From Oscillospiraceae bacterium (GTDB lineage: Bacteria; Bacillota; Clostridia; Oscillospirales; Ruminococcaceae), in assembly GCA_017472735.1 (NCBI GenBank), contig JAFUOD010000013.1, positions 1-64,000 of the forward strand: 64,000 nucleotides of DNA, read 5' to 3'. Positions 1 through 64,000 of the stretch are shown piece by piece; the stretch's first letter is position 1; every line of letters begins with the position of its first letter. Made by a program: the position numbers and the translations under genes. The notes under the pieces were generated by a model. That model had not been told where the DNA came from, ran no database searches, and saw nothing but the letters and a program-made list of their open reading frames with translations.

Positions 1-37
1 AGCGTTCATCCTGAGCCAGGATCAAACTCTTAATCAA
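1..37 (-). rRNA. rrs: 16S ribosomal RNA, 5' end only
   Basis: The reverse complement of the first bases reads AGAGTTTGATCCTGGCTCAG followed by GATGAACGCT, the universal start of bacterial 16S rRNA. Aligning that motif to E. coli position 8 puts the mature 5' end near position 37. The rest of the gene runs off the left edge. The exact processed end cannot be fixed from sequence. Confidence 0.97.
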
Positions 38-236
38 GTTGTATCTTAAGCAGATTCTCATCTGCATTAAAATCCTCGCTCGGTTTAAAAACCAGCTAAA
101 TCTGCATCATTTTTTAGTCTTCTGCTTGACTTCTTTTTAGAATTACTCAAAGTAATTTCTTCAAGGGTCTTGTATGTTTCTCATTGTTCAATTTTCAAGC
201 TGCCGTGCACTCCCTTTTTTTTCGGAGTGCTTGACT
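38..236 (-). promoter_or_regulatory. rRNA operon leader with hairpin and boxA-like element
   Basis: This is the transcribed leader between the proximal rRNA promoter and 16S. It holds a 7-bp hairpin at 207-230 (GGAGTGC pairing with GCACTCC on either side of an A-rich loop on the minus strand). Downstream of it, at 180-203, is a GCAGCTTGAAAATTGAACAA stretch resembling the boxA/antitermination region found before Firmicute rRNA genes. The boxA call is by resemblance only. Confidence 0.5.
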
Positions 237-265
237 ATCTTACCACATCTCGTAAGCTTTGTCAA
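237..265 (-). promoter_or_regulatory. rRNA promoter P2 (proximal)
   Basis: On the minus strand there is TTGACA (260-265), a 17-bp spacer and TAAGAT (237-242), reading toward 16S rRNA. This is a near-consensus sigma-A promoter about 200 bp before the mature 16S end. Confidence 0.85.
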
Positions 266-341
266 TACCTTTTTTCAACTTTTTTAAAAGTTTTTAAGGC
301 CTTCGCTCTCTTTAAGGTCTTCCCTCGCAGACAGCTTTGTT

Positions 342-370
342 ATAATAACATCATTCGACATTAAAGTCAA
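342..370 (-). promoter_or_regulatory. rRNA promoter P1 (distal)
   Basis: On the minus strand there is TTGACT (365-370), a 17-bp spacer and TATTAT (342-347). Immediately upstream (371-395) lies an A-tract rich stretch that would serve as an UP element. P1 and P2 form the tandem promoter pair typical of Firmicute rRNA operons. No terminator is visible between rnmV and P1, so read-through from rnmV into the rRNA leader is possible. Confidence 0.8.
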
Positions 371-399
371 GGCTTTTTTTCAAAGTTTTTTCGATTTGG

Positions 400-443
400 C
401 GTTTTGTGACGAAACAACCAAATTGTAAGCGACGTTTTGTGAC
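400..443 (-). repeat. Direct repeat upstream of rRNA P1
   Basis: The 11-mer CGTTTTGTGAC occurs at 400-410 and again at 433-443, offset by 33 bp (about three helical turns), between the rnmV stop codon and the P1 promoter. The position suggests a regulator site but nothing else supports that. Confidence 0.5.
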
Positions 444-461
444 ACCTGCACAAAACATTTC

Positions 462-1052
462 TTAAAGCTCGTCGTTTTGCTCGTTTGCGAGCTTTTTATA
501 CTCATCATAAGTAAGCGCAGTGTTAAGAATATCCAAAAGGCCGGAAGTTGAAAGCTTTTCGGGCAGGTCGAGCTTTTTTAACAGCATTGCACGCTTGGCA
601 GAGCTGTCTTTGCCTCCGAAAAAGCCGTCCTCGAACAGATCAATTCGTTCAATACGTTTGCCGGATGGCTTTGGTGTGCCTATGACACCCGCCTTCTCGA
701 AAGCCTCTTTTAAAATGGCAATATCAACGCCCTCTACCCCAAGTTTACCTTCGGCCGAGGGCGTAAGCTTGCGCTTTTCTTTGCCGAAAATATCGGGAAT
801 ATAGACATTTTTGACTGTGCCGTTAGGTACTATACCTTTTATATATCCACGGATCTTAAAGCCTGCCGAGTCGCTGTCGGTTAGAATTGTTATTCCGCCG
901 TGGTTGGCATACCATTTAATAAGGGATTTGGTTTCCTCGTTTTTAAAGACGCTGAAGCCGTTGGTGACAATAATCGGGCAGTCAACGACGCCCGATAAGT
1001 GGATTTTATCATATTTGCCCTCGACGATGAGGGCACCGTTAATGTGCAGCAT
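462..1052 (-). CDS. rnmV: Ribonuclease M5 (TOPRIM)
   Basis: RNase M5 carries out the last maturation step of 5S rRNA in low-GC Gram-positives, cutting the precursor within its double-stranded stem. The 196-residue product is close to the usual length. The TOPRIM core is plain: VEGKYD with the conserved Glu at residue 11, and TDSDSAG with the Asp pair at 59 and 61, followed by the KxxIRGYIKG segment seen in M5 proteins. The ATG at 1052 follows GAGGT. The gene starts three bases after the holA stop codon, so the two are co-transcribed, and it ends about 90 bp before the rRNA promoters, an apt place for an rRNA-processing gene. rnmV more often sits next to ksgA, which is not seen here. Confidence 0.9.
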   Translation of the reverse strand: MLHINGALIVEGKYDKIHLSGVVDCPIIVTNGFSVFKNEETKSLIKWYANHGGITILTDSDSAGFKIRGYIKGIVPNGTVKNVYIPDIFGKEKRKLTPSAEGKLGVEGVDIAILKEAFEKAGVIGTPKPSGKRIERIDLFEDGFFGGKDSSAKRAMLLKKLDLPEKLSTSGLLDILNTALTYDEYKKLANEQNDEL

Positions 1053-1055
1053 AAG

Positions 1056-2102
1056 TTACCTCAGTGAAAGCATTTGTGAAATTGCGGTTTCTAAAAGAGT
1101 TCTTTGGTCGGTGCGAGTGGATTTCATCTCGATATCGCATTTTGAAAGAATTTGGATGCAAGCACGCAATTTTTCAACAGAAATTCGCGAGCAATCACGG
1201 AGTGCGTTTTTAACAGCGAAATCTCTGCCGCGGTAACCGTAATCCTCTAAAATATTGTTTAACCCCCTGCCCGTTTGGTAAGCAAGCTTTGCACGGTAGA
1301 GGTCTAAAAACGCGCCGGAAATAACCGACAAAAGCGGAATGCTCTCTGCCTGCTTGGCGTAAAGTTCGGGCAGGATCGTGAATGTTAGATTTCTGTCTCC
1401 GCTTGTTACGGCACGGGCAAGCTTATAAGCGTCGGTATCGAGCTGACCCGAAACAAGTGAGTCGATGACTTCATCGGTAATTTCGCCTTTGCCGACAAAA
1501 GACACCAGCTTGTCGCACTCATTATTAATAATAAGCAAGTTGCAAAGGCAAAGCGAAGCGAGGTATTCAGCCGATTTGGGCGAAATGGTGCAAAGGTCTT
1601 TGCCGACACGAGACTGAATGTATTTAACAAGCTCGTTAGGTCTTTTAAAAGCAAATTCGCAGGAAGCGCCGATTTTGGATATATGGTCGCAAAGCTTTTT
1701 ATTCTTTGAGGTCAACGCCTTTTTCCCTGCACAAAGGTCGATGCCCGTTGCATAAAAAATAACCGTTGTGGTATCCGAGTCAACACCTGATAATATCTCT
1801 AAAATATATTTAAAGTCATCAGCCTTTAAGCTTTCGGCGTTTAGGTCGTTAACCGCAACCACAACCCTATCGGCAAACATAGGAAGAGATTCACAGGCAT
1901 CGGCAAAATCGCTTATATCGAACCCTGAACCCGAGAAAAAGTGATAGTTCATATCCTTGGCATCATTTGGAACAAGCTTAGCGATAAGCTTTTTTGCAAT
2001 ACTTTCAAGGGTGGCAATATCCTTACCCCAGAAGAAATATGCAGGCAATATTTTGCCCGATTTTATTGACCTTACAAGCTCATTATCTGTTATATTGGGC
2101 AT
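1056..2102 (-). CDS. holA: DNA polymerase III subunit delta
   Basis: HolA is the clamp-loader subunit that opens the beta sliding clamp. The 348-residue product has the family layout: an N-terminal AAA+-like domain beginning with ILPAYFFWGKD (a degenerate P-loop, as is normal for delta), the FADRVVVAVNDLN segment, and a C-terminal collar domain with the SIPLLSVISGAFLDLYRAK helix. The ATG at 2102 was chosen because AAGGAGG lies eight bases upstream; the longer reading frame to 2195 runs into the GC-rich intergenic island and encodes an implausible Arg/His/Pro-rich leader. It follows comEC on the same strand, as comEC-holA do in many Firmicutes, and is followed by rnmV. Confidence 0.92.
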   Translation of the reverse strand: MPNITDNELVRSIKSGKILPAYFFWGKDIATLESIAKKLIAKLVPNDAKDMNYHFFSGSGFDISDFADACESLPMFADRVVVAVNDLNAESLKADDFKYILEILSGVDSDTTTVIFYATGIDLCAGKKALTSKNKKLCDHISKIGASCEFAFKRPNELVKYIQSRVGKDLCTISPKSAEYLASLCLCNLLIINNECDKLVSFVGKGEITDEVIDSLVSGQLDTDAYKLARAVTSGDRNLTFTILPELYAKQAESIPLLSVISGAFLDLYRAKLAYQTGRGLNNILEDYGYRGRDFAVKNALRDCSRISVEKLRACIQILSKCDIEMKSTRTDQRTLLETAISQMLSLR

Positions 2103-2117
2103 GGGTGGTACCTCCTT

Positions 2118-2400
2118 GAGTGAGTGTGTAAGCGAGCCGTGGCGAGTCGCGAGCGGAGCGTTGTGACGAGTCGTGGCGAGCGTTGGGGATGGCAAAGCGA
2201 GCGTTGGGTTTCGCGCGGTGCAAGACGCTGTGAAAGCCGGTGCGGGCAGAGATTTATGGGTTTGAGCGAGGCGTCAGCGAAGGGCGCCCCGAACAAGGGG
2301 CTGTCCGAGATGGTGCCGAGCTTTTTGCGGTGCGCGGTTTTCTCCGCGCCACCTTTTCGGCGCTGTCCCTGCGGGACGCAGCCTTCAAGACGGCGCTTAA
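2118..2400. repeat. GC-rich intergenic island A
   Basis: This 280-bp stretch between comEC and holA is far richer in G and C than the genes beside it and contains no credible gene. It holds imperfect internal repeats (GAGCGTTG three times between 2156 and 2210), a short palindrome around GGCGCCCCGAACAAGGGGC at 2283, and others near 2330-2375. It shares exact words with other islands in the window: AGCGAGCCGTGG (2131-2142) with island D, GGCGCCCCGAA (2283-2293) with island C, GCGAGCCGT (2132-2140) with island B. Confidence 0.6.
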
Positions 2401-2403
2401 GCC

Positions 2404-4383
2404 CTAACCAAGCTCAAGTGAGATAACGGCATCTTCACAATAAATATATTGCTCGTTTGTGTTTACAACGGTCACGCCTGACAGAACACAGATATTTGCG
2501 ACCGTGCCAACGTTATAATAACCGTCTTTCGAGACTGCAACGCTTTTGCCGTTTTGTGATATTATCAAAAGATTATCAGATATACTAATATCTAAGCCAT
2601 AGGCAGTTATAACATCGGGCAAATCGTAATAATCAACATCCGGCGAAAAGATATAACTGCCTTTTGGGAGATACATTGAACTTGGCGTTACACTTAAACT
2701 GCGATATGAAGAATAGGCTGCTTCGCCGTTTTCTACGATAACCACGGCATCAACGCAAGTTATGCCGTTATACTGTATAAAGTTTTCACATTCATCAGCC
2801 ATTTTGCCGCCGCTGTCAATATCAATTATAATACATTCATCGTTTTCGCGCAAGACCGCACAGCAGTTTACACCCGAAGTTAAAACATCAAGTTTTACGC
2901 TCTTGCTTGCATTTGCCTCAAAAGCGCTTGAACAGACAAAAACGCAAACGCCCGTGACCACCGAAAGCACAACAAGCTTTGGGCTTCGCTTAAAAATGTA
3001 AGCCGCCGCAGAAAGCACTATTATAATAGCAATAACAGCATATACATTAGTAAGCCCTGTTGCCAAATAAGTTATTTTGATTGTGCTGAGCTTTTCGCAG
3101 ACGGTCAATACAACCTCGACAAGCTTGCCTGCAACAAGAATTATATATGATAGCATAGGCGCACAGCCGCAAACACAGAACATCATGCCCAAACATATTG
3201 CCGCCGAGCAAACAGGCACAAGCACCATGTTTGCAAGAGGGGCAATGAGTGAGACCTCGTTAAAGCTTAAAAGCACAAAAGGCATTGTGCAAACGCTTGC
3301 ACAGGTGCAGGTTATAAAATATTTTACCAAAAACCTGTTTGCACCAAAAAGCTTGGTTACATAAGGTGCGGCAACACTAACGCCGAACGTGCCCGCAAGC
3401 GAGAGACAAAAAGAAACATCGGCAGCCGCAAACGGATTTGCAAGCATAATTATAAGTGCGGCTATACTTAACGTGTTAAGTGCATCGCCGCGGCGGTTAA
3501 CAAGCGTTGAAAGAATGTAAACACTCATCATTATTGCTGCACGAATGCATGAAACACGGCACCCCGAGAACATGACAAACGCCACGACCCAGCTTTGGGC
3601 AATTATGGCTGTTAAAACCTTTGGACAGCGAAGCTTGCGTAAAACAAGCATGAGTGCAAATGCAATTACCGAAACATGAAGCCCCGAAACTGCACTGATG
3701 TGACCGATGCCCGTGCGGTTTAAAGCAAGCCTTGTTGAATCTGAGATATATGAAGAATTACCGCATATCATGGCCGACAAAACATCACCAGCATCTCCTC
3801 CGGCATATGAACGGATAGTGCTGCTAACATTTTGGCTATAGACCATGAGCCAAGATGAAAGGGTTTGTTTGCCTGACTTAATTTCAACATCCTCGGTAAC
3901 AGAGGCGGTAAGGCAGATGCCATCGGGTAGGTAATAACTGCGTTGACTAAAAAACGGCGAATCCGAAAGTTTTGAAATTCTGCCAACAAAAGAGATCTCA
4001 TCGCCGTATTCGCCGTTAAAATTATTGATATATGCTATAAGCTTACATGGTATTCCGTCAACCGTTCCCGATATTGTTACCGACGAACTGTCTTTGGACG
4101 TGTAATCTGTGACTATGCCTTTAACCGTTGCGGTTTTGCCGTCAAGTGCTTCTAACGGAGCAAGGCGCCCGACCGAAATCGTTAAGCTGTAAGCCGATGC
4201 CAAAAGCGTGCAAAGTGCCACAAACATGCATGTTATTCGCTTGTGCTTTGGCAGAAAAAGTGCCAACACCAAACAAAGCAAAACCGCCAGCATAAAGATG
4301 ATGACTTCGCTGAATTCAAGATAAAAAGAGACAAAGGCGCCGAAAAAGAAACCCACTGCCGCCAGTACAGCTTTTCGTTTCAT
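2404..4383 (-). CDS. comEC: ComEC/Rec2-type DNA uptake channel, degenerate beta-lactamase domain
   Basis: ComEC forms the inner-membrane channel for single-stranded DNA during natural transformation. The 659-residue product has two to three N-terminal membrane helices, an OB-like domain (about residues 70-170), and the competence domain with the diagnostic HISAVSGLHVSVIAF motif and about eight further helices. The C-terminal part (about 500-659) corresponds to the metallo-beta-lactamase-like nuclease domain. However, the zinc-binding HxHxDH motif is absent: where families show a THPHADH-like string this protein has VIVENGEAAYSS. The domain is therefore probably not a metal-dependent nuclease. 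Start at the ATG at 4383; an upstream TTG at 4404 is in frame but has no better ribosome binding site. Followed by holA. Confidence 0.88.
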   Translation of the reverse strand: MKRKAVLAAVGFFFGAFVSFYLEFSEVIIFMLAVLLCLVLALFLPKHKRITCMFVALCTLLASAYSLTISVGRLAPLEALDGKTATVKGIVTDYTSKDSSSVTISGTVDGIPCKLIAYINNFNGEYGDEISFVGRISKLSDSPFFSQRSYYLPDGICLTASVTEDVEIKSGKQTLSSWLMVYSQNVSSTIRSYAGGDAGDVLSAMICGNSSYISDSTRLALNRTGIGHISAVSGLHVSVIAFALMLVLRKLRCPKVLTAIIAQSWVVAFVMFSGCRVSCIRAAIMMSVYILSTLVNRRGDALNTLSIAALIIMLANPFAAADVSFCLSLAGTFGVSVAAPYVTKLFGANRFLVKYFITCTCASVCTMPFVLLSFNEVSLIAPLANMVLVPVCSAAICLGMMFCVCGCAPMLSYIILVAGKLVEVVLTVCEKLSTIKITYLATGLTNVYAVIAIIIVLSAAAYIFKRSPKLVVLSVVTGVCVFVCSSAFEANASKSVKLDVLTSGVNCCAVLRENDECIIIDIDSGGKMADECENFIQYNGITCVDAVVIVENGEAAYSSYRSLSVTPSSMYLPKGSYIFSPDVDYYDLPDVITAYGLDISISDNLLIISQNGKSVAVSKDGYYNVGTVANICVLSGVTVVNTNEQYIYCEDAVISLELG

Positions 4384-4457
4384 TACTTCGACCGCCTTTG
4401 ACAAAATACTTTAAAACATTATCTCATATGAAGAAATCAATGTCAATGGTAAAAACA

Positions 4458-4481
4458 AACAGAGGCCGTAAAGCCTCTGTT
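4458..4481 (-). terminator. Intrinsic terminator after mscL
   Basis: AACAGAGGC and GCCTCTGTT pair around a short loop; on the minus strand the hairpin is followed by TTGTTTTT. It sits 15 bp after the mscL stop codon. Confidence 0.8.
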
Positions 4482-4495
4482 TCAATAAAACTTAT

Positions 4496-5062
4496 TTACT
4501 TCTTCAAAAGGTCTCTTATTTCCTTAAGCAAATCCTCGGTAGTGGGGTTAGCTTCTCTTTCAAGGCGAGCCTTTTCTTCCTCTGCCTTCTTAGCTTCCTC
4601 CTCGGCCTTAGCCTTTTCAGCAAAATATTCATCAACAGCGGTCTTGTCGTTAAGCTTAATGCCCTTAGCCTTCATAGCAGCCCTGTCTTCTTTAGAAATC
4701 CTGCCTTTGATGAGATTCTCAGACTTGAGAGCGTTCATGGTCTTGATGATCATAAAGAGGACTAAAGCAGTGAGCAAGAAGCTGATGATTGCGTTGATAA
4801 AGGTGCCCCAATCGATGTAGATGGACTGTGTGAGATCTAAAACGCCGTCAACCTCGACAGGGACGAGCATAGTCATGAGCTCGCCTAAAGAATTTGCGCC
4901 AAAAGCAAGCGCCAGGAGCCAGTTGATAACAGGCTTTAAGATGTTGTTGCTGAGTGCGTTGACGATTGCAGTGAAAGCGCCGCCGATGATAACACCGACT
5001 GCCATATCTACAACGTTTCCGCGCATTATGAATGTTTTAAATTCTTCGAAAAATTTCTTCAT
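4496..5062 (-). CDS. mscL: Large-conductance mechanosensitive channel MscL
   Basis: MscL opens at high membrane tension and releases solutes during osmotic downshock. The 188-residue protein starts KKFFEEFKTFIMRGNVVDMAVGV, the conserved N-terminal amphipathic helix and TM1 with the GNVVDMAVGVIIGGAF signature, has a periplasmic loop at about 70-90, TM2 (INAIISFLLTALVLFMIIK), and a charged cytoplasmic helix ending in TEDLLKEIRDLL. The stretch of Glu/Lys/Ala between TM2 and this last helix (about residues 120-170) is longer than in the roughly 130-150 residue typical MscL, making this an extended form. The ATG at 5062 has GGGAG upstream. It has its own promoter and terminator, so it is monocistronic. 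Confidence 0.95.
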   Translation of the reverse strand: MKKFFEEFKTFIMRGNVVDMAVGVIIGGAFTAIVNALSNNILKPVINWLLALAFGANSLGELMTMLVPVEVDGVLDLTQSIYIDWGTFINAIISFLLTALVLFMIIKTMNALKSENLIKGRISKEDRAAMKAKGIKLNDKTAVDEYFAEKAKAEEEAKKAEEEKARLEREANPTTEDLLKEIRDLLKK

Positions 5063-5097
5063 TTTAAGGTCTCCCTTTCGCAAAAAATGTCTTAAAT

Positions 5098-5127
5098 ATT
5101 ATACCTTTTTTAAAGAGGGTTTGTCAA
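5098..5127 (-). promoter_or_regulatory. mscL promoter
   Basis: Minus-strand TTGACA (5122-5127), 18-bp spacer and TATAAT (5098-5103), 36 bp before the mscL start codon. Confidence 0.85.
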
Positions 5128-5141
5128 TAGATATAACCGGC

Positions 5142-5171
5142 AGTAAAGAAAAAAGCCTCGCAAAGCGAGGC
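5142..5171 (-). terminator. Intrinsic terminator of the ackA-nadE operon
   Basis: Perfect 7-bp stem GCCTCGC/GCGAGGC (5155-5171) with a three-base loop; on the minus strand it is followed by TTTTTTCTTT. It lies 12 bp after the nadE stop. Confidence 0.9.
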
Positions 5172-5183
5172 CTTTCTTTATAA

Positions 5184-5915
5184 TTATCCCTCAAACTTAA
5201 AGGTATCCATGTACCTTAGCTTGAACAGGTTAATGTTGTGAAGTCTGTCGATTCGGGCTTTGGTTTCGGGGTCGGGTTCTATACCCTCTCTGATATATTT
5301 ATCCAAGGTTTCGTAAGTAAATCCAAGGTTATCCTCATCGGTCTTGCCGCAAAGTCCGTCAAGAGGGACTTTATCAACAAATTTCGAGGGCAAGCCAAGC
5401 TCTCGGCCGATTGCTTTAACCTCAGCAACGGTGAAGTTTGAAATTGCGCCGAAGTCGCCTGCAGAGTCGCCGTAGCGTGTGGAGTAGCCAACCCAATCCT
5501 CGCTTAAATTGCAGGTGTTTGCAACCCTGCCGTTAAAGCTTTGCGAAACAGCATATAAAACAGTCATTCGCACACGAGGCGGAATGTTTGTAACCGACTG
5601 AACCGATGGTTCGAAATCGAACGATGCGGTCAACGCCTTAATAGCCTCGCCTACGTTTACGGTGTGGCTTTTAATATCCAAAAGCCTGCAAAGCTCGATA
5701 GAATAATCGATATCAAACTGTTCGCCCTGAGGCATCATTACACCGATAACTCTGTCCTTTCCCAAAGCCTTTACGCAAAGGGCGGCAACTACCGAGCTAT
5801 CCTTTCCGCCCGAAATGCCTATTACGGCATTACAGCCTTTTCCGTTAATTTCAAACCAGTCACGAATCCACTTAATTGCGGCTTCAGTTGCTTTTTTTGC
5901 ATCGAACTTATACAT
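5184..5915 (-). CDS. nadE: NH3-dependent NAD+ synthetase
   Basis: NadE adenylates deamido-NAD+ and amidates it with ammonia, the last step of NAD biosynthesis. The 243-residue length fits the ammonia-only class; there is no glutaminase domain. The ATP pyrophosphatase P-loop SGGKDSS is at residues 35-41, and the conserved NLSEDWVGYSTRYGDSAGDF and KVPLDGLCGKTDEDNLGFTYETLD segments follow. The latter places the Asp/Glu residues that contact magnesium and substrate. The ATG has AAGGTGAT upstream. It is the last gene of the ackA-DUF1294-DUF6472-nadE run and is closed by a strong terminator. Confidence 0.96.
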   Translation of the reverse strand: MYKFDAKKATEAAIKWIRDWFEINGKGCNAVIGISGGKDSSVVAALCVKALGKDRVIGVMMPQGEQFDIDYSIELCRLLDIKSHTVNVGEAIKALTASFDFEPSVQSVTNIPPRVRMTVLYAVSQSFNGRVANTCNLSEDWVGYSTRYGDSAGDFGAISNFTVAEVKAIGRELGLPSKFVDKVPLDGLCGKTDEDNLGFTYETLDKYIREGIEPDPETKARIDRLHNINLFKLRYMDTFKFEG

Positions 5916-5925
5916 TCAAATCACC

Positions 5926-6135
5926 TTAATTTTGCTTTCTGACTATCTTATATTCATCGTAAAGCTGATAATAAGGGCACTCGAAATTTGCGCCCGACAA
6001 AAACCTGTACATTTCGTCCTCATCAAGATTAACTAAGCAAACATAGCAGTCATAGTCATCATCATAAACATAGTTTGTGCAGGTTTCGCAGTTTGTAACC
6101 TTGCTTTTTTCTTTTTCAGGTGCCACTGCTCTCAC
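5926..6135 (-). CDS. Small Cys-rich protein, DUF6472-like
   Basis: This 69-residue protein has a CxxC pair at 16/19, a second CxxC pair at 30/33 and a further Cys at 53 in an FECPYY motif, together with many Asp, Glu and Tyr residues. The layout (CETC, then DCYVC, then RFLSGANFECPYY) is what I recall of the DUF6472 family, short putative metal-binding proteins of Clostridia with no known function. It starts at a GTG overlapping the end of the preceding DUF1294 gene by four bases, so translation is coupled. The nadE start is ten bases after its stop. A zinc or iron-sulfur site is an inference from the cysteines. Confidence 0.75.
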   Translation of the reverse strand: MRAVAPEKEKSKVTNCETCTNYVYDDDYDCYVCLVNLDEDEMYRFLSGANFECPYYQLYDEYKIVRKQN

Positions 6136-6452
6136 CCTAAAATATAAATAAGTATGCCCAAATGAAGGATTATGCCGACAACATTAACAGCCCAAAAATA
6201 CCAGTGCTTGGTTTTGTGGCGAAAAACCTTCATTGCGGCAAAGCCACCGATAGCGCCGCCTAAAAGAGACATACCCAAAAGGGTCTTTTCTTTGGTGCGC
6301 CATGTGCCGTCGATAGCTTTTTTCTTGTCGATTCCGTAAGCCAAAAATGTGGCAATGCTCATTATAGCCAAAAAGCCAAGGTATGCCAAAACAGGCATTT
6401 CGCTTATGCTTTCAAGGCTGAGTTCGGCCGTAAGCAAAACTGCGCTAAACAT
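6132..6452 (-). CDS. DUF1294 membrane protein
   Basis: A 106-residue integral membrane protein with three hydrophobic segments (about 22-40, 60-78 and 88-105). The middle region carries the family signature: a YGIDKKKA-type Asp-Lys motif, KTLLGMSLLGGAIGGFAAM, then FRHKTKHWYF. These are the diagnostic features of DUF1294, a family of unknown function sometimes fused to cold-shock or OB domains; here it stands alone. It starts four bases after the ackA stop codon and overlaps the DUF6472 gene, so it belongs to the ackA operon. Confidence 0.85.
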   Translation of the reverse strand: MFSAVLLTAELSLESISEMPVLAYLGFLAIMSIATFLAYGIDKKKAIDGTWRTKEKTLLGMSLLGGAIGGFAAMKVFRHKTKHWYFWAVNVVGIILHLGILIYILG

Positions 6453-6456
6453 TTAA

Positions 6457-7662
6457 TTAACCGTTAATAAGAGCCAAGGTATCTCTTGCGATAAGAAGCT
6501 CTTCGTTGGTGGGAACTACCCAAACCTCGACCTTGGATTCGGGAGTGGAAATTTTGCAAAGCTTGCCTCTTACGGTCTTGTTAAGCTCCTTATCAAGTTC
6601 GATACCGAAGAAGGACATATCCTCGCAAACAGCTTCTCTAACTTCAACAGAGTTTTCGCCGATACCGCCGGTGAAGATAACAGCGTCTACGCCGTTCATT
6701 GCAGCGGTGTAAGAGCCGATATACTTCTTGATCTGATACTGCAAAATGTCAGAGGTCATAACAGCTCTTTCGTTGCCTGCTTCTGCAGCAGCGCAAACAT
6801 CACGGTTATCGGAGCTAACACCGGAAAGGCCTAAGAAGCCGGACTTCTTGTTCATGTATTCGCTCATTTCATGAGGGGTAAAGCCGTGCTTGCCCATAAC
6901 ATAAGTTACAGCCGAGGGGTCAACAGCGCCGCAGCGTGTGCCCATAATGATACCGTCTAAGGGAGTGAAGCCCATGGAGGTATCGACCGACTTGCCGCCG
7001 TTTACAGCAGTAATAGATGAGCCGTTGCCCAAGTGGCAGGAAACGATCTTAAGGTCTTTGATGTCCTTGCCCATAGCGGTTGCCAAAGCGCCCGAAACAA
7101 AACGGTGAGATGTGCCGTGGAAGCCGTAACGGCGAACGTGATAGTTAAGGTAATCTTCATAAGGAAGGCCGAAGAGATAAGCCTTGGCAGGCATTGTCTG
7201 ATGGAAAGCGGTGTCGAATACTACGACCTGAGGAGTTTCCTTGGGCAATACCTTTGAGCAAGCCCAAAGTGCCAAAGCGTGAGGATGGTTGTGAACAGGA
7301 GCAAGCTCGCTTAAATCATCGATCTGCTTAATAACATCTTCGGTAACAAGGCAAGCCTTATCAAATATCTCAGCGCCCTGTACGATTCTGTGGCCTACTG
7401 CCGAGATCTCGTTCATAGAGTCGATAACCTTGTTTTCGCCTGTAGTCAAAACCTCAACAAGCTTTTCAAATGCTTCGGTGTGGGTGGGGAAATTGCAATC
7501 TTCATCGTAAACATAACCGGTTGCGGGAACCTTGTGAGAAACGTGACCGCCGATACCGATTCTGTCGCAGTTGCCCTTTGCAATAACAGATTCATCCTCC
7601 ATGTTAAGGAGCTGATACTTCAAAGAAGAACTGCCTGCGTTTACTACTAATACCAAATTCAT
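6457..7662 (-). CDS. ackA: Acetate kinase
   Basis: AckA converts acetyl phosphate and ADP into acetate and ATP, a major ATP-yielding step in fermentation. The 401-residue protein shows the N-terminal phosphate-binding NAGSSSLKY motif (from residue 8), the VFDTAFHQTMP segment holding the catalytic Asp, GFHGTSHRFV, the HLGNGSS phosphate loop and the VFTGGIGENS signature. The ATG at 7662 was preferred over an ATG three codons earlier, which lies too close to the AAAGGA ribosome binding site. Phosphotransacetylase (pta), often adjacent, is not in the window. It heads the operon ending with nadE. Confidence 0.97.
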   Translation of the reverse strand: MNLVLVVNAGSSSLKYQLLNMEDESVIAKGNCDRIGIGGHVSHKVPATGYVYDEDCNFPTHTEAFEKLVEVLTTGENKVIDSMNEISAVGHRIVQGAEIFDKACLVTEDVIKQIDDLSELAPVHNHPHALALWACSKVLPKETPQVVVFDTAFHQTMPAKAYLFGLPYEDYLNYHVRRYGFHGTSHRFVSGALATAMGKDIKDLKIVSCHLGNGSSITAVNGGKSVDTSMGFTPLDGIIMGTRCGAVDPSAVTYVMGKHGFTPHEMSEYMNKKSGFLGLSGVSSDNRDVCAAAEAGNERAVMTSDILQYQIKKYIGSYTAAMNGVDAVIFTGGIGENSVEVREAVCEDMSFFGIELDKELNKTVRGKLCKISTPESKVEVWVVPTNEELLIARDTLALING

Positions 7663-7702
7663 ATTTAACATCCTTTCAAATAAAGTGAAAATTTACCGAT
7701 AA

Positions 7703-7731
7703 ATTATACTACATATAAAATAAAAAATCAA
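7703..7731 (-). promoter_or_regulatory. ackA operon promoter
   Basis: Minus-strand TTGATT (7726-7731), 17-bp spacer and TATAAT (7703-7708), about 40 bp before the ackA start. Confidence 0.8.
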
Positions 7732-7810
7732 GTGATTATGTGTTTTTTCGGTTAATATCGGGTTAATTCTGCAAAATGAATATTTACAAGACAAAATGTG
7801 AGCGAAGCCC

Positions 7811-7839
7811 TTGTAAACTATTAACACATTTGCTATACT
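7811..7839 (+). promoter_or_regulatory. Promoter of the four-TM membrane protein gene
   Basis: TTGTAA (7811-7816), 17-bp spacer and TATACT (7834-7839), with an extended -10 TG one base upstream. It lies 36 bp before the start codon at 7875 and is divergent from the ackA promoter. Confidence 0.75.
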
Positions 7840-7874
7840 TTATTTATAGATTTATTTTTTTGGAGGGACACGTT

Positions 7875-8648
7875 ATGGCAAAGAACAAAGAAAAGCCCAT
7901 ACTTTCAAAAGCACAGTTGACTGCGAAGTATAAATCCTCAACGAATATCTTGTTTATATTTGTTGCTCTGACAGCTATAAACATTATATCGTTCCTGCTT
8001 GGCAGCGACAACTTTTGGGTGTGCTCGGCAACAGTTCCGTGGGCAACGGTTGTCTTTTCATCGGGATTTGAAAGCCAGCCTGTGCTTATTGCGGGAATCA
8101 TATTGGCAACAATAATGATATTGGGATATCTCGCTTTTGCTTTTCTGGGCAAGAAGAACTTCGGCTGGGTAGTTGTATCGCTCGTTTTCGTAATTATCGA
8201 CACGATTGCGCTCATTGCTCTTTACGTGTGGATAGGCGACTTCAGCGGTATCCTCGACTTTTTGGGACACGTTTATATTATTTATTATCTGGCTGTGGCT
8301 GTTAACAACGGCAGAAAGCTTAAGGACGCCCCCGAATTTATCGAAGGCCTTTTGGTTAAGGAAGAACCTTTGGAAGAAAGCACATATATTAGATTTGCCG
8401 ACAGCGAAGCCAAGTATAAAAAGTGGCTTGAAGTTGAGTTTGAAAACAAGAGCATCGACTTAAGAAAAGTCGGCAAAAACTTAGAGCTTGTTATCGACGG
8501 ATATGTTTATGCCGAAACGACGCTTTCAACCGGCCAAGACACTGTACTTTCGGCTGTTGTGGGCGGCAGACTTTTTGAAGCGGGAATGACCGTAAAGCCT
8601 TATACCTACTTTATTTTGGCTGACCGTTGCCCCATTGCAATGAAATAA
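7875..8648 (+). CDS. Four-TM membrane protein with C-terminal soluble domain, unknown function
   Basis: I do not recognise this 257-residue protein. It has a short basic N-terminus, then four hydrophobic segments: about 22-42, 67-90 (around SQPVLIAGIILATIMILGYL), 97-118 and 125-145. The cytoplasmic C-terminal half (about 150-257) is soluble, with a basic KYKKWLEVEFENKSIDLRK segment and a strand-rich end. The ATG at 7875 follows a good GGAGGG site; the reading frame extends further upstream but over the promoter. It is monocistronic, with its own promoter and a bidirectional terminator shared with tmcAL. Confidence 0.8.
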   Translation: MAKNKEKPILSKAQLTAKYKSSTNILFIFVALTAINIISFLLGSDNFWVCSATVPWATVVFSSGFESQPVLIAGIILATIMILGYLAFAFLGKKNFGWVVVSLVFVIIDTIALIALYVWIGDFSGILDFLGHVYIIYYLAVAVNNGRKLKDAPEFIEGLLVKEEPLEESTYIRFADSEAKYKKWLEVEFENKSIDLRKVGKNLELVIDGYVYAETTLSTGQDTVLSAVVGGRLFEAGMTVKPYTYFILADRCPIAMK

Positions 8649-8657
8649 TAAAAATCA

Positions 8658-8690
8658 AAGCACTTGCCCAAAACGGCAGGTGCTTTTTAT
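8658..8690. terminator. Bidirectional terminator between convergent genes
   Basis: AAGCACTTGCC pairs with GGCAGGTGCTT (one G-U pair) around a six-base loop. It is followed by TTTTTATTT on the plus strand and by TGATTTTTATT on the minus strand, serving both the membrane protein gene and tmcAL. Confidence 0.88.
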
Positions 8691-8692
8691 TT

Positions 8693-9829
8693 CTATTTTA
8701 ATATCTCAAATTTCCTTGAAAACTCGCTGATGTATTCGCCTTTCTCGTTAAGTGCCAAGTGCAAAAGGCGGCTTGATAGCTCATCTAACTGTGCTAAGCG
8801 TTTAGCATCGGCACTTGTTTGCGAAAGCGCAGCAAGCGATGCCGAAACCGCAATTTGCGAAGTTTGCTTGCACTTGCTTAAAATTTCGGTGCCTCGGGTG
8901 TTCATTGCCAAAATTCGGGCATAGGGGTTTAAAGCCATATCCTCTTTAGTGACGCCGAGAGCGGCAAGCATAACAGCACGGCGCACACGGGCATGGGTGA
9001 TGTTTTTGGTTTTCACTTTTTCATAAAGTTCGTTAAGAGTGCCTGCCGTGCGTGAAGCCTCGAACAAGCGAGTCTCAAGTTCATCAGTATAAGGCACGTT
9101 GGCAAAATCGTTTTTTGTCATCATGGCAAGGCGGTATAAAACGGCAGATTCTATGTTCTTCGTATCGGTAACGTCATGTTTGGTTAATGCAAGAGGGGTA
9201 AAGCTGCTTGCGTCCCCTCCCCCTCGTATAACCTCGCGGATATAAGAAGCCGACGCAAAGCTTTCGCTGAGCTCGTCCGAGTCGTGAGGGGTGGTGCGTT
9301 TGATGGTAAAGGGCGCTATTTGCGTATTCTTAATCGCTCTGAGATACTCGATTGCAAGGGTGTTGTTGGCGCCGTTTAAAAGTTTGCTTGCGCTCTTTCC
9401 CAAAAGCGAAGAAATTGCCGCAGGATAAGTTAAGCCCTGTGCCATTTTGGATTTTATGTCACTCTCGCAAAGGCTTTCGATTTGGTTTGCAAGGGCTATA
9501 AGCTCGTTGACATCGCCCGATTCGGAACCGAAGGAGAGCATATCTATGCAGCCGAGTCGTTTAAAAATCTCGGCACCTGCTTTGGCAAAATCGGGGGCGG
9601 TGCCCAAACAAAACGGTACGGGAAGCTCTAAGACCAAGTCAGCGCCGCCTTTAATTGCCGCCCCGGCACGGGTGTGCTTGTCGCAAAGGGCAATTTCGCC
9701 GCGCTGAACACAGCTGCCGCTCATTACTGCAACAATGTGCGTAGCGCCTGCTTCACGGGTCTTTTCTATTTGATATTTGTGCCCATTGTGGAATGGGTTA
9801 TATTCGGCGATAATTCCTGCGATTTTCAT
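8693..9829 (-). CDS. tmcAL: tRNA(Met) cytidine acetate ligase
   Basis: TmcAL uses ATP and acetate to form N4-acetylcytidine at the wobble position of elongator tRNA(Met). The 378-residue protein begins KIAGIIAEYNPFHNGH, the nucleotidyltransferase alpha/beta phosphodiesterase motif with HxGH at residues 14-17. It continues with the family-typical VMSGSCVQRGE, GADLVLELP and LSFGSESGD segments. The ATG at 9829 has AAGGAAGTG upstream; the longer frame to 9964 runs into GC-rich island B and is not credible. The use of acetate connects loosely with ackA nearby, but that is speculation. Confidence 0.93.
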   Translation of the reverse strand: MKIAGIIAEYNPFHNGHKYQIEKTREAGATHIVAVMSGSCVQRGEIALCDKHTRAGAAIKGGADLVLELPVPFCLGTAPDFAKAGAEIFKRLGCIDMLSFGSESGDVNELIALANQIESLCESDIKSKMAQGLTYPAAISSLLGKSASKLLNGANNTLAIEYLRAIKNTQIAPFTIKRTTPHDSDELSESFASASYIREVIRGGGDASSFTPLALTKHDVTDTKNIESAVLYRLAMMTKNDFANVPYTDELETRLFEASRTAGTLNELYEKVKTKNITHARVRRAVMLAALGVTKEDMALNPYARILAMNTRGTEILSKCKQTSQIAVSASLAALSQTSADAKRLAQLDELSSRLLHLALNEKGEYISEFSRKFEILK

Positions 9830-9855
9830 TTTGTTCACTTCCTTCGGGTGGTTTT

Positions 9856-10012
9856 GCGAGCCGTCAAATGCAGGAGTTGAGCGCAGCGCGCGGGACGCGC
9901 GCTCTGCGAAAAGCTGCATTTGGTGGCGGGGGTTGGCGCGGGCGCTCGCCGCCGGTCCTCGCACGCCGCTTGCGCGGCGGCTCGGCTTCGCCTGCGAACA
10001 GCCCGCAAAAAG
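9856..10012. repeat. GC-rich intergenic island B
   Basis: A strongly GC-rich stretch between the ogg stop codon and the tmcAL start, with nested palindromes (GCGCGCGGGACGCGCGC near 9885-9902, GCCGCTTGCGCGGC near 9966-9980). It shares GCGAGCCGT (9856-9864) with islands A and D. In all three cases the word lies 26-30 bp upstream of a minus-strand start codon. No gene is credible here. Confidence 0.55.
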
Positions 10013-10807
10013 TCATTCCAAATTGCGAATGTAGTTGAAAATATAAAGCTGTGCCACGCCCTGTGAGCCCAAAGCACATTCGGGCAAACCGTTGGGGTAA
10101 TAGTTTTCCATAGCGCGTTTTATCCAAACGTCAACAGGAAAAGCTTCTAACTTATGCATACCGTAAAGCATAACGCAATCGGCAACCTTAGGACCAACGC
10201 CTTTTATTTTCATAAGCTCTTGTCTCGCTTCATCGATCTGGAGGATTTTGCATTTTTCGAGGTCGACCTCGCCGCTTGCAACCTTTTGTGCGGCATCTAT
10301 AACATACTTTGCTCTGAAACCCGAGCGAAGAAAGCTCAAAGTTTCGGGTGTCTCCTTGGCAAGCACGTCGGCAGTCGGAAAACAGCCGTAATGACTGACC
10401 AACCGTGAAATAATTCCTTTAATTCTGGGAATATTATTGTGCTGAGAGAAGATATATGATACCAACGCTTCCCATGCATCCTGTTTTAAAAGTCTTATGC
10501 CTTTAGAATAATCACAGGCTTTCAAAAGCGTTTCATCAGATGAATATATGCGTTTATATTCGGAATAATCGGTTTCAAGGTCGAAATAGTTTACCCATAC
10601 ATTCAAAAAGATTTCTTCCGATGTATCTTTTAAAACAAACCTTCCGTCGCTTCCGCTGATGGTAAGAGGTGTATCTATGCAGTAGCCCGAATATGTATTC
10701 TCGCCTGTCAGCTCCCAGCGGAAAGCCTGACCGCAATCAAGTGTTTCGCTTAATATCAAATCAGGCTGATATAAAATTATGTCGTTACCCATGACTTCAT
10801 ATTTCAT
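10013..10807 (-). CDS. ogg: 8-oxoguanine DNA glycosylase (Ogg1-type)
   Basis: This enzyme removes 8-oxoguanine opposite cytosine. The 264-residue protein has the Ogg1 N-terminal fold (DCGQAFRWE at about residues 24-32, then GYCIDTPLTI). The helix-hairpin-helix GPD module follows, with KIKGVGPKVADCVMLYG containing the catalytic Lys and EAFPVDVWIKRAM containing the catalytic Asp. The SQHNNIPRIKGIISRL segment contacts DNA in this family. It ends directly at GC-rich island B and lies divergent to a Cys-rich gene, sharing an overlapping promoter region. Confidence 0.93.
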   Translation of the reverse strand: MKYEVMGNDIILYQPDLILSETLDCGQAFRWELTGENTYSGYCIDTPLTISGSDGRFVLKDTSEEIFLNVWVNYFDLETDYSEYKRIYSSDETLLKACDYSKGIRLLKQDAWEALVSYIFSQHNNIPRIKGIISRLVSHYGCFPTADVLAKETPETLSFLRSGFRAKYVIDAAQKVASGEVDLEKCKILQIDEARQELMKIKGVGPKVADCVMLYGMHKLEAFPVDVWIKRAMENYYPNGLPECALGSQGVAQLYIFNYIRNLE

Positions 10808-10853
10808 AGCTTTCGTCCTCCTTAAAAAATGACAAAAACCTATAAGATTTTAC

Positions 10854-10882
10854 TTGTAATTGCAATATAAATCAATTATACT
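10854..10882 (+). promoter_or_regulatory. Promoter of the Cys-rich DUF6062-like gene
   Basis: TTGTAA (10854-10859), 17-bp spacer and TATACT (10877-10882), 55 bp before the start codon at 10938. Its -10 hexamer overlaps the -10 hexamer of the opposing ogg promoter. Confidence 0.7.
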
Positions 10883-10903
10883 AATTATATAACAATTTTG
10901 CAA
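10875..10903 (-). promoter_or_regulatory. ogg promoter
   Basis: Minus-strand TTGCAA (10898-10903), 17-bp spacer and TATAAT (10875-10880). It overlaps the divergent plus-strand promoter. Confidence 0.75.
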
Positions 10904-10937
10904 CAGCAAAAACTCCCACATTTCTAGGAGGATAGAT

Positions 10938-11624
10938 ATGAGAGAAAGTATTTTAACAATACCGATTAATGAGATTTTTGAGCCTAAGTGCGGCTGCCCT
11001 ATTTGCATGATGCGCGACACGCTTGAAAGCCACACGACCGAATACATTATGGGTGCCGCAATGATGGAGCCCGACGTGCGGATTGATACCAACCGACTCG
11101 GTTTTTGCCACACTCACTATCAGCAGCTTTTAAAGCAGAAAAACCGCCTTTCGTTGGCGCTAATGCTTCAGACGAGACTTGAGACCGTTAAAAAAGAAGT
11201 TTTCTCGAAAAAGAGTTTTTTAGAGCCAAAGGCAAAAAAGCTTAAGGCACTTGCCGGCCACAACTCGACCTGCTTTGTATGCTCGAAGGTTGATTGGGCA
11301 ATGGAGCGACTGATGGTGACCGTTTTTGATATGTATGAAAATTCGGAGGATTTCAGACGTTTGTTTGCCGAGCAGGAGTATATCTGCATGCCTCATTGCG
11401 AAATGCTGACTGAGCTTGCAAAGACAAAGCTGAGCAAAAAGTATGCTTCTGACTTTATTGACACCTGCACCGATCTTGCGGGAAAACAGATCGCTATGCT
11501 GTATGATGACGTTTCGCACTTCTGCTCGATGTTTGATTACAGAAACAATTCGCCCGATGCCGACTGGGGAAATTCGCGCGATTCGATCGAACGTGCCATA
11601 AAGTTCCTTACTTCCCGAGAATAA
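10938..11624 (+). CDS. Cys-rich protein, DUF6062-like
   Basis: A 228-residue soluble protein with two cysteine/histidine modules. The first has CGCPIC near the N-terminus and FCHTHYQQLL at about residue 57; the second has CFVCSKVDWAMERL at about 112 and CMPHCEML at about 155. The repeated CxxC...CxxH pattern suggests two metal sites. The order of motifs (IPINEIFEPKCGCPICMMRDTLE, then MMEPDVRIDTNRLGFC) matches what I recall of DUF6062, an uncharacterised clostridial family. AGGAGG lies seven bases before the ATG. It is divergent from ogg. Confidence 0.75.
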   Translation: MRESILTIPINEIFEPKCGCPICMMRDTLESHTTEYIMGAAMMEPDVRIDTNRLGFCHTHYQQLLKQKNRLSLALMLQTRLETVKKEVFSKKSFLEPKAKKLKALAGHNSTCFVCSKVDWAMERLMVTVFDMYENSEDFRRLFAEQEYICMPHCEMLTELAKTKLSKKYASDFIDTCTDLAGKQIAMLYDDVSHFCSMFDYRNNSPDADWGNSRDSIERAIKFLTSRE

Positions 11625-11692
11625 GATTTATGCATCAGATGCATAACCGTCCCGTTAATTGGACAGTTAGATCTTAAAGCCTTGCAGAACCG
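11625..11692. other. Spacer with a 19-bp palindrome
   Basis: Four bases after the stop codon is TTATGCATCAGATGCATAA (11628-11646), an inverted repeat with a three-base centre. It could be an operator or part of the transcript end; nothing decides between these. Confidence 0.4.
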
Positions 11693-11740
11693 CCGTTTGG
11701 CAACCGAAAAGTTGGTTGTCAAACGGTATTTTCATTTTTT
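11693..11740 (+). terminator. Intrinsic terminator of the DUF6062-like gene
   Basis: A 13-bp stem (CCGTTTGGCAACC with GGTTGTCAAACGG, one G-T pair) with an eight-base loop, followed by TATTTTCATTTTTT. Confidence 0.85.
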
Positions 11741-12084
11741 CACATAGGCTTAAAACCTCGCTTTTGCATGGTTTTTGTTTGAGTATTTTCGGGCGATTTA
11801 TAATAAAAAGTCGAAAAATGTGAATAGCGGTATTATACTGTCGGTAAATATGGATTTTTAAGGCAGGTTAAAAACCAAGTCCCCGAAAATCGGGGGTTTG
11901 TTAACTTTTCAACTAAGTTTTTAACATTTTTAACGCTTGGTTAAAAAGGTTTTCAACGGTTTCAACAGTGTTTTCAACATTTGTGTTGAAAAACAGAATT
12001 ACAGCTTGTATATTTTTTGCCCTAAAAGCCGATAATTTAGTAAGAAAATTTGAAAATATTAAGCGAAAAGAGGAAAAATCAATA
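11741..12084. repeat. Intergenic region with an array of TTTTCAAC-type 9-mers
   Basis: After a small hairpin (CCCCGAAAATCGGGG, 11881-11895) come six direct 9-mers of the form TTTT(C/T)AACN: 11906, 11918, 11927, 11950, 11959 (GTTTCAACA) and 11971. An inverted copy TGTTGAAAA follows at 11984-11992. Start-to-start spacings of the direct copies are 12, 9, 23, 9 and 12. TTTTCAACA differs by one base from the relaxed DnaA box TTWTNCACA, so a DnaA-type array is one possibility. No convincing gene lies in the first 344 bases. Confidence 0.5.
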
Positions 12085-12360
12085 ATGCTAAAAGGCGTTA
12101 CAAAAAGAACCATTGAAATAAAGATACCCGAAAGCAAATACTTTGATTCGGCTTTGCTTTTCATCAAACCTAACGCCGCAAAAAATCAATCATTTTGCAG
12201 ACGTGAAGCGAAAAAGCTGATTGAGACCGTAACCGATGTAACCGCAGACAAAAAGCTTAGACGAATGCAGACACTTATTACAGTGTTGTGTATTTCATTG
12301 GGACTGTGCATGGCGGCATTTGTTGCGGTGTTGGTTCTTTATACAAAAACAATGCTGTGA
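12085..12360 (+). CDS. Small single-pass membrane protein, unknown function
   Basis: A 91-residue protein beginning MLKGVTKRTIEIKIPES. It has a charged cytoplasmic part (about 1-62) with DSALLFIKPNAAKNQ and EAKKLIETVTDVTADKKLRRMQ, then one C-terminal membrane helix (about 63-86, rich in Leu, Val and Ala). AGAGGA lies upstream of the ATG at a slightly long spacing. I do not recognise the family. It sits between the 9-mer array and rlmB; any link between the array and this gene is an inference from position. Confidence 0.65.
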   Translation: MLKGVTKRTIEIKIPESKYFDSALLFIKPNAAKNQSFCRREAKKLIETVTDVTADKKLRRMQTLITVLCISLGLCMAAFVAVLVLYTKTML

Positions 12361-12388
12361 ATTTGGCAATAAATTTTAATAAAAACTC

Positions 12389-12417
12389 TTTGCATTCGAC
12401 ACAATATGTGGTATACT
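12389..12417 (+). promoter_or_regulatory. rlmB promoter
   Basis: TTTGCA (12389-12394), 17-bp spacer and TATACT (12412-12417) preceded by TG (extended -10). It lies 52 bp before the rlmB start codon. Confidence 0.65.
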
Positions 12418-12443
12418 TATAACGTGTATAAGTATATAAGTAT
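12413..12443 (+). repeat. Operator-like triple repeat at the rlmB promoter
   Basis: ATACTTAT (12413-12420) overlaps the -10 box. Its inverted form ATAAGTAT follows at 12428-12435 and again directly at 12436-12443. Three half-sites spanning the -10 and start point would suit a repressor dimer, but no regulator is known. Confidence 0.45.
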
Positions 12444-12468
12444 AACATTTTGATATCAAGGACGAATT

Positions 12469-13305
12469 ATGGACAAAAAACCGAACAAGAATTTTAAGAA
12501 TATTAAAGAAAATAAAGATAAAAAGCCTTATGAGCCTAAGAAGCAGGTGCCTTCTTCCTCTGCAGAGGAAGACACAGAAGGAATGTCGCTTATAATCGGC
12601 AGAAACCCTGTTATTGAAGCGCTTAAGGCGGACAAGCTTATTGACACGATTTTTATAAACCGTGAAGGCGGCGGCTCGCTCTCGCTTATTGTTAAAATGG
12701 CGAAGGAAAAAGAGATCGTTGTTAAAGAGGTCAGCGAGCAGAAGCTTTCAAACATGTCCAAGGGTGGAGCGCATCAGGGCGTAATTGCAATGGGCGCCTG
12801 TGCTGAATATGTTGAGATCGAGGACATTTTGGCTCTTGCCAAAGAGCGAAACGAGGATCCGTTTGTTATTATTTGCGACGAGATCGAGGACCCTCACAAC
12901 CTTGGTGCGATTATAAGAACAGCCGAAAGTGCGGGCGCACACGGAATTATAATTCCTAAAAGAAGAAGCGCTTCGCTTAACCACACCGTTTTTAAAACCT
13001 CGGCAGGTGCGGCAAGCTGGCTGCCTGTTGCAAGGGTTCCCAACATTCCCGCGGCAATTGACGAGCTTAAAAAGAACGGCATTTGGATCTATGGCACCGA
13101 CGCCTCGGGAGAGGATTACACAAAAGCTAACCTTAAAGGCGCTATCGGACTGGTAATCGGATCGGAAGGGTTTGGAATGGGCAGGCTTGTTGCAAGCAAA
13201 TGCGACTTTATGCTTAAACTGCCGATGAAGGGCAAGATCACCTCGCTTAACGCATCGGTTGCGGCAGGAATTTTTATGTATGAAATTGTAAGGCAGCGCG
13301 GCTGA
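12469..13305 (+). CDS. rlmB: 23S rRNA (guanosine-2251-2'-O)-methyltransferase RlmB
   Basis: A SPOUT (TrmH-type) enzyme that methylates the ribose of a conserved guanosine in the 23S peptidyl-transferase loop using SAM. The 278-residue protein has a low-complexity Lys/Asn/Glu-rich N-terminal extension (1-42), a substrate-binding domain (IIGRNPVIEALKADKLIDTIFINRE), and the knotted catalytic domain. The latter carries the three motifs: DEIEDPHNLGAIIRTAESAGAHGIII, GLVIGSEGFGM and LPMKGKITSLNASVAAGIFMYE. The ATG is preceded by AAGGA. It has its own promoter and is followed after 51 bases by the pseudo-P-type ATPase gene. Confidence 0.93.
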   Translation: MDKKPNKNFKNIKENKDKKPYEPKKQVPSSSAEEDTEGMSLIIGRNPVIEALKADKLIDTIFINREGGGSLSLIVKMAKEKEIVVKEVSEQKLSNMSKGGAHQGVIAMGACAEYVEIEDILALAKERNEDPFVIICDEIEDPHNLGAIIRTAESAGAHGIIIPKRRSASLNHTVFKTSAGAASWLPVARVPNIPAAIDELKKNGIWIYGTDASGEDYTKANLKGAIGLVIGSEGFGMGRLVASKCDFMLKLPMKGKITSLNASVAAGIFMYEIVRQRG

Positions 13306-13356
13306 CTTTAAAAGTGTAACAACTCTTGACAATCACGACAAGGAAGGAATTTTGTA

Positions 13357-15915
13357 ATGGCTGACAAGAATTTATCTATAGACGATATTTTAAACGAATA
13401 TTCAGGCAAAGCTTCATCGTCGAGCAAAAACAGCGATTCGATTGATATCGACGAGCTTATCAACTCGGTTTCGGGCGGTGCAAGCACCGGTCAGAAAACC
13501 GAAATGATTGAAGATGTTTTGGAAATCGGCGACAACAGCTTTGTTTTTGACCCCGGAGACGTAAAGCAGGAAACAAGCGAGCTTGTTATTACTGCATCCG
13601 AGGAAGAGGGCAACGAGACACCCTTAGCGTTTACCTCGACAATTGAGGTGCCTTTGACCGACGAGGAATCGATGCCCGAGGATATACCCTCGCTGAGACA
13701 GGGTAAGAGAACAACGCAGGGCACACAGGCGATTGAAAAGGTGATGTCGTCAAACACGGACGGTACTAAACCCGAGGCTGAAGAAAAGACCGTTCACATT
13801 GACCCGCCCAAAAAGGAAAATACGGTAAGTGAAGAAGCAAAAGCCACTCGCTCGGGCATAAGACCGATGGCAGAAAACCCCTCGAACACGGCGATGCTTG
13901 AAGGGCTTAAAAAGCTTAAGCGAGAGAGAGGCACACCAAGGGCTACTGCGAAGATACCTCCTGTTAACAGAGCTTCGATTGATAACATCGACCTTGAAAT
14001 CGGGCAGAAGGTGATTCCCAACACCGAAATCGGGTTGGATGAAAACGCCACCGAAGAAGAGAGACTTGCTTATCTTAACGCTAAACGCCGCGAAAGAGTT
14101 AAACAGTTTGTTATAAGCGGCGAGGAGGAAGAGACTCCCGACAAGAATGCTGTTGCAGACTTTGTTTCGTTTGAACAGGCAAGCGACATGGCAAAAAGCA
14201 TAGCCTCGCTTAAGGGCAGCCTGATTGTTAGATTTTGCGTTTTGCTTATTGCAACGCTTGTAAGCGGTTACATAACCCTGGCAAACGACTTAAAGCTGCC
14301 TTTGGTTTCGTTCCTTTCGCGTGCTGAAAACTCGGCGACGGCATATTTATTTGTTAATGTTGTTTTGGGACTTGCCGCCTGTGCGGTTTCGTTGACAGTT
14401 TTAACAGTAGGCCTTAAAAAGCTTTTGACAATGAAAGCCGACAGCGACAGCTTGGCAACCGTATCGGTTTTGTTTACAATGGTAACTGGCATTGCCCTTT
14501 TGACCGATTCGGAGCTTGTGCAGATGCAGCACGTTCAGCTTTACATTTGCATTTCGATTTTAGGGCTTTTAATTAACACGATAGGCAAGCTTTTAATTGT
14601 TACGCGAACAGAGCGAAACTTTAGATACGTTTCGGGCGGATATTCAAAATATGCCGCCATGCACATTGACGACGAAGAAATTGCGAGCAAGTTTACAAAG
14701 GGCGCACTCAGCGATTTCCCGTCGCTTTCGACCTCGAGAAAGACCGAATTTGTAAGCGACTTTATTAAAAACAGCTACTCGGCAGATTTGACCGACAGCT
14801 TCTGTAAATTCTTTGTGCCGGTTATTACTGTTATTTCGGTTATTATCGGCGTGATCGCGGCATTTGTTCACCCCGAGACGATCGTTGACACCACCGACAG
14901 AGTGTTTTATGCAATGAGCTGTGCCTGCGGCACGATTTCGATGTGCTCGGCTGTGGGTATGATGCTTGTTACAAACATTCCTTTGGCTAAGGCTTCTAAG
15001 AAGTATTTGCAGTCATCGGCTGTAATGCTTGGATATTCGGCAGTTGACAAATTCGCAGATACCAACTCGGTGCTTATTGATGCTGTTGACCTCTTCCCCG
15101 ACGGTATGGTTGATATTGTTAATATTAAGCCTGCAAAGAAAACACCTTTAGAGGAAGGCATTTTATATGCGGCATCGCTTTGCTGCCAAACTGAAAGCAT
15201 TCTGCGCTCGGCATTTTATAAGATGATAAAGGGCAAGACCGAAATGCTTTACCCTGTTGAAAGCTATATTTATGAGGACGGGCTGGGACTTTCGGGTTGG
15301 ATTCAGAACAAGCGAGTTTTGTTCGGCAACCGTGCTTTAATGGAGAGCCATTCGATTGAGGGCCTGCCCTCGTTAGAAAAAGAAGAACAGTATAAAAAGG
15401 AAGCTTCTAACCTTTTGTACTTATCAATAGGCGGTACTCTTGCAATGCTGTTTATCGTTCAGATAAGGGCATCGGTTTCAATTAAACGTGCGCTTAAGGA
15501 CCTTGAAAAGCAGAATATTACTGTTATTCTTCGCTCGGTCGATTCCTCGCTTAGCATTACAAGACTTGCTGAAATGTTTGAAGTCAGCCCCAACATGTTT
15601 AAGCTTTTGCCGTTCAGATTCCATGCCGATTATGACGCACAGACATCTTACATTTCAAAGATGAGCTCGCCCATGATCTATTCCGGTCACTTCTCATCGC
15701 TGGCAATGCTTCTTTCAGGAGCTAAAAAGCTGTTGAAATCGGCAACCGTAGGTGTTGCAATTCAAACTTTGTCGGCGCTTTTGGGTGTTGTTTTGGCAGT
15801 GGTTATGGTGCTTGTGGGCACGTTCTCGGGTATTTTAACAGGAACAGTTGTGCTTGTTTACAACATTTTGTTTGCTGTTATTACAGCGATCACACAGTCG
15901 GTTGCAAAAACCTGA
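13357..15915 (+). CDS. P-type ATPase-like membrane protein with lost catalytic motifs
   Basis: This 852-residue protein has a long acidic, probably disordered N-terminus (1-280) and then follows heavy-metal P-type ATPases. There are four membrane helices (about 285-420), an A-domain-like loop, a helix pair where the CPC motif should be (here MSCACGTISM), and KASKKYLQSSAVMLGYSAVDKFADTN, which lines up with the stalk before DKTGT. An N-domain relic, RVLFGNRALMESHSIEGLPS (Gly at 657), follows, and two helices close the protein. The catalytic motifs are gone: DKTGT is DTNSV (Asp 568 kept), TGD is SVD (727-729), and GDGINDAP is replaced by SGHFSSLAM. It should not hydrolyse ATP by the usual route. 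A role as membrane scaffold or sensor is a guess. AAGGAAGG precedes the ATG; a terminator follows. Confidence 0.8.
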   Translation: MADKNLSIDDILNEYSGKASSSSKNSDSIDIDELINSVSGGASTGQKTEMIEDVLEIGDNSFVFDPGDVKQETSELVITASEEEGNETPLAFTSTIEVPLTDEESMPEDIPSLRQGKRTTQGTQAIEKVMSSNTDGTKPEAEEKTVHIDPPKKENTVSEEAKATRSGIRPMAENPSNTAMLEGLKKLKRERGTPRATAKIPPVNRASIDNIDLEIGQKVIPNTEIGLDENATEEERLAYLNAKRRERVKQFVISGEEEETPDKNAVADFVSFEQASDMAKSIASLKGSLIVRFCVLLIATLVSGYITLANDLKLPLVSFLSRAENSATAYLFVNVVLGLAACAVSLTVLTVGLKKLLTMKADSDSLATVSVLFTMVTGIALLTDSELVQMQHVQLYICISILGLLINTIGKLLIVTRTERNFRYVSGGYSKYAAMHIDDEEIASKFTKGALSDFPSLSTSRKTEFVSDFIKNSYSADLTDSFCKFFVPVITVISVIIGVIAAFVHPETIVDTTDRVFYAMSCACGTISMCSAVGMMLVTNIPLAKASKKYLQSSAVMLGYSAVDKFADTNSVLIDAVDLFPDGMVDIVNIKPAKKTPLEEGILYAASLCCQTESILRSAFYKMIKGKTEMLYPVESYIYEDGLGLSGWIQNKRVLFGNRALMESHSIEGLPSLEKEEQYKKEASNLLYLSIGGTLAMLFIVQIRASVSIKRALKDLEKQNITVILRSVDSSLSITRLAEMFEVSPNMFKLLPFRFHADYDAQTSYISKMSSPMIYSGHFSSLAMLLSGAKKLLKSATVGVAIQTLSALLGVVLAVVMVLVGTFSGILTGTVVLVYNILFAVITAITQSVAKT

Positions 15916-15929
15916 TATGATTTAAAACA

Positions 15930-15961
15930 AAGCGGTGAACGGTTGTGTTCGCCGCTTTTTT
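15930..15961 (+). terminator. Intrinsic terminator after the pseudo-P-type ATPase gene
   Basis: AAGCGGTGAAC pairs with GTTCGCCGCTT (one G-U pair), followed by TTTTTTGTT. Confidence 0.85.
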
Positions 15962-15964
15962 GTT

Positions 15965-16047
15965 AGGTGAGGGCGCAGGTTGCGAAGCGGCGGCGCCCCG
16001 AAGGGGCGGCTGGGCGAAGCAAGCGCGCCCGGTGCAATAAAACGCGC
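15965..16047. repeat. GC-rich intergenic island C
   Basis: A short island with the palindrome GCGCCCCGAAGGGGC (15994-16008). GGCGCCCCGAA (15992-16002) is shared exactly with island A. It is located between a terminator and the next gene. Confidence 0.5.
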
Positions 16048-16084
16048 GTAGAAGTTGTATTATAGATAAAAGGAGCTGACGAAA

Positions 16085-17110
16085 ATGAGAAAGCTGACAG
16101 CGATTATTATTGCACTTGCATTTATGATTTCGCTTATAGGATGTGAAAACCGACCCAACGAGCAAAACAAAGAAACCAAGCTTAACGCAGAAAAAGAAGA
16201 GTCTGTGCTTAACGAGGAAGTTGTTTTGCCACAGGCAGTTGAAAAGCTTTTTAATGAGCTTTCGGGAACAGAGTTTGAAGTGAACGAATTTTATCTATCG
16301 CCCGAAACCGACCAAAGATTTGAAAATGAAATTATAAACACCTATGTGCTTCATCTTAAAAATGCAAACTGTGTTTATGTTTTTGAGTTCGAATCTGAAG
16401 AAGACGCGTGTGAACACGCCGGATATTACAACGAGGACGGCTCAGGATATAATTCGCCAAACATCAGCATGATAATCGATTATATTGCACCCGTTAGAAT
16501 GTGGCAACACGGCAAATGTATTATTGAATATGCACACCAAGATAACAGAGCATATTTGCCTCTTTGCAAGATCTTCGGCGCGCCGTTTGTTGGCAAGACT
16601 GATATTATGGAGATTATTGAGACCTCGGATATTCAATACATTCGCACAAACCGGATTGCAGGCGAATTTGCAAATAACACGATAGTTTTAATCGAGAGTG
16701 CCGAGGAGCTTGCCGAGTATTATGAAGCGAACAAGGAAACCTTTGACCTTGAACGCAAAGAGGTCGTGTATTCGGATACTTCAATTGGATTTTTAGATGC
16801 CTGCGACACCTATAACGACGAGTGGTTTGAGAATAACAACCTTTTGATGGTTATTTTAAGCGAGGGAAGTGGGTCTGTTCGCCACAAAATAACCTCGGTA
16901 ACAGTTAGAAACTACGACCTTATTTCGTTTAACGCTGAGGATTTCGCATTGCAAATAAACGTGCAGAGGTTTGCGCCCGAAGTGCAGACCTGCGACATGG
17001 CAGAGTGGCACATTATGATAGGCGTGCCAAAACGCGACCTACCCGAAATTATGGGGCTTGGCATGAACGAAACTTGGGATACCGACTTTGGCTGGATGAT
17101 GGAAGAATAG
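16085..17110 (+). CDS. Lipoprotein with PrcB-like C-terminal region, unknown function
   Basis: A 341-residue protein with a signal peptide and lipobox LIGC (Cys 20), so it should be lipid-anchored outside the membrane. The linker (21-45) is rich in Glu, Asn and Lys. The mid part (about 55-185) is unrecognised. The C-terminal part (about 200-335: VLIESAEELAEYYE, then YNDEWFENNNLLMVILSEGSGSVRHKITSV) resembles PrcB-type domains, which have a conserved Leu-Val...GSGS pattern; this resemblance is from memory and weak. AAAAGGAGCTGACGAAA precedes the ATG. The gene is flanked by GC-rich island C upstream and the smpB promoter downstream. Confidence 0.75.
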   Translation: MRKLTAIIIALAFMISLIGCENRPNEQNKETKLNAEKEESVLNEEVVLPQAVEKLFNELSGTEFEVNEFYLSPETDQRFENEIINTYVLHLKNANCVYVFEFESEEDACEHAGYYNEDGSGYNSPNISMIIDYIAPVRMWQHGKCIIEYAHQDNRAYLPLCKIFGAPFVGKTDIMEIIETSDIQYIRTNRIAGEFANNTIVLIESAEELAEYYEANKETFDLERKEVVYSDTSIGFLDACDTYNDEWFENNNLLMVILSEGSGSVRHKITSVTVRNYDLISFNAEDFALQINVQRFAPEVQTCDMAEWHIMIGVPKRDLPEIMGLGMNETWDTDFGWMMEE

Positions 17111-17158
17111 TTTTTAGGGGGCTTAACGCTCCTCCTGCTTTTTCGACAAATGCTTACA

Positions 17159-17187
17159 TTGACAACCTCTTAAAAAAATAGTATAAT
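17159..17187 (+). promoter_or_regulatory. smpB promoter (full consensus)
   Basis: TTGACA (17159-17164), 17-bp spacer and TATAAT (17182-17187): a perfect sigma-A promoter, 36 bp before the smpB start. Confidence 0.92.
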
Positions 17188-17222
17188 TTAATGTGCGACT
17201 AAAGCGAAAGGAAGTGACCGGC

Positions 17223-17696
17223 TTGGCAGACAACAAGAAAAACGCAAACAGAATAATTTCGGAAAACCGCCAGGCAAGGCACGATTATTTTGTTTTAGAA
17301 GCTTTGGAAACAGGCATTGAGCTTGTTGGCACCGAGGTCAAGTCGATGCGTGTGAACGGTGCTAATTTAAAAGACAGTTGGTGTGAAATTTCCGAGGGTG
17401 AGCTGTTTGTTAACGGTATGCACGTAAGCCCTTATGAAAAGGGAAACATTTTTAACCGCGACCCAAGACGTGTAAGACGGCTTTTAGCACATAAGTCCGA
17501 AATAAGACGGCTTTATGATAAAGTAAGGCAGGAGGGCTTAACGCTTATCCCTCTAAAGCTTTATTTCAAGGGCTCGAGGGTAAAGGTAGAGGTTGGGCTT
17601 TGCAAGGGCAAAAAGCTTTATGACAAGCGTGACGACATGGCTAAGCGCCAGTCTCAGCGTGACATTGAAAGAGCCTTGAAAGAGAGGAATCAGTAA
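17223..17696 (+). CDS. smpB: SsrA-binding protein SmpB
   Basis: SmpB binds tmRNA and carries it into stalled ribosomes for trans-translation. The product is 157 residues, the normal size. Family motifs are visible: NRQARHDYFVLEALETGIELVGTEVKSMRVNGANLKDSW, the RRLLAHKSEI segment, LIPLKLYFKG, and the basic C-terminal tail KKLYDKRDDMAKRQSQRDIERALK that contacts the decoding centre. The TTG at 17223 was chosen because AAGGAAGTG lies just before it; GTG codons at 17193 and 17214 are in frame but overlap the site. The tmRNA gene itself is 1.3 kb downstream on the same strand. The stop codon abuts the ATG of the nitroreductase gene. Confidence 0.95.
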   Translation: MADNKKNANRIISENRQARHDYFVLEALETGIELVGTEVKSMRVNGANLKDSWCEISEGELFVNGMHVSPYEKGNIFNRDPRRVRRLLAHKSEIRRLYDKVRQEGLTLIPLKLYFKGSRVKVEVGLCKGKKLYDKRDDMAKRQSQRDIERALKERNQ

Positions 17697-18221
17697 ATGG
17701 AATTTAAGGATTTAGTTTTAGCAAGACGAAGCATAAGGCAATATACCGACAGACCTGTAACTGCTGATGAGCTTATGTATATAATGAACGCTGCAATTAA
17801 TGCGCCGAGTGCGTGTAACATGCAGTCTTGGCATTTTTATGTGGTTTCTGACCCCAAGGTAAAAGAGGGCTTTAAGGAATTCTGCGCTGACTGGATAAGC
17901 ACAGCTCCGATCGTTGTTGTGATCTGCACAGCAGGCGAAGAGATAGTATCGCGCTTTGGCGAAAAGGCTAAGAAATTCATCATTCAGGATACAGCATTGG
18001 CAATGGAGAATATGCTTTTGGCTGCTGCAGATATCGGATTTGGCGGATGCATAATCGGCGCATATGACGATGATAAGTGCCGCGCACTGTTAGATATTCC
18101 TGCTGAATACTCTCCTGTTGCGCTGATGCCTATCGGTGAGCCTGCGGTCGTGCCTTCGGCAAGAAGCAGAAAACCGATAAGCGAGGTCGTGACATATATA
18201 GGTAACAGTTTTAATATTTAG
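17697..18221 (+). CDS. Nitroreductase family protein
   Basis: A 174-residue FMN-dependent oxidoreductase of the nitroreductase fold. The family start LVLARRSIRQYTDRPVTADEL is present (Arg pair contacting FMN), as are APSACNMQSWHFYVV, the QDTALAMENMLLAAADIGFGGCIIGAY helix and the PVALMPIGEP strand. Substrate cannot be deduced; such proteins reduce nitro-compounds, quinones or flavins. Its ATG begins immediately after the smpB stop codon, so translation is coupled to smpB. Confidence 0.92.
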   Translation: MEFKDLVLARRSIRQYTDRPVTADELMYIMNAAINAPSACNMQSWHFYVVSDPKVKEGFKEFCADWISTAPIVVVICTAGEEIVSRFGEKAKKFIIQDTALAMENMLLAAADIGFGGCIIGAYDDDKCRALLDIPAEYSPVALMPIGEPAVVPSARSRKPISEVVTYIGNSFNI

Positions 18222-18231
18222 GAGAGATTTT

Positions 18232-18900
18232 ATGAAAAACATTAAACAAATAATCCCGGTTGCTATCAGTTTGTTATTCGCATTAGTATTGGGAATTTTA
18301 ATAGGACGAGCTTCATCTTATTCGCCAAATGGTATGTTAGATGAAGAAAGTAGCTCCGAAGAAAATATCAGCAACAATGAAATGGAGTATGTCGATGAGC
18401 TTGGCTACCCGTTGCCCGGCGAAGATAACTATGAAAAGTGGTATAACGAGAAGCTTGAAAAAGTTATTGCTGCGCACAACGAAGTAGACTTTGTTTATGG
18501 AAGAATTTTATCGGTTGAGAAAACAGATGAAGGTCAGACACGTGTTGTGGTCTCCCCGAGCAAAGATATGGATGTCAACCATCGAAAGAATTATTCGTTT
18601 GTTATAAGAGATAATACATATTTGCGATATGGATTTTCTGATTTTAGCGCAGACGATCTGTTAGTTGGACAAAGGGTATTTGTTTCGTTTGCATCCTCCT
18701 TTGAAGATACTCTTGAGTATTCAGGCGGTGAACGCAGCGTGGCCGTATTTAGCTTGTATGTGTTAGATGACGATGCTGCGAACCCCGATCCCCTCACACC
18801 GCAGGACTATCAATATTATGATATTGAGGGCGAAGTTGAAGTAGAGGTTGAGGTAGAAGCAGAGGTTCAGACAGACTCTGAGGACTATGTTTTAGAGTAA
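18232..18900 (+). CDS. Membrane-anchored protein with acidic repeat tail, unknown function
   Basis: A 222-residue protein with an N-terminal membrane helix (about 7-25, IIPVAISLLFALVLGILIG) and no lipobox, so it is a single-pass anchored extracellular protein. The soluble part (about 50-190) has DFVYGRILSVEKTDEGQTRVVVSP and DDLLVGQRVFVSFASSFED, which look like a small OB- or barrel-type domain. The tail is a low-complexity Glu-Val repeat (EVEVEVEVEAEV, about residues 201-212). Ten bases separate it from the nitroreductase gene, so it is the third gene of the smpB operon and precedes ssrA. Family not recognised. Confidence 0.75.
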   Translation: MKNIKQIIPVAISLLFALVLGILIGRASSYSPNGMLDEESSSEENISNNEMEYVDELGYPLPGEDNYEKWYNEKLEKVIAAHNEVDFVYGRILSVEKTDEGQTRVVVSPSKDMDVNHRKNYSFVIRDNTYLRYGFSDFSADDLLVGQRVFVSFASSFEDTLEYSGGERSVAVFSLYVLDDDAANPDPLTPQDYQYYDIEGEVEVEVEVEAEVQTDSEDYVLE

Positions 18901-18942
18901 AAGCGAAAAGAAATTGTTATATCAAAAAGCAACAATGAAATG

Positions 18943-18983
18943 AGTGCTTCTTTTAACCCTCTTAAAAAGGGAAATGAAGCACT
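18943..18983 (+). other. Inverted repeat directly before tmRNA
   Basis: AGTGCTTC (18943-18950) and GAAGCACT (18976-18983) enclose an inner CCCT/AGGG pair, ending seven bases before the tmRNA 5' end. It may help position RNase P or end upstream transcription; there is no U-tract. I see no clear separate promoter for ssrA, so it may be transcribed from the smpB promoter. Confidence 0.5.
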
Positions 18984-18989
18984 TGAAAT

Positions 18990-19341
18990 GGGGGCGTAAA
19001 GGTTTCGACGGGGATCTTGAGGACGAATAAGCGAGTAGAGGAAGGCGTCAATCTCTTTAAACGGCGCAACTTTAAATTTTAAACGACAACAATAGTTTAG
19101 AATTGGCTGCTGCTTAATAGCGGCCCGTCCTGCCGATGAGGACCACGGCATCGGTTAGGGCGTCGACGAGTGGTGAACGTTGCGCGCTGATGCCCGTAAG
19201 CGCGCAATGAATTACGGGATACTGAGTGATTAAGTCTGCTTACCGACGTGAGCACGAGGGAATGTAAAAGATAAGCTACACTCGTAGAAAGTTTTTCTAA
19301 GGGGTTTTCGGACACGGGTTCAATTCCCGTCGCCTCCACCA
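18990..19341 (+). ncRNA. ssrA: tmRNA (transfer-messenger RNA)
   Basis: tmRNA rescues stalled ribosomes with SmpB. The 352-nt gene starts GGGGGCG, which pairs with CGCCTCC before the terminal ACCA to make the acceptor stem. The T-arm GGTTCAATTCC is present near the 3' end, as is the 5' GTAAAGGTTTCGACGGGGATC segment. The tag reading frame ends NDNNSLELAAA with a double stop TAA TAG (19115-19120). Reading back in frame there is a TAA at 19073-19075, so the resume codon must lie after it; no Ala codon is found there, and AAC at 19082 is the likeliest start. The CCA is encoded. Confidence 0.96.
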
Positions 19342-19380
19342 ACCATTATCACAACCGTGATAAAATAGCGCAGAAAAGCC
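19339..19380 (+). repeat. tmRNA 3' flank, copy 1 of a direct repeat
   Basis: From the tmRNA CCA end this 42-bp segment (starting CCAACCATTATC) recurs with about four in five bases identical at 28469-28510 in the same orientation. It is a candidate left attachment site of an inserted segment. Confidence 0.5.
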
Positions 19381-19422
19381 AAATGCCAAGGTTATCCTGG
19401 GCATTTGGCTTTTGTTTTGTTT
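19376..19422 (+). terminator. Intrinsic terminator after tmRNA
   Basis: A perfect 12-bp stem AAGCCAAATGCC/GGCATTTGGCTT around a 12-base loop, followed by TTGTTTTGTTTT. Confidence 0.9.
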
Positions 19423-19720
19423 TAAATAGGTTAATCATTAAGGAATTTCTCCCCTACCCCGTTCAAAGCACGATGGCAAGGGCGTTCCGGGCGGGTACAC
19501 GTGGTGGCAAGCATCGGCATAGAGTGTACAAGAAAACGGACAGTAGGGTGTTTTGGGGAGGATGGGGTCGATGAAAGCGTTGTGTGAATGAGATGATAAG
19601 GAAAGGCATGAATCAGCAGTAATGGATATCCGCACATTCCGTCCTCACAAACATATATAATCAAATTAACCCCATAGAAGTTAAATGCTTCTATGGGGAA
19701 TTTTGATTTGGAGTGATAAC
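19423..19720. other. Spacer with terminator-like hairpin before the Mor-like gene
   Basis: Most of this 300-bp stretch is unrecognised and somewhat G-rich at 19480-19570. At 19670-19698 a perfect 11-bp stem (CCCCATAGAAG/CTTCTATGGGG) is followed by AATTTTGATTT, so it could end a short transcript or act as an attenuator before the gene at 19721. Confidence 0.4.
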
Positions 19721-20077
19721 ATGGGGATTAGCAATAATTGGGACAAACACAAGGAAATTGAGATTTTACTTGAGAATACAGGTTTGTTAAAATTGTCGAA
19801 AGAGGTGATTTTAATGGCAGAAAACGATCCTGAATTGCTCAATACAGTCTACAAAGAGATAAGCGAAAAGCTGGGCATGGACACAGCGATGGAGGTTTAT
19901 CAGATGTTCAGGGGGCAACAGATCAGTTTTCCCGTGCGCTTCTTTAATCCCGAGAGGATACAAAAAATCATCGTTCAGGAGTATGACGGCACCAACATCA
20001 GAACGCTTGCCATCAAATACAATTACTCAGAGAAAACGGTTAGGAGAATTATTAAGGAGAGTTTGGAGACACGATGA
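19721..20077 (+). CDS. Mor-like transcriptional activator
   Basis: A 118-residue protein. The centre, LGMDTAMEVYQMFRGQQISFP, matches the dimerisation region of Mor/C-type activators of phage Mu. The C-terminus, EYDGTNIRTLAIKYNYSEKTVRRIIKE, is a helix-turn-helix. In Mu, Mor activates middle transcription; chromosomal relatives usually mark phage or integrative element DNA. GGAGTG precedes the ATG at 19721. It lies 380 bp after tmRNA and two bases before the next gene, with which it is probably co-transcribed. Confidence 0.75.
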   Translation: MGISNNWDKHKEIEILLENTGLLKLSKEVILMAENDPELLNTVYKEISEKLGMDTAMEVYQMFRGQQISFPVRFFNPERIQKIIVQEYDGTNIRTLAIKYNYSEKTVRRIIKESLETR

Positions 20078-20078
20078 T

Positions 20079-20309
20079 ATGGAAACTGTATTAACCGTTA
20101 TTTTTGCATTTTTTATATTTATGACCGTTATGGCCAAAGGATATTTAGCTGTACTAAGGCCTGCTTCGCTCGTCATTCTGATAATCGTTTCTCTATTAGT
20201 CGGATACGTGCTCACTGCTATCGTGATGTTCTTATTTGGCTCAGCATTGAAAATCATTATTGTAGTCGCAATCATTGCGGTGGTACTGTTTTTGATTTTT
20301 GGCAGATGA
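20079..20309 (+). CDS. Small hydrophobic membrane protein
   Basis: A 76-residue protein made almost wholly of membrane segments: about 3-19, 24-48 and 53-74. There are few charged residues (a Lys and an Arg in the first loop, a Lys in the second). GGAG lies 11 bases before the ATG, inside the end of the Mor-like gene. Size and topology are compatible with a holin or a small stress membrane protein; no motif decides. Family not recognised. Confidence 0.6.
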   Translation: METVLTVIFAFFIFMTVMAKGYLAVLRPASLVILIIVSLLVGYVLTAIVMFLFGSALKIIIVVAIIAVVLFLIFGR

Positions 20310-20338
20310 CAAATATTTAGTAATTAGGAGGAAAGTAT

Positions 20339-20866
20339 ATGCAATTTACACTTTTGGGTAAAACAATAGAAATATCACAGGGAAGAAAAAACTTTATAAA
20401 AATTGCATCCGATTTCAATTCGATGATCGCTGAAGCTTGTCGAATACTCAATGCAGATATAGCGAATATGTTGGCAGAAAAAGACCGTGGATTAAATAAC
20501 CTCTTAGACGACTATGTAACCGAAACACGCAACTATCTTTCAAAATACGGCATATTTACTATTTCCGAACGTGAGATCTGGTCATCTATAACTTCTAATA
20601 ATAATGGAGAATCTTGCTTACAGTATAGTTTTGAAAAAATGTTCAGTGACATAGCAAAAGATGCTTTTGATTTCGATGATATTGATGATAGAACCAATTA
20701 CATTGTGAAAAAGTCTATCAGTTTGATGAATTCAGGTTATTTGAATGGAGCAATTAGAGCAGACATAACAGCACTGCGAAATTTCGTCATGAAATACTTA
20801 ACCGATAACGAAATAATCGATATCGATATGAAGGCGGTATCGGAAGCAAGCTTGAAAGCTCGGTAG
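20339..20866 (+). CDS. Unknown soluble protein, probably cut short by a frameshift
   Basis: A 175-residue, mostly alpha-helical soluble protein starting MQFTLLGKTIEISQGRKNF, with AGGAGG seven bases upstream of the ATG. I see no known domain. The reading frame ends at 20866. In another frame coding-like sequence runs on from 20833 to 21003, ending just before a strong terminator, so the intact gene probably continued there. Members of unknown function with a similar opening may exist in phage-like DNA, but I cannot name the family. Confidence 0.55.
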   Translation: MQFTLLGKTIEISQGRKNFIKIASDFNSMIAEACRILNADIANMLAEKDRGLNNLLDDYVTETRNYLSKYGIFTISEREIWSSITSNNNGESCLQYSFEKMFSDIAKDAFDFDDIDDRTNYIVKKSISLMNSGYLNGAIRADITALRNFVMKYLTDNEIIDIDMKAVSEASLKAR

Positions 20867-21003
20867 GTGACATTACAAACCTTACATTGCGTCAGGATCC
20901 TTCTACGTTTGCTCAGCTTAAGGAAGAGTACGGCGAGCAGATAGATTATTATGTCGAAGCGCTCAATAATGACATTGCGGCATTTATTGCAGAGAGTAAC
21001 TGA
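20833..21003 (+). pseudogene. Out-of-frame C-terminal continuation
   Basis: This frame is open for 57 codons with no start codon. It encodes a normal-looking acidic sequence (for example VGDITNLTLRQDPSTFAQLK, then EEYGEQIDYYVEALNNDIAA) ending at a stop 28 bp before a terminator. The shift from the upstream gene would occur around 20830-20865. A programmed shift is not suggested by any slippery site. Confidence 0.5.
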
Positions 21004-21031
21004 TATCAGATCACCTCAATAACTATCACCA

Positions 21032-21076
21032 AACAGCAGACACGGGACAAATATGTTCCGTGTTTGCTGTTTTTTC
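21032..21076 (+). terminator. Intrinsic terminator
   Basis: AACAGCAGACACGGGA pairs with TTCCGTGTTTGCTGTT (one internal mismatch) around an eight-base loop, followed by TTTTT. It closes the Mor-like gene group. Confidence 0.88.
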
Positions 21077-21518
21077 GGCACTATTTGATTAAAAAAATAA
21101 ATTTTGCAAAACGGATATCGTGTTATAGCGTTTTGGGATACGTTTTTGCGTGAGATAAACTTAAGCAAGCGTTATGCTATTATTTTGAGGGTATGTACTA
21201 CATTCAGAGCAGATGGAGACTGAAAGGCAGAAAACTTCATTACTACGGATTGCGAAATGCTGCTGATATGTTTAATAACGATATTATGCTTTAAAAATCA
21301 GGCTGACATGGAAATGGTCCGTTTTTCCGATTCGCCTCCAAGGAAAAGCACAAGTTAAAATCTTTGACTGTTTTAAGCAGAATGGCAACATTTTTTCGCA
21401 AGAGCTATTATTTGTATACAACTTTTTCGAAATATAGTATAATATTCTTGGCGCTTGCAATATTTCGGTAATTTATGCGTCTTATAGAATGAAAGATATA
21501 AAAGAGGAGGATAATAGC
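21077..21518. other. Intergenic region before the first ECF sigma gene
   Basis: No convincing gene. A 33-codon frame (21193-21294, MYYIQSRWRLKGRKLHYYGL...) has a weak GAGGG site and could be a remnant. A TATAAT at 21438-21443 has no good -35 hexamer, so the sigma operon promoter may be read by an alternative sigma factor. Nine bases, TCGCCTCCA (21332-21340), equal the tmRNA 3' end, which may be chance. Confidence 0.35.
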
Positions 21519-22079
21519 ATGACAGATAACGAGATCATCGCCCTTTACTGGAAACGAGATCAGGAAGCAATCACCGTTTCTAACGAGCGATATGGGGCTT
21601 ATTGCTTTGCGGTCGCGAATGCTATTCTATCCAGCCGCGAGGACTGTGACGAGTGCGTAAATTCGACATGGCTTCAGTCGTGGAACTCAATGCCGCCTCA
21701 GCGGCCAAACGCATTAAAGCTGTTCTTTGCAAAAATCACCCGAAACTTAGCTATAAATACATATCGAAAGAACACAGCAAAAATGCGCGGCGGGACCGAA
21801 TTTAAGGCATCGCTTGATGAGCTTGCGCAGTGCGTACCCTCGAAAAACTCGGTTGAGAGCGAGTTTGACAAGAAGGTTTTGGAACAGTCGGTAAACGCAT
21901 TTTTAAAGTCGTTAAACGCACGTGACTGTTCGGTTTTTCTGCGCCGATATTTCTTCTCTGACAGCGTAAAAGAGATTGCGAAACGCTATGGCTTAAGTGA
22001 ATCAAACACGCTTTCTATCCTTTTCAGAACAAGAAACAAGCTGAAAGAGCATCTTGAAAAGGAGGGATTTAACATATGA
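21519..22079 (+). CDS. ECF-type RNA polymerase sigma factor
   Basis: A 186-residue sigma-70 family protein with only regions 2 and 4. Region 2 runs from about 20 to 95 (RYGAYCFAVANAILSSREDCDECVNSTWLQSWNSMPP and LKLFFAKITRNLAINTYRK, the -10 recognition helix). Region 4 runs from about 115 to 180 (SLNARDCSVFLRRYFFSDSVKEIAKRYGLSESNTLSILFRTRNKLKEHL), ending in the -35 recognition helix-turn-helix. The ATG at 21519 follows GAGGAGG. Its stop codon overlaps the start of the large membrane protein gene by four bases, the usual arrangement for ECF sigma and anti-sigma pairs. Confidence 0.92.
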   Translation: MTDNEIIALYWKRDQEAITVSNERYGAYCFAVANAILSSREDCDECVNSTWLQSWNSMPPQRPNALKLFFAKITRNLAINTYRKNTAKMRGGTEFKASLDELAQCVPSKNSVESEFDKKVLEQSVNAFLKSLNARDCSVFLRRYFFSDSVKEIAKRYGLSESNTLSILFRTRNKLKEHLEKEGFNI

Positions 22080-25000
22080 CAGTATATGATTTATTAGAGG
22101 CTATTGCCGCTGCTGACGACGAGCTTTTGCTTAGAAGCGAAGCCAAGCGAAAGTCATACTCGTGGGTTAAATATGCGGCACTTGCGGCTTGTGTTGTTTT
22201 GGTCGTTGCTGCGGCATTTGCTTTTGGCAGAAACGACACTAACCTAACCATTGGCAAAGACGGAACCTCTCATGCTGTTACAGATGGCAATGTTACCGTG
22301 ACAGATACGATTCTCGAAGTGACTACTACTTCCGATACCTCGAGCAATGCAACCACTGCAAGTGAAACAGTTACGACCTCGCAAAGGCCCGAGCCGATTG
22401 TTGATCCGGGTCCGGTTGAAACTGATGATGTTGCACCACAGCCGTTTTCCCACTCGGGCGGTGATGAAAATGCATGGTATTATGAGCCTCTGCTGCCGAA
22501 GCTGGGTCACATTTCTTCTACGCTGTTTGAATTAGTAGATGAAGACGAGTTTAATGAGTGGCGCGATAAAGTAAATGTTTTATATCGTAAAGGCGAAGAT
22601 GTGCCGACTGACATAAACGGCTTTTTAAATGTCTATGCCATGATGAATTACTTTGATATATCGGATGAAGATGTTACTAAAGCATTTGAATATGAGCTTT
22701 CACAGGATTACCCGTTCTTTATGAACAAAGAAGACCTTAACGTTCTTCTTTCGCGTGATGAAACGGCGATCCTTACGCATTTTCAATCTGATTATTCGAT
22801 AGTTATCGGCGATAGGATTTACAGCCCGCAGTGGGTATATGAAAATTCAGACAAAGCATATAAACAGGCAGGAATCACACCCGAAATGCTTAAAGAAAAG
22901 TTGGGGCTTTATGTGCAGTCAAACCTCACCGAAGATGCAAAGAATTATTTAATTAACAAAATTAATAAGTATGAAAGCAGCTTGTCACCGGCTGTCGGCG
23001 GCTCGGATTATACGTTTAACCGTAAATATGTAGACGAGGTTTATAACATACACATAGCCTCTATGATCGTTGGCAGAGATGCGTGTGATGCGTGGGTAAA
23101 TGACGTATTTCTGAAAAAATCTCCAGCAGAGCAAGAGGATATTCCGCCGCTGTATCAGATAATCGTTGAGCTTGAGATTTCAAAGGAGGATCTGATAAAC
23201 AAGAATAATGAATACTCGGGTCCCGATCAATATCTCTCCGATTATATAATTGATGCCCTATATGCCGATGATATAGAAACCATGAAGCAGCTGCTTATGA
23301 GCCCTATGGCACTGTATTATAACAAAGATATATATACGTTTGATGAATTGATGATCGGCACTGACAAAGCAGCCGGAATACCGAAGGAAACACTAAAGAA
23401 GTATTTTGATTATATTGAATCGGTTTGTGAAGAAAACGGAACGATTAAGTATATGCAAGAGGATATTGACAAGGCAAGAAGAGCTTACGGGGTGGAGGAC
23501 GAAAATATAGGAAGTCTGAAGCTTAACGGGCTTGAATATGTTCTCAATGCCACATGGGAGCCGGATATTGAAATGCCGGAGCTTGTTACGAGTGGCGGAG
23601 ATTATACAGAACGCTATTCGGCTGTTAATATGAAGCTCAACTACATTAGCGGTCAATTCTGCGACATTGTCGGCTGGGATGAGGCAGAAAAGTGGTTAGA
23701 TGAAAGAAGCACCGCTTATAGTGATTACACCGCAGTTGATGAATTTGCTAATCTATACTCGTTTATAAAGCATTTTAATATACCTGATGAAACGGTCAGA
23801 GAGATACTTATTAAGCAGCGCGTTGGCCTTGAGGATGACTTTACCGACGAGGAAATTGATTTAGTACTATCTGATGATACCGAAGCAATAGCCGAGCATT
23901 TCGCTCACGAAAACGCTATCTGCAAGGGTGAAAATCTGTATTCTTTCTATTGGATATATAACCACTCAATATCTGATTATATTGAAAACGGCATAACGCC
24001 CGAGGATATTGAACAGAAATTGCCTTTATATGAAGTTATTCCGATGAGCAAACAAGCAAAAGCTGTTTTAATGAACAAGCTTAACATGTATCTTGGCAGA
24101 ACTTTAAACACCGCAACAGGCGGATACTATGATTCGTATGAGTATTTTTGCAATGAATACACATCTCTTGGGCTTAACGGTGAGATAAACTTCATTCGTT
24201 TCACGGTTTTAGAGCGCGTGGATAAACATGAAGCATATGAGTTAACTGGAAAGAAAACATTTGAGGACGGCACCTCAACCTTATATAAAGTTCAGCTTAA
24301 CTATGATTATCTGAATGACACACCTCTTGAAGAGACAGTATATCTTGGCAGAAACGAAATCTCACAAAACTATAAACCGGCATATGCGATCGGAGAAACG
24401 ATAGTAGCTCATCTTAACTTTGCTGACGGCGAGGTTTCATATTGCTCTTTGGATGAAGCACTTGAATTTGCTGTTTATGAGGTAAACGGACTTGAGTTTG
24501 CATATCATATCGGCTACGAACAGATTGTAATCGAAAGTGACAAGTATCTAAACCTCAACCTTGAAATGGCAGAGAGCGAAAAGTATGTTATTACTTCAAC
24601 TGTTGACAATCCTGTGCATTATACTCAAAAGTCGCTTTTAAGCGAGCTTACCGCATTCTTTGGTGAAGACTGGGCTATGCGCAGAATGTACTTCCCTCTT
24701 GACGAAGACGGCTCTGTTATTGAGGCAGAAGGTGCAAGTAATTATGCCTATGTAGTTCCTGTTTTCAACGGCTCGTATGACGAAAAGCAATGCAAGTTCG
24801 TCAGCGATTCATATTGGATTGAATCGTTGCTTGAAATACTGCCCGAAGATGATGTCTACCGCTTCAGAGACGAAGTATTTTACGATCAGACAATTATTGA
24901 ACAAGCGGCAACTCCCCCGCTTTATCAAGCGGTGATGTATTTTGGAATAACCCGCGATGAGCTGAGGGCGGCTGACAAACACCTACCCGAATATGTGCTC

Positions 25001-25249
25001 GATGCTATCTATTGCGGTAATGAAGCCGAGATGAAACAGCTTTTGATGAATGAATATTCTATCTACCACAACGGCGAGGTTTATGCTCTTTACGATCTGG
25101 TTTACCGACCTTCATTAAGGCAAGAGATCCCTTATGAAAAGAGGGTCGAGTATGTCGAAAAGGTGCGGAGTTATCTTGAATCAGACACCAAGCTTTATGA
25201 AAGGGTGTACAAAAAGTTTATTGAGGAAATGCTTCATAAAGATCTATAA
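22076..25249 (+). CDS. Giant repeat-bearing single-pass membrane protein, candidate anti-sigma factor
   Basis: A 1057-residue protein with a short cytoplasmic N-terminus (1-48: MTVYDLLEAIAAADDELLLRSEAKR), one membrane helix (about 51-70), a Thr/Ser-rich linker (about 75-130) and a very large extracellular part. Four helical repeats are visible at about 133-302, 316-472, 514-678 and 895-1057. Shared words include a Trp-rich opening (EFNEWRDKV, ACDAWVNDV, EAEKWLDER, DVYRFRDEV), LYxxI...FxI, a two-helix AxxxQLLMS/LLSRDETAI element, and IYxxxxLxY followed by GITPExLxxKL. About 680-890 is a different, strand-rich region. The four-base overlap with the sigma gene supports an anti-sigma role, but no known anti-sigma domain is evident. 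Extracellular ligand unknown. Confidence 0.75.
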   Translation: MTVYDLLEAIAAADDELLLRSEAKRKSYSWVKYAALAACVVLVVAAAFAFGRNDTNLTIGKDGTSHAVTDGNVTVTDTILEVTTTSDTSSNATTASETVTTSQRPEPIVDPGPVETDDVAPQPFSHSGGDENAWYYEPLLPKLGHISSTLFELVDEDEFNEWRDKVNVLYRKGEDVPTDINGFLNVYAMMNYFDISDEDVTKAFEYELSQDYPFFMNKEDLNVLLSRDETAILTHFQSDYSIVIGDRIYSPQWVYENSDKAYKQAGITPEMLKEKLGLYVQSNLTEDAKNYLINKINKYESSLSPAVGGSDYTFNRKYVDEVYNIHIASMIVGRDACDAWVNDVFLKKSPAEQEDIPPLYQIIVELEISKEDLINKNNEYSGPDQYLSDYIIDALYADDIETMKQLLMSPMALYYNKDIYTFDELMIGTDKAAGIPKETLKKYFDYIESVCEENGTIKYMQEDIDKARRAYGVEDENIGSLKLNGLEYVLNATWEPDIEMPELVTSGGDYTERYSAVNMKLNYISGQFCDIVGWDEAEKWLDERSTAYSDYTAVDEFANLYSFIKHFNIPDETVREILIKQRVGLEDDFTDEEIDLVLSDDTEAIAEHFAHENAICKGENLYSFYWIYNHSISDYIENGITPEDIEQKLPLYEVIPMSKQAKAVLMNKLNMYLGRTLNTATGGYYDSYEYFCNEYTSLGLNGEINFIRFTVLERVDKHEAYELTGKKTFEDGTSTLYKVQLNYDYLNDTPLEETVYLGRNEISQNYKPAYAIGETIVAHLNFADGEVSYCSLDEALEFAVYEVNGLEFAYHIGYEQIVIESDKYLNLNLEMAESEKYVITSTVDNPVHYTQKSLLSELTAFFGEDWAMRRMYFPLDEDGSVIEAEGASNYAYVVPVFNGSYDEKQCKFVSDSYWIESLLEILPEDDVYRFRDEVFYDQTIIEQAATPPLYQAVMYFGITRDELRAADKHLPEYVLDAIYCGNEAEMKQLLMNEYSIYHNGEVYALYDLVYRPSLRQEIPYEKRVEYVEKVRSYLESDTKLYERVYKKFIEEMLHKDL

Positions 25250-25361
25250 CCTTAGTCGATATTGTTTTCATCTTTTTAAAGATGTAATGATAATTTTTTC
25301 GATCTTGTTTTAGTAAATTAACACATCTAAAACATTATAATCGAGGTAAAACGTAAAATCA

Positions 25362-25406
25362 AAATCTCCCTTGATATTTAAACCGTATCAAGGGAGATTT
25401 GTTTAT
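25362..25406. terminator. Bidirectional terminator between the two sigma modules
   Basis: A perfect 15-bp stem, AAATCTCCCTTGATA/TATCAAGGGAGATTT, around a nine-base loop. It has GTTTAT on the plus side and TTGATTTT on the minus side, lying between convergent operons. Confidence 0.88.
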
Positions 25407-25440
25407 ATAAGCATTAATCAGATCATTCGGCCTTTATGCT

Positions 25441-27621
25441 TTAATCATCGCGTTCCTTCTCACTCTTCAGAACTTTGCCGGTTTCGGCATGGATCTCGTA
25501 TTCATAATCATATCCGCCTGCTGAGAATTCTACATCGTAATGGTCTTTTTCAAAAATGCCTTCGGCTCTGTCAAGCTCACATTCAAGACCTGTTGCATCT
25601 GCAGCACTAACACCGGCGTGTTCAAGCGCGGCGGCTTTTGCGGCGTCGTTGCCTATGAAATTTGAGGAGGCGGACTGATTGCCCGAGTTAGCGTCAAGTG
25701 CGTTTTCAATGCTGTCCCAAGCGTTATCGTCGTCAAGCTTCTTTGAATGCTTTACAACTGCGCCGGTTTCAACGTTGATCTCGTAGTTGTAGTCGTAGCT
25801 TCCGGATTCAAACTCGACTTCAAAAACTGTTATGCCGTGTTCAACGTCACGCTCGCACTCAAGCTCATGAACCTCGCTTTCCTTAACGCCTGCGTGTTCA
25901 AGAGCAATTGCAATTGCCTCCTCACGGGTGACGGCGTATGTGGATTCATCTGAGGAAGAAACGTTCGGCGTGCCGGAATAAAGTGAAGTGATATATTCAT
26001 AATGTGCATGAGCTCCGCTTAAAACAGCTGTATACTTTTCAGAATTATTCCAGAACTGCACATCACCGAATTCGGCGTTTACGCCTCTGGATGACATATC
26101 ATAGCCGTCCTTGCCCATATACCAGTCCGTAATCTCGTATTTGCCATCGCCGATTCGCTTTACAATAACCGACCAACCTTTACCATAGCCCGAGCTCGCC
26201 TGTGCGCCTTCATATTGCAATGTTGCTCTTTCAGCTACGTAAACAACAGTGTGCTCCTCGTCGATAACATATGTTTTGTCTTCATCCTCAACCAACGCAT
26301 ATGCAATTTTGACTCCATGGCACGGGTTCGCTCTATTCGAAATGTTAAACCCTTCGGCTAATACTGTTGTATATTCAAGCAACTCTTCATCTTTAATATA
26401 CTCGCTAAAGCGGTTTTGAGGATTAGTTGAGAATATGAAAGTATCAAACTCCTTGACAAATTCTGCGGCGAATACATATTCATCGTTATATTTAGAATCG
26501 CTCTGAGCAATCACGCCGTCAATAGCGCCGTTATGTTCACCTTCAAGCTCGAAATTAAACTCAATGCCGTCAAACTCAGGGGATACGTTTTCGCCGTCAA
26601 ATTCTTTTGAATGAGTTAAAATCTCTCCTGTCTTCGCATCCACCTCATATTCATAATCGTAATATCCGATATCGAATTCAATCTCATATACCATATTGCC
26701 CTTTTCGTAATCAAGCTCACATTCAAGCTTTTTAACATATACATCAATCCAGCTGAGAAGTTCTTCTCGGGTCATCGTATCAACATCGCCGATGCTATCA
26801 AAATATCCTGAATGTTTAACAGCAGCTATTTTCGCCGCCTCAGCGCCGATATATTTCTTGTCACTTGCGGTGCCTGTTGAAGTTACATTGTCTAAGGTAT
26901 TGCCGTTATTAAGAAGATTCAGCTCGTTGATGGTGAGCTTTGCCAGATCCTCGAAGGTGTAGTGAGTGTTTTGGTTTGTTATCTGTCTTATAAGCTGTGC
27001 CTTGCCTGCGGTAATGCCATACTGCTGCGCCAAAGCGTCAAGCTCGGTATCGTGATTAACAGTCTGGCTTAATACTGAGCCGGTGAAGTGGTCTGTATTA
27101 AGAAGATTATCGATCTCACTCGCCAGTCTTGCCTGAAGCTCGGCGTTCTTTGCCGAGTCATCACCGTCAACGCTTATAAGGATCGAGTTTGCAAGGTCGT
27201 TCAAATAGCCTTCTCTTAGCATTGAGCCGATAAGAGCGTTGATGACAACGTCGATATCGCTGCCTTTAAAGTCCATGTCGCCGATAACATTTGTTCCGTC
27301 ATCGTTAAGAGGGACTACCTCTAAAACTCTTTCATTTTTGTTAACTTTAATTTCGATACTGGGATTGACATCCAATGAAATAACGGATGCAACCGAGTTG
27401 TTCGAACCGACTGTTATCAATCCTGCGCTCAATCCAAAAACAAGGACTATCACCGCCGCAACGGCAACTGCTCTTTTAACCCAATTAGTTTTTCTTTCAA
27501 TCATCATAATTCGTTGTCCTTTCATATTCTCGCAATCGCGAAGAACCGCATCAAGGACATTCGGAGTGGCATTTTTAAACGCCCTTCCGATTTTTCTTTC
27601 CAGATCGTTGTTATTAGTCAT
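25441..27621 (-). CDS. RsgI-like anti-sigma factor with PepSY-type domains
   Basis: A 726-residue single-pass protein. The cytoplasmic N-terminus (1-48) would hold the sigma factor. After the membrane helix (about 50-71) comes the RsgI-type juxtamembrane domain (about 75-190) with SVISLDVNPSIEIKVNKNERV, a signature of RsgI anti-sigma-I factors. The extracellular part has three PepSY-like units, each EAAKxAALxHAGV...LECELD...YEIEF...YDYEYEVDxxTGxxLxHSKE, at about 265-350, 575-640 and 665-726. A mixed region at about 360-560 lies between the first two. In clostridia RsgI proteins sense extracellular polysaccharides and release a sigma factor; here PepSY units replace the usual carbohydrate-binding modules. 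The gene overlaps the sigma gene by eight bases and starts after AAAGGAG. Confidence 0.85.
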   Translation of the reverse strand: MTNNNDLERKIGRAFKNATPNVLDAVLRDCENMKGQRIMMIERKTNWVKRAVAVAAVIVLVFGLSAGLITVGSNNSVASVISLDVNPSIEIKVNKNERVLEVVPLNDDGTNVIGDMDFKGSDIDVVINALIGSMLREGYLNDLANSILISVDGDDSAKNAELQARLASEIDNLLNTDHFTGSVLSQTVNHDTELDALAQQYGITAGKAQLIRQITNQNTHYTFEDLAKLTINELNLLNNGNTLDNVTSTGTASDKKYIGAEAAKIAAVKHSGYFDSIGDVDTMTREELLSWIDVYVKKLECELDYEKGNMVYEIEFDIGYYDYEYEVDAKTGEILTHSKEFDGENVSPEFDGIEFNFELEGEHNGAIDGVIAQSDSKYNDEYVFAAEFVKEFDTFIFSTNPQNRFSEYIKDEELLEYTTVLAEGFNISNRANPCHGVKIAYALVEDEDKTYVIDEEHTVVYVAERATLQYEGAQASSGYGKGWSVIVKRIGDGKYEITDWYMGKDGYDMSSRGVNAEFGDVQFWNNSEKYTAVLSGAHAHYEYITSLYSGTPNVSSSDESTYAVTREEAIAIALEHAGVKESEVHELECERDVEHGITVFEVEFESGSYDYNYEINVETGAVVKHSKKLDDDNAWDSIENALDANSGNQSASSNFIGNDAAKAAALEHAGVSAADATGLECELDRAEGIFEKDHYDVEFSAGGYDYEYEIHAETGKVLKSEKERDD

Positions 27622-28198
27622 TGCTCGGTTCTCCTTTCTCTAAATGTGCTCTTAATTTTTTAATTGCGCGATTGTATTTTGAAAGAACTGTCGCAAGTGC
27701 CATATCCATGTGAGATGCAATCTCTCGATGTTTAAAACCTGCTACTGCATGAAGTAAAACTATCTGTCTTTCATCATCGTTTAAAACTGTCATGCACTGC
27801 TCTAAAATAACCTTGTCATTAACCGACATCTCGTGGCAATCAGATATATATGACTGCCAATCCTCTTCGGGAATGTCTGAAAGTTTTTTGCGATCTCTTA
27901 TCTTTAATAAGCAAAGATTTCTTGTTATCGTCAATATCCAAGCCATCGGCTTGCCCAAAGATTTATAATTTTGTGCGTTGGAATAGATATTAACGAAACA
28001 GTCGTGTAAAACGTCTTCGGCATCGTGCGAGTTTTTCAAAATAGACAGGGCATAACCGTATACCGCCGCGCTTGCATTACGGTAAAGTTCTGAAAGCGCT
28101 TGTTTATCACCATTTGAGATACAAGCTATGTATCGGTCTAATATCTCGTCGCTTCCAGCATCCATGATTTTCATTGTTGACGTCAAACAAATAATCAT
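27614..28198 (-). CDS. ECF-type RNA polymerase sigma factor
   Basis: A 194-residue sigma-70 family protein. Region 2 spans about 25-90 (GDKQALSELYRNASAAVYGYALSILKNSHDAEDVLHDCFVNIY, then WILTITRNLCLLKIRDRKK). Region 4 spans about 125-185 (LEQCMTVLNDDERQIVLLHAVAGFKHREIASHMDMALATVLSKYNRAIKKL). The ATG at 28198 was chosen for the AAAGGGG site eight bases upstream; in-frame codons further up lie over that site. It is a typical stand-alone ECF factor translated together with the overlapping RsgI-like gene, and the pair should control each other's activity. Confidence 0.93.
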   Translation of the reverse strand: MIICLTSTMKIMDAGSDEILDRYIACISNGDKQALSELYRNASAAVYGYALSILKNSHDAEDVLHDCFVNIYSNAQNYKSLGKPMAWILTITRNLCLLKIRDRKKLSDIPEEDWQSYISDCHEMSVNDKVILEQCMTVLNDDERQIVLLHAVAGFKHREIASHMDMALATVLSKYNRAIKKLRAHLEKGEPSND

Positions 28199-28254
28199 GT
28201 CATTCGCCCCTTTCATTTTATTAATACACAAGCCGATCGTTTTATTGCATCAAA

Positions 28255-28305
28255 TTTAAGAATTTTTCTTAAAAAAATTAAATCACATTTATTATATGTT
28301 GTCAA
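28255..28305 (-). promoter_or_regulatory. Promoter and palindrome of the RsgI/sigma operon
   Basis: Minus-strand TTGACA (28300-28305), 17-bp spacer and TTTAAT (28277-28282). Just downstream is a perfect inverted repeat TTTAAGAA-TTT-TTCTTAAA (28255-28273) at the expected transcription start, a good place for a repressor. Confidence 0.65.
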
Positions 28306-28468
28306 TCATTTTTCGACTGCAAGCTTGCTATCTGTCAACTAATGTGAAAATGCAAAGCTCAAGCTTATTCGCACTATGCTTGATGACAATAATCGTGCAA
28401 TTTCCGCTGTATAAACAGACCTATTTCTTTGCCTAAATAAAAAGAAATATCTTTTCCGTATGATTTCG

Positions 28469-28510
28469 CCAACCATTATCGCAAACGTGAAAAAACAGCA
28501 AAAAAGAGCC
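28469..28510 (+). repeat. tmRNA 3' flank, copy 2 of a direct repeat
   Basis: CCAACCATTATC is identical to the bases at the tmRNA CCA end (19339-19350). The next 30 bases match mostly (CAA, CGTGA, AAAA, AGC blocks). Upstream of the CCA the sequence is not tmRNA-like. It is a candidate right boundary of an inserted segment. Confidence 0.5.
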
Positions 28511-28545
28511 GGATAGGCAGGATCGACTGCTTATCCGACTTTTAA
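28507..28545 (+). terminator. Hairpin terminator next to repeat copy 2
   Basis: AGCCGGATAGGCAG pairs with CTGCTTATCCGACT (one mismatch, one wobble) and is followed by TTTTAAG. It holds the same relative position as the terminator that follows tmRNA. Confidence 0.6.
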
Positions 28546-28608
28546 GTGTTCGGTTATAATTTACATTTCTGTGAATCGTAAGGATAGATGTGTTGTGTGC
28601 AAAAACAG

Positions 28609-28633
28609 ATATCAAAAAACAGGTTTTTGATAT
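28609..28633 (-). terminator. Probable terminator of the first AraC gene
   Basis: ATATCAAAAA and TTTTTGATAT pair around a short loop; on the minus strand CTGTTTTTG follows. It lies about 145 bp after the AraC stop codon. Confidence 0.5.
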
Positions 28634-28776
28634 TGATAATCGTTTTTAACGATGGTACGATATTTGAAGAAACACAAAAAGTTACAAATAATTAAGCTCC
28701 CATGAAAATTGATCTATAGTTTGTTAATTTGTATAGGGAAACTTTTTTAAAAGCCCATACGGTTTGAGGAACGTTT

Positions 28777-29622
28777 TTAGCGTTTTATTGGTATCTGATG
28801 CGACTGCCTGTACATCTGCGGTGATAAACCGCTGTGCGTTTTGAAAAACTTTGAAAAAGCATACGGATTCGCGAAATGCAGATCAGCAGCTATTTCTTTT
28901 ACGCTTGCGTTTGTGCCCAACAACAAGTTGCAGGCGTTTGCATATATCAATTCATCAACGTATTTTTTTGGCGTAATGCCCACATATTCTTTGAACAGTT
29001 GTGTTAAAGCCGAGGCAGACAGCCCGTTTTTGCGAGCTATATCTCCTATCGGGACCCTCTCGTTTACGCTTGTACGTATCATTCGGATCACGTTTTTAAG
29101 CTCTGATGGGTAATGCGAAACGGTTGTCAATCTTTCGTAAATCTCCTTTGAGCTGTGTTCAACAAACTGCATAGCAAGCTGATATATCAAGCTTTTGGCA
29201 TAAAGAGCAAGGATAAGCGGATCACTCTCGGTCTTTTGCTGTCTGGCACGGAACTCGGAGCTGTTAAAGGGAAGCGTTAGAACCTGACGGACGCCGTGAA
29301 ACATATCATATCCATCATCCATTATCATATTAAAATGCATATACAGCTTTTTAAAGCTGTTGTCGGTTCGGAAATTATAGGTATTTCCGCCGGGAATAAG
29401 ATAAACATTTCCGGCCTCTAACAGCCATACCTTTTCAATTTCGCCTGAGTGATCGAGCAGTTCTATCTTAAGAGTTCCTTCCTCGACAAAATAAAGCTTG
29501 TTGAACGGGATCTTGTAATTTAACATTCTCCATTGATCGGGAGACGATATCTCGACATTGCTGAGCGCACAGGTATGAAGCTCGATGTTGTTCATAAGAT
29601 TGATGCTGTTCCAATGATCCAC
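28777..29622 (-). CDS. AraC family transcriptional regulator
   Basis: A 281-residue regulator. The N-terminal cupin-like domain (about 15-150) has the IPFNKLYFVEEGTLKIEL and LLEAGNVYLIPGGNTYNF strands that bind the effector. The C-terminal domain (about 180-275) has both helix-turn-helix units: IGDIARKNGLSASALTQLFKEYVGITPKKYV and VKEIAADLHFANPYAFSKFFKTHSGLSPQMYR. The start is a GTG at 29622 behind AAAAGGAGG. It is divergent from the GH29 fucosidase gene, 233 bp away, and likely controls it in response to a sugar. Confidence 0.93.
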   Translation of the reverse strand: MDHWNSINLMNNIELHTCALSNVEISSPDQWRMLNYKIPFNKLYFVEEGTLKIELLDHSGEIEKVWLLEAGNVYLIPGGNTYNFRTDNSFKKLYMHFNMIMDDGYDMFHGVRQVLTLPFNSSEFRARQQKTESDPLILALYAKSLIYQLAMQFVEHSSKEIYERLTTVSHYPSELKNVIRMIRTSVNERVPIGDIARKNGLSASALTQLFKEYVGITPKKYVDELIYANACNLLLGTNASVKEIAADLHFANPYAFSKFFKTHSGLSPQMYRQSHQIPIKR

Positions 29623-29665
29623 TTGCGGCAGCCTCCTTTTAACCGAAATCCCTCGATTTTATATC

Positions 29666-29694
29666 ATTATAAACAAGCAAAATATGATTGTCAA
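29666..29694 (-). promoter_or_regulatory. Promoter of the AraC gene (full consensus)
   Basis: Minus-strand TTGACA (29689-29694), 17-bp spacer and TATAAT (29666-29671), 43 bp before the GTG start. Between this and the fucosidase gene lie two small inverted repeats (GCCGCATTGCGGC near 29723, AAAGCTGAGATCAGCTTT near 29758) that could be regulator sites. Confidence 0.88.
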
Positions 29695-29855
29695 CAAAAG
29701 GTGATGATACTTTTTTATTGCCGCATTGCGGCTATAAGCAGGGCGCGGCATTTTAATAAAGCTGAGATCAGCTTTGAGGGCAGAGCCTCGACAAATATAA
29801 AGCCAAGTATCAACAGGCAATATGCCTATAATAATTCCGACAAGGAGGGAAAATA

Positions 29856-31319
29856 ATGAACAAACACTTTAAACCCACCTTTGAATCTTTGCATGAGTAT
29901 ACTGTTCCCGAATGGTTCCGCGATGCAAAATTCGGAATCTGGAGTCACTGGGGACCTCAGAGCGTGCCCATGTTCGGCGACTGGTATGCAAGGAATATGT
30001 ATATCGAAGGAAGCTCGCAGTATGAATACCATCTGCGCCACTACGGACACCCGTCGAAGTTTGGCTATAAGGACATTTGCGCCCTTTGGAAGGCTGAAAA
30101 CTTTGATGCCGAGGGCTTGATGGAAAAGTACTATAAGGCAGGCGCACGCTATTTTATGTCTCAGGGCACACACCACGACCACTTCTTTAACTATGATTCA
30201 AAGATCAACCGCATGAACAGTGTTAATGTCGGCCCTCACAAGGATATTCTTGCGTTGTGGAAAGCAGCTGCAGACAAGTTTGGAATGCCGTTTGGAATCA
30301 GCGAGCACTTGGGTGCGTCCTTCTCGTGGTGGAGAGTAAATAAGGGCTGTGACAAGGTAGGCCCATATGCCGGTGTGCCTTATGACGGAAACGATCCCGA
30401 ATATCAGGATTTCTACTATGCAAATCAGGAACACGGAACAGATGACCCTTACAACTGCTTCCCTTGGTATACCGAGAATGAAGAATTCCAGGAATATTGG
30501 AAGCGCTGTATTGGTGAAATGATCGATAAGTTCCGACCCGAGCTTCTTTATACCGACGGTTCCTTGCCCTTCGGCACTCATTGGTGCGGCGGACAGGACG
30601 ATGTAAATAACGGCGAAAACGCTTATCAGCCCGGACTTGATATTGTTGCCAAGCTTTATAATACATCAATTGACAAGCACGGCGAGAATCAAGCAGTTTA
30701 CCTGCAGAAGGATCGCACACCCGAGATCTTTAACGTAGGTGTATTAGATATTGAAAAGAGCCAGCTTCCCGGCATTATGCCACAGCCTTGGCACACAGAT
30801 ACCTGCATCGGTAACTGGTTCTATGACGTTCACAGTCCTTATAAACAGCCTGACCAGATCGTTGAGATGCTTGTTGACATCATCTCGAAAAACGGCGTAA
30901 TGCTTCTTAATATTCTCCAGCGTCCCGACGGCACTATTGATGAATATGCTGATTACATCCTCGATAAGATCGGCGAGTGGTTCTCGGTATGCAGTGAGGC
31001 AGTATATTGCACACGTCCTTGGCGTGTATTCGGCGAGGGTGAGACCCTTGTTAAGATCGAAGGCTTTAGAGAGGATAAGACCGACTGGAGCAGCAGCGAC
31101 TTCCGATTTGTTCAGAAGGATGGCGCAGTGTATGCCTTTATGATGGGCGCGAAAGGCGGCGAGGCCGTTACACTTCACAGTTTTGCACAAGACGGGATCA
31201 ACTCTGTTGAGCTTTTGGGGTACGGACCTGTTCCCTTTGCAAAAGAAAACGGCGTGCTGACAGTAAATCTTCCTGACAAATTGCCGACCTTCTGTGCAAA
31301 CGCTTTGAAGATCAAATAA
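29856..31319 (+). CDS. Alpha-L-fucosidase, GH29 family
   Basis: GH29 enzymes release terminal alpha-L-fucose with retention. The 487-residue protein lacks a signal peptide, so it acts in the cytoplasm. Family features: PEWFRDAKFGIWSHWGPQSVP at residues 18-38, ARYFMSQGTHHDHFFNYDSK with the substrate-binding His pair, and ELLYTDGSLPF with the nucleophile Asp at 234. The C-terminal third (about 400-487) forms the beta-sandwich. The acid/base residue is not obvious, as usual in this family. Fucose occurs on xyloglucan, arabinogalactan, RG-II and host glycans, so the target is open. AAGGAGGGAAAATA precedes the ATG. Confidence 0.9.
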   Translation: MNKHFKPTFESLHEYTVPEWFRDAKFGIWSHWGPQSVPMFGDWYARNMYIEGSSQYEYHLRHYGHPSKFGYKDICALWKAENFDAEGLMEKYYKAGARYFMSQGTHHDHFFNYDSKINRMNSVNVGPHKDILALWKAAADKFGMPFGISEHLGASFSWWRVNKGCDKVGPYAGVPYDGNDPEYQDFYYANQEHGTDDPYNCFPWYTENEEFQEYWKRCIGEMIDKFRPELLYTDGSLPFGTHWCGGQDDVNNGENAYQPGLDIVAKLYNTSIDKHGENQAVYLQKDRTPEIFNVGVLDIEKSQLPGIMPQPWHTDTCIGNWFYDVHSPYKQPDQIVEMLVDIISKNGVMLLNILQRPDGTIDEYADYILDKIGEWFSVCSEAVYCTRPWRVFGEGETLVKIEGFREDKTDWSSSDFRFVQKDGAVYAFMMGAKGGEAVTLHSFAQDGINSVELLGYGPVPFAKENGVLTVNLPDKLPTFCANALKIK

Positions 31320-31743
31320 TTAATTTAAAAGCCTAAGGTTAATTTATGACCAAGCAGCTGACATGGGCGTTTACGTTATAATTTAAAAAGAGTATGGGTG
31401 GTTATGACTTTTTTCACCAATGTAGAAACAGGCGTGATCTGCACAAACGAAAAAAGTTTCTAATAAGATTAAAGATGCTAAGGCTTGCCTTAGCATCTTT
31501 TAGTTTGCGCTGCTTATGCCAGCGTAAACATCAGCGGTAATTCAATTCTCCTGCTATCTATTTTAAGTGCTGCAAGTAGGAATTCCAACGTTCGATACAC
31601 CTCGGTTACCGTTGCTGTTTGGCAGAGAACTTGATGATTGCCTCTGCCAAAAGAGGACAGGTTTATTATAAAATGAAAACCGGTAAATTGTCCCTTGATT
31701 TTTAAGAAAAAAACAGTAAAATTGAATATGAAAATACTTAACA
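31320..31743. other. Intergenic region with possible small transcript
   Basis: It contains a 19-codon frame (31404-31463, MTFFTNVETGVICTNEKSF) behind GGGTGG and directly followed by a strong terminator (31471-31506). A TATAAT at 31377 lacks a well-placed -35. From 31507 to 31743 I see nothing reliable; a minus-strand frame there has no ribosome binding site. Confidence 0.35.
31471..31506 (+). terminator. Intrinsic terminator
   Basis: A perfect 14-bp stem, AAAGATGCTAAGGC/GCCTTAGCATCTTT, with a two-base gap, followed by TAGTTT. It ends the fucosidase transcript or a small transcript starting after it. Confidence 0.8.
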
Positions 31744-31778
31744 TTTACCGCATCTTAATTGATTTTATGATATAATTT
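31744..31778 (+). promoter_or_regulatory. Promoter of the KdpDE-like pair with shared motif
   Basis: TTTACCGCAT (31744-31753) stands 17 bp before TATAAT (31771-31776), which lies in the 15-base block TTTATGATATAATTT (31764-31778). The same block and a near-identical 10-mer recur before the decarboxylase gene. No standard -35 box is present, pointing to activator dependence. Confidence 0.55.
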
Positions 31779-31804
31779 ATTGTATATAATTATAGGAGGT
31801 CAAA

Positions 31805-32878
31805 TTGGACAGAGCTAATCGATGTATAAAAATGATTAAAAACACTGTTATAATGATTGTTGTTTTAGCCGCAGTATTCGGAATCAGCGTTGCGCTTCAA
31901 AACACATTTTCTATTGAGGAGCACATAACTACCGTTTTTGTTTTTGCTGTTTTTATTATCTCCATTTTGACCGACGGCTACATATACGGTATTATTTCAA
32001 CGGTAATTTCGGTTTTGGGAATAAATTTTGCATTTACTTTTCCGTATTTCGCATTTAATTTTACCATTCCCGAAAATGCGCTTTCTGCAATAGTTATGGT
32101 TATAATTTCGCTCATCACATCTGCTTTGACGATTCAGATAAAGCGATGGGAGACTTTGAAAGCTGAAGGAGATAAAGAAAAAATGCGTGCAAATCTGCTT
32201 CGTGCCGTTTCGCACGATATAAGAACTCCTCTGACCACTATATATGGCTCGAGTTCTGCGATTCTTGAAAACTACGGCACCCTTACCGATGAGCAAAAGC
32301 GTAATTTGATTGATGGGATAAAGCAGGATTCGGAATGGCTTGTTCGAATTGTTGAGAATCTCCTGTCGGTCACAAAGCTTGACGGCGGTAACATTAAGCT
32401 TATTAAAACTCCAACCATGCTTGATGAGCTTATTGACTCGGTTTTTATAAAATTCAAAAAGAGATATCCTAGTCAGGAAGTGATTCTTGATCTGCCTGAC
32501 GGCAATGTTTTTATATTGATAGACGCTATATTAATGGAGCAGGTTTTAGTTAACATATTAGAAAATGCGGTTCAGCACGCCAAAGGCATGACCGAGCTAA
32601 AGCTGAAGGTTTTTGTGATTTCCGGCAAGGCAATCTTTGAGATATCGGACAACGGTTGCGGAATTGAAAAGGATAAACTTTCCCGCCTGTTCACAGGGCA
32701 GATCATTCATGATGAAAGCGAAACCGATAATCAAAAAAGAAACGCAGGTATCGGTCTGTCTGTTTGCGCTTCCATTATCAAGGCACACGGAAGCAGGATC
32801 TATGCAGAAAACCTTAAAACAGGCGGTGCGCTTTTTTGCTTTGAACTTGACACAGAGGAGATGGATAATGAACAATAA
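31805..32878 (+). CDS. KdpD-like sensor histidine kinase, short form
   Basis: A 357-residue kinase. The N-terminal membrane part (about 12-115) has four helices of the DUF4118 type seen in KdpD. The large KdpD N-terminal sensor and USP domains (about 370 residues in the classical protein) are missing. The catalytic part shows the H-box AVSHDIRTPLTT (His 137), the N-box LVNILENAVQHA, G1 FEISDNGCGI and a G2-like NAGIGLSVC. The start is a TTG at 31805 with GGAGGT in front. The end overlaps the response regulator gene by 11 bases. No kdpFABC genes are nearby, so potassium control is not implied; the neighbours are a sodium-pump subunit and a Na/Pi transporter. Confidence 0.88.
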   Translation: MDRANRCIKMIKNTVIMIVVLAAVFGISVALQNTFSIEEHITTVFVFAVFIISILTDGYIYGIISTVISVLGINFAFTFPYFAFNFTIPENALSAIVMVIISLITSALTIQIKRWETLKAEGDKEKMRANLLRAVSHDIRTPLTTIYGSSSAILENYGTLTDEQKRNLIDGIKQDSEWLVRIVENLLSVTKLDGGNIKLIKTPTMLDELIDSVFIKFKKRYPSQEVILDLPDGNVFILIDAILMEQVLVNILENAVQHAKGMTELKLKVFVISGKAIFEISDNGCGIEKDKLSRLFTGQIIHDESETDNQKRNAGIGLSVCASIIKAHGSRIYAENLKTGGALFCFELDTEEMDNEQ

Positions 32879-33575
32879 ATATAAAATACTTCTTGTTGAG
32901 GACGAAAAGAACATACAGACCTTTGTTTCGGCTTTGCTTGAGGCTAACGGTTATAAAGTGCTTATTGCAAACGACTGTGCATCGGGTAAAATTATGTATT
33001 CTTCTCACATACCCGATCTTGTAATACTCGATCTGGGCTTGCCCGACAGAGACGGCAGTGTTTTGCTCGCTTATATAAGACAAAATGATCTTACTCCTAT
33101 CATCGTCCTTTCGGCAAGAAGTGACGAAAACGAAAAGGTTAAAATGCTTGACGCAGGTGCCAACGACTATGTAACGAAACCATTCGGCACGGCAGAATTA
33201 CTTGCAAGGGTGCGTGCTTGTTTACGCAACCGACGGCAATCATCAAGCAAAACCGGCGCTTTGACAGGAATATTTACCGCCAAGGATCTTGAAATACGTT
33301 ATGAATCGCGGCGTGTTTTCATTCGGGGCGAGGAGATAAAGCTTACGCAGACCGAATATAACATACTGACATATCTTTCTGAAAATGCCGACAAAGTGAT
33401 GACCTATTCGGCGATCATCAGCGCTGTTTGGAGAGAGACCCCTAACGAAGGCAACATTAAGCGTTTGCAGGTAAACATGGCAAATATGCGTAAAAAATTC
33501 GGTACAAAGCCGGGAGATATCACCTTTATTATTAATGAGCTTGGTGTTGGATATAGGCTTGTGGCGGACAACTGA
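32868..33575 (+). CDS. KdpE-like response regulator (OmpR family)
   Basis: A 235-residue two-domain regulator. The receiver domain (1-120) has the acidic pair VEDEKN, the phosphoacceptor Asp 55 in VILDLGLPDRDG, the conserved Ser of VLSARSDE and the Lys of YVTKPFG. The winged-helix DNA-binding domain (about 135-232) has KLTQTEYNILTYLSENADKVMTY and the recognition helix NIKRLQVNMANMRKKF, ending ELGVGYRL. The ATG at 32868 follows GAGGAG inside the kinase gene. Sequence style (QVNMANMRKK, GTKPGDITFI) is closest to KdpE. Confidence 0.92.
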   Translation: MNNKYKILLVEDEKNIQTFVSALLEANGYKVLIANDCASGKIMYSSHIPDLVILDLGLPDRDGSVLLAYIRQNDLTPIIVLSARSDENEKVKMLDAGANDYVTKPFGTAELLARVRACLRNRRQSSSKTGALTGIFTAKDLEIRYESRRVFIRGEEIKLTQTEYNILTYLSENADKVMTYSAIISAVWRETPNEGNIKRLQVNMANMRKKFGTKPGDITFIINELGVGYRLVADN

Positions 33576-33625
33576 TTTTTAACAGTTGCTGCTATTAATG
33601 CCGCAGCCTTTTTCTTTACCGAATA

Positions 33626-33649
33626 TTAACCGCATTTATGATATAATTT
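33626..33649 (+). promoter_or_regulatory. Promoter of the decarboxylase beta gene with shared motif
   Basis: TTAACCGCAT (33626-33635) is six bases before TATAAT (33642-33647). TTTATGATATAATTT (33635-33649) is identical to the block before the kinase gene. The 10-mer is shifted by 11 bp relative to the -10 box compared with the kinase promoter, that is one helical turn. Confidence 0.5.
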
Positions 33650-33679
33650 TAGAGAAAATTGTCTTAAGGAGAATTGAAC

Positions 33680-34816
33680 ATGCAAGAACTTTTAAAACTA
33701 TTTGAGCCGATTCTTGAATTTACCAAGGACGGCAACTGGAAAATGATAATAATGTGGGTCATCGGCGCAACGCTTATCTATTTGGCGATCAAAAAGCAGA
33801 TGGAACCCACTTTGCTGTTGCCTATCGGCTTCGGCGCTATACTTATGAACTTCCCCGGTACGGGCATAGCAGAGCCTTTGGAGACTCTTTATAATGCAGG
33901 TATCGCAAACGAGCTTTTCCCACTTATTCTCTTCATCGGTATCGGTGCAATGATCGACTTCGGGCCTTTGCTCAACAACCCTAAAATGATGATATTCGGT
34001 GCAGCGGCACAATTTGGAATCTTTTTCACCTTGTGCATGGCGGCAATGTTCTTCCCGCCGGAGGTTGCGGCTTCGATCTCGATAATCGGCGCAGCCGACG
34101 GACCTACATCGATCGTTGTGGCAAACACCTTGCTCGGCGGCACTGAACATTCGGGTTACATAGGCGCAATTGCAGTTGCGGCATATTCTTACATGGCGCT
34201 TGTGCCCATTATTCAGCCGCCCGTAATAAAGCTTCTTACCACTAAAAAAGAACGACAGATAAGAATGAAATACACTCAGAGCAGTGTTTCAAAGACAACA
34301 AAGATTCTGTTCCCCATCATTATCTCGATCGTTACCTGCATTTTTGTACCTGCAGCGGCATCATTGATCGGATTCTTGATGTTCGGCAACTTGATTCGTG
34401 AGTGCGGAGTACTGGATTCACTTTCGGATACTGCTCAAAAGGTTCTTGCAAATCTCATTACTATCTTCCTTGGCATTACTATTGCATTCCAGATGAGTGC
34501 CGATAAATTCCTTAACACTTCTACCCTGCTGATCCTCGGCCTCGGCCTTATTGCATTTATCGTTGATACCGCAGGCGGTGTTCTTTTCGCAAAGCTTTTC
34601 AATGTTATTTTAAAAATGTTTAAGAAGGATCCTATCAACCCCATGATTGGCGCGGCAGGAATATCTGCATTCCCCATGTCGGGCAGAATTGTTCACAAGC
34701 TGGGTCTTGAAGAGGATAATCAGAACTTCCTGTTAATGCATTCGATTGGCGTTAATGTCTCGGGACAGATCGCCTCGGTAATTGCAGGCTCGCTCGTTCT
34801 CGGTTTCTTCAGCTGA
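33680..34816 (+). CDS. oadB: Sodium ion-translocating decarboxylase, beta subunit
   Basis: The beta subunit of oxaloacetate, methylmalonyl-CoA or glutaryl-CoA decarboxylase pumps sodium out while releasing CO2 from carboxybiotin. The 378-residue protein has about nine to eleven membrane helices and the family signatures LLPIGFGAILMNFPGTG, GIGAMIDFGPLL with the functional Asp, SIIGAADGPTSIVVA, and GAAGISAFPMSGR near the end. The ATG at 33680 follows AAGGAG. Only the small subunit gene follows; the carboxyltransferase (alpha) and biotin carrier genes are not in the window, so the substrate cannot be told. It lies downstream of the KdpDE-like pair and shares promoter motifs with it. Confidence 0.92.
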   Translation: MQELLKLFEPILEFTKDGNWKMIIMWVIGATLIYLAIKKQMEPTLLLPIGFGAILMNFPGTGIAEPLETLYNAGIANELFPLILFIGIGAMIDFGPLLNNPKMMIFGAAAQFGIFFTLCMAAMFFPPEVAASISIIGAADGPTSIVVANTLLGGTEHSGYIGAIAVAAYSYMALVPIIQPPVIKLLTTKKERQIRMKYTQSSVSKTTKILFPIIISIVTCIFVPAAASLIGFLMFGNLIRECGVLDSLSDTAQKVLANLITIFLGITIAFQMSADKFLNTSTLLILGLGLIAFIVDTAGGVLFAKLFNVILKMFKKDPINPMIGAAGISAFPMSGRIVHKLGLEEDNQNFLLMHSIGVNVSGQIASVIAGSLVLGFFS

Positions 34817-34832
34817 TAGAAAGGAGATCAAT

Positions 34833-34976
34833 ATGCAATTCAATCCAATAGCTTTTGTAGAAAACCTTAAATATATGTGTATTGGCATGCTTGGCGTGTT
34901 TATGATCGTCGGCATAATAATCATTGCAACATATTCCATCGGTAAAATATGCGGTGACAAATCAGATAAAGAATAA
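34833..34976 (+). CDS. Small subunit of the sodium-pump decarboxylase (OadG-like)
   Basis: A 47-residue protein with a single membrane helix (about 14-36) and a short charged tail ending GDKSDKE. GAAAGGAG precedes the ATG. Position directly after the beta subunit and topology match OadG/gamma subunits, which anchor and assemble the complex. It is shorter than most OadG proteins (about 80-100 residues), lacking the Pro/Ala-rich cytoplasmic tail that binds zinc. Confidence 0.7.
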   Translation: MQFNPIAFVENLKYMCIGMLGVFMIVGIIIIATYSIGKICGDKSDKE

Positions 34977-34984
34977 CGATAGTT

Positions 34985-35024
34985 ATGAGGAGAGGCAGTT
35001 GCTTCTCCTCATTTCTTTACCCCG
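34985..35024 (+). terminator. Intrinsic terminator after oadB-oadG
   Basis: ATGAGGAGA pairs with TCTCCTCAT around a ten-base loop, followed by TTCTTT. Confidence 0.75.
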
Positions 35025-35083
35025 TCTTAGTTAGAAATATGCTAAAATGTTAATTGTAAAATTAATCGGATATGGAGGTCTGT

Positions 35084-36832
35084 ATGGACATTTTTGATTT
35101 TTTGACTTTGCTTGGCGGTCTGTGTTTGTTCCTCTTCGGCATGAACATAATGGGGCAGTCGCTTGAACGAAGCGCAGGAAGTAAGCTTGAAATAATGCTT
35201 GGAAAGCTGACTACAAACAAATTTGCAGGACTGTTAACAGGACTTGGAGTGACAGCGATAATTCAAAGCTCCTCGGCAACAACAGTAATGGTAGTAGGCT
35301 TTGTAAACTCGGGACTTATGACCCTCAGACAAGCGATACACGTAATAATGGGCGCCAACATCGGTACTACAGTGACTGCATGGATACTCAGTCTTAGCGG
35401 AATTTCGGGAGACAGTATCTTTTTACAGCTTCTTAAGCCAACATCATTTACTCCGATATTGGCAGTAATAGGAATCGCACTTTATATGTTTTGCAAAACC
35501 AACAAGAAAAAGGATATTGGTACGATACTTTTGGGATTTGCCGTTTTAATGTTCGGCATGGACGCAATGACGGGTGCAGTCTCGGGCCTTGCTGATATTC
35601 CCGCATTCCAAGAGCTTTTCTTACTGTTTAAAAACCCCATTTTAGGCGTTGTGGCGGGCACTTTGCTTACTGCTGTTATCCAGTCGAGTTCTGCATCGGT
35701 GGGTATATTGCAAGCTCTTGCATCTACCGGTCAGGTATCTTACGGAGCCGCAATACCTATCATTATGGGTCAGAACATTGGCACTTGCATTACAGCTATC
35801 CTCGCCTCGTTTGGAACAAACAAAAATGCAAAAAGAGCCGCTTTGGTTCATTTGTCGTTCAACGTGATCGGCACGATTGTGTGGCTTAGTGTTTACAGCA
35901 TCGTTGACCTTGTGCTGTCTCCGGCGCTTTTTGATGAAATGGCAACATTAACAGGAATTGCAACCGCACACTCGCTGTTTAATCTTGCGTGTACGATGCT
36001 TCTGTTGCCATTGTCAGGGCTTCTTGAAAAAATGGCATATAAGCTTGTTCCCGACGCAAAGAATCCCGAAAAAGTCTCTGAGCTTGACGACAGATTGCTG
36101 GCAACACCCGCTGTCGCTCTTGAACGCAGCCACGCATTGACACTTGAAATGGCAAAGCTGGCAAGCGAGTCTTTAAAGGACGGTATCTCTCTTTTAAAAG
36201 CTTACGATATTGAAAAAGCAAATTATATTCGTGAGATCGAGGATAAAACCGACCACTATGAGGATATAATAGGTTCTTATATTGTTAAACTAAGCAGTCA
36301 CGCTTTGAATGAAAAAGAGGGTGCAACAGCATCGATGATGCTAAAAGCGATCGGTGATTTTGAAAGAATAAGCGACCACGCAGTGAATATTGCTGAATCT
36401 GCCCAGGAAATGAAGGAAAAGAACATCTCGTTCACGGCCGACGCCAAGAAGGAGTTGGATTCGCTTTGCGATGCAACACTTGAGATAGTTTCGCTTTCAT
36501 GCATTGCCTTTACCGAGGGGAATATTGACATTGCAAATTGCGTTGAACCTCTTGAGCAGGTTATCGACAAGCTTAAGGAATTCTTGCGCAGTCAACATAT
36601 TGAGAGACTTCGCAGGGGCGACTGCAGTATTGAGGCAGGCTTTGTTTGGAGCGACCTTATTACAAATATGGAGCGAGTATCTGACCATTGTTCAAACATT
36701 GCAGGCGGAATAATAGACGTTGCGGACAACAACATGAACATACATGAATCCTTAAAAGCGATTCGCGGAGAAAGTGACTTTTATAAAAAGAAATACTTAG
36801 AATACTCTGAAAGATATCTTAGCTTTGCATAA
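35084..36832 (+). CDS. Na/Pi cotransporter family protein with PhoU-like domain
   Basis: A 582-residue protein. The N-terminal half (about 1-310) has the duplicated NptA/PNaS transporter core, each half with a QSSSA motif: GVTAIIQSSSATTVM near residue 60 and LLTAVIQSSSASVGI near 200. GANIGTT and GQNIGTC re-entrant loops accompany them. The C-terminal half (about 340-560) is a four-helix PhoU-like domain (EIEDKTDHYEDIIGSYI, then DFERISDHAVNIAESAQEM, and ERVSDHCSNIAGGI). Such proteins take up phosphate with sodium or sense it; the sodium gradient could be fed by the upstream decarboxylase subunits. The ATG at 35084 follows GGAGG. An extended -10 (TGCTAAAAT at 35051) lies upstream. Confidence 0.92.
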   Translation: MDIFDFLTLLGGLCLFLFGMNIMGQSLERSAGSKLEIMLGKLTTNKFAGLLTGLGVTAIIQSSSATTVMVVGFVNSGLMTLRQAIHVIMGANIGTTVTAWILSLSGISGDSIFLQLLKPTSFTPILAVIGIALYMFCKTNKKKDIGTILLGFAVLMFGMDAMTGAVSGLADIPAFQELFLLFKNPILGVVAGTLLTAVIQSSSASVGILQALASTGQVSYGAAIPIIMGQNIGTCITAILASFGTNKNAKRAALVHLSFNVIGTIVWLSVYSIVDLVLSPALFDEMATLTGIATAHSLFNLACTMLLLPLSGLLEKMAYKLVPDAKNPEKVSELDDRLLATPAVALERSHALTLEMAKLASESLKDGISLLKAYDIEKANYIREIEDKTDHYEDIIGSYIVKLSSHALNEKEGATASMMLKAIGDFERISDHAVNIAESAQEMKEKNISFTADAKKELDSLCDATLEIVSLSCIAFTEGNIDIANCVEPLEQVIDKLKEFLRSQHIERLRRGDCSIEAGFVWSDLITNMERVSDHCSNIAGGIIDVADNNMNIHESLKAIRGESDFYKKKYLEYSERYLSFA

Positions 36833-36858
36833 TAGGAAATTGTTATAAGAATTCGACA

Positions 36859-36897
36859 AAAATCAAAACCATCGGTTTCACCGATGGTTTTGATTTT
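36859..36897. terminator. Bidirectional terminator
   Basis: A perfect 18-bp inverted repeat AAAATCAAAACCATCGGT/ACCGATGGTTTTGATTTT with a three-base loop, between convergent genes. Confidence 0.9.
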
Positions 36898-36913
36898 ATT
36901 AAGAGATGTATTG

Positions 36914-39900
36914 TTATTTTACTATTACTTTTACTTTGACGGTTTTAAGGGCTTCGGCGAGCTGCTGCTCGGCAGACATGTTAAGCACCGGGAAGCCATC
37001 GTAGCTCCAGTGAATATTGCCGACAAATGCGTGTCTGCCGGGGTCTCCAAGGCCGTATTTTGCGCCTGCACCAACATAGTTCTCACCCCAAACACGCGCG
37101 TGGTAAACAACAACTGCGTTGCCGAACTCGTCATATGTAATCGAGTTATGTCCGGGACCGAAGGGACCTTGATATTCGCCCTCGGAAATAAGGGAACCAT
37201 CTAAGGCGATCTGAGGTTCGGTTATAACGGTTGTAAGGTCAGAGGTCGTTAACAGCGGCTGAGGATATTTGTGCCAGTTGTCGGGATCTGTTAGGTCGCT
37301 GTTTAAATCAGCATATAAGAGACCGATAGCATAGTGGGTATCAACTGTTGCGGCGGCATAGGTTATGAAAATCCTGCCCTCGTGAATCATCACATACGAG
37401 CCTTCTTCAACATACTGGTGGTCGCATATCGTGCCCTTTTGACCCACGTTATATTCCCAAGGGTAGGTGCAGGCACTTAGGCGTACAAGGTTCGAGGTCA
37501 TGTTAAGAGGGTCATTTTCATCAAACTTTGCAATCCATATCGAGCTTGACGACGGTGAAACATAATAGCACTGACCGTTGTATTTAAAGAAGGTAGTATC
37601 GAATGCACCGGGATATTTTCCGTTGCCGTCGGGGTTAACGGTGCCTGTAAGCGACCAGTTATCGGGGTTCATAGGGTCATCATTGCCATCGCACGAGATA
37701 ATCGTCATTCTCCAGCCCTGCTCGCCGTAAGTAGATAAGAACAAGATGTTATATTTGCCGCCAAAGTAGTGCATTTCGGGCGCCCAATACCACGGGTTAG
37801 CATCGCCCTCGCGGTATTCACTCCAGATGATAACTTCGTTCTCATTTCCGCCCTCGGCGTCCGAGAGTCCGCTAATTGTGTCGGCACTTCTTAAAATAAC
37901 ATATCTGTAAGCGTTTTGGGTGTCGCCCTGCATATAAGAAGATGTGAAGTAATACTTATCATCTTTTTCAACGTATTGTATCTGAGGGTCGGCTCTGAAT
38001 CGGGCAAACGGGGCATCATAAATCGGGTTTTCAATAGTGCCTGTAATTTCATATTCACCCTTTGCAAGCTCGAGCGAATCCACGTTCCATGTTACTGCCA
38101 TGTTCTTGGTCGAACCGTCGGAATATTCAACTGTTACATATTCGGGCAGGGTTACCTCGTCACCCTCGTTAACAGTTATATCTTCAATCTGCTTAACACC
38201 AATGCTCTGAATCGGACTGTATTTTCGCATGATCCTGTCATATTCATCCTGTGAGAGGATAAACTCGGTTGCCTCCTCGGTTTTTGCATAAACAGGCAAG
38301 CTGCCGCTGAATTCGGGCTTTGTGTATTCAGCTTCCTTGGTTTCGGTTATATTCTTAAGGTCAGAGGTATAGGAGACATATGACTTTCCGTCACCGCCCT
38401 CCCAATAAATCTCATAAAGCTTTGCAAGGTTGTTATATTTAACGGTAGGGTTAATAACAGCGATTTTTTCATCGTTAAGTTTGATTTCCCGCTGGTTGTT
38501 AAAGAAGATAAGGTCGTTGGAATCAAACAGGATTATGCTTGGGGTATCGTTGTTGTTGCTTGCAATAACGCCATAGCTGCCGTCAGGCTTCCTGAAAATG
38601 TTGGGCGAGCCAAGCTGATAAGCAAAAGGTACACCGAATGTAGGGGTCGAAGTCTCGGGCGAGAGGACTGCTTTATCATTATTAAGCGAGGTGTAGTTAA
38701 CACCGTCCTGCGATATGGCATAATACATAACATCGGTTCTTGCGTTGTCGGTATATCTGCCCGAGGGGAACTCGGCAAACTCAGAGCCCATTCGAGGCTC
38801 GTACCCGGCAATATATGTAGCAAGGGTATAACCGCTGTTGCCGATTACGGTAATGGGGTATTCTTTTTCAATGCTTGTGCCGTTATAAGTAAGTGTGGCT
38901 TTAAGGGTGGTTTCAGTGTCTGCGGCATTTCTTTTTATAATATGCCCCTGCGAATCTATCAGTTCGCTTCCCTGCCATGTAACGGTTACGCCGTCAACCT
39001 CGTTAACAAGCTTAATATCATCTGCTGTGCGGCTAATGCCAAGGTCGAAATTGTTTGCTGTAAAGTTCAATCGTCCTTCATCTCCTTTTGCTACTACAAT
39101 TATGTCGTAAGTTTTTTCTATCCAAACGCCTGTGCTTTCATCGGTAAACACCGCGGTAAGGGTTACTGCTTTGTCTTCATCTTCGGGGGCAATAACGCCG
39201 CTTTCCGAGAGCGCCTTTTTGTTCGAGGATTTCCAGCTTATAGCCGCACCGTTTTCGCCCTCTGAGGGAAGCGTTAGGTTTTCATATGTATATTTTGGCA
39301 CTTTAATTGAAGCTATATCAAGGCGAAGCCGCTGCTTGGCAGCAAATTCGTCGTATATTTCCTTAATCTCTTTTTCATCAAGAGTTTTGTTATATATCTT
39401 AAAGTCGGTTATAACTGAGTCGCAATAAGGGTCGTCCCAGTTCGATTTTGCAATATACCCTAATATATCCTGCCCGTTGCCTGCAAAAATTGCGCTAAGG
39501 TCGTGCTTGTTTTCGGTGTAACCCAAATGGTCGCCGTTAACGTAAACATCAAAATATTCGCCGTCGTAAGTAACGGTTACAACGCTCATTTCGTCTTCGC
39601 TAAGCTTTCGGGTTTTGCCTAAAGTGTTTTCGTTGTTATTATTGCTTTGGGTTTTAATTGTTGTTTCAAAATAACCGCCGTAAGGTCCTGCAGGGTTGAT
39701 TCGCAAATAATCTGTCTGATATCCCGTGCCTAACGACCACAAAAACTGATGTTGGTTGGTTCTGGGGGTAAAAGTCATTTCAACGGTGAAGCCTTTTTTA
39801 TAATTAATCTTTTTTGAAACGCTTAACGGGATCTCAATATAAGATCCGTCGGTACCCGGCAGTTTTAAAATATCGTCATCGCCGTTTTGGGTAAAGTCAT

Positions 39901-40150
39901 CATCAGAAATATTGTGCATAATTCCGTGGTTGCCATAGCCCGACATATCGAACAGCATATAGCTATAGTGCGACATATCATAATGCAAAACGGTTTTGAA
40001 ATCGATGGGAAATCTCGGCACACCAAAATCATGCGGATTTATAGCCTCGCTCACATAGCTCTCACTTTTGTTATTATCTTTATTTGCATTACACCCAACA
40101 GTAAAAATCAACGTAATGCATATTAAGACGAACAAAGCCAGCCTTTTCAA
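36914..40150 (-). CDS. Multidomain GH43 lipoprotein (arabinofuranosidase/arabinanase type)
   Basis: A 1078-residue surface lipoprotein (lipobox TVGC, Cys 20). Domains in order: LamG/concanavalin-like module (about 55-265), an Ig-like module (about 270-360, ISWKSSNKKALSESGVI), a second similar Ig-like stretch (about 365-435), a propeller-like region (about 440-640), a Big-type Ig module (about 650-715, TVNEGDEVTLPEYVTVEYSD), and a five-bladed GH43 domain (about 715-1060). Catalytic-type motifs are FRADPQIQYVE (base Asp), YPGAFDTTFF (Asp), and EYQGPFGPGHNS (Glu). Specificity is probably alpha-L-arabinofuranoside. The start is TTG behind GGGGGAGG. Confidence 0.85.
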   Translation of the reverse strand: MKRLALFVLICITLIFTVGCNANKDNNKSESYVSEAINPHDFGVPRFPIDFKTVLHYDMSHYSYMLFDMSGYGNHGIMHNISDDDFTQNGDDDILKLPGTDGSYIEIPLSVSKKINYKKGFTVEMTFTPRTNQHQFLWSLGTGYQTDYLRINPAGPYGGYFETTIKTQSNNNNENTLGKTRKLSEDEMSVVTVTYDGEYFDVYVNGDHLGYTENKHDLSAIFAGNGQDILGYIAKSNWDDPYCDSVITDFKIYNKTLDEKEIKEIYDEFAAKQRLRLDIASIKVPKYTYENLTLPSEGENGAAISWKSSNKKALSESGVIAPEDEDKAVTLTAVFTDESTGVWIEKTYDIIVVAKGDEGRLNFTANNFDLGISRTADDIKLVNEVDGVTVTWQGSELIDSQGHIIKRNAADTETTLKATLTYNGTSIEKEYPITVIGNSGYTLATYIAGYEPRMGSEFAEFPSGRYTDNARTDVMYYAISQDGVNYTSLNNDKAVLSPETSTPTFGVPFAYQLGSPNIFRKPDGSYGVIASNNNDTPSIILFDSNDLIFFNNQREIKLNDEKIAVINPTVKYNNLAKLYEIYWEGGDGKSYVSYTSDLKNITETKEAEYTKPEFSGSLPVYAKTEEATEFILSQDEYDRIMRKYSPIQSIGVKQIEDITVNEGDEVTLPEYVTVEYSDGSTKNMAVTWNVDSLELAKGEYEITGTIENPIYDAPFARFRADPQIQYVEKDDKYYFTSSYMQGDTQNAYRYVILRSADTISGLSDAEGGNENEVIIWSEYREGDANPWYWAPEMHYFGGKYNILFLSTYGEQGWRMTIISCDGNDDPMNPDNWSLTGTVNPDGNGKYPGAFDTTFFKYNGQCYYVSPSSSSIWIAKFDENDPLNMTSNLVRLSACTYPWEYNVGQKGTICDHQYVEEGSYVMIHEGRIFITYAAATVDTHYAIGLLYADLNSDLTDPDNWHKYPQPLLTTSDLTTVITEPQIALDGSLISEGEYQGPFGPGHNSITYDEFGNAVVVYHARVWGENYVGAGAKYGLGDPGRHAFVGNIHWSYDGFPVLNMSAEQQLAEALKTVKVKVIVK

Positions 40151-40293
40151 CGCAAATCCTCCCCCAAAAACATTTTACTATTTTAAATAATGGTATCACA
40201 TAAAAGCCCTTATTGCAACGAAAAACAAACAATATGTTTGTAATAATCAAGCAATGGTTAGAATTTATCAACCTGCTTTGCGGCAAAGCAAAA

Positions 40294-40321
40294 GCCCCTT
40301 ATGCAAATTTGCTAAAGGGGC
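40294..40321 (-). terminator. Intrinsic terminator after the MFP-like gene
   Basis: GCCCCTT and AAGGGGC enclose an inner GCAAATTTGC palindrome; on the minus strand TTTTGCTTT follows. Confidence 0.75.
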
Positions 40322-40389
40322 ATTTCTAATAAGATTCGAGTTGAATTTTTTATCGTTACACCTCGGAATTTTAAGAACGGCAGATATTT

Positions 40390-40770
40390 CTATTCCACCA
40401 CCGTCACCTTATCCCCATCATTAAACGGACGGTCAGAGGTGATGATGACCTTTTCGCCGTTGCGGAGGTCGCCTTCTATGACAAGAAGGTATGTATCATC
40501 ATACTCTTGTGTTGTAACCTCACGCATTTCGGCTGAGGATATCTCGGCGGAGAAGCCTTGAATATAGGTCACCACATAGATATATTCGCCGTCAACAAGG
40601 CTTTCTTTTGGGATTATCGGCGCTGTGTTGCCGTCGGCGGTGAACATTGAATAGACAGAATGTGTCGTCACCTGCGGCTTTGCTTCATAAAAAAGCGTTT
40701 CACCGAAGAAGGTGAAGAATAGTATCACGGCGCAAAATAGCGCCATTAGAATTGTAACGAGTTTTTTCAT
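40390..40770 (-). CDS. Short membrane-anchored protein resembling the C-terminus of a membrane fusion protein
   Basis: A 126-residue protein with one N-terminal membrane helix (about 4-24) and an extracellular part of about 100 residues. The latter (IIPKESLVDGEYIYVVTY, then LLVIEGDLRNGEKVIITSDRPFNDGDKVTVVE) reads like the last beta-rich domain of HlyD/RND membrane fusion proteins. The coiled-coil and lipoyl domains are absent. The function is unknown. The ATG at 40770 follows GGAG; the longer frame to 40923 goes into GC-rich island D. It is the last gene in the run after the ABC permeases, separated from them by island D. Confidence 0.7.
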   Translation of the reverse strand: MKKLVTILMALFCAVILFFTFFGETLFYEAKPQVTTHSVYSMFTADGNTAPIIPKESLVDGEYIYVVTYIQGFSAEISSAEMREVTTQEYDDTYLLVIEGDLRNGEKVIITSDRPFNDGDKVTVVE

Positions 40771-40794
40771 ATTTGTCTCCTTGGTAAAGGATTG

Positions 40795-40960
40795 AGCGAG
40801 CCGTGGAAGCGCGCCTGTGCCGAAGGCGCAGAGTGCGGTTTCGTGGCGAGCAGTGGTTGAACGCCACCTGTGGGGCGCAGGGTGTCCGTTCAAGCAGGTT
40901 GGCGCAGTCAGATGGCTCGGCACCTGCGGCGCTGCCGCGCTTTTCGCAGACGCCTCGCCT
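40795..40960. repeat. GC-rich intergenic island D
   Basis: A GC-rich stretch between the second permease and the MFP-like gene. It shares AGCGAGCCGTGG (40795-40806) with island A in the same orientation. GACGCCTCGC (40949-40958) and GCTCGGCACC (40915-40924) match island A in reverse complement. It has a palindrome GTGCCGAAGGCGCA near 40817. No gene is credible. Confidence 0.6.
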
Positions 40961-40967
40961 AAGTTCC

Positions 40968-41744
40968 TTAAAACTTATAACTCTCCATTGACTCCTCTAA
41001 GGTCTCACGGAACATTACAAACAGCATAATTATCGGGAACATATATACTGCTCCGCCGGCGTAGGATACGTCACTTGGGATTTCAGACAGCATAACGCTA
41101 AGCGGCATTATCTCGTCGTTTTCCATCGAGAATATCAGCGCTTGCTCAACCATGTTCCAGCTCTCACAGAAGATTAAGATTGCAAGCGAAACGATTGCCG
41201 GTTTTATCTGAGGGATAACTGCATAGCGGAATGTTTTGAAAACAGAGGATGTTTCAAGGCTTGTGCAATCAATCAGCTCGTTGGGTATGTTCTTAATAAA
41301 CTGTCTGAACAAGAATACTGCAAACGGCGAGAACATCATGGGGATAGTGAGTGCCATAGGCGTATTGAGCATATTGAAGTCCCTTAACTGAATGTAGTTA
41401 GGAAGTAACGTAGCCTGAAACGGAAGCATCATTACAACTATATAGATAAAAAAGATAGTATCTTTACCCTTGAAAGGTATTTTTGCAAACACAAAGCCAA
41501 GTGGCAGGGATATTGTTATGCTCACGACTGTTATGAGTGTAGCATAGATAACCGAGTTCCAGAAGAAGTCGAGGTATGTGAAGTTTGTTACAAACAGTTC
41601 CCAATAGCCTTTGAGGGTGAAGCTCGACTCACCATATTTCAGCGAATTCACCGCTGTCATAATTACGGGAAGTGCAAAGATGATTGCAAGAAGCGCAAGG
41701 ACAACAAGCCTTACTGTTTTTGAAATTTGAGATGTCTTCTTCAT
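40968..41744 (-). CDS. Carbohydrate ABC transporter permease (MalG type)
   Basis: A 258-residue permease with six membrane helices. The family segments FAKIPFKGKD, MLPFQATLLPNYIQLRDFNMLNTPMAL and FSPFAVFLFRQFIKNIPNELIDCTSLE are visible. The cytoplasmic EAA loop that docks the ATPase reads DCTSLETSSVFKTFRYAVIPQIKP, so the usual Glu-Ala-Ala and Gly are altered to Asp-Cys-Thr and Thr. The ATG at 41744 has GAGGTG before it. It follows the MalF-type gene with eight bases between its start and the previous stop codon. Confidence 0.92.
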   Translation of the reverse strand: MKKTSQISKTVRLVVLALLAIIFALPVIMTAVNSLKYGESSFTLKGYWELFVTNFTYLDFFWNSVIYATLITVVSITISLPLGFVFAKIPFKGKDTIFFIYIVVMMLPFQATLLPNYIQLRDFNMLNTPMALTIPMMFSPFAVFLFRQFIKNIPNELIDCTSLETSSVFKTFRYAVIPQIKPAIVSLAILIFCESWNMVEQALIFSMENDEIMPLSVMLSEIPSDVSYAGGAVYMFPIIMLFVMFRETLEESMESYKF

Positions 41745-41752
41745 ATTGCACC

Positions 41753-42592
41753 TCAATTCGTATAGTCACTCATTTTGTTCTCTAACTTATAAAGAGCAAA
41801 TATGACAACAGCCAAGACTAATGTGAAGATAACCACAGCGCAGCTCAGGTTTTGATAATTGAGTTTATAGAAGTGGTTATTCATATAGTTCTGCACCATA
41901 TACGCCACGTCGGGCGGATAGTTGGTGTTATAGTAAAGGTGGCTTTCTTTGAATATTTTAAGAGAGTTTACAAAGCTTAAAACAATTACAAAGAAGAGCG
42001 AGGGCGAGATCATCGGCAGGGTTATTTTAAGGTGCAATTTAATGCCATGAGCCCCGTCAACGGCAGCGGCTTCATAAACCTCGGGGCTTACCTTTATCAG
42101 TGCCGAGGTTATTAAGATAACATTTATACCGATGTTCTTCCATACAAACAAAAGGTATAGCGGCAGAATATCTAAGAAGTCGGAAAGGCCTTGAATCTCG
42201 TAAAGGGCGTAATATGTATCTGTATTAAAAATCATCTGCCAGATGAAGATGATACTTGCCGTCGGCAGGACATAGGGCATAACGAAAGCACTTTTTATAA
42301 ACGACCATTTGCTTGAAAGCTTGACTAAACCTAAAGACAGTATAAGCGCCAGCAAAACCACAAGCGTTACCGAAATAAGAGAGAAGATGACAGTATTCTT
42401 AAGTGCCATTAAAAAGAACTCGTTGGTTAAAACTGCTTTATAGTTTTCAAAACCTACAAACTTCTTGGTAAAGGTGTTTTCGATAAACGAATAGCCGATG
42501 GACTTAAAGAACGGCCAGATATAGAACACCAAAAAGCCCACCAGTGCCGGAAGGCTTAACAAAAGAATTTTGCGTTTAAGGGTTTTGTGCAT
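41753..42592 (-). CDS. Carbohydrate ABC transporter permease (MalF type)
   Basis: A 279-residue permease with six membrane helices. It begins KTLKRKILLLSLPALVGFLVFYIWPF, the usual N-terminal helix of sugar permeases, and has the SFIENTFTKKFVGFENYKAVLTN segment. The EAA loop is intact: EAAAVDGAHGIKLHLKITLPM. The ATG at 42592 follows AAAGGAG. With the MalG-type partner and the upstream binding lipoproteins it forms an importer. No ATPase gene is nearby; Firmicutes often use a shared MsmX-type ATPase encoded elsewhere. Confidence 0.93.
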   Translation of the reverse strand: MHKTLKRKILLLSLPALVGFLVFYIWPFFKSIGYSFIENTFTKKFVGFENYKAVLTNEFFLMALKNTVIFSLISVTLVVLLALILSLGLVKLSSKWSFIKSAFVMPYVLPTASIIFIWQMIFNTDTYYALYEIQGLSDFLDILPLYLLFVWKNIGINVILITSALIKVSPEVYEAAAVDGAHGIKLHLKITLPMISPSLFFVIVLSFVNSLKIFKESHLYYNTNYPPDVAYMVQNYMNNHFYKLNYQNLSCAVVIFTLVLAVVIFALYKLENKMSDYTN

Positions 42593-42669
42593 GGCGGGCT
42601 CCTTTCGTGTTCTATGTGCCAAAAGCGAGACAAGATACACTTGCTCGACTTGCTCGCTCTTGATGGCTG

Positions 42670-44481
42670 TTAGCCTTCCAATCTCATCTTAAAGCTTCGC
42701 GCCGCCTCTTTAGCGAGGTCTTTCAGCGCTTTGTCGCTTCCGTCGGTGTCAAGTGAAGCGTGATATGCATTATACAGTGTCTGGAGCACACCGTCAGCTT
42801 GGAATTTCCACATAAAATAGATGTTGTCTGTCGATTCGAGCTCGATAAACGGCGAATAAATGGGACTTGTCTCCTCCCCTGCTATGGTAAGCTTTATATC
42901 ACCGTTCATCGCATCAAAGAAGTATTCCAGAAAATCGGCGGCAATCTCCTGCTTTTTGCTTGCGGGGTTCATAATGAGATAGTCCGTCTGAATCGTGCTG
43001 TACGGAAAATCGTAGAATTCTTCCTCAGAGCCGTTAGGGTTTTCATAGTGATATTTTAAGACTTTGTATAGCTCGTCGCCGCTTTCATCAAGGTACTCGC
43101 CTGTTTCCGAGTTAATATTCTTGATGCAGTACTGCTCAATAGCGCTGAAGCCGATGGGGTTCTCATGTTTGTTTTCTGTATAGAATATCCCGTACGGTAT
43201 TCCGAAGTATTCTTCACCTGTTTTAGAAGCAAAATCTACAAAAACATCACTTGAAATCTTTTCGCCGAGGCTTTCAAAATCGGCAAGGTTGACGTATGTA
43301 TGAGTGTTTATACAGTTATCAGCGCCAACAGAAATTGAGCTGAAAATGTCAATATCATCGTCTTCTGCCATCAGCTTGATTTTAAGATTTTCTCTATCTT
43401 CATCCTCAAAAATCATAGTTCTTATGATGACATTGTTCTCTTGCTCATAGCTTCTGATAATTTTTGCGAGGTCAACATTGTGCATTGACGAAGCGCTGTA
43501 ATATGCAATGGTTATATGCTCGGGAGGGTTTTGATAATCAAAATATCTGTATTCCGTGTCTTTATCGTTGAAGAACGAAACAATATTTTCATAAATCGAG
43601 ACTGAGCCGCCTTGATTCCACTCGGAAACTTTGGCATTTAAGAGGGATGAATTTTCATCATCCTCTATTGAATATTCGCAAAGGCATAAAGGTTGGAACT
43701 GTGTACTCATAAGCAAAACAATGGTATCTGCTTTGGGATTATAGCAAGCATCATAGCAATAAGAAGCGGGATCATATGCTATTTTTCGCACCTTCTCAAA
43801 CTTATTGCTTTTTGCATTGTATGTATACAAGAAATTGTCGGGCGCACCCGTATCGTCAATAAACACAGCTAACACAGTATCATCTTTGTATGGGCAAAGC
43901 TTGACAAAACCGGTTTTAATTTCTTCGGCAACTTCAAGCTGTTTGCTGATTTTGTTGACGGTTGCGATTTGATATACAGCTTTGCTTTCCTCTGTCTGAT
44001 ATCTATATCTTATAAACACAAAATAGTTATCGGTAGCAACAAAGCTTTTAATGTTCCAGTCCTTGATGTCTTCGCTCGAGAAGCTGTCTGTAAGCTCGCC
44101 CGAAAGAGAATATGATGAAATCTCGCCACGCTCGGAACTGTAAAGATACAGAATGTCGGAATGGATAGCAATACTGTCGTAATCAGCTTCAAAGAGAAGT
44201 TTTGACTCGCCAGATTCGGTGTTAAGCGAGTATACTCCGCCATCGGTTAAAAGATAGAGCGTCTTTTCAAACTGAACGTGCTCTATAACTGTGCTTTCAA
44301 ATGGCAGCGTGATGCCCGATGCGACAGTATAGCCGTCGTATTTGACATCGCGCTTTAGCGAAGCTGCTTGCGAGGGCGTTTTGTTAGAATTCCCGTTATC
44401 ATCGTTCGGGGATACAGCACCACAAGAGACAAATGACAATAATAGTGCGAATGATAAAATTATTGAAATAAGTGTTTTCAT
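42670..44481 (-). CDS. Propeller-plus-solute-binding-domain lipoprotein 1
   Basis: A 603-residue lipoprotein (lipobox FVSC, Cys 20). The first half (about 50-325) is a series of short strand-rich repeats such as KTLYLLTDGGVYSLNTESGESKLLFEAD and DILYLYSSERGEISSYSLSGE, which reads as a beta-propeller. The second half (about 330-600) is a type 1 extracellular sugar-binding domain: HITIAYYSASSMHNVDLAKIIRSYEQENNVIIRTMIFED, then LKIKLMAEDDDIDIFSS, and near the end SKKQEIAADFLEYFFDAMNGD. Position before two permease genes makes it a binding protein of the importer. The fusion is unusual. GAGGTG precedes the ATG. Confidence 0.8.
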   Translation of the reverse strand: MKTLISIILSFALLLSFVSCGAVSPNDDNGNSNKTPSQAASLKRDVKYDGYTVASGITLPFESTVIEHVQFEKTLYLLTDGGVYSLNTESGESKLLFEADYDSIAIHSDILYLYSSERGEISSYSLSGELTDSFSSEDIKDWNIKSFVATDNYFVFIRYRYQTEESKAVYQIATVNKISKQLEVAEEIKTGFVKLCPYKDDTVLAVFIDDTGAPDNFLYTYNAKSNKFEKVRKIAYDPASYCYDACYNPKADTIVLLMSTQFQPLCLCEYSIEDDENSSLLNAKVSEWNQGGSVSIYENIVSFFNDKDTEYRYFDYQNPPEHITIAYYSASSMHNVDLAKIIRSYEQENNVIIRTMIFEDEDRENLKIKLMAEDDDIDIFSSISVGADNCINTHTYVNLADFESLGEKISSDVFVDFASKTGEEYFGIPYGIFYTENKHENPIGFSAIEQYCIKNINSETGEYLDESGDELYKVLKYHYENPNGSEEEFYDFPYSTIQTDYLIMNPASKKQEIAADFLEYFFDAMNGDIKLTIAGEETSPIYSPFIELESTDNIYFMWKFQADGVLQTLYNAYHASLDTDGSDKALKDLAKEAARSFKMRLEG

Positions 44482-44755
44482 AATAACACCTCAGTGAAAA
44501 TTAAGAATAAGCCTATATTAATAATAACAACTTATGTTTTACAGCGGTTGCAAGATTGAAGTGAGCACAAAAATATTCTGCGTTTTAAACAAATTGTTCT
44601 TCTCAAAGCTGTATAATAAGTCAAACAGGTACTGACTTTTTATCAATTTCAGTATATCACAGAATTAATTAACTGTGTTAATTTTCACCAAAATTTCACT
44701 ATTTTCTGTTTTCTGAACAAACCGGGAATCGTTAGTTTGTTAAGTGTGACAAAGA

Positions 44756-46819
44756 CTACTCAAAATAAACATATGCAACATGACTTTTCAGCTTTTCAGC
44801 AGCTTCTTCGGGGGTTATTTCGCCGTCAAACAGCGGATTCATAACCTCATCAGCTATAAACTGGGGCAAGCCATCTATGATTCCAAGGAATGAAGGCTTT
44901 GCGTTCTGATACGTTTTGCTTGTGAACTCTATCATTTCCTGCTTTGCATCATCAAGGCTGGCATAATATGTGTACTTGGTAACATCTGCACCTATCATAA
45001 GGCACTCGTTATCATAAACAACATCTTCACTTGTCATAAGTGTCAAGAGCTCTGCGGCAACTTCCTTGCTCTCAGAACTTCGGTTTATAAGCATTGTCTT
45101 TTCTACTTCGAGGTATCTTGTGCCGCTTCTTGTCGGAGCGAGAACCATTATGCTCCCTTCGAAATCATTAGCATTAAGTGTGCCATAGTTATACGGCACC
45201 AATCCATAGGTCAAAACATATTCCTTATCGCCGTCGCACAGAACGCCTGTATCATTATATTTTTTGAGGGTGGCAAAAAATTCGGAAAGTTCTTCTTCAT
45301 TAACTGCTCCGTCCTTTTGAACCATATCCTCGACATAATTACATACAGTTCGAGTGAGCATAAATCTGTCTCTTAAGAGCTTTTTATCGCCACCTTCAAG
45401 GCTTTCACAGACCGAGAACATATCTTGCAAAGACCAGTCTTTGGGGATATCAGCTTCCTCTACAAGTTCAAGGCAACCCCAGAAGGAAACGGTAAGCGGC
45501 ACGCCGAACAGACCTTCGTCTGTACTCATCAGCTCACGCACACCATCTGCCAGAACATTGTCAAAATTAGCGCTCAGACCTTCATAGGCGTCAAGCGACT
45601 CGTAAGCTGAGTTTTCGAGCACGCTTCTAAGCAGTGCCGTGTCAGCTATAAACAAATCAAAGTCGGTATCTTGTGCCAAAAGCTTTGTGCGGACAGAGCT
45701 TTCGTAATCCCCCTCGTGATAGGACTTAATTACGACCTGTCTGCCCGTTTGGGCGGTATATTCAATTATCAGTGACTTGAGCCAAAATTCTATTTCGCCA
45801 ACGGCATCAGATGTAAGCAAAACTAAAGGAGCAACTTCAGTATTAGCACTGAATGCCGCAAGGGTGTTCGCGGTTTTATTCCACACGACAAAATTCTCGC
45901 CATCTGCATATTCAAGAGAATAATCATCTAAAACTGTTTGGGTGGTTATTGTGCCATCAATATTTTCATGATCATGCGTAAAAATCTCCTGCGGTTCAAT
46001 TCCAATAGCTTTGAGACCTTCATTATCTACCAACATGATATTTGATGATGTTCCGTCGGAAGATTCCTTTGTGATAAACTGATTCCATATCGAATGATCT
46101 GTATAGTATGTATCAATATAATAGAGCTCTCCGTTATTATCGAAGCAACCGTTATCCGCAACCGCACTTACATCGAGATAAGAAGATACAGCGTTGTTTT
46201 CAATGCTGTACTGCACAACTCTGACATCGTATCCTGCCATGCTGAAGTTGTGGCGGTAGCTAACCAAAAGAGTGCCGCTTGATGAAAGAGAGAGCTTGCT
46301 TATCTGTGCATTCTTCACGCCTACGTTCCATCCGCTCGGTAAAAGGGATAGCGTCATTTCGTTCAAGTCAGCGCAGTATATCTCATCTGCCGACTTTGCA
46401 CGATGAGCTAACACAACGCACTCCTTATCAATTGCGACATCTATTATCTCGGAAATCTCCGTTTCGATTGGAATACTTGTCAGCAAAGCGCCGTCATAGT
46501 CATAAACGCAGACTTGCGAAGGGCTTACTGTCACAAGTTGAGAGCCATCGCAGGCAATGGCAAGTGCCGTTGAATCCTCTAAAATAACTTGCGAGTTTTT
46601 GTTTAAAAGGTCAAGTCGGGTGATATTGCCATCGCAAAGCATGAAGGCGATATTTTTATATGCCGATAAGGACTGCACTTCGCCCTCGAGCTTTATGCCC
46701 GTAAGCTTTAAGGGCTCGCTTGAAATATAGTCTGACAGTTCATAAGTTTTGGTGTCGGTGCAGGAAGCAAGCGTTAAAGCAAGCACTATAATAATCACGA
46801 TCGAAAGCAATTTTTTCAT
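44756..46819 (-). CDS. Propeller-plus-solute-binding-domain lipoprotein 2
   Basis: A 687-residue lipoprotein (lipobox LASC, Cys 20) with the same plan as its neighbour. The propeller-like N-terminal half (about 35-335) has AYKNIAFMLCDGNITRLDLLNKNSQVIL, then QVCVYDYDGALLTSIPIE, and KLSLSSSGTLLVSYRH. The sugar-binding domain (about 345-687) has VGEIEFWLKSLIIEYTAQTGRQVVIKSYHEGDY, LLAQDTDFDLFIADTALL and SESKEVAAELLTLMTSED. Sequence identity to lipoprotein 1 is low, so the two probably bind different ligands or act in tandem. GGAGGG precedes the ATG. Its promoter has three phased repeats upstream. Confidence 0.8.
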   Translation of the reverse strand: MKKLLSIVIIIVLALTLASCTDTKTYELSDYISSEPLKLTGIKLEGEVQSLSAYKNIAFMLCDGNITRLDLLNKNSQVILEDSTALAIACDGSQLVTVSPSQVCVYDYDGALLTSIPIETEISEIIDVAIDKECVVLAHRAKSADEIYCADLNEMTLSLLPSGWNVGVKNAQISKLSLSSSGTLLVSYRHNFSMAGYDVRVVQYSIENNAVSSYLDVSAVADNGCFDNNGELYYIDTYYTDHSIWNQFITKESSDGTSSNIMLVDNEGLKAIGIEPQEIFTHDHENIDGTITTQTVLDDYSLEYADGENFVVWNKTANTLAAFSANTEVAPLVLLTSDAVGEIEFWLKSLIIEYTAQTGRQVVIKSYHEGDYESSVRTKLLAQDTDFDLFIADTALLRSVLENSAYESLDAYEGLSANFDNVLADGVRELMSTDEGLFGVPLTVSFWGCLELVEEADIPKDWSLQDMFSVCESLEGGDKKLLRDRFMLTRTVCNYVEDMVQKDGAVNEEELSEFFATLKKYNDTGVLCDGDKEYVLTYGLVPYNYGTLNANDFEGSIMVLAPTRSGTRYLEVEKTMLINRSSESKEVAAELLTLMTSEDVVYDNECLMIGADVTKYTYYASLDDAKQEMIEFTSKTYQNAKPSFLGIIDGLPQFIADEVMNPLFDGEITPEEAAEKLKSHVAYVYFE

Positions 46820-46850
46820 TAGTTATCCCTCCAAAACATTTATTGATTTT

Positions 46851-46879
46851 AGGATAACATACGATATTTTTACATTCAA
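46851..46879 (-). promoter_or_regulatory. Promoter of the ABC importer operon
   Basis: Minus-strand TTGAAT (46874-46879), 17-bp spacer and TATCCT (46851-46856) with an extended -10 TG; 32 bp before the start codon. Confidence 0.65.
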
Positions 46880-46885
46880 TAATTC

Positions 46886-46925
46886 TTAAGAAAACTTAAT
46901 GAATATTAAGAAAATCTTAAGAAAT
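46886..46925 (-). promoter_or_regulatory. Three phased TTAAGAAA repeats upstream of the importer promoter
   Basis: On the plus strand TTAAGAAAA occurs at 46886-46894 and 46906-46914, and TTAAGAAAT at 46917-46925. Offsets are 20 and 11 bp, so the copies face about the same side of the helix. They begin seven bases upstream of the -35 box, the usual place for an activator. Confidence 0.6.
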
Positions 46926-47169
46926 TTTGTTAACGTTTGGCACAAATCGGAAGCAATATATTTCTTCCTCGGGCAACATATCAAACAGCGGTTCGAGCCG
47001 GTAAGAACCTATTACAAACTTACATTATTTTTTATCATATAAGCCGTTAAAACTCGGAACAGCATAGGCGTAATGGCTTGCGCCTTATGTCTCGATAACA
47101 AAGCTGTTTTAGTCAATGAGCGTGGTCGTTAATGGAGTCATAAGTCAGATTCTAACGCAATTAACTTTT
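46926..47169. other. Intergenic region, nothing recognised
   Basis: About 240 bp with an imperfect hairpin near 47073-47100 (CATAGGCG against GCGCCTTATG). I see no gene, RNA or mobile element. Confidence 0.4.
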
Positions 47170-47220
47170 AAAAATATCAGCCCTTCAGTAAAGCTATGTT
47201 TCTGAAGGGCTGATATTTTT
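47170..47220. terminator. Terminator after the cytoplasmic GH43 gene
   Basis: A perfect 19-bp inverted repeat, AAAAATATCAGCCCTTCAG/CTGAAGGGCTGATATTTTT, with a 13-base loop, three bases after the GH43 stop codon. Confidence 0.9.
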
Positions 47221-47222
47221 GA

Positions 47223-48176
47223 TTATTCTGTTGCATATACTCCGTCACACTTTGAAATGGTGTCGATAGAGCCATCATCATTATAGTTAAACTTTGCAAC
47301 GCAAACGCTGCGGTGGAATAGGCTGCCGCCGGGCAATTCGCCTGTGTGATAAAACAGATATGAATTTCCCTTAAAATCTGCAATACCGGGATGATTTGTA
47401 AATGTTCCGCCTTCCTCGGTCATCAGCACGCCGCCGTAAGCCCAAGGACCTGCGGGGGATTTTGAGGTGGAATAAGCAAGGTGTTCTTGATGTATACCCT
47501 CTGCGAAAGCGGCATATACCATGTAATAAAGTCCGTTTCTCTTATAGAACCAAGGGCCTTCGGCATAGGTTGTGCCTGTCATGTGGCCGCCCTTCCCGAA
47601 TGATTCAACGGTCATTGGAATCTTGCAAATTCCGACTGTTTCATTATAAGAGATCATGTCCTCGTTTAACAAAACATATCTAAGCTCGGGGTTGCCGAAA
47701 TAAAGATATGCTTGGCCGTCATCGTCGATAAAAACAGTGGGGTCAATATCGTTCCAATCGCCCTCATCTACCAAAGGATAGCCTAAATCTTTGAAGGGGC
47801 CTGTGGGAGAATCGGATACGCCGACAGAAATTGCCATGCCGCCGTTTTTCTTATGAACAGGGCAATAAAGATAAAACTTTCCGTTACGCTCTATTGCCTG
47901 AGGAGCCCATGCCCTGTCCTGTGCCCAGCTTATGTCATCAATCGAGAACACCTCACCATGGTCGGTCCAGTTTACCATATCCTTTGTAGAGAAGCAGTGC
48001 CAGTTGAACATGGTGTAAAAATTGTTGATAAGCTCATCCTCATCGTGTGTGGTATAAAGATATAAAGTATCGCCGTAAACCATCGGTGCAGGGTCTGCAG
48101 TGTAAATTGATGTGATGATAGGATTTTTAATAAATCCTGCTTTTTCATTAGGTTCCAAGTTTTTGTTGCAATCCAT
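47223..48176 (-). CDS. Cytoplasmic GH43 glycosidase (arabinofuranosidase/xylosidase type)
   Basis: A 317-residue single-domain GH43 enzyme without signal peptide. The five-bladed propeller carries the three acidic catalytic positions in the right order: TADPAPMVYGDTLYLYTTHDE (base Asp, about residue 27), GDWNDIDPTVFIDDDGQAYLYFG (pKa-setting Asp) and TGTTYAEGPWFYKRNG (acid Glu). NHPGIADFKGNSYLFYH completes the last blade. Such enzymes release L-arabinose or D-xylose from arabino- or xylo-oligosaccharides. The ATG at 48176 follows GGAGGT. Divergent from the GH51/GH11 operon. Confidence 0.9.
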   Translation of the reverse strand: MDCNKNLEPNEKAGFIKNPIITSIYTADPAPMVYGDTLYLYTTHDEDELINNFYTMFNWHCFSTKDMVNWTDHGEVFSIDDISWAQDRAWAPQAIERNGKFYLYCPVHKKNGGMAISVGVSDSPTGPFKDLGYPLVDEGDWNDIDPTVFIDDDGQAYLYFGNPELRYVLLNEDMISYNETVGICKIPMTVESFGKGGHMTGTTYAEGPWFYKRNGLYYMVYAAFAEGIHQEHLAYSTSKSPAGPWAYGGVLMTEEGGTFTNHPGIADFKGNSYLFYHTGELPGGSLFHRSVCVAKFNYNDDGSIDTISKCDGVYATE

Positions 48177-48208
48177 AATTAACCTCCGCAAACTAATTCT
48201 TATATACC

Positions 48209-48236
48209 AGTATAGCAGAAAAGTCTGACAAATCAA
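48209..48236 (-). promoter_or_regulatory. Promoter of the cytoplasmic GH43 gene
   Basis: Minus-strand TTGATT (48231-48236), 16-bp spacer and TATACT (48209-48214) with an extended -10 TG. Confidence 0.65.
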
Positions 48237-48385
48237 GACTATCGAGAAAATATATTATAGATATTGCTCGCTTATGCTTACCTATCCATATCATTTAATT
48301 TATGACAAACACTAAAATCTGCATGGATTTTAAAACAAGCGAGTTTTAACTATTACAAATCCTGCAAGTAATAACTTGGTTCAGC

Positions 48386-48465
48386 GATGAAGAGGGTCCG
48401 GCGGCGACGTCTGCGGGCGCCCGCCCCCGTAAGGGGCGTGGTGCCGCAGGTGGAGCCGCGGTTTT
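48386..48465. repeat. GC-rich intergenic island E
   Basis: A short GC-rich block in the divergent region between GH43 and GH51, with the palindrome CGCCCCCGTAAGGGGCG near 48421-48438 that resembles the GCGCCCCGAAGGGGC palindrome of island C. Flanking DNA is AT-rich. Confidence 0.5.
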
Positions 48466-48488
48466 TATGCAAAATGTGGGTTTTGCAC

Positions 48489-48517
48489 TTGAAAAAAATA
48501 CTCATATAACGTATACT
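48489..48517 (+). promoter_or_regulatory. Promoter of the GH51-GH11 operon
   Basis: TTGAAA (48489-48494), 17-bp spacer and TATACT (48512-48517), 35 bp before the GH51 start. Confidence 0.75.
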
Positions 48518-48551
48518 GTAATTATACTTAGAACACTACGGAGGTGGCACA

Positions 48552-50159
48552 ATGTCGAAAAAATCAAAAATTGCTGTTCATCCGCTTTATCCAATCGGTA
48601 AGCTTTCTCCCCGCCTTTACAGCGGATTCTTAGAGCCTATCGGCACAATGGTAAACGGAAACATGTATAATCCCAAGCACCCTACTGCTGATGAGCAGGG
48701 CTTTAGAAAAGACTGGATAGACGCACTTAAAGAGGCTGACATTCCTGCGGTACGTCTGCCGGGCGGAAACTACATTTCGGGCTGGGACTGGAAAGACTCT
48801 ATCGGTCCCAAGGAAGAGCGCAAAACGCATCTTGATCTGGCATGGTTCCAGTATATAACCAACGAGGTCGGCCACGATGAATACCTTCAATGGGCAGAAA
48901 AAGCAGGCTTCGAGCCAATGTATACAATAAACCTTGGCACTCTGGATATAAACGATGCAATTTACATAACCGAATATACAAATCACAAGGGCGGCACATA
49001 CTGGTCTGACTTAAGACGTAAAAACGGACACGAAAGCCCTTACGGCGTAAAGATATGGTATCTTGGCAACGAGACTGACGGCCCTTGGCAGATAGGTTCG
49101 TGGGAAAAGGACCCGCACGGATACGGTGTTAAGGCTCACGAAATTTCAAAAGCAATGAAATGGGTTGACGGTACTATTGAAACCGCTGTATGCGTTTCAT
49201 GCTCACCTTATTTGGATCACTACCCCGAATGGGACTTGAAGGTTTTGGAACAATGCTATGAGCTTGTTGACTACATTTCGATGCATCATTATCACACAGC
49301 GCCTGCAGGCGATTTGCCTACACTTTTGGCAAGCTCGGTTTATTTTGAGGATTACATAAATACCGAAATTGCAGTTTGTGACTATGTACAAACAAAGCTT
49401 CGCACACCTCACAAGGTTAAAATTTCGTTTGACGAATACGGCAACTCGATGCGCCCTGTTAAGGGATATGATGTCGGTATCGGTCAGGAGCACGGCTTCC
49501 ACGACTATTTTGAAAAGCATGAAGCCCGCGAATATGTTTTGCACGACCCGGATAAGATGCCTGCATTCAGATTCAAGCGTTCATATGGTGAATGTGTTGA
49601 CATTGCAACCACAGCCTCGACAATGCTTACCTTTATGCGCCACGCTGACCGTGTTGAAATCGCCTGCATGACGGGCGGACTCGGAGCTTATGCTTCGTGC
49701 GACCACGACCACGTTTGGAAAAGCGGACTTCACCATTTCTTCCGACAGCTACGTACCTATGGCACAGGTATGTCTATGCAAACAGGTGTTGAATGTGACA
49801 CCTTTGATGTTCCTGCAATTTCAATCGACACCTTCCACGCCTACCCTGCACGCAAGAACTTGCCTTATATTGAAACCGCTTGCGCTTATGACGAGGAAAA
49901 GGGTACTGTTACTGTTTTTGTTCTTAACCGTGACTGGGAAAGCGATAACGACACTGTAATTGATGTATCGGGATTTGAAGGTTATGAATTTGTAGAGCAT
50001 CTTCAGATGTATTCTGATGACATTATGACAAGCAGCAGCTATGAAAATCCCAGTGCGATATCTCCTGTTGCAAACACCGAAACCAAGTGTGAAAACGGCA
50101 AGATTTATGCTAATTTAAAGAGTCTTTCATGGAACGTTTTCAGGCTTGAAAAGAAATAA
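48552..50159 (+). CDS. Alpha-L-arabinofuranosidase, GH51
   Basis: A 535-residue intracellular retaining arabinofuranosidase that removes arabinose from arabinoxylan and arabinan oligomers. It opens with the small strand-rich segment LYSGFLEPIG and PAVRLPGGNYISGWDWKDSIGPKEER, typical of GH51. The acid/base Glu 174 is in VKIWYLGNETDGPWQIG and the nucleophile Glu 295 in VKISFDEYGN. The C-terminal beta-sandwich (about 430-535) is present. GGAGGTG precedes the ATG. It is followed after 25 bases by a GH11 xylanase, which makes arabinoxylan the likely substrate of the operon. Confidence 0.95.
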   Translation: MSKKSKIAVHPLYPIGKLSPRLYSGFLEPIGTMVNGNMYNPKHPTADEQGFRKDWIDALKEADIPAVRLPGGNYISGWDWKDSIGPKEERKTHLDLAWFQYITNEVGHDEYLQWAEKAGFEPMYTINLGTLDINDAIYITEYTNHKGGTYWSDLRRKNGHESPYGVKIWYLGNETDGPWQIGSWEKDPHGYGVKAHEISKAMKWVDGTIETAVCVSCSPYLDHYPEWDLKVLEQCYELVDYISMHHYHTAPAGDLPTLLASSVYFEDYINTEIAVCDYVQTKLRTPHKVKISFDEYGNSMRPVKGYDVGIGQEHGFHDYFEKHEAREYVLHDPDKMPAFRFKRSYGECVDIATTASTMLTFMRHADRVEIACMTGGLGAYASCDHDHVWKSGLHHFFRQLRTYGTGMSMQTGVECDTFDVPAISIDTFHAYPARKNLPYIETACAYDEEKGTVTVFVLNRDWESDNDTVIDVSGFEGYEFVEHLQMYSDDIMTSSSYENPSAISPVANTETKCENGKIYANLKSLSWNVFRLEKK

Positions 50160-50184
50160 GACAGAAAGGTGGAATTTTAACCGG

Positions 50185-51378
50185 ATGAAAAAACGCATAT
50201 TTTGCATTGTTCTGTCTTTGGCAATGTGTTTTGCTCTGTTTTCGGGGTGCGCCAAAAAGGATGCAACAGTTTTGACCGACAGTAAGATCGGCGATGAAGA
50301 CGGTTACAGCTATGAGCTTTGGAAAGACAGCGGCGACACGACCATGACTTTGACTGAAAACGGTACATTCTCGTGCGAGTGGAAAAACATCAACAATGCG
50401 CTTTTCCGCAGAGGCAGAAGATTTGACTGCACGCAGACATATCGTGAAATAGGGAACATTAAGGTCGATTACGCTATTGACTATCAGCCTAACGGAAATT
50501 CGTACTTTTGCGTTTACGGTTGGACAAGAGACCCCTTGGTTGAATATTACGTTGTAGAGAGTTGGGGAAGCTGGCGTCCGCCGGGAGGAAACCCGATCGC
50601 AACAATTACCGTTGACGGCGGAAAGTATGATGTTTATCAGACTGTAAGAGTAAATCAGCCCTCGATTGACGGAAACACAACATTTGTTCAGTATTGGAGC
50701 GTAAGACAGGAAAAGAGAACAGAAGGAACCGTTAACGTTGCAACCCACTTTGCAGCTTGGGAAGCCCTTGGAATGCCTATGGGCAAGCTTTATGAGGCTG
50801 CATTGACTGTTGAGGGATATCAGAGTGAGGGCAAGGCTGTTGTTACCAAAAACGATTTGACCCTTGGCGGAGAGATAATTGAACCCGACCCCTCTGAAAT
50901 GCCCAAGCCTTTAGAGGCTGATGAAAACGGCAACTATGTTTATGCTACCTTTGAAGATGGAAATGACGGTTGGGGCTCGAGGGGATCATCGAAGGTTGCT
51001 GTCAGCGATGCTGCCGCTTGCGAAGGAAGCAAGGCGTTAGCCGTAACAGGCAGAACCGACGCATGGAACGGCACCGAGCACGGGCTCGGCACATCGGTAT
51101 TCAAGCCCGGAAGCAGCTACAGATTCAGTGTTAAGGCAATGCAGAACAAGGTTGATTCGGTTGATTTTAAGCTGACAGTTCAGTATATAAACAAATTCGG
51201 CGAAACGAAGTATGACGGAATTGCCGAGGTAAGCGGTGCAAACGGCGAATGGATTGAGCTTTCGACCGATAGCTATACAATACCCGACGGTGCGTGGAAT
51301 GTAATTCTTTATGTTGAAACAGCACAGGGCACTGCAGACTTCTTTATTGATGAAGCAATTATAGGAATTGCAGAATAA
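50185..51378 (+). CDS. GH11 endo-1,4-beta-xylanase lipoprotein with carbohydrate-binding domain
   Basis: A 397-residue secreted enzyme, lipid-anchored through Cys 22 (lipobox FSGC). The GH11 jelly-roll spans about 30-220: GYSYELWKDSGDTTMTLTENGTFSCEW at its start, nucleophile Glu 120 in DPLVEYYVVESWGSWRPPG, and acid/base Glu 210 in AALTVEGYQSEGKA. After an acidic linker, residues about 250-397 form a CBM4/9/22-like beta-sandwich (YATFEDGNDGWGSRG, then KPGSSYRFSVKAMQN). It cuts the xylan backbone at the cell surface. The start codon is less certain: AGGTGG lies 14 bases before the ATG. Confidence 0.92.
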   Translation: MKKRIFCIVLSLAMCFALFSGCAKKDATVLTDSKIGDEDGYSYELWKDSGDTTMTLTENGTFSCEWKNINNALFRRGRRFDCTQTYREIGNIKVDYAIDYQPNGNSYFCVYGWTRDPLVEYYVVESWGSWRPPGGNPIATITVDGGKYDVYQTVRVNQPSIDGNTTFVQYWSVRQEKRTEGTVNVATHFAAWEALGMPMGKLYEAALTVEGYQSEGKAVVTKNDLTLGGEIIEPDPSEMPKPLEADENGNYVYATFEDGNDGWGSRGSSKVAVSDAAACEGSKALAVTGRTDAWNGTEHGLGTSVFKPGSSYRFSVKAMQNKVDSVDFKLTVQYINKFGETKYDGIAEVSGANGEWIELSTDSYTIPDGAWNVILYVETAQGTADFFIDEAIIGIAE

Positions 51379-51440
51379 TTACCAATTTTAATAACATATT
51401 CAAAGGCGAGGAGTCTTTGATAGTTTGTTTTTTAAAAAGC

Positions 51441-51472
51441 AAGGGTATCGAGTTTCGTAGCTCGGTACCCTT
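51441..51472 (+). terminator. Probable terminator of the GH51-GH11 operon
   Basis: AAGGGTATCGAG pairs with CTCGGTACCCTT (one wobble) around an eight-base loop. The following AATTACTT is a weak U-tract. Confidence 0.6.
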
Positions 51473-51574
51473 AATTACTTGTATAAAGATATTATCTTAA
51501 ATGCGTTACACTTTCTTGTTTGCTCATTACACTATATAAATAAGTGTTTTATTCACCTATTTAGGTGGCTTAAC

Positions 51575-51617
51575 GCAAGTGCTTTTACTTGCAAATAAGG
51601 CTGAATTATGATATTTT
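51575..51617 (+). promoter_or_regulatory. Promoter and operator-like palindrome before GH30
   Basis: TTGCAA (51589-51594), 17-bp spacer and TATTTT (51612-51617). GCAAGT-GCTTTT-ACTTGC (51575-51592) overlaps the -35 box, as a repressor operator might. The rest of the 51379-51667 gap holds only the terminator. Confidence 0.5.
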
Positions 51618-51667
51618 TATAGATAGGAAAAACATACTTTTTTTCATTTACTTGAAAGGCGGAGATA

Positions 51668-54154
51668 ATGTTGATTAAAGATTTTTTTAAAAGAGCTCTT
51701 TCGCTTACTTTGTGTTTTAATATGCTGGCACTTACTGCGTGCTCGGGGGCAAACGGTGTTGACCCTGAGGATATTGTAACGCCTGAAGAAGTGAAGATTG
51801 ACAGCACAATAGTTGTTTCACCTCTTAATGCGGCAACAAACAACGGCGGCGTGTTTGAGGGCTGGGGCACCAGCCTTTGCTGGTGGGCTAACCGTGTGGG
51901 ATATTCGGACAGCCTTTCTCAGCAGGCTGCTGATTTGTTTTACGGCGAGGACGGCTTGCGTCTGAATATAATGCGATATAACATAGGCGGCGGTGATGAC
52001 CCGACACACAACCACATTACCCGCACCGACTCGGACGTGCCGGGCTGGCTTGTGTGGGATGAAAGCACAAACGACTATGTATATGATTATGACGCAGATA
52101 AGGGTCAGCTAAACGTGCTTGTACGCTGTGTTGAAGCCGCAGGCGACGAAGCGATTGTTGAAGTCTTTTCCAACTCGCCGCCTTACTTTATGACAGTCAG
52201 CGGTTGTTCCTCGGGCGGATTTGACCCCAACAGAAACAATCTTAAAGACGACTGCTATGAAGATTTTGCGGAATATCTGGTTCATGTAACAAATTACATT
52301 CAAGAGGAATTGGGTATTGAGGTAGCAAGTATCTCGCCTATGAACGAACCCAACACTAACTTCTGGGGCGCTAACAGTTATAAGCAAGAGGGCTGCCACT
52401 TTGACGCAGGCGAAGCGCAGTCAAAAATTATTGAGGCAGTTGATGATGCGCTGATGGATTATGGCATTACAAATGTTATTATTGCCGCAAGCGATGAGAC
52501 CTCGACCGGAAAACAGGTTGATGAATATTATGCTTATTCAGACGCCGCACGCAATGCGCTTGGCAGAATTAATACACATACCTATGACACAACAAGAATT
52601 GCCGAAATGGGACAGCTTGCCAATGACGAAGACTTTGTTTTATGGATGAGCGAGGTTGACGGCAACGGCTTTGCAGGCACCAACCCCGGCGAAATGGGCG
52701 CAGGCCTGTGGCTTGGCACAAAGATAATTTCGGACATAAATGCACTTATGCCCTCGGCGTGGGTGCTGTGGCAGGTAATTGATAAGCATATCTGTGAAGA
52801 AGGCTATAAGGGCAGACAAGACTCGGGAATGATTGATGTTACCCAAGGCTTTTGGGGCACTGCTGTTGCCGACCACGACAACGGCGACATAATCCTCACA
52901 CAGAAGTATTACGCATTCGGTCAGTTTACAAGATATATACGTCCGGGATATACTCTTATAAACGTAGGTAATGACGCTTTGGCGGCTTATGATAAGGAAA
53001 GCGATACACTTGTTTTGGTTTGCGTAAATACCTCGGGCGCAAACAAAATGGCAAACATTGACCTTTCTCAGTTTAACGCTATCGGCACAACTGTTAACGT
53101 TGTAAGAACAAGCGGAACAATTGACAACGGCGAACAGTGGGCAGAGCTTGAGGATATTTATACCTATGAAAGCGGCTTTGTAGCCGAGCTTTTGGCAAAT
53201 TCGGTAACTACATATATTGTTGAGGGTGTTGAGTGCGAGGATCTTAACCTTAAAGAAGTTAAGGTTGACAACGCTGTAATTACAGGATCTATGCCCTTGA
53301 ACATGAGTGCAGACAAAGCTAAAAATGTTTTTGACGGAAGTGTTGGCACTTACTTTGACGGTGAAAGCGGCGGCTGGATTGAAATTGATCTTGGAAAAGA
53401 AACAGAGTTCAGCGTTATTGGTTTTGCGCCCAGATCGGGTTATGAAAAGAGAATGCTTAAGAGCAGATTCTATGGCTCGAATGACGGTGAAAACTGGGAT
53501 CTTCTTTGCACAGTAAAGGCTGAGCCCTCGACAGGAATGAATTATGCTTTCTTGGACGAAACCCAAAGCTTCAGATACATTCGCTATGACATGGAGGACG
53601 GAAGCATATTCTCGTGCAACATAGCAGAAATCGGGCTTTTCACTTCCTCAGCTAAGATCAGCAACGGCAGCGTGAGCATTGATAACAGCAAGGATACCGT
53701 AACAAGACCTCGTGATAACCTTGATGCCCGTGAAGACAAAGAATTTGACATTAACGATTATGTTGAAATCCCTCTTGCCGACACTAAGGTTACCGGTTCG
53801 GCACCCTGGAACAACGGAGCAGATGTTGCCTCTAAGGCGGTTGACGGAAGCATAAACACCTTCTTCGACGGTGTTTCGGATGGTTGGGTTGAAATTGACC
53901 TTGGCGAGGAAACAGAGTTCGGTGCGATAGGTTTCTGCCCCAGAAGCGGCTTTGAGGACAGAATGATCGGCGGTAAATTCTACGGCTCGCTTGACGGTGA
54001 AAATTGGACAGAGCTTTATACTGTCGGCTCTAACCCCTCGTTTGAAATGAATTATGCCGACATGGGCAGTGCAAGGACATACCGTTATATAAAATATGAT
54101 GTTCCGGGCGGACTTTGCAACATTGCAGAGATCAAGCTTTATGCCGAGAAATAA
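51668..54154 (+). CDS. GH30 glycosidase lipoprotein with two F5/8 type C (CBM32-like) domains
   Basis: An 828-residue surface lipoprotein (lipobox LTAC, Cys 25). The GH30 barrel plus side sandwich spans about 45-520: FEGWGTSLCWWANRVG, LRLNIMRYNIGGGDDP, acid/base Glu 227 in ISPMNEPNTNFWGA and nucleophile Glu 329 in VLWMSEVDGNG. The GWGTSLCWWA opening is the form I associate with GH30 endo-beta-1,6-galactanases, which cut arabinogalactan side chains, rather than glucuronoxylanases. Two discoidin-type domains follow (about 540-675 and 700-828) with matching words: DGSVGTYFDGESGGWIEIDLG and DGSINTFFDGVSDGWVEIDLG. It heads an operon with GH140-like and GH2 genes. Confidence 0.88.
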   Translation: MLIKDFFKRALSLTLCFNMLALTACSGANGVDPEDIVTPEEVKIDSTIVVSPLNAATNNGGVFEGWGTSLCWWANRVGYSDSLSQQAADLFYGEDGLRLNIMRYNIGGGDDPTHNHITRTDSDVPGWLVWDESTNDYVYDYDADKGQLNVLVRCVEAAGDEAIVEVFSNSPPYFMTVSGCSSGGFDPNRNNLKDDCYEDFAEYLVHVTNYIQEELGIEVASISPMNEPNTNFWGANSYKQEGCHFDAGEAQSKIIEAVDDALMDYGITNVIIAASDETSTGKQVDEYYAYSDAARNALGRINTHTYDTTRIAEMGQLANDEDFVLWMSEVDGNGFAGTNPGEMGAGLWLGTKIISDINALMPSAWVLWQVIDKHICEEGYKGRQDSGMIDVTQGFWGTAVADHDNGDIILTQKYYAFGQFTRYIRPGYTLINVGNDALAAYDKESDTLVLVCVNTSGANKMANIDLSQFNAIGTTVNVVRTSGTIDNGEQWAELEDIYTYESGFVAELLANSVTTYIVEGVECEDLNLKEVKVDNAVITGSMPLNMSADKAKNVFDGSVGTYFDGESGGWIEIDLGKETEFSVIGFAPRSGYEKRMLKSRFYGSNDGENWDLLCTVKAEPSTGMNYAFLDETQSFRYIRYDMEDGSIFSCNIAEIGLFTSSAKISNGSVSIDNSKDTVTRPRDNLDAREDKEFDINDYVEIPLADTKVTGSAPWNNGADVASKAVDGSINTFFDGVSDGWVEIDLGEETEFGAIGFCPRSGFEDRMIGGKFYGSLDGENWTELYTVGSNPSFEMNYADMGSARTYRYIKYDVPGGLCNIAEIKLYAEK

Positions 54155-54175
54155 GAAATCGAAAGGATGATCGGT

Positions 54176-55459
54176 ATGCGTAAACTAACTGTTAAAGGCA
54201 GATATCTTGCATGGGATAACGGTAAGCCCTTCTTTTATCTTGGAGATACGGCATGGGAGATTTTTCATCGTCTTAACCGCGAGGAGGTCGAAAAGTACTT
54301 TGAGTGCCGTTCACGTCAGGGATTTAATGCTGTGCAAAGTGTTGCTCTGGCAGAGCTATGCGGCGTAACTGTTCCCAATGCTTACGGCAAGCTTCCCTTG
54401 CACTTTACCAATGAATTGCCCGACCCTGCCAAACCCGATATTGACGGCGAATATTCATATTGGGACCATGTGGACTTTGTTATTGAGACAGCGGCTAAAT
54501 ATAAAATGTTTATTGTTTTGTTACCCACATGGGGAGACAAGATAAACAAATGCTGGGGGCAGGGACCCGTTATATTCAACGAGGACAACGCTTATACATA
54601 TGGAAAATGGATAGCACAGCGATATGCCGACAAAGAAAACATTATTTGGATGCTTGGGGGAGACCGCCAGCTTGAGCCCCGGCACCGTGCAATTATTGAC
54701 GCAATGGCAAAGGGAATTAAAGAGATGGATAAAAACCATCTTATAACCTTCCATCCGCCCGGCAACAGCGACTCTACCAAATGGGTAAACGATGCCGAAT
54801 ATATCGACTTCCACACGTCGCAGACAGGACATACACCCGAACAAAGCTATGAATCTGACAAAGTTATGCTTGAAATGTCAAGAGCGTCAGAAAAGCCTTA
54901 TATGAATTCTGAGCCGCGATATGAAGATAACCCTGCCTGCTTTAACACGAAGTTAGGGTACTGTTGGGATGCTGATGATGTGCGCCAGAATGCTTATTGG
55001 GATATGCTTAGCGGAACCTGCGGACACACATATGGAAACCATTGTGTTTGGAGCATGACAAAAGAGACGGACACATATTTTCCATATACATGGGAAGAGG
55101 TTTTGGAGCGTGACGGTGCTAATCAGATCGGATATCTTAAAAAGCTAAGATTAAGCCGAGATTTTTTCTCACTTCGCAACGCACCCGAGCTTATTGCCGA
55201 AAACTATGAAGGAATGGGTCACATGAATGCGGCAAAAGGCAACGATTACGGATATATCTACTCCCCTCTTGGCGTGCCCTTTACCGTAAACCTTGGTGTG
55301 TTTGAGAATGCGGGATCTATCAGAGCATCGTGGTTTGACCCGAGGACAGGCAAAAGCAAGATATTTGCAATTTTACCTGCATACGGCAAAACTCTCCTTG
55401 CTCCTCCTACACAGGGCAAGGGCTGCGACTGGGTACTGATTTTGGAAGCAATGATATAG
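54176..55459 (+). CDS. DUF4038 glycosidase, GH140 (apiosidase)-like
   Basis: A 427-residue cytoplasmic protein. The TIM-barrel part (about 8-340) has the DUF4038 start YLAWDNGKPFFYLGDTAWEIFHRLNREEVEKYFECRSRQGFN, the barrel strand IIWMLGGDRQ, FHTSQTGHTPEQSY and YMNSEPRYEDNP, which carries a likely catalytic Glu. The C-terminal small domain (about 345-427) has FSLRNAPELIAENYEG and ASWFDPRTGKSK, the usual partner domain. Known GH140 members release apiose from rhamnogalacturonan II, but many DUF4038 proteins have unknown specificity. The ATG at 54176 was preferred because AAAGGA overlaps the earlier ATG at 54167. Confidence 0.85.
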   Translation: MRKLTVKGRYLAWDNGKPFFYLGDTAWEIFHRLNREEVEKYFECRSRQGFNAVQSVALAELCGVTVPNAYGKLPLHFTNELPDPAKPDIDGEYSYWDHVDFVIETAAKYKMFIVLLPTWGDKINKCWGQGPVIFNEDNAYTYGKWIAQRYADKENIIWMLGGDRQLEPRHRAIIDAMAKGIKEMDKNHLITFHPPGNSDSTKWVNDAEYIDFHTSQTGHTPEQSYESDKVMLEMSRASEKPYMNSEPRYEDNPACFNTKLGYCWDADDVRQNAYWDMLSGTCGHTYGNHCVWSMTKETDTYFPYTWEEVLERDGANQIGYLKKLRLSRDFFSLRNAPELIAENYEGMGHMNAAKGNDYGYIYSPLGVPFTVNLGVFENAGSIRASWFDPRTGKSKIFAILPAYGKTLLAPPTQGKGCDWVLILEAMI

Positions 55460-55493
55460 ATTTTTTGTCACATAATTTTTAAGGAGGATAACA

Positions 55494-57788
55494 ATGAATG
55501 TAAAAAGTTTAAAATCGGACTGGCTGTTTGTTGGAAACGGCAGGGAGGAAAGTGTAAATATCCCTCATGACTTTATGATTGAAACCGACAGGACCCCCGA
55601 TTCACCGACCTGTGCAGATTACGGTTTCTTCCAACCATGCAAGGGCACATATATACGCAAAATTGAAAAAGATCCATCAGCCTTGAAGCACTTTATCAAG
55701 TTCGACGGCGTTATGGGGCTTTGCGAGGTTTATGTTAACGACAACCGTGTAAAGTTCCACCCTTACGGCTACACTGCGTTTATTTGCGACATCAGTGACT
55801 TTTTGCACGAGGGTGACAACGAGCTTCGTGTTCAGGTCGATGCAACTGCACAGCCTGCTTCACGCTGGTATACGGGTGCGGGAATTTACAGAGAGGTCGA
55901 GCTTTTAACATCGGGCTGCGACTATATAGTGCCTTTTGAAACCTGCGTTAAGGTGATCAGCATTAACGGTGACGACGCAGAAATTGCGATCGACGTTGAG
56001 ATTTTCTCCTCGGAAAGAGGTGAGGCAGAGCTTGCCTTTAACATACCCGAAATCGGTCACACTGTTAAGCGCTCGACATGGCTTGAGAATGGCGAAAACC
56101 ATTTTAGCTGCAAAACCGTGCTGCACGGAATTAAGCGTTGGTCAACAGATACACCTGTGGTGTATTCGTGCGAGGTTGCTCTTAATACCAAGACCTGCAG
56201 TGACAGCGAAACCGTTAACTTCGGTATTCGCGAGGTTAAGTGCGACCCCAAAAAAGGCTTTTTGCTTAACGGCGAGCCGGTTAAGCTTTACGGCACCTGC
56301 AACCACCACGACAACGGCATTGTGGGTGCTGCGTCCTACCGTTCTGCCGAGGAAAGACGTGTAAGAATTCTTAAAGAAAACGGTTTTAATGCAATAAGAT
56401 GCTCACACAACCCGCCCTCGAGCATGCTTTTGGATGTTTGCGACAGAATGGGTATTCTTGTTATTGACGAGATTTTTGACTGCTGGATGGCAGGCAAGCG
56501 CCCTTATGACTATCACTTGTGGTTTAACGATTACGCCAAAGAGGATATAACCTCGATGGTGAAGCGTGACAGAAATCACCCCAGCGTTATTATGTGGTCG
56601 ACAGGTAACGAGATTTATGAGCGTTTTGGCAGGGGCGACGGTTATAAGATAGGAAAGATGATTGCCGACACCATCAAAGAATACGACACAACAAGACCTC
56701 TTACTCATGCTTTCTGCAACCCTTGGGATCAGGGCGATTATGCAGACACTATGAGAGAAACAGAAAACTACCCTGCCGAGAAAATGGATTTCTGGGGCGA
56801 AAAAATGATGCCTCAGGCAGGAAACCTTGACGTTGTGGGATATAACTATTTAAACAACAGAATTGACAAAGACATCCAGCGTTTCCCCGAGCATTTGTTT
56901 GCTATTACCGAATCATACCCTGTGGATGCTGTATGGTCAAGACGCTTGATGGATAAGCACACACAGCTTATCGGTGAATTTGTTTGGACAGGCTGGGACT
57001 ATTTCGGTGAAACAGGTATCGGACATATATATCACGGCACAGACAAAGCACCCATTTGGTGTCTTATGAAGCACCCTGAGCATATTTCAAACTGCGGAGA
57101 CTTTGACATTTGCGGCAATAAAAAAGCGCCATCTTACTATCGTGATGCCGCATGGATCGATGGCGCAGTTCGTATTCTGACTATGGATCCTGTATATTTC
57201 GGCGAACTGTTTGCTCTTTCTTCATGGGGATTCTATGGCGTTGAAAGAACATGGACATATTCGGGCAAGGAAGGTAAAAAAACTGAGGTTCACCTTTACA
57301 CCATGGCAGATGAATGTGAGCTTTTGCAGGACGGAATATCGCTTGGTAAAATGGTGCCTAACGAAAAGGGCATGGCTATTTTCGAGGTTGAATACAGACC
57401 CGGCAAGCTTGAAGCTATTGCCTATAAAAACGGCGTAGCTGTTGGAAAAGACGAAATTTGCACCGTCGGCGGAGCCTCTTGCATTGACATTAAGGCTGAC
57501 ATTACAGGAAAGAGCGGAAAAGCTGACCTGATTTTTGCCGAGATCACCCTGCTCGACGAAAAAGGCAACCCTGCATGGGAGGCCGAGGATGAGATTACGG
57601 TAACAGTATCGGGCGGCAAGGTTTTGGGCACAGGCTCGGGCAGAATTGATGACACGCACAGATATACAGACCCTGTTTGCAACGCCTACCGCGGCAAACT
57701 TTTGGCGGCTGTTAAGTGCGATGGCGAAAGCGTTGAAATTACCGCTTCGACAGACAAGCTGACCCAAAGCGTTACAGTAAATTTGTAA
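55494..57788 (+). CDS. GH2 glycosidase (beta-galactosidase type), cytoplasmic
   Basis: A 764-residue retaining enzyme without signal peptide. Order: sugar-binding jelly roll (about 1-145, SVNIPHDFMIETDR, YTGAGIYREVELL), Ig-like domain (about 150-250), TIM barrel (about 255-560) with YGTCNHHDNGIVG, IRCSHNPPSSMLLDVCDRMGILVIDEIFD, acid/base Glu 373 in IMWSTGNEIYERFG and nucleophile Glu 473 in FAITESYPVDAV. A DUF4982-type and a further Ig-like domain (about 600-764) follow. With GH30 and the DUF4038 protein it would finish galacto-oligosaccharides in the cytoplasm. AAGGAGG precedes the ATG. It could also be a beta-glucuronidase. Confidence 0.9.
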   Translation: MNVKSLKSDWLFVGNGREESVNIPHDFMIETDRTPDSPTCADYGFFQPCKGTYIRKIEKDPSALKHFIKFDGVMGLCEVYVNDNRVKFHPYGYTAFICDISDFLHEGDNELRVQVDATAQPASRWYTGAGIYREVELLTSGCDYIVPFETCVKVISINGDDAEIAIDVEIFSSERGEAELAFNIPEIGHTVKRSTWLENGENHFSCKTVLHGIKRWSTDTPVVYSCEVALNTKTCSDSETVNFGIREVKCDPKKGFLLNGEPVKLYGTCNHHDNGIVGAASYRSAEERRVRILKENGFNAIRCSHNPPSSMLLDVCDRMGILVIDEIFDCWMAGKRPYDYHLWFNDYAKEDITSMVKRDRNHPSVIMWSTGNEIYERFGRGDGYKIGKMIADTIKEYDTTRPLTHAFCNPWDQGDYADTMRETENYPAEKMDFWGEKMMPQAGNLDVVGYNYLNNRIDKDIQRFPEHLFAITESYPVDAVWSRRLMDKHTQLIGEFVWTGWDYFGETGIGHIYHGTDKAPIWCLMKHPEHISNCGDFDICGNKKAPSYYRDAAWIDGAVRILTMDPVYFGELFALSSWGFYGVERTWTYSGKEGKKTEVHLYTMADECELLQDGISLGKMVPNEKGMAIFEVEYRPGKLEAIAYKNGVAVGKDEICTVGGASCIDIKADITGKSGKADLIFAEITLLDEKGNPAWEAEDEITVTVSGGKVLGTGSGRIDDTHRYTDPVCNAYRGKLLAAVKCDGESVEITASTDKLTQSVTVNL

Positions 57789-57818
57789 TTTAACTGCATA
57801 TATTTTGTTAACAAAAAT

Positions 57819-57856
57819 AAAACAAGCCTTTCGGCAATGAAAGGCTTGTTTTTATA
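57819..57856. terminator. Bidirectional terminator between the two GH2 genes
   Basis: A perfect 14-bp stem, AAAACAAGCCTTTC/GAAAGGCTTGTTTT, with a six-base loop and T-runs on both strands. Confidence 0.9.
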
Positions 57857-57864
57857 TGCATATA

Positions 57865-60800
57865 TTACTTAACGTCTCTCCACAAAAGTGAGATATCGTC
57901 GATATTATCGGTTTCTTTATCGAAAGGAACGATAGTGTAAGTATAGGTATAATCCTTGCCGTTTGCAGGAAGTCTATACTGGTCGATAACGTCAGGTCCG
58001 CAGGAAGCGCCGCCTGTGCCGCGTGAGCCGTAGCTTAAGGTTACGTAAGTCTTATTTAAAGGTCTGAGTGCGTAAACACGGCTTTCAAGCTTAAGCTGCA
58101 TGCTCGAGAAGTGGATTGCCTGTGCTTCCATTTCGTCATCGCTTACAAAGAGAAGTCCTGTCTGTTTTTCGTCAGAGGTAAGAGCGAAGTATCTTACGCC
58201 TGTCTTCGTTCCCGTATCCTGAGGCTGAGGGTAAGGATAGAAGGAATCGCTGACGGTAGTTTCGTAAAGACCGACATGTGCGCCCTTTTGACGATCGTTA
58301 TAGGTATCCCATACACCTCTGCCATAGAAGGTGATGTTTTCATAATCAACCGGCAAAGTTAGGGTTTCGCCGTAACGGTGCATTTCTTCGGTTCCTGTCG
58401 CTGTGTCAAGCTTCGAGGTAAGGGTGATCTCGCCGTCGCCGTAAACAGTGTAGGTAATGTACTGATAGTTACCCTCTGCCGAGAGAGAAATGGTGGTTTC
58501 GATGGTTACGAATTTGCCCGAGGGGTCTGCGGTAACGTTGAAAGCAGTCGCGTCCTTTGCCTTTGTGTTATCCCAAGCAAGAGTTCTGTCGTTATCAAGA
58601 GTTGCACGGGTATATGTAGGCTCGGGACCTTCGAGAATTATCTTTTCGCCGTTATAGGAGTAATTGAGGATTAAGCCGGTAGATTTGCTGATTACAGTCT
58701 CGAAGCAATCAGAAGAAAGGGTTACTGTCTTTTCGTCTTCGGCAACGGTAATGTCACGCATTGAAGAAGTATCAAGAGAAACGTTTTCTACGTCTGCGTC
58801 AACCTCTAACTGTGCAGTTGCAATTACATGGCCCTTATCTGCCCAAAGGGTATCGGACTTAAGCTTGACGTAAATGTTAACAAAGTATTCGCCGTCCGCC
58901 TTAAGGGTTGCAGGCATGGTGAAAGGAACATCGACATTAACTTTTTCGCCGGGGGCACAATTAACCAAAAGCGCGCCTGAATCAATAACCTTGCCGTTTT
59001 CCAAAAGCTCGTAACTAATGTCATAAGCGTTAAGGTCGGTAAAGTTAAATTCGTTATAGAATTCTACAGTTTTGTTTTGGGCAGAGAGCTTGTTTGCGGT
59101 TGCCCAAACAGACTGATAAACATATTTAACCTCGTAAGCTTCGGGCTGAATCATTCTGTCGGCGCTTATAATACCGTTCTGGCAGAAGTTGCCCTGTGTG
59201 GGCATATCGCCCCAGCAGCCGCCGTAAGCCAAATACTTTCCGTTACCGTAATAATCGAACACGCCGTCTTCATATTCTGTCCAAATCGACTGGTCAACAA
59301 AGTCCCAGATGAAAGCACCGACTACGTTATCGTGCTTTCTTATAGCTTCCCAATATTCATAAAGGTTGCCCACAGAGTTGCCCATTGCGTGAACATATTC
59401 GCACTGCATAAAGGGCATGTTGTTTGAAGCCTGCCCCTTTAAGTTAACACCGTAAATATCCCAATACATAACGCTTGAGATATCAACACCGCCCGATTCG
59501 CCCAAAGATTCAAAATGAACGGGACGTGTGGGATCCATTTCCTTAAGCTCGGCAATAAGGTCGTAATAAAGCTGGGTGTTAGCGCTTGTTTCGTTACCAA
59601 TACTCCACATAACCACGCAGGTGCGGTTTTTGGCAAGCTCGGTCTGTGACTTTACACGGTCGGTTACAGCACCGGTGAAGTATTTCTCGGTTTCTTCGGT
59701 GCTAACGCCGTAATGAGTTTCAATGTTGCACTCTGCCAAAACAAGCAAGCCGTATTTATCGCACATATCATAGAAGTATTTCGAGTCGGGGTAGTGCGAG
59801 GTACGAACTGCGTTAATATTAAGGCTCTTCATGATCTGAACGTCCTGCTCGATAAGCTCGTGAGAAGCGTACTTGCCTGTGTCGGGGCTGGTTTCATGAC
59901 GGTTTACGCCTTTGAAAACAAGCGGCTTGCCGTTTAAGAGCATTATGTTATATTTATCGGTGTTGGGGGCTATACCCTCGGTAGGAGTGAAGGTGATCTC
60001 TCTGAAGCCGAGCTGCTGAGAGATACTGCCGTAATAAACACCGTTTTTATCATATAGGCTTATAATGAGGGTATAAAGGTAAGGGTCTTCGTCGCTCCAC
60101 AAATGGGGGGCTGTAACCTCACGCGAGATACTAACGTTTGTAACCTCGCCCGAAGGTATCGCGCCGACTGCTCTCTGCAACGGGTCGATTGCAAAAACAG
60201 AGTTACCCTCGGCATCTACAAGTCTTACATCCAAAGAATAGAAGCTCGATTCAACATCGGCTGTGGTGGAGTTGTATATTTCAGCTTCGATAGAAAGGGT
60301 AGCGTCGGTAAAAGTGTCATCAAGGTCGGTTTCTACCTTATAGTCAGAGATGTTAACTCCGGGAACCGAATAAACATAAACATCTCTGAAAATGCCTGCC
60401 AAACGAAGGAAGTCTTGGTTTTCAAAGTAGCTTCCGTCGCACCAGCGGTAAACCTTAACTGCAATAAGGTTGTCCTTGCCGTCCTCGTTTAAGAACGCTG
60501 TAATATCAAAGGTCGAGGTGTCGTAAGAGTCCTCGCTGTAGCCTACCTGATTTCCGTTAACATAAAGATAATATGCAGATTCTACACCGTCGAAGGAGAG
60601 GTAAACACGTCTGTTCGAGGCAAGCCAAGACTCGTCAACATCAAGCGTGTAGCGGTAGAAGCCTATGGGGTTGACAATTGTCGGCGCAATGGGCACGGTA
60701 TGAGGTCCGTTTCCGTAAGCGTCATTAGACCAAGGGTAAACAACGTTTGAATAAATCGGGAAGTCGAAGCCCTGTGTCTGCCAAGAGGCAGGAAGGGTTA

Positions 60801-61395
60801 CATCCTTAAATCCGCCGTAATAAGCGGTTGCGTGGGTCGAAACCTTGTTCTGCCCCTCATATTTTGGGGCTTTTGACATTTTATAGCTTGTTTTATAGAA
60901 AGAATCTAAAACGCCTGCTTCTTTGGCGGCTTCCTCGTTTTTATAAACTGCAAGCTGCCATGTATTGCCCTCACCCGTTAAAAGCTTATAATAAGATGAG
61001 GTGTCGAAGGTGTAATTGGTGGCGCCTGTGTAAGCTTCATCAAGACCGTTATAAACGACTGTGGTTTCGCTGTGATAAGGCACCTCGTTAATAAGGGCGA
61101 TATCTGCCTGATGAACCTTGTTGCCGTTTGCGTCTTTAGAGTCAGTCTGACCTGTCCACTCAAGACCTGTAAAAAGCTTTTCTCCCGGTTTAACAAGAGT
61201 TAAAAGCTCGGTGGCAGGGATTTCTAACGATTCATCCCAAGGAGAATCCTCTGAAAAAGGATCAATAAGTTCATATTGTTTTTTTGGTGCGCTGTTGTTT
61301 TGCGACGGCGTGTTTGCACTGTCGCATGCGGCAAGCAGCACAACATTTGCAATCAATACTGCCGAAAGCAGTAAGGTTAGTGCTTTTTTAAGCAT
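57865..61395 (-). CDS. lacZ: LacZ-type GH2 beta-galactosidase, lipid-anchored
   Basis: A 1176-residue protein with a signal peptide and lipobox LAAC (Cys 24), so the enzyme acts outside the cell, unlike E. coli LacZ. After about 190 residues with no clear homology come the full LacZ domains: jelly roll (about 200-370, FDGVESAYYLYVNGNQVGYSEDSYDTSTFDIT), Ig-like (to about 485), TIM barrel (FKGVNRHETSPDTGKYASHELIEQDVQIMK, NAVRTSHYP, acid/base Glu 602 in MWSIGNETSAN, nucleophile Glu 666 in FMQCEYVHAMGNS), a second Ig-like domain, and the C-terminal super-sandwich (about 890-1170) with YFGRGVWDTYNDR-type motifs. It would remove galactose at the surface. The ATG at 61395 follows GGGAGG. Confidence 0.93.
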   Translation of the reverse strand: MLKKALTLLLSAVLIANVVLLAACDSANTPSQNNSAPKKQYELIDPFSEDSPWDESLEIPATELLTLVKPGEKLFTGLEWTGQTDSKDANGNKVHQADIALINEVPYHSETTVVYNGLDEAYTGATNYTFDTSSYYKLLTGEGNTWQLAVYKNEEAAKEAGVLDSFYKTSYKMSKAPKYEGQNKVSTHATAYYGGFKDVTLPASWQTQGFDFPIYSNVVYPWSNDAYGNGPHTVPIAPTIVNPIGFYRYTLDVDESWLASNRRVYLSFDGVESAYYLYVNGNQVGYSEDSYDTSTFDITAFLNEDGKDNLIAVKVYRWCDGSYFENQDFLRLAGIFRDVYVYSVPGVNISDYKVETDLDDTFTDATLSIEAEIYNSTTADVESSFYSLDVRLVDAEGNSVFAIDPLQRAVGAIPSGEVTNVSISREVTAPHLWSDEDPYLYTLIISLYDKNGVYYGSISQQLGFREITFTPTEGIAPNTDKYNIMLLNGKPLVFKGVNRHETSPDTGKYASHELIEQDVQIMKSLNINAVRTSHYPDSKYFYDMCDKYGLLVLAECNIETHYGVSTEETEKYFTGAVTDRVKSQTELAKNRTCVVMWSIGNETSANTQLYYDLIAELKEMDPTRPVHFESLGESGGVDISSVMYWDIYGVNLKGQASNNMPFMQCEYVHAMGNSVGNLYEYWEAIRKHDNVVGAFIWDFVDQSIWTEYEDGVFDYYGNGKYLAYGGCWGDMPTQGNFCQNGIISADRMIQPEAYEVKYVYQSVWATANKLSAQNKTVEFYNEFNFTDLNAYDISYELLENGKVIDSGALLVNCAPGEKVNVDVPFTMPATLKADGEYFVNIYVKLKSDTLWADKGHVIATAQLEVDADVENVSLDTSSMRDITVAEDEKTVTLSSDCFETVISKSTGLILNYSYNGEKIILEGPEPTYTRATLDNDRTLAWDNTKAKDATAFNVTADPSGKFVTIETTISLSAEGNYQYITYTVYGDGEITLTSKLDTATGTEEMHRYGETLTLPVDYENITFYGRGVWDTYNDRQKGAHVGLYETTVSDSFYPYPQPQDTGTKTGVRYFALTSDEKQTGLLFVSDDEMEAQAIHFSSMQLKLESRVYALRPLNKTYVTLSYGSRGTGGASCGPDVIDQYRLPANGKDYTYTYTIVPFDKETDNIDDISLLWRDVK

Positions 61396-61429
61396 GACAT
61401 ATGCCTCCCAAGTAAGAATATACACATTT

Positions 61430-61458
61430 ATTTTAATACGAAACCATAAAAAGGTCAA
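61430..61458 (-). promoter_or_regulatory. lacZ promoter
   Basis: Minus-strand TTGACC (61453-61458), 17-bp spacer and TAAAAT (61430-61435), 35 bp before the start codon. Confidence 0.8.
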
Positions 61459-61542
61459 TGAAGAATACAAACAAATGATTGACCGATTGTAATATAATAG
61501 AAAATCCCTATTGCGTGTTAAGGCAACAGAGACTATTCTTAA

Positions 61543-62403
61543 TCAATCTGCTTTGTTCATGACCTGCTTTGCATATTTTCCGGGTGAAACACCGACATAG
61601 TTTGTAAAGCTGCGGATAAAATTTGCATAATCAGAGAATCCCGACTGATAACAAGCCTCGGAAACATTGCAGCCTTTATTCAACAGTTTTTTTGCCAACG
61701 TAATGCGCTGGTCTAAAATATAGCTTCTGACGGTGATGCCTGTGTGCTGCTTAAAGCACTTGCTTATGTATCTTCCGCTGAAGAAAAACGCCTGCTCCAG
61801 CCCTTCAAGAGTGATATCTTCAGTTAGGTGTTTGTGAATGTAGGTAATTACATTGCTGACTAAAGACGGCATAAGGTTTTCGGGCTTCTCGCCCTGTTTT
61901 GAAAGGAACCATTGGTTGATGAAAATTAAAAGCTGTGTTATATAAGTTTCGGTCAAGAGGGATTGGCCAAAGCACGAGAGAGTTCTTGACTGCTGAAACC
62001 TTTCATAAATCTCAATTACCGTTTCAATGTCGCGCATGCCAAGATTGATGTATTTTATCTGATTTATGCTTTCAAATTTAAAGCACTCGTTCAAATCGGC
62101 GCCCTTTCGCGAAAGCTCATCTAAAAACTGCTTTTTAATGTTTATTACAATGCGGTCATATTCGCAATCTTCATCGCACAGACCTGCATGAAGCTGGTCG
62201 GGGCTGATGATGAACATATCACCCGGCCGGCACTGAACGCAGGAGTTTTCGATGCACATTTTTCGGTTTCCGCTCAAAAAAAGGAATATCTCATAAGCAT
62301 CATGCCTGTGATAAGGAGTAAGCGGAGAATCCTTGGTGTTGGCGGTTACGCTTCTGAAAAAGAGAAACGGCTGATTAATCGGGTCAAAAATCTTTTGAGG
62401 CAT
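61543..62403 (-). CDS. AraC family transcriptional regulator
   Basis: A 286-residue regulator. The cupin domain (about 25-120) has TPYHRHDAYEIFLFLSGNRKMCIENSCVQCRPGDMFIISPDQLHAG, a classic sugar-sensing AraC N-terminus. The DNA-binding part (about 185-283) has LTEDITLEGLEQAFFFSGRYISKCFKQHTGITVRSYI and VSEACYQSGFSDYANFIRSFTNYVGVSPGKYA. AAGGAGG precedes the ATG. It is upstream of lacZ on the same strand (148 bp apart) and divergent from the GH115 gene, and may control both. Confidence 0.94.
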   Translation of the reverse strand: MPQKIFDPINQPFLFFRSVTANTKDSPLTPYHRHDAYEIFLFLSGNRKMCIENSCVQCRPGDMFIISPDQLHAGLCDEDCEYDRIVINIKKQFLDELSRKGADLNECFKFESINQIKYINLGMRDIETVIEIYERFQQSRTLSCFGQSLLTETYITQLLIFINQWFLSKQGEKPENLMPSLVSNVITYIHKHLTEDITLEGLEQAFFFSGRYISKCFKQHTGITVRSYILDQRITLAKKLLNKGCNVSEACYQSGFSDYANFIRSFTNYVGVSPGKYAKQVMNKAD

Positions 62404-62454
62404 TTTAAGACCTCCTTAAAATTTAGCGCAATAAAAACGCCTTATAACGCAAAG

Positions 62455-62483
62455 ATTATAACATAATATTGCAGTATAATCAA
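62455..62483 (-). promoter_or_regulatory. Promoter of the second AraC gene
   Basis: Minus-strand TTGATT (62478-62483), 17-bp spacer and TATAAT (62455-62460) with TG one base upstream. A plus-strand TATAAT at 62475-62480, facing the GH115 gene, overlaps its -35 box but lacks a good -35 of its own. Confidence 0.75.
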
Positions 62484-62512
62484 GATATGAACAAATAAAG
62501 GGTGGCTGATTT

Positions 62513-64000
62513 ATGCGTTTAATAATTGATAAAAACACACGCTTTGTAACCTCGGGTGATGATTATAAAGGTGTTATGAGAATTGCAAACACGGTAAAAG
62601 AGGATATATCCTTGGTTTGCGGGGATTTAAACGACATTATGCTTACAAGCGAGCTTGATGAAAGCAAGCCCGTAAGTGCGGTTATTTTCGGCACAGCGGG
62701 CAAAAGCTCGGTTATTAACAGGCTTGCCGAAAAAGGCGTTATTTGCGTTGATGAAATAACAGGCAAGCGCGAGGTATATAAAATTGCAATAGTTTCCTCA
62801 CCTTTAAAGGGAATAAGCAATGCTTTGGTTATTGCAGGAAGCGACAAGCGAGGCACGATTTACGGCTTGTTTAAGTTAAGCGAAATGTGCGGTATTTCCC
62901 CTCTTCATAAATGGAGTGGCTGTGTAAGCGCAAAGCATGACGAAATAGTTTTGGACGAAAGCGCAGAGGTTACATCGAAAGAGCCCTCGGTTAAATACAG
63001 AGGCATTTTTATAAACGACGAATGGCCTGCCTTTGGCAACTGGGCAACAACACACTTTGGCGGTGTTAACGCAAAGTGCTATGAACAGGTGTTCGAGATG
63101 ATCTTGCGCCTTAAGGGTAACTATTTGTGGCCGGCAATGTGGGCAACGAATTTTAATCTCGATGGTCCCGGGCTTGCAAGCGCCGAATTGGCAGACGAAA
63201 TGGGCATTGTAATGAGCACCTCGCACCACGAGCCCTGCATGAGAGCAGGCGCAGAATACGGTAAAATGCGAGGCAAGGATTCGCCTTATGGCGATGCGTG
63301 GGACTTTATTTCGAACCGCGAGGGCATTACACGCTTTTGGGAGGATGGGCTTAAACGAAACGCACCCTTTGAAAACGTGATAACGATGGGTATGCGCGGC
63401 GAGAACGACACCGCAATTATGGCAAATGCCACGCTTGAAGACAACATTGCCCTTTTGCGAGATGTTTTGCACACCCAGAACGAGCTTATAAAAAAGACCG
63501 TAAACCCCGATTTAAGCAAAGTTGAAAGACAGATAGTTTTGTTTACCGAGGTTGAAAAGTTCTATTATGGCGATGAAAACACAAAAGGACTTATCGGGGA
63601 CCCCGAGACTGACGGTGTGTGCATAATGCTTAGCGACTCGAACTTTGGCTATACAAGAACACTGCCTACCGAAAAAATGCGTGAACACAAGGGCGGCTAT
63701 GGCATGTATTATCACATTGATATGCACGGGGGCGCACACGCTTATGAATGGGTTGGCACTTCATTGCTGCCAAGAATGTGGGAGCAGATGTCGATGGCAT
63801 ATGACTATGGCGTTAAAGACATTTGGGTGGTTAACGTTGGCGATATCGGCACGCAGGAGCTTGCAATATCATACTTTTTAAACCTTGCTTACGATTTTGA
63901 TAAGTTCGGCACCTCTAACCCCAATAACACAGATGAATACATTAACAGCTGGGTCAAGGCTCAGTTTGGCGGTGTGCTTGATGAAAGCGAGCAAAGCCGG
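62513..64000 (+). CDS. GH115 alpha-glucuronidase, 5' part (cut by window end)
   Basis: GH115 enzymes remove (4-O-methyl)-glucuronic acid from xylan. The frame stays open for 496 codons from the ATG at 62513 (AGGGTGG upstream) to the window end; whole enzymes have about 800-1000 residues. No signal peptide is seen. After an N-terminal alpha/beta domain (about 1-160, VVIAGSDKRGTIYGLFKLSE-like) comes the barrel with RGIFINDEWPAFGNWATTHFGG, MILRLKGNYLWPAMWATNF, STSHHEPCMRA, TMGMRGENDTAI and LSDSNFGYTRTLP, all typical of the family. It supports glucuronoxylan as a target of the region. Confidence 0.93.
   Translation, partial: MRLIIDKNTRFVTSGDDYKGVMRIANTVKEDISLVCGDLNDIMLTSELDESKPVSAVIFGTAGKSSVINRLAEKGVICVDEITGKREVYKIAIVSSPLKGISNALVIAGSDKRGTIYGLFKLSEMCGISPLHKWSGCVSAKHDEIVLDESAEVTSKEPSVKYRGIFINDEWPAFGNWATTHFGGVNAKCYEQVFEMILRLKGNYLWPAMWATNFNLDGPGLASAELADEMGIVMSTSHHEPCMRAGAEYGKMRGKDSPYGDAWDFISNREGITRFWEDGLKRNAPFENVITMGMRGENDTAIMANATLEDNIALLRDVLHTQNELIKKTVNPDLSKVERQIVLFTEVEKFYYGDENTKGLIGDPETDGVCIMLSDSNFGYTRTLPTEKMREHKGGYGMYYHIDMHGGAHAYEWVGTSLLPRMWEQMSMAYDYGVKDIWVVNVGDIGTQELAISYFLNLAYDFDKFGTSNPNNTDEYINSWVKAQFGGVLDESEQSR

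Follow-up and report, generated by a model that had tools for sequence, protein, structure and literature searches.

The gene at positions 13357 to 15915 on the forward strand of the window (the whole stretch of 64,000 nucleotides that was analysed) encodes a protein of 852 amino acids, which is likely to be a CopA-like P1B pump turned into a non-transporting, membrane-anchored scaffold or sensor, a pseudo-P-type ATPase. The defining feature of P-type ATPases is a phospho-aspartate. As the alignments described below show, none of the catalytic features of a P-type pump that were tested for is found in this protein, and yet it is conserved and constrained. The conversion from a pump probably took place in the ancestor of the order to which the organism belongs. 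The following features are referred to in the text.

12469..13305, forward strand: rlmB, encoding the 23S rRNA G2251 2'-O-methyltransferase (TIGR00186, 244.5 bits, above cut-off), first gene of a likely two-gene operon
13357..15915, forward strand: pseudo-P1B-ATPase gene, a reading frame of 852 amino acids, open throughout
13372..13401, forward strand: motif LSIDDILNEY (residues 6-15), putative docking motif, the pattern being found in 70 of 109 members
13402..14139, forward strand: remainder of the acidic N-terminal arm (residues 16-261)
14227..14601, forward strand: helices MA, MB, M1, and M2 (residues 291-415), from family-average hydrophobicity and the CopA alignment
14605..14805, forward strand: A-domain remnant (residues 417-483), lacking TGES and about half as long as in CopA
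14812..14970, forward strand: helices M3 and M4 (residues 486-538), from family-average hydrophobicity
14947..14955, forward strand: position of CPC, here Ser531-Ala532-Val533, from the 3rfu and profile-profile alignments
15079..15093, forward strand: position of DKTGT, here D575-A-V-D-L, from the same two alignments
15091..15105, forward strand: LFPxG, a family-specific signature (residues 579-583) standing where KTGT was
15133..15462, forward strand: N domain (residues 593-702), the most conserved part of the family, with Gly644 and Gly657 invariant
15535..15543, forward strand: TGD relic S727-V728-D729, Asp729 being present in 107 of 109 members
15757..15888, forward strand: helices M5 and M6 (residues 801-844), from family-average hydrophobicity
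15929..15958, forward strand: terminator-like hairpin of 13 pairs with a T-run, found by a consensus scan, likely operon end

Descent from P1B ATPases and loss of the catalytic motifs

A Pfam search with the 852-residue protein gave nothing up to an E-value of 1, and the NCBIfam matches were partial and far under the cut-offs (PRK10671, 45.6 of 1316 bits; TIGR01525, 41 of 346.25 bits). The top relative of solved structure is the copper efflux ATPase PDB 3rfu, which aligns to residues 460-742 with an E-value of 6.7e-15, and with a profile of 100 relatives this match reaches 1.2e-36. Profile-profile alignment (hhalign) against 22 CopA-like proteins containing DKTGT gave a probability of 100.0 and an E-value of 4e-39 over 538 columns, spanning from ahead of the first helix (MA) into the last (M6). 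These scores show that the kinship with P1B ATPases is beyond chance, and this core-wide homology makes the family a member of the P1B subfamily by descent, in agreement with the first-pass annotation of the window, where the layout of a heavy-metal P-type ATPase had been recognized. The protein matches nothing but itself in its own genome; this genome also encodes three PF00122 proteins with DKTGT, one of which has CPC.

Family-average hydrophobicity displays eight hydrophobic segments at the P1B positions, while the A and P domains between them are partial. The A domain comprises about 67 residues vs about 126 in CopA, and the second half of the P domain about 82 vs about 124, the borders having been drawn by hand. 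The annotation had taken the fold to be intact; as judged from sequence it is instead reduced. The length of the core is nearly constant in the family (535-622 amino acids).

Motifs were counted in 109 aligned members from the GTDB family and order. Removed before counting were L069, L070, and L077, which duplicate other loci, L080, in which the frame is split, and the two-base fillers L049 and L050. A 100-row alignment, also used below, contains 100 of the 109 members and leaves out nine.

When it comes to the phosphorylation site, both the 3rfu and the profile-profile alignments place it at Asp575 and not at DTNSV (568-572), which was originally read as its remnant; the aspartate of DKTGT is thus retained in the window protein, while KTGT is lost. 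Asp575 is present in 62 of the 109 members and absent in 47. An intact DKTGT is found at the site in none of them, the best having two of the five letters (no letter in 39 members, one in 66, two in four). The string DKTG occurs in four proteins of the family, elsewhere than at the phosphorylation site. Phosphorylation of the retained Asp575 by another route is possible. Where KTGT once stood, the family has its own LFPxG signature, with F580 in 97/109 and P581 in 94/108, and the full pattern [LIV][FY]PxG in 72/109.

The CPC site had been misplaced as well, at CACG (522-525), while the alignments put it at Ser531. Neither the CPC expected in M4 of a P1B-1 copper pump nor (C/S/T)PC was found in any of the 109 members. 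After M4 an N-L-P-L element is conserved (Pro542 in 101/109). GDGxND is found nowhere in any of the 109 sequences, and the P-domain region that would carry the GDGxNDxP hinge is shortened, so on this point the earlier statement that GDGINDAP is gone was correct. It was also right in reading TGD as SVD. The region bearing TGE(S) in the A domain is missing in the alignment to CopA. The bare string TGE occurs somewhere in the sequence of 13 of 40 order proteins.

The ATP-site residues of the N domain are the histidine of SEHP, GxG, and GN. The SEHP histidine, whose position was taken from the profile-profile alignment, is found in 0/109 members, the first glycine of GxG in 43/109, and Asn658 in 56/109. 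The second glycine of GxG (Gly644) and the glycine of GN (Gly657) are in contrast invariant (109/109), and no other column of the 100-row alignment is. The N-domain relic with Gly657 proposed earlier is thereby borne out.

The N domain is also the most conserved part of the pseudo-P1B-ATPase family, at 1.92 bits vs a mean of 1.48, followed by the strand that once bore DKTGT at 1.83 bits, and conservation is lowest in the helix regions (1.28-1.32 bits). In the 22 CopA proteins it is the N domain that ranks lowest (2.66 bits vs a mean of 3.00); the two alignments are unequal in depth and divergence (100 vs 22 rows), and the ranking within each is what is meaningful. Constraint thus seems to be inverted relative to CopA, as if the N domain had taken over the function from the P and A domains and the membrane.

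Distribution, origin, and selection

In the genus sample 30 of 31 genomes match, and in the GTDB family sample 195 of 197 match the window protein at an E-value of 0.001. Five genomes, both misses and three among the weakest matches, were rechecked with a profile; G016, G070, G125, and G194 proved to be without a full-length copy, while G102 has one. In the order sample 184 of 197 genomes have a best profile match of 1.5e-60 or better, and the matches listed are nearly full length. The 13 order genomes without an ortholog are G200, G221, G223, G228, G257, G261, G282, G295, G318, G323, G344, G355, and G365. Completeness is 90% or higher in G223, G257, G282, G295, and G323, and the gene is therefore not strictly essential. 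Of these five, G257, G282, G295, and G323 were rechecked with the profile and displayed partial, CopA-like places only; in G257 and G323 these places belong to proteins that contain DKTGT and CPC. Among the named relatives are Ruminococcus bicirculans 80/3, whose GTDB order we take to be Oscillospirales, and Candidatus Faeciplasma pullistercoris, which belongs to the NCBI family Oscillospiraceae.

All order members in the class sample (9/9) and in the phylum sample (2/2) match at full length. Among the 236 genomes of the class sample that lie outside the order, the best E-value is 1.2e-41, and the places among the matches listed cover approximately columns 208-507, none being full length. The corresponding value for the 247 genomes outside the order in the phylum sample is 4.9e-39, again with none full length among the matches listed. 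Six of the genomes outside the order are common to the two samples. Scoring covered up to five candidates per genome, a depth at which a very divergent copy could be missed. In the 23 outside-order hits that were inspected, DKTGT is present in all 23, TGES in 22, CPCA in 22, and GDGxNDxP in 21, and because these motifs are nearly all present the hits look like working pumps.

In a quick tree of 61 rows, a branch with support 100 separates all 21 pseudo-P1B-ATPase rows from the rest; the tree samples 21 of the 100 alignment rows, has several long branches, and does not fix the attachment point. Shared loss of motifs, one origin, and purifying selection are the marks of a pseudoenzyme family, and the sequences display all three, the one origin being taken from the quick tree.

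Among the 15 closest pairs of 30 same-genus sequences, none of which includes the copy in the window, dN/dS of the core is 0.025-0.070. Pairs with the window copy gave a finite dS in eight of 29 cases and a core dN/dS of 0.066-0.119, values that are rough since dS is at least 1.87 in all eight and nearly saturated. Compared to the core, the N-terminal arm has a higher ratio in 11 of the 15 closest pairs, and the four exceptions all involve L172, where just 84 arm codons are comparable. The gene is also retained in four reduced genomes of 0.7-0.9 Mb that are 88-97% complete (G068, G160, G087, and G174), together with the N-terminal motif and with rlmB directly ahead of the gene. A profile search gave one match in each of these four and no second P1B-like protein; their lone PF00122 protein is in each case without CPC and groups with P2 in the tree.

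A conserved new role had been proposed in preference to decay, and the collected homologues support this: the altered motifs are common to an order-wide family, which forms one group in the quick tree, the core is under strong purifying selection, and reduced genomes keep the gene. A decaying copA pseudogene or an annotation artefact would agree with the loss of every catalytic motif. Such an origin has a practically negligible probability; the frames are open in the matches listed for the family sample, and decay of copA is ruled out by the order-wide conservation (184/197 genomes) and the low core dN/dS. No full-length homologue with an intact DKTGT or GDGxND was seen, and the idea of a recent pseudogene therefore fails. 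In one relative, L080, a TGA interrupts the frame.

The N-terminal arm and the gene neighborhood

Ahead of the core the window protein has an acidic extension, with 53 Asp and Glu vs 31 Lys and Arg. The acidic character had been noted in the annotation, while its length, given there as 280 residues, comes to about 261. Across the 109 members the extension varies from 6 to 874 amino acids, counted from the first start codon after a stop. The arm is probably disordered. Near its start lies a short motif with the logo [FYL]-S-[VIL]-D-D-I-L-x-E-[YFVI], often followed by lysines. The pattern [DE][DE][IVLM][LIVM]x[ED][YFVILHW] is found within the first 120 residues of 70/109 members, compared to a mean of 0.94 in shuffled N-termini, and in 43 of these 70 it lies 7 or 8 residues past the nearest upstream methionine. 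At least two copies within the first 500 residues were found in 8/109 members. Short, acidic, and amphipathic, and carried by an arm that is itself variable, the motif would be typical of a docking element; the 39 members without the pattern as written count against a docking arm.

That the motif might be common to other proteins was considered and rejected. The strict pattern was searched for in the first 120 amino acids of 3886 open reading frames of at least 60 amino acids from the window and the flanks, and outside the family genes it matched just L038, which has a partly duplicated N-terminus, and the split copy of L080. A DNA pattern for the motif was found at 20 places in 20 genomes vs 2 for a reversed control. 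Four of these are the pseudo-P1B-ATPase gene, and none of the other 16 was judged by eye to lie at the N-terminus of a credible open reading frame. These 16 hits, compared to 2 for the control, count against the scaffold or sensor reading.

The gene follows rlmB, which ends 51 bp upstream in the window, and the position after rlmB that had been noted is general: tblastn placed rlmB on the same strand, no more than 1.5 kb upstream, in 75 of 76 flanked loci (window excluded), the exception being L110, where the gene is at the very start of the stretch. A named collection, which may share genomes with the flanked loci, has rlmB in the same orientation in 79 of 80 loci with a median gap of 24 bp, and the exception, L268, starts at the gene. 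The consensus scan found no terminator-like hairpin between the two genes; it gave 14 such sites vs 7.8 in shuffles.

The downstream gene varies. In 21 of 77 loci the next gene belongs to a cluster of EF-G-like GTPases, and the two such genes inspected matched the NF009381 model. An era-like gene is found downstream in L094, L100, and L118 (checked with Pfam in L100), while other downstream genes are metG-like, lon-like, or metabolic. With this variability a conserved downstream partner was rejected, the EF-G-like gene aside. An smpB-like gene and tmRNA are found near the gene in the window. Two further ideas were discarded. The idea that the gene has displaced YacP/Rae1 from the slot behind rlmB was dropped for want of a clean exclusion, PF05991 being matched in 32/117 order genomes; 31 of these 32 matches lie inside open frames longer than 800 amino acids. 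A phage origin was dismissed since there is no PHROGs match at an E-value of 0.001 and the position next to rlmB is preserved.

Possible functions and relation to known systems

In the scaffold or sensor that we favor, the eight helices would serve as a membrane anchor, and the N domain, with its two invariant glycines at the old nucleotide pocket, would be the working module that binds a ligand or a partner. The variable arm would present the N-terminal DDILxE[YFVI] helix and may dock a cytosolic partner, so that the protein as a whole would act as a membrane scaffold or sensor with no pumping. All eight helices are retained, which is more than a pure scaffold would need. The neighborhood may hint at a link to ribosome maturation or translation, a possible but weak connection drawn from gene order. 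A bolder version is that the dead copper pump has become a membrane-anchored factor in ribosome maturation or translation, its N domain sensing a nucleotide or binding a partner and its DDILxE[YFVI] arm docking a ribosome-associated protein. This version is suggested by rlmB upstream and by the EF-G-like, era-like, and smpB-like genes and tmRNA nearby, and is unlikely. If true, the state of translation would in this way be coupled to the membrane throughout an order of gut bacteria.

Several other functions might be envisaged for a protein of this descent. The eight hydrophobic segments and the N-L-P-L element after M4, with Pro542 nearly always in place, would suit a passive channel, a carrier, or a lipid scramblase built on the old membrane domain and working with no ATP cycle. 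Such a function is nevertheless quite unlikely, as the membrane regions are the least conserved, well below the N domain, CPC is lost, and the N domain and the N-terminal motif would be left without a role. The same eight segments, together with Asp575 in more than half of the members and Asp729 in nearly all, could also be taken as traces of a pump or ATPase that still works with migrated or unusual catalytic residues, Asp575 or another aspartate being phosphorylated. With KTGT, GDGxND, and CPC lost, an A domain that is halved and without TGES, and even Asp575 absent from 47 members, this must be regarded as extremely unlikely.

The descent from P1B ATPases might instead point to a regulatory or assembly partner of a real copper P1B-ATPase, akin to a dead paralogue that activates its enzyme, and the three DKTGT-containing PF00122 proteins in the genome, one with CPC, could provide such an enzyme. 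A role of this kind is very unlikely because the four reduced genomes retain the gene while the profile reveals no other P1B-like protein in them; their PF00122 proteins are without CPC and of the P2 group. The gene moreover adjoins rlmB and not copper genes. A non-transporting scaffold or sensor is the reading we prefer to these.

Compared to CopA (P1B-1; 3rfu, TIGR01525, PRK10671), the family shares the 538 columns from MA into M6 with the eight hydrophobic segments, an N domain of similar length, the second glycine of GxG, the glycine of GN, and the aspartate of TGD. It differs by being without DKTGT, CPC, GDGxND, TGES, and the SEHP histidine, by its shortened A and P domains and conservation centered on the N domain, and by an N-terminal arm that is long and variable and bears a new motif. 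The nearest precedent found is the apicomplexan guanylate cyclase beta (PfGC-beta), which according to two papers has a degenerate P4-ATPase domain (PMC6592433, PMC7858053). That domain is eukaryotic, of P4 type, and fused to a cyclase, so that its output is known, while the present family is a free-standing bacterial derivative of P1B. A section heading in one of the papers states that the ATPase aspartate of PfGC-alpha is required for parasite survival (PMC7858053), and therefore just a part of that cyclase family is degenerate.

In a survey of approximately 9.3 million UniProtKB sequences, DKTGT was found in 99.77% of the identified P-type ATPases, and the survey reports 22 sequences in which a single point mutation breaks DKTGT, with no new class among them (PMC3896382). 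Those cases are like the present family in that the exact DKTGT is absent; they are, as described there, single point mutations, while the family has lost all motifs order-wide. A second degenerate P-type ATPase, family f19, is found upstream of rlmB in L103 and L107. It likewise is without DKTGT and GDGxND and adjoins rlmB, but differs by being P2/P3-like in its best matches, by a separate place in the tree (with long branches), and by a recognizable A domain in L103. No bacterial pseudo-P-type ATPase family was found in the PMC literature under CC0, CC BY, and CC BY-SA licences, and as far as these literature searches reach, the family constitutes a new branch, free-standing and non-catalytic, within a known superfamily.

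A label such as 'cation-transporting P-type ATPase' would mislead for these proteins. The family is a testable target in gut bacteria, retained in genomes as small as 0.7 Mb. A family of this kind across a whole order, with the membrane layout but none of the catalytic motifs of the cycle, would show that a P-type machine can be turned wholesale into something else.

Genes flanking the pseudo-pump gene

In 21 of the 77 loci with neighbouring DNA (the flanked loci), the pseudo-pump gene is followed by a member of an EF-G-like cluster of translational GTPases, and in 18 of these 21 the gap between the two is within 350 bp. Two examples, at loci L038 and L043, match NF009381. Downstream in the window lie a presumed smpB-like gene and a tmRNA; smpB and tmRNA form a ribosome-rescue pair. 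On the other side, just upstream, a DUF6062 protein is encoded, and members of its cluster are present in 7/77 flanked loci.

L038:8158-10290, EF-G-like GTPase gene, NF009381 match
L043:8075-10153, EF-G-like GTPase gene, NF009381 match
window:17193-17696, presumed smpB-like gene, ~1.3 kb downstream of the pseudo-pump gene
window:18990-19341, tmRNA (Rfam RF00023, 167.2 bits), ~3 kb downstream
window:10938-11624, DUF6062 protein (PF19538, 253.8 bits)

Second degenerate ATPase and the copies at L038 and L080

Family f19 has a second degenerate P-type ATPase upstream of rlmB. It is P2/P3-like and lacks both DKTGT and GDGxND, apparently an independent loss of catalysis adjoining the same rlmB locus.

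L103:8068-10524, second degenerate P-type ATPase
L107:7814-10024, second degenerate P-type ATPase
L105:5269-5763, fragment of the same

In L038:1534-7809, one complete pseudo-pump gene is preceded by two copies of its N-terminus, and rlmB-like sequence likewise occurs twice, an apparent tandem arrangement. The copy in genome G218 (L080:4164-6560) is interrupted by one in-frame TGA; the gene may be broken or recoded, or the stop may be an error in sequencing. This copy was excluded from the 109 aligned members.

YacP domain and possible losses within the order

The YacP-type NYN domain (PF05991) has matches in 32 of the 117 order genomes, and since 31 of these 32 sit within open frames of >800 aa, the domain seems to be part of a fusion. 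A profile search found no pseudo-pump in four nearly complete order genomes (G257, G282, G295, and G323). These are possibly natural losses, and if so, they could reveal what else disappears alongside the pseudo-pump.
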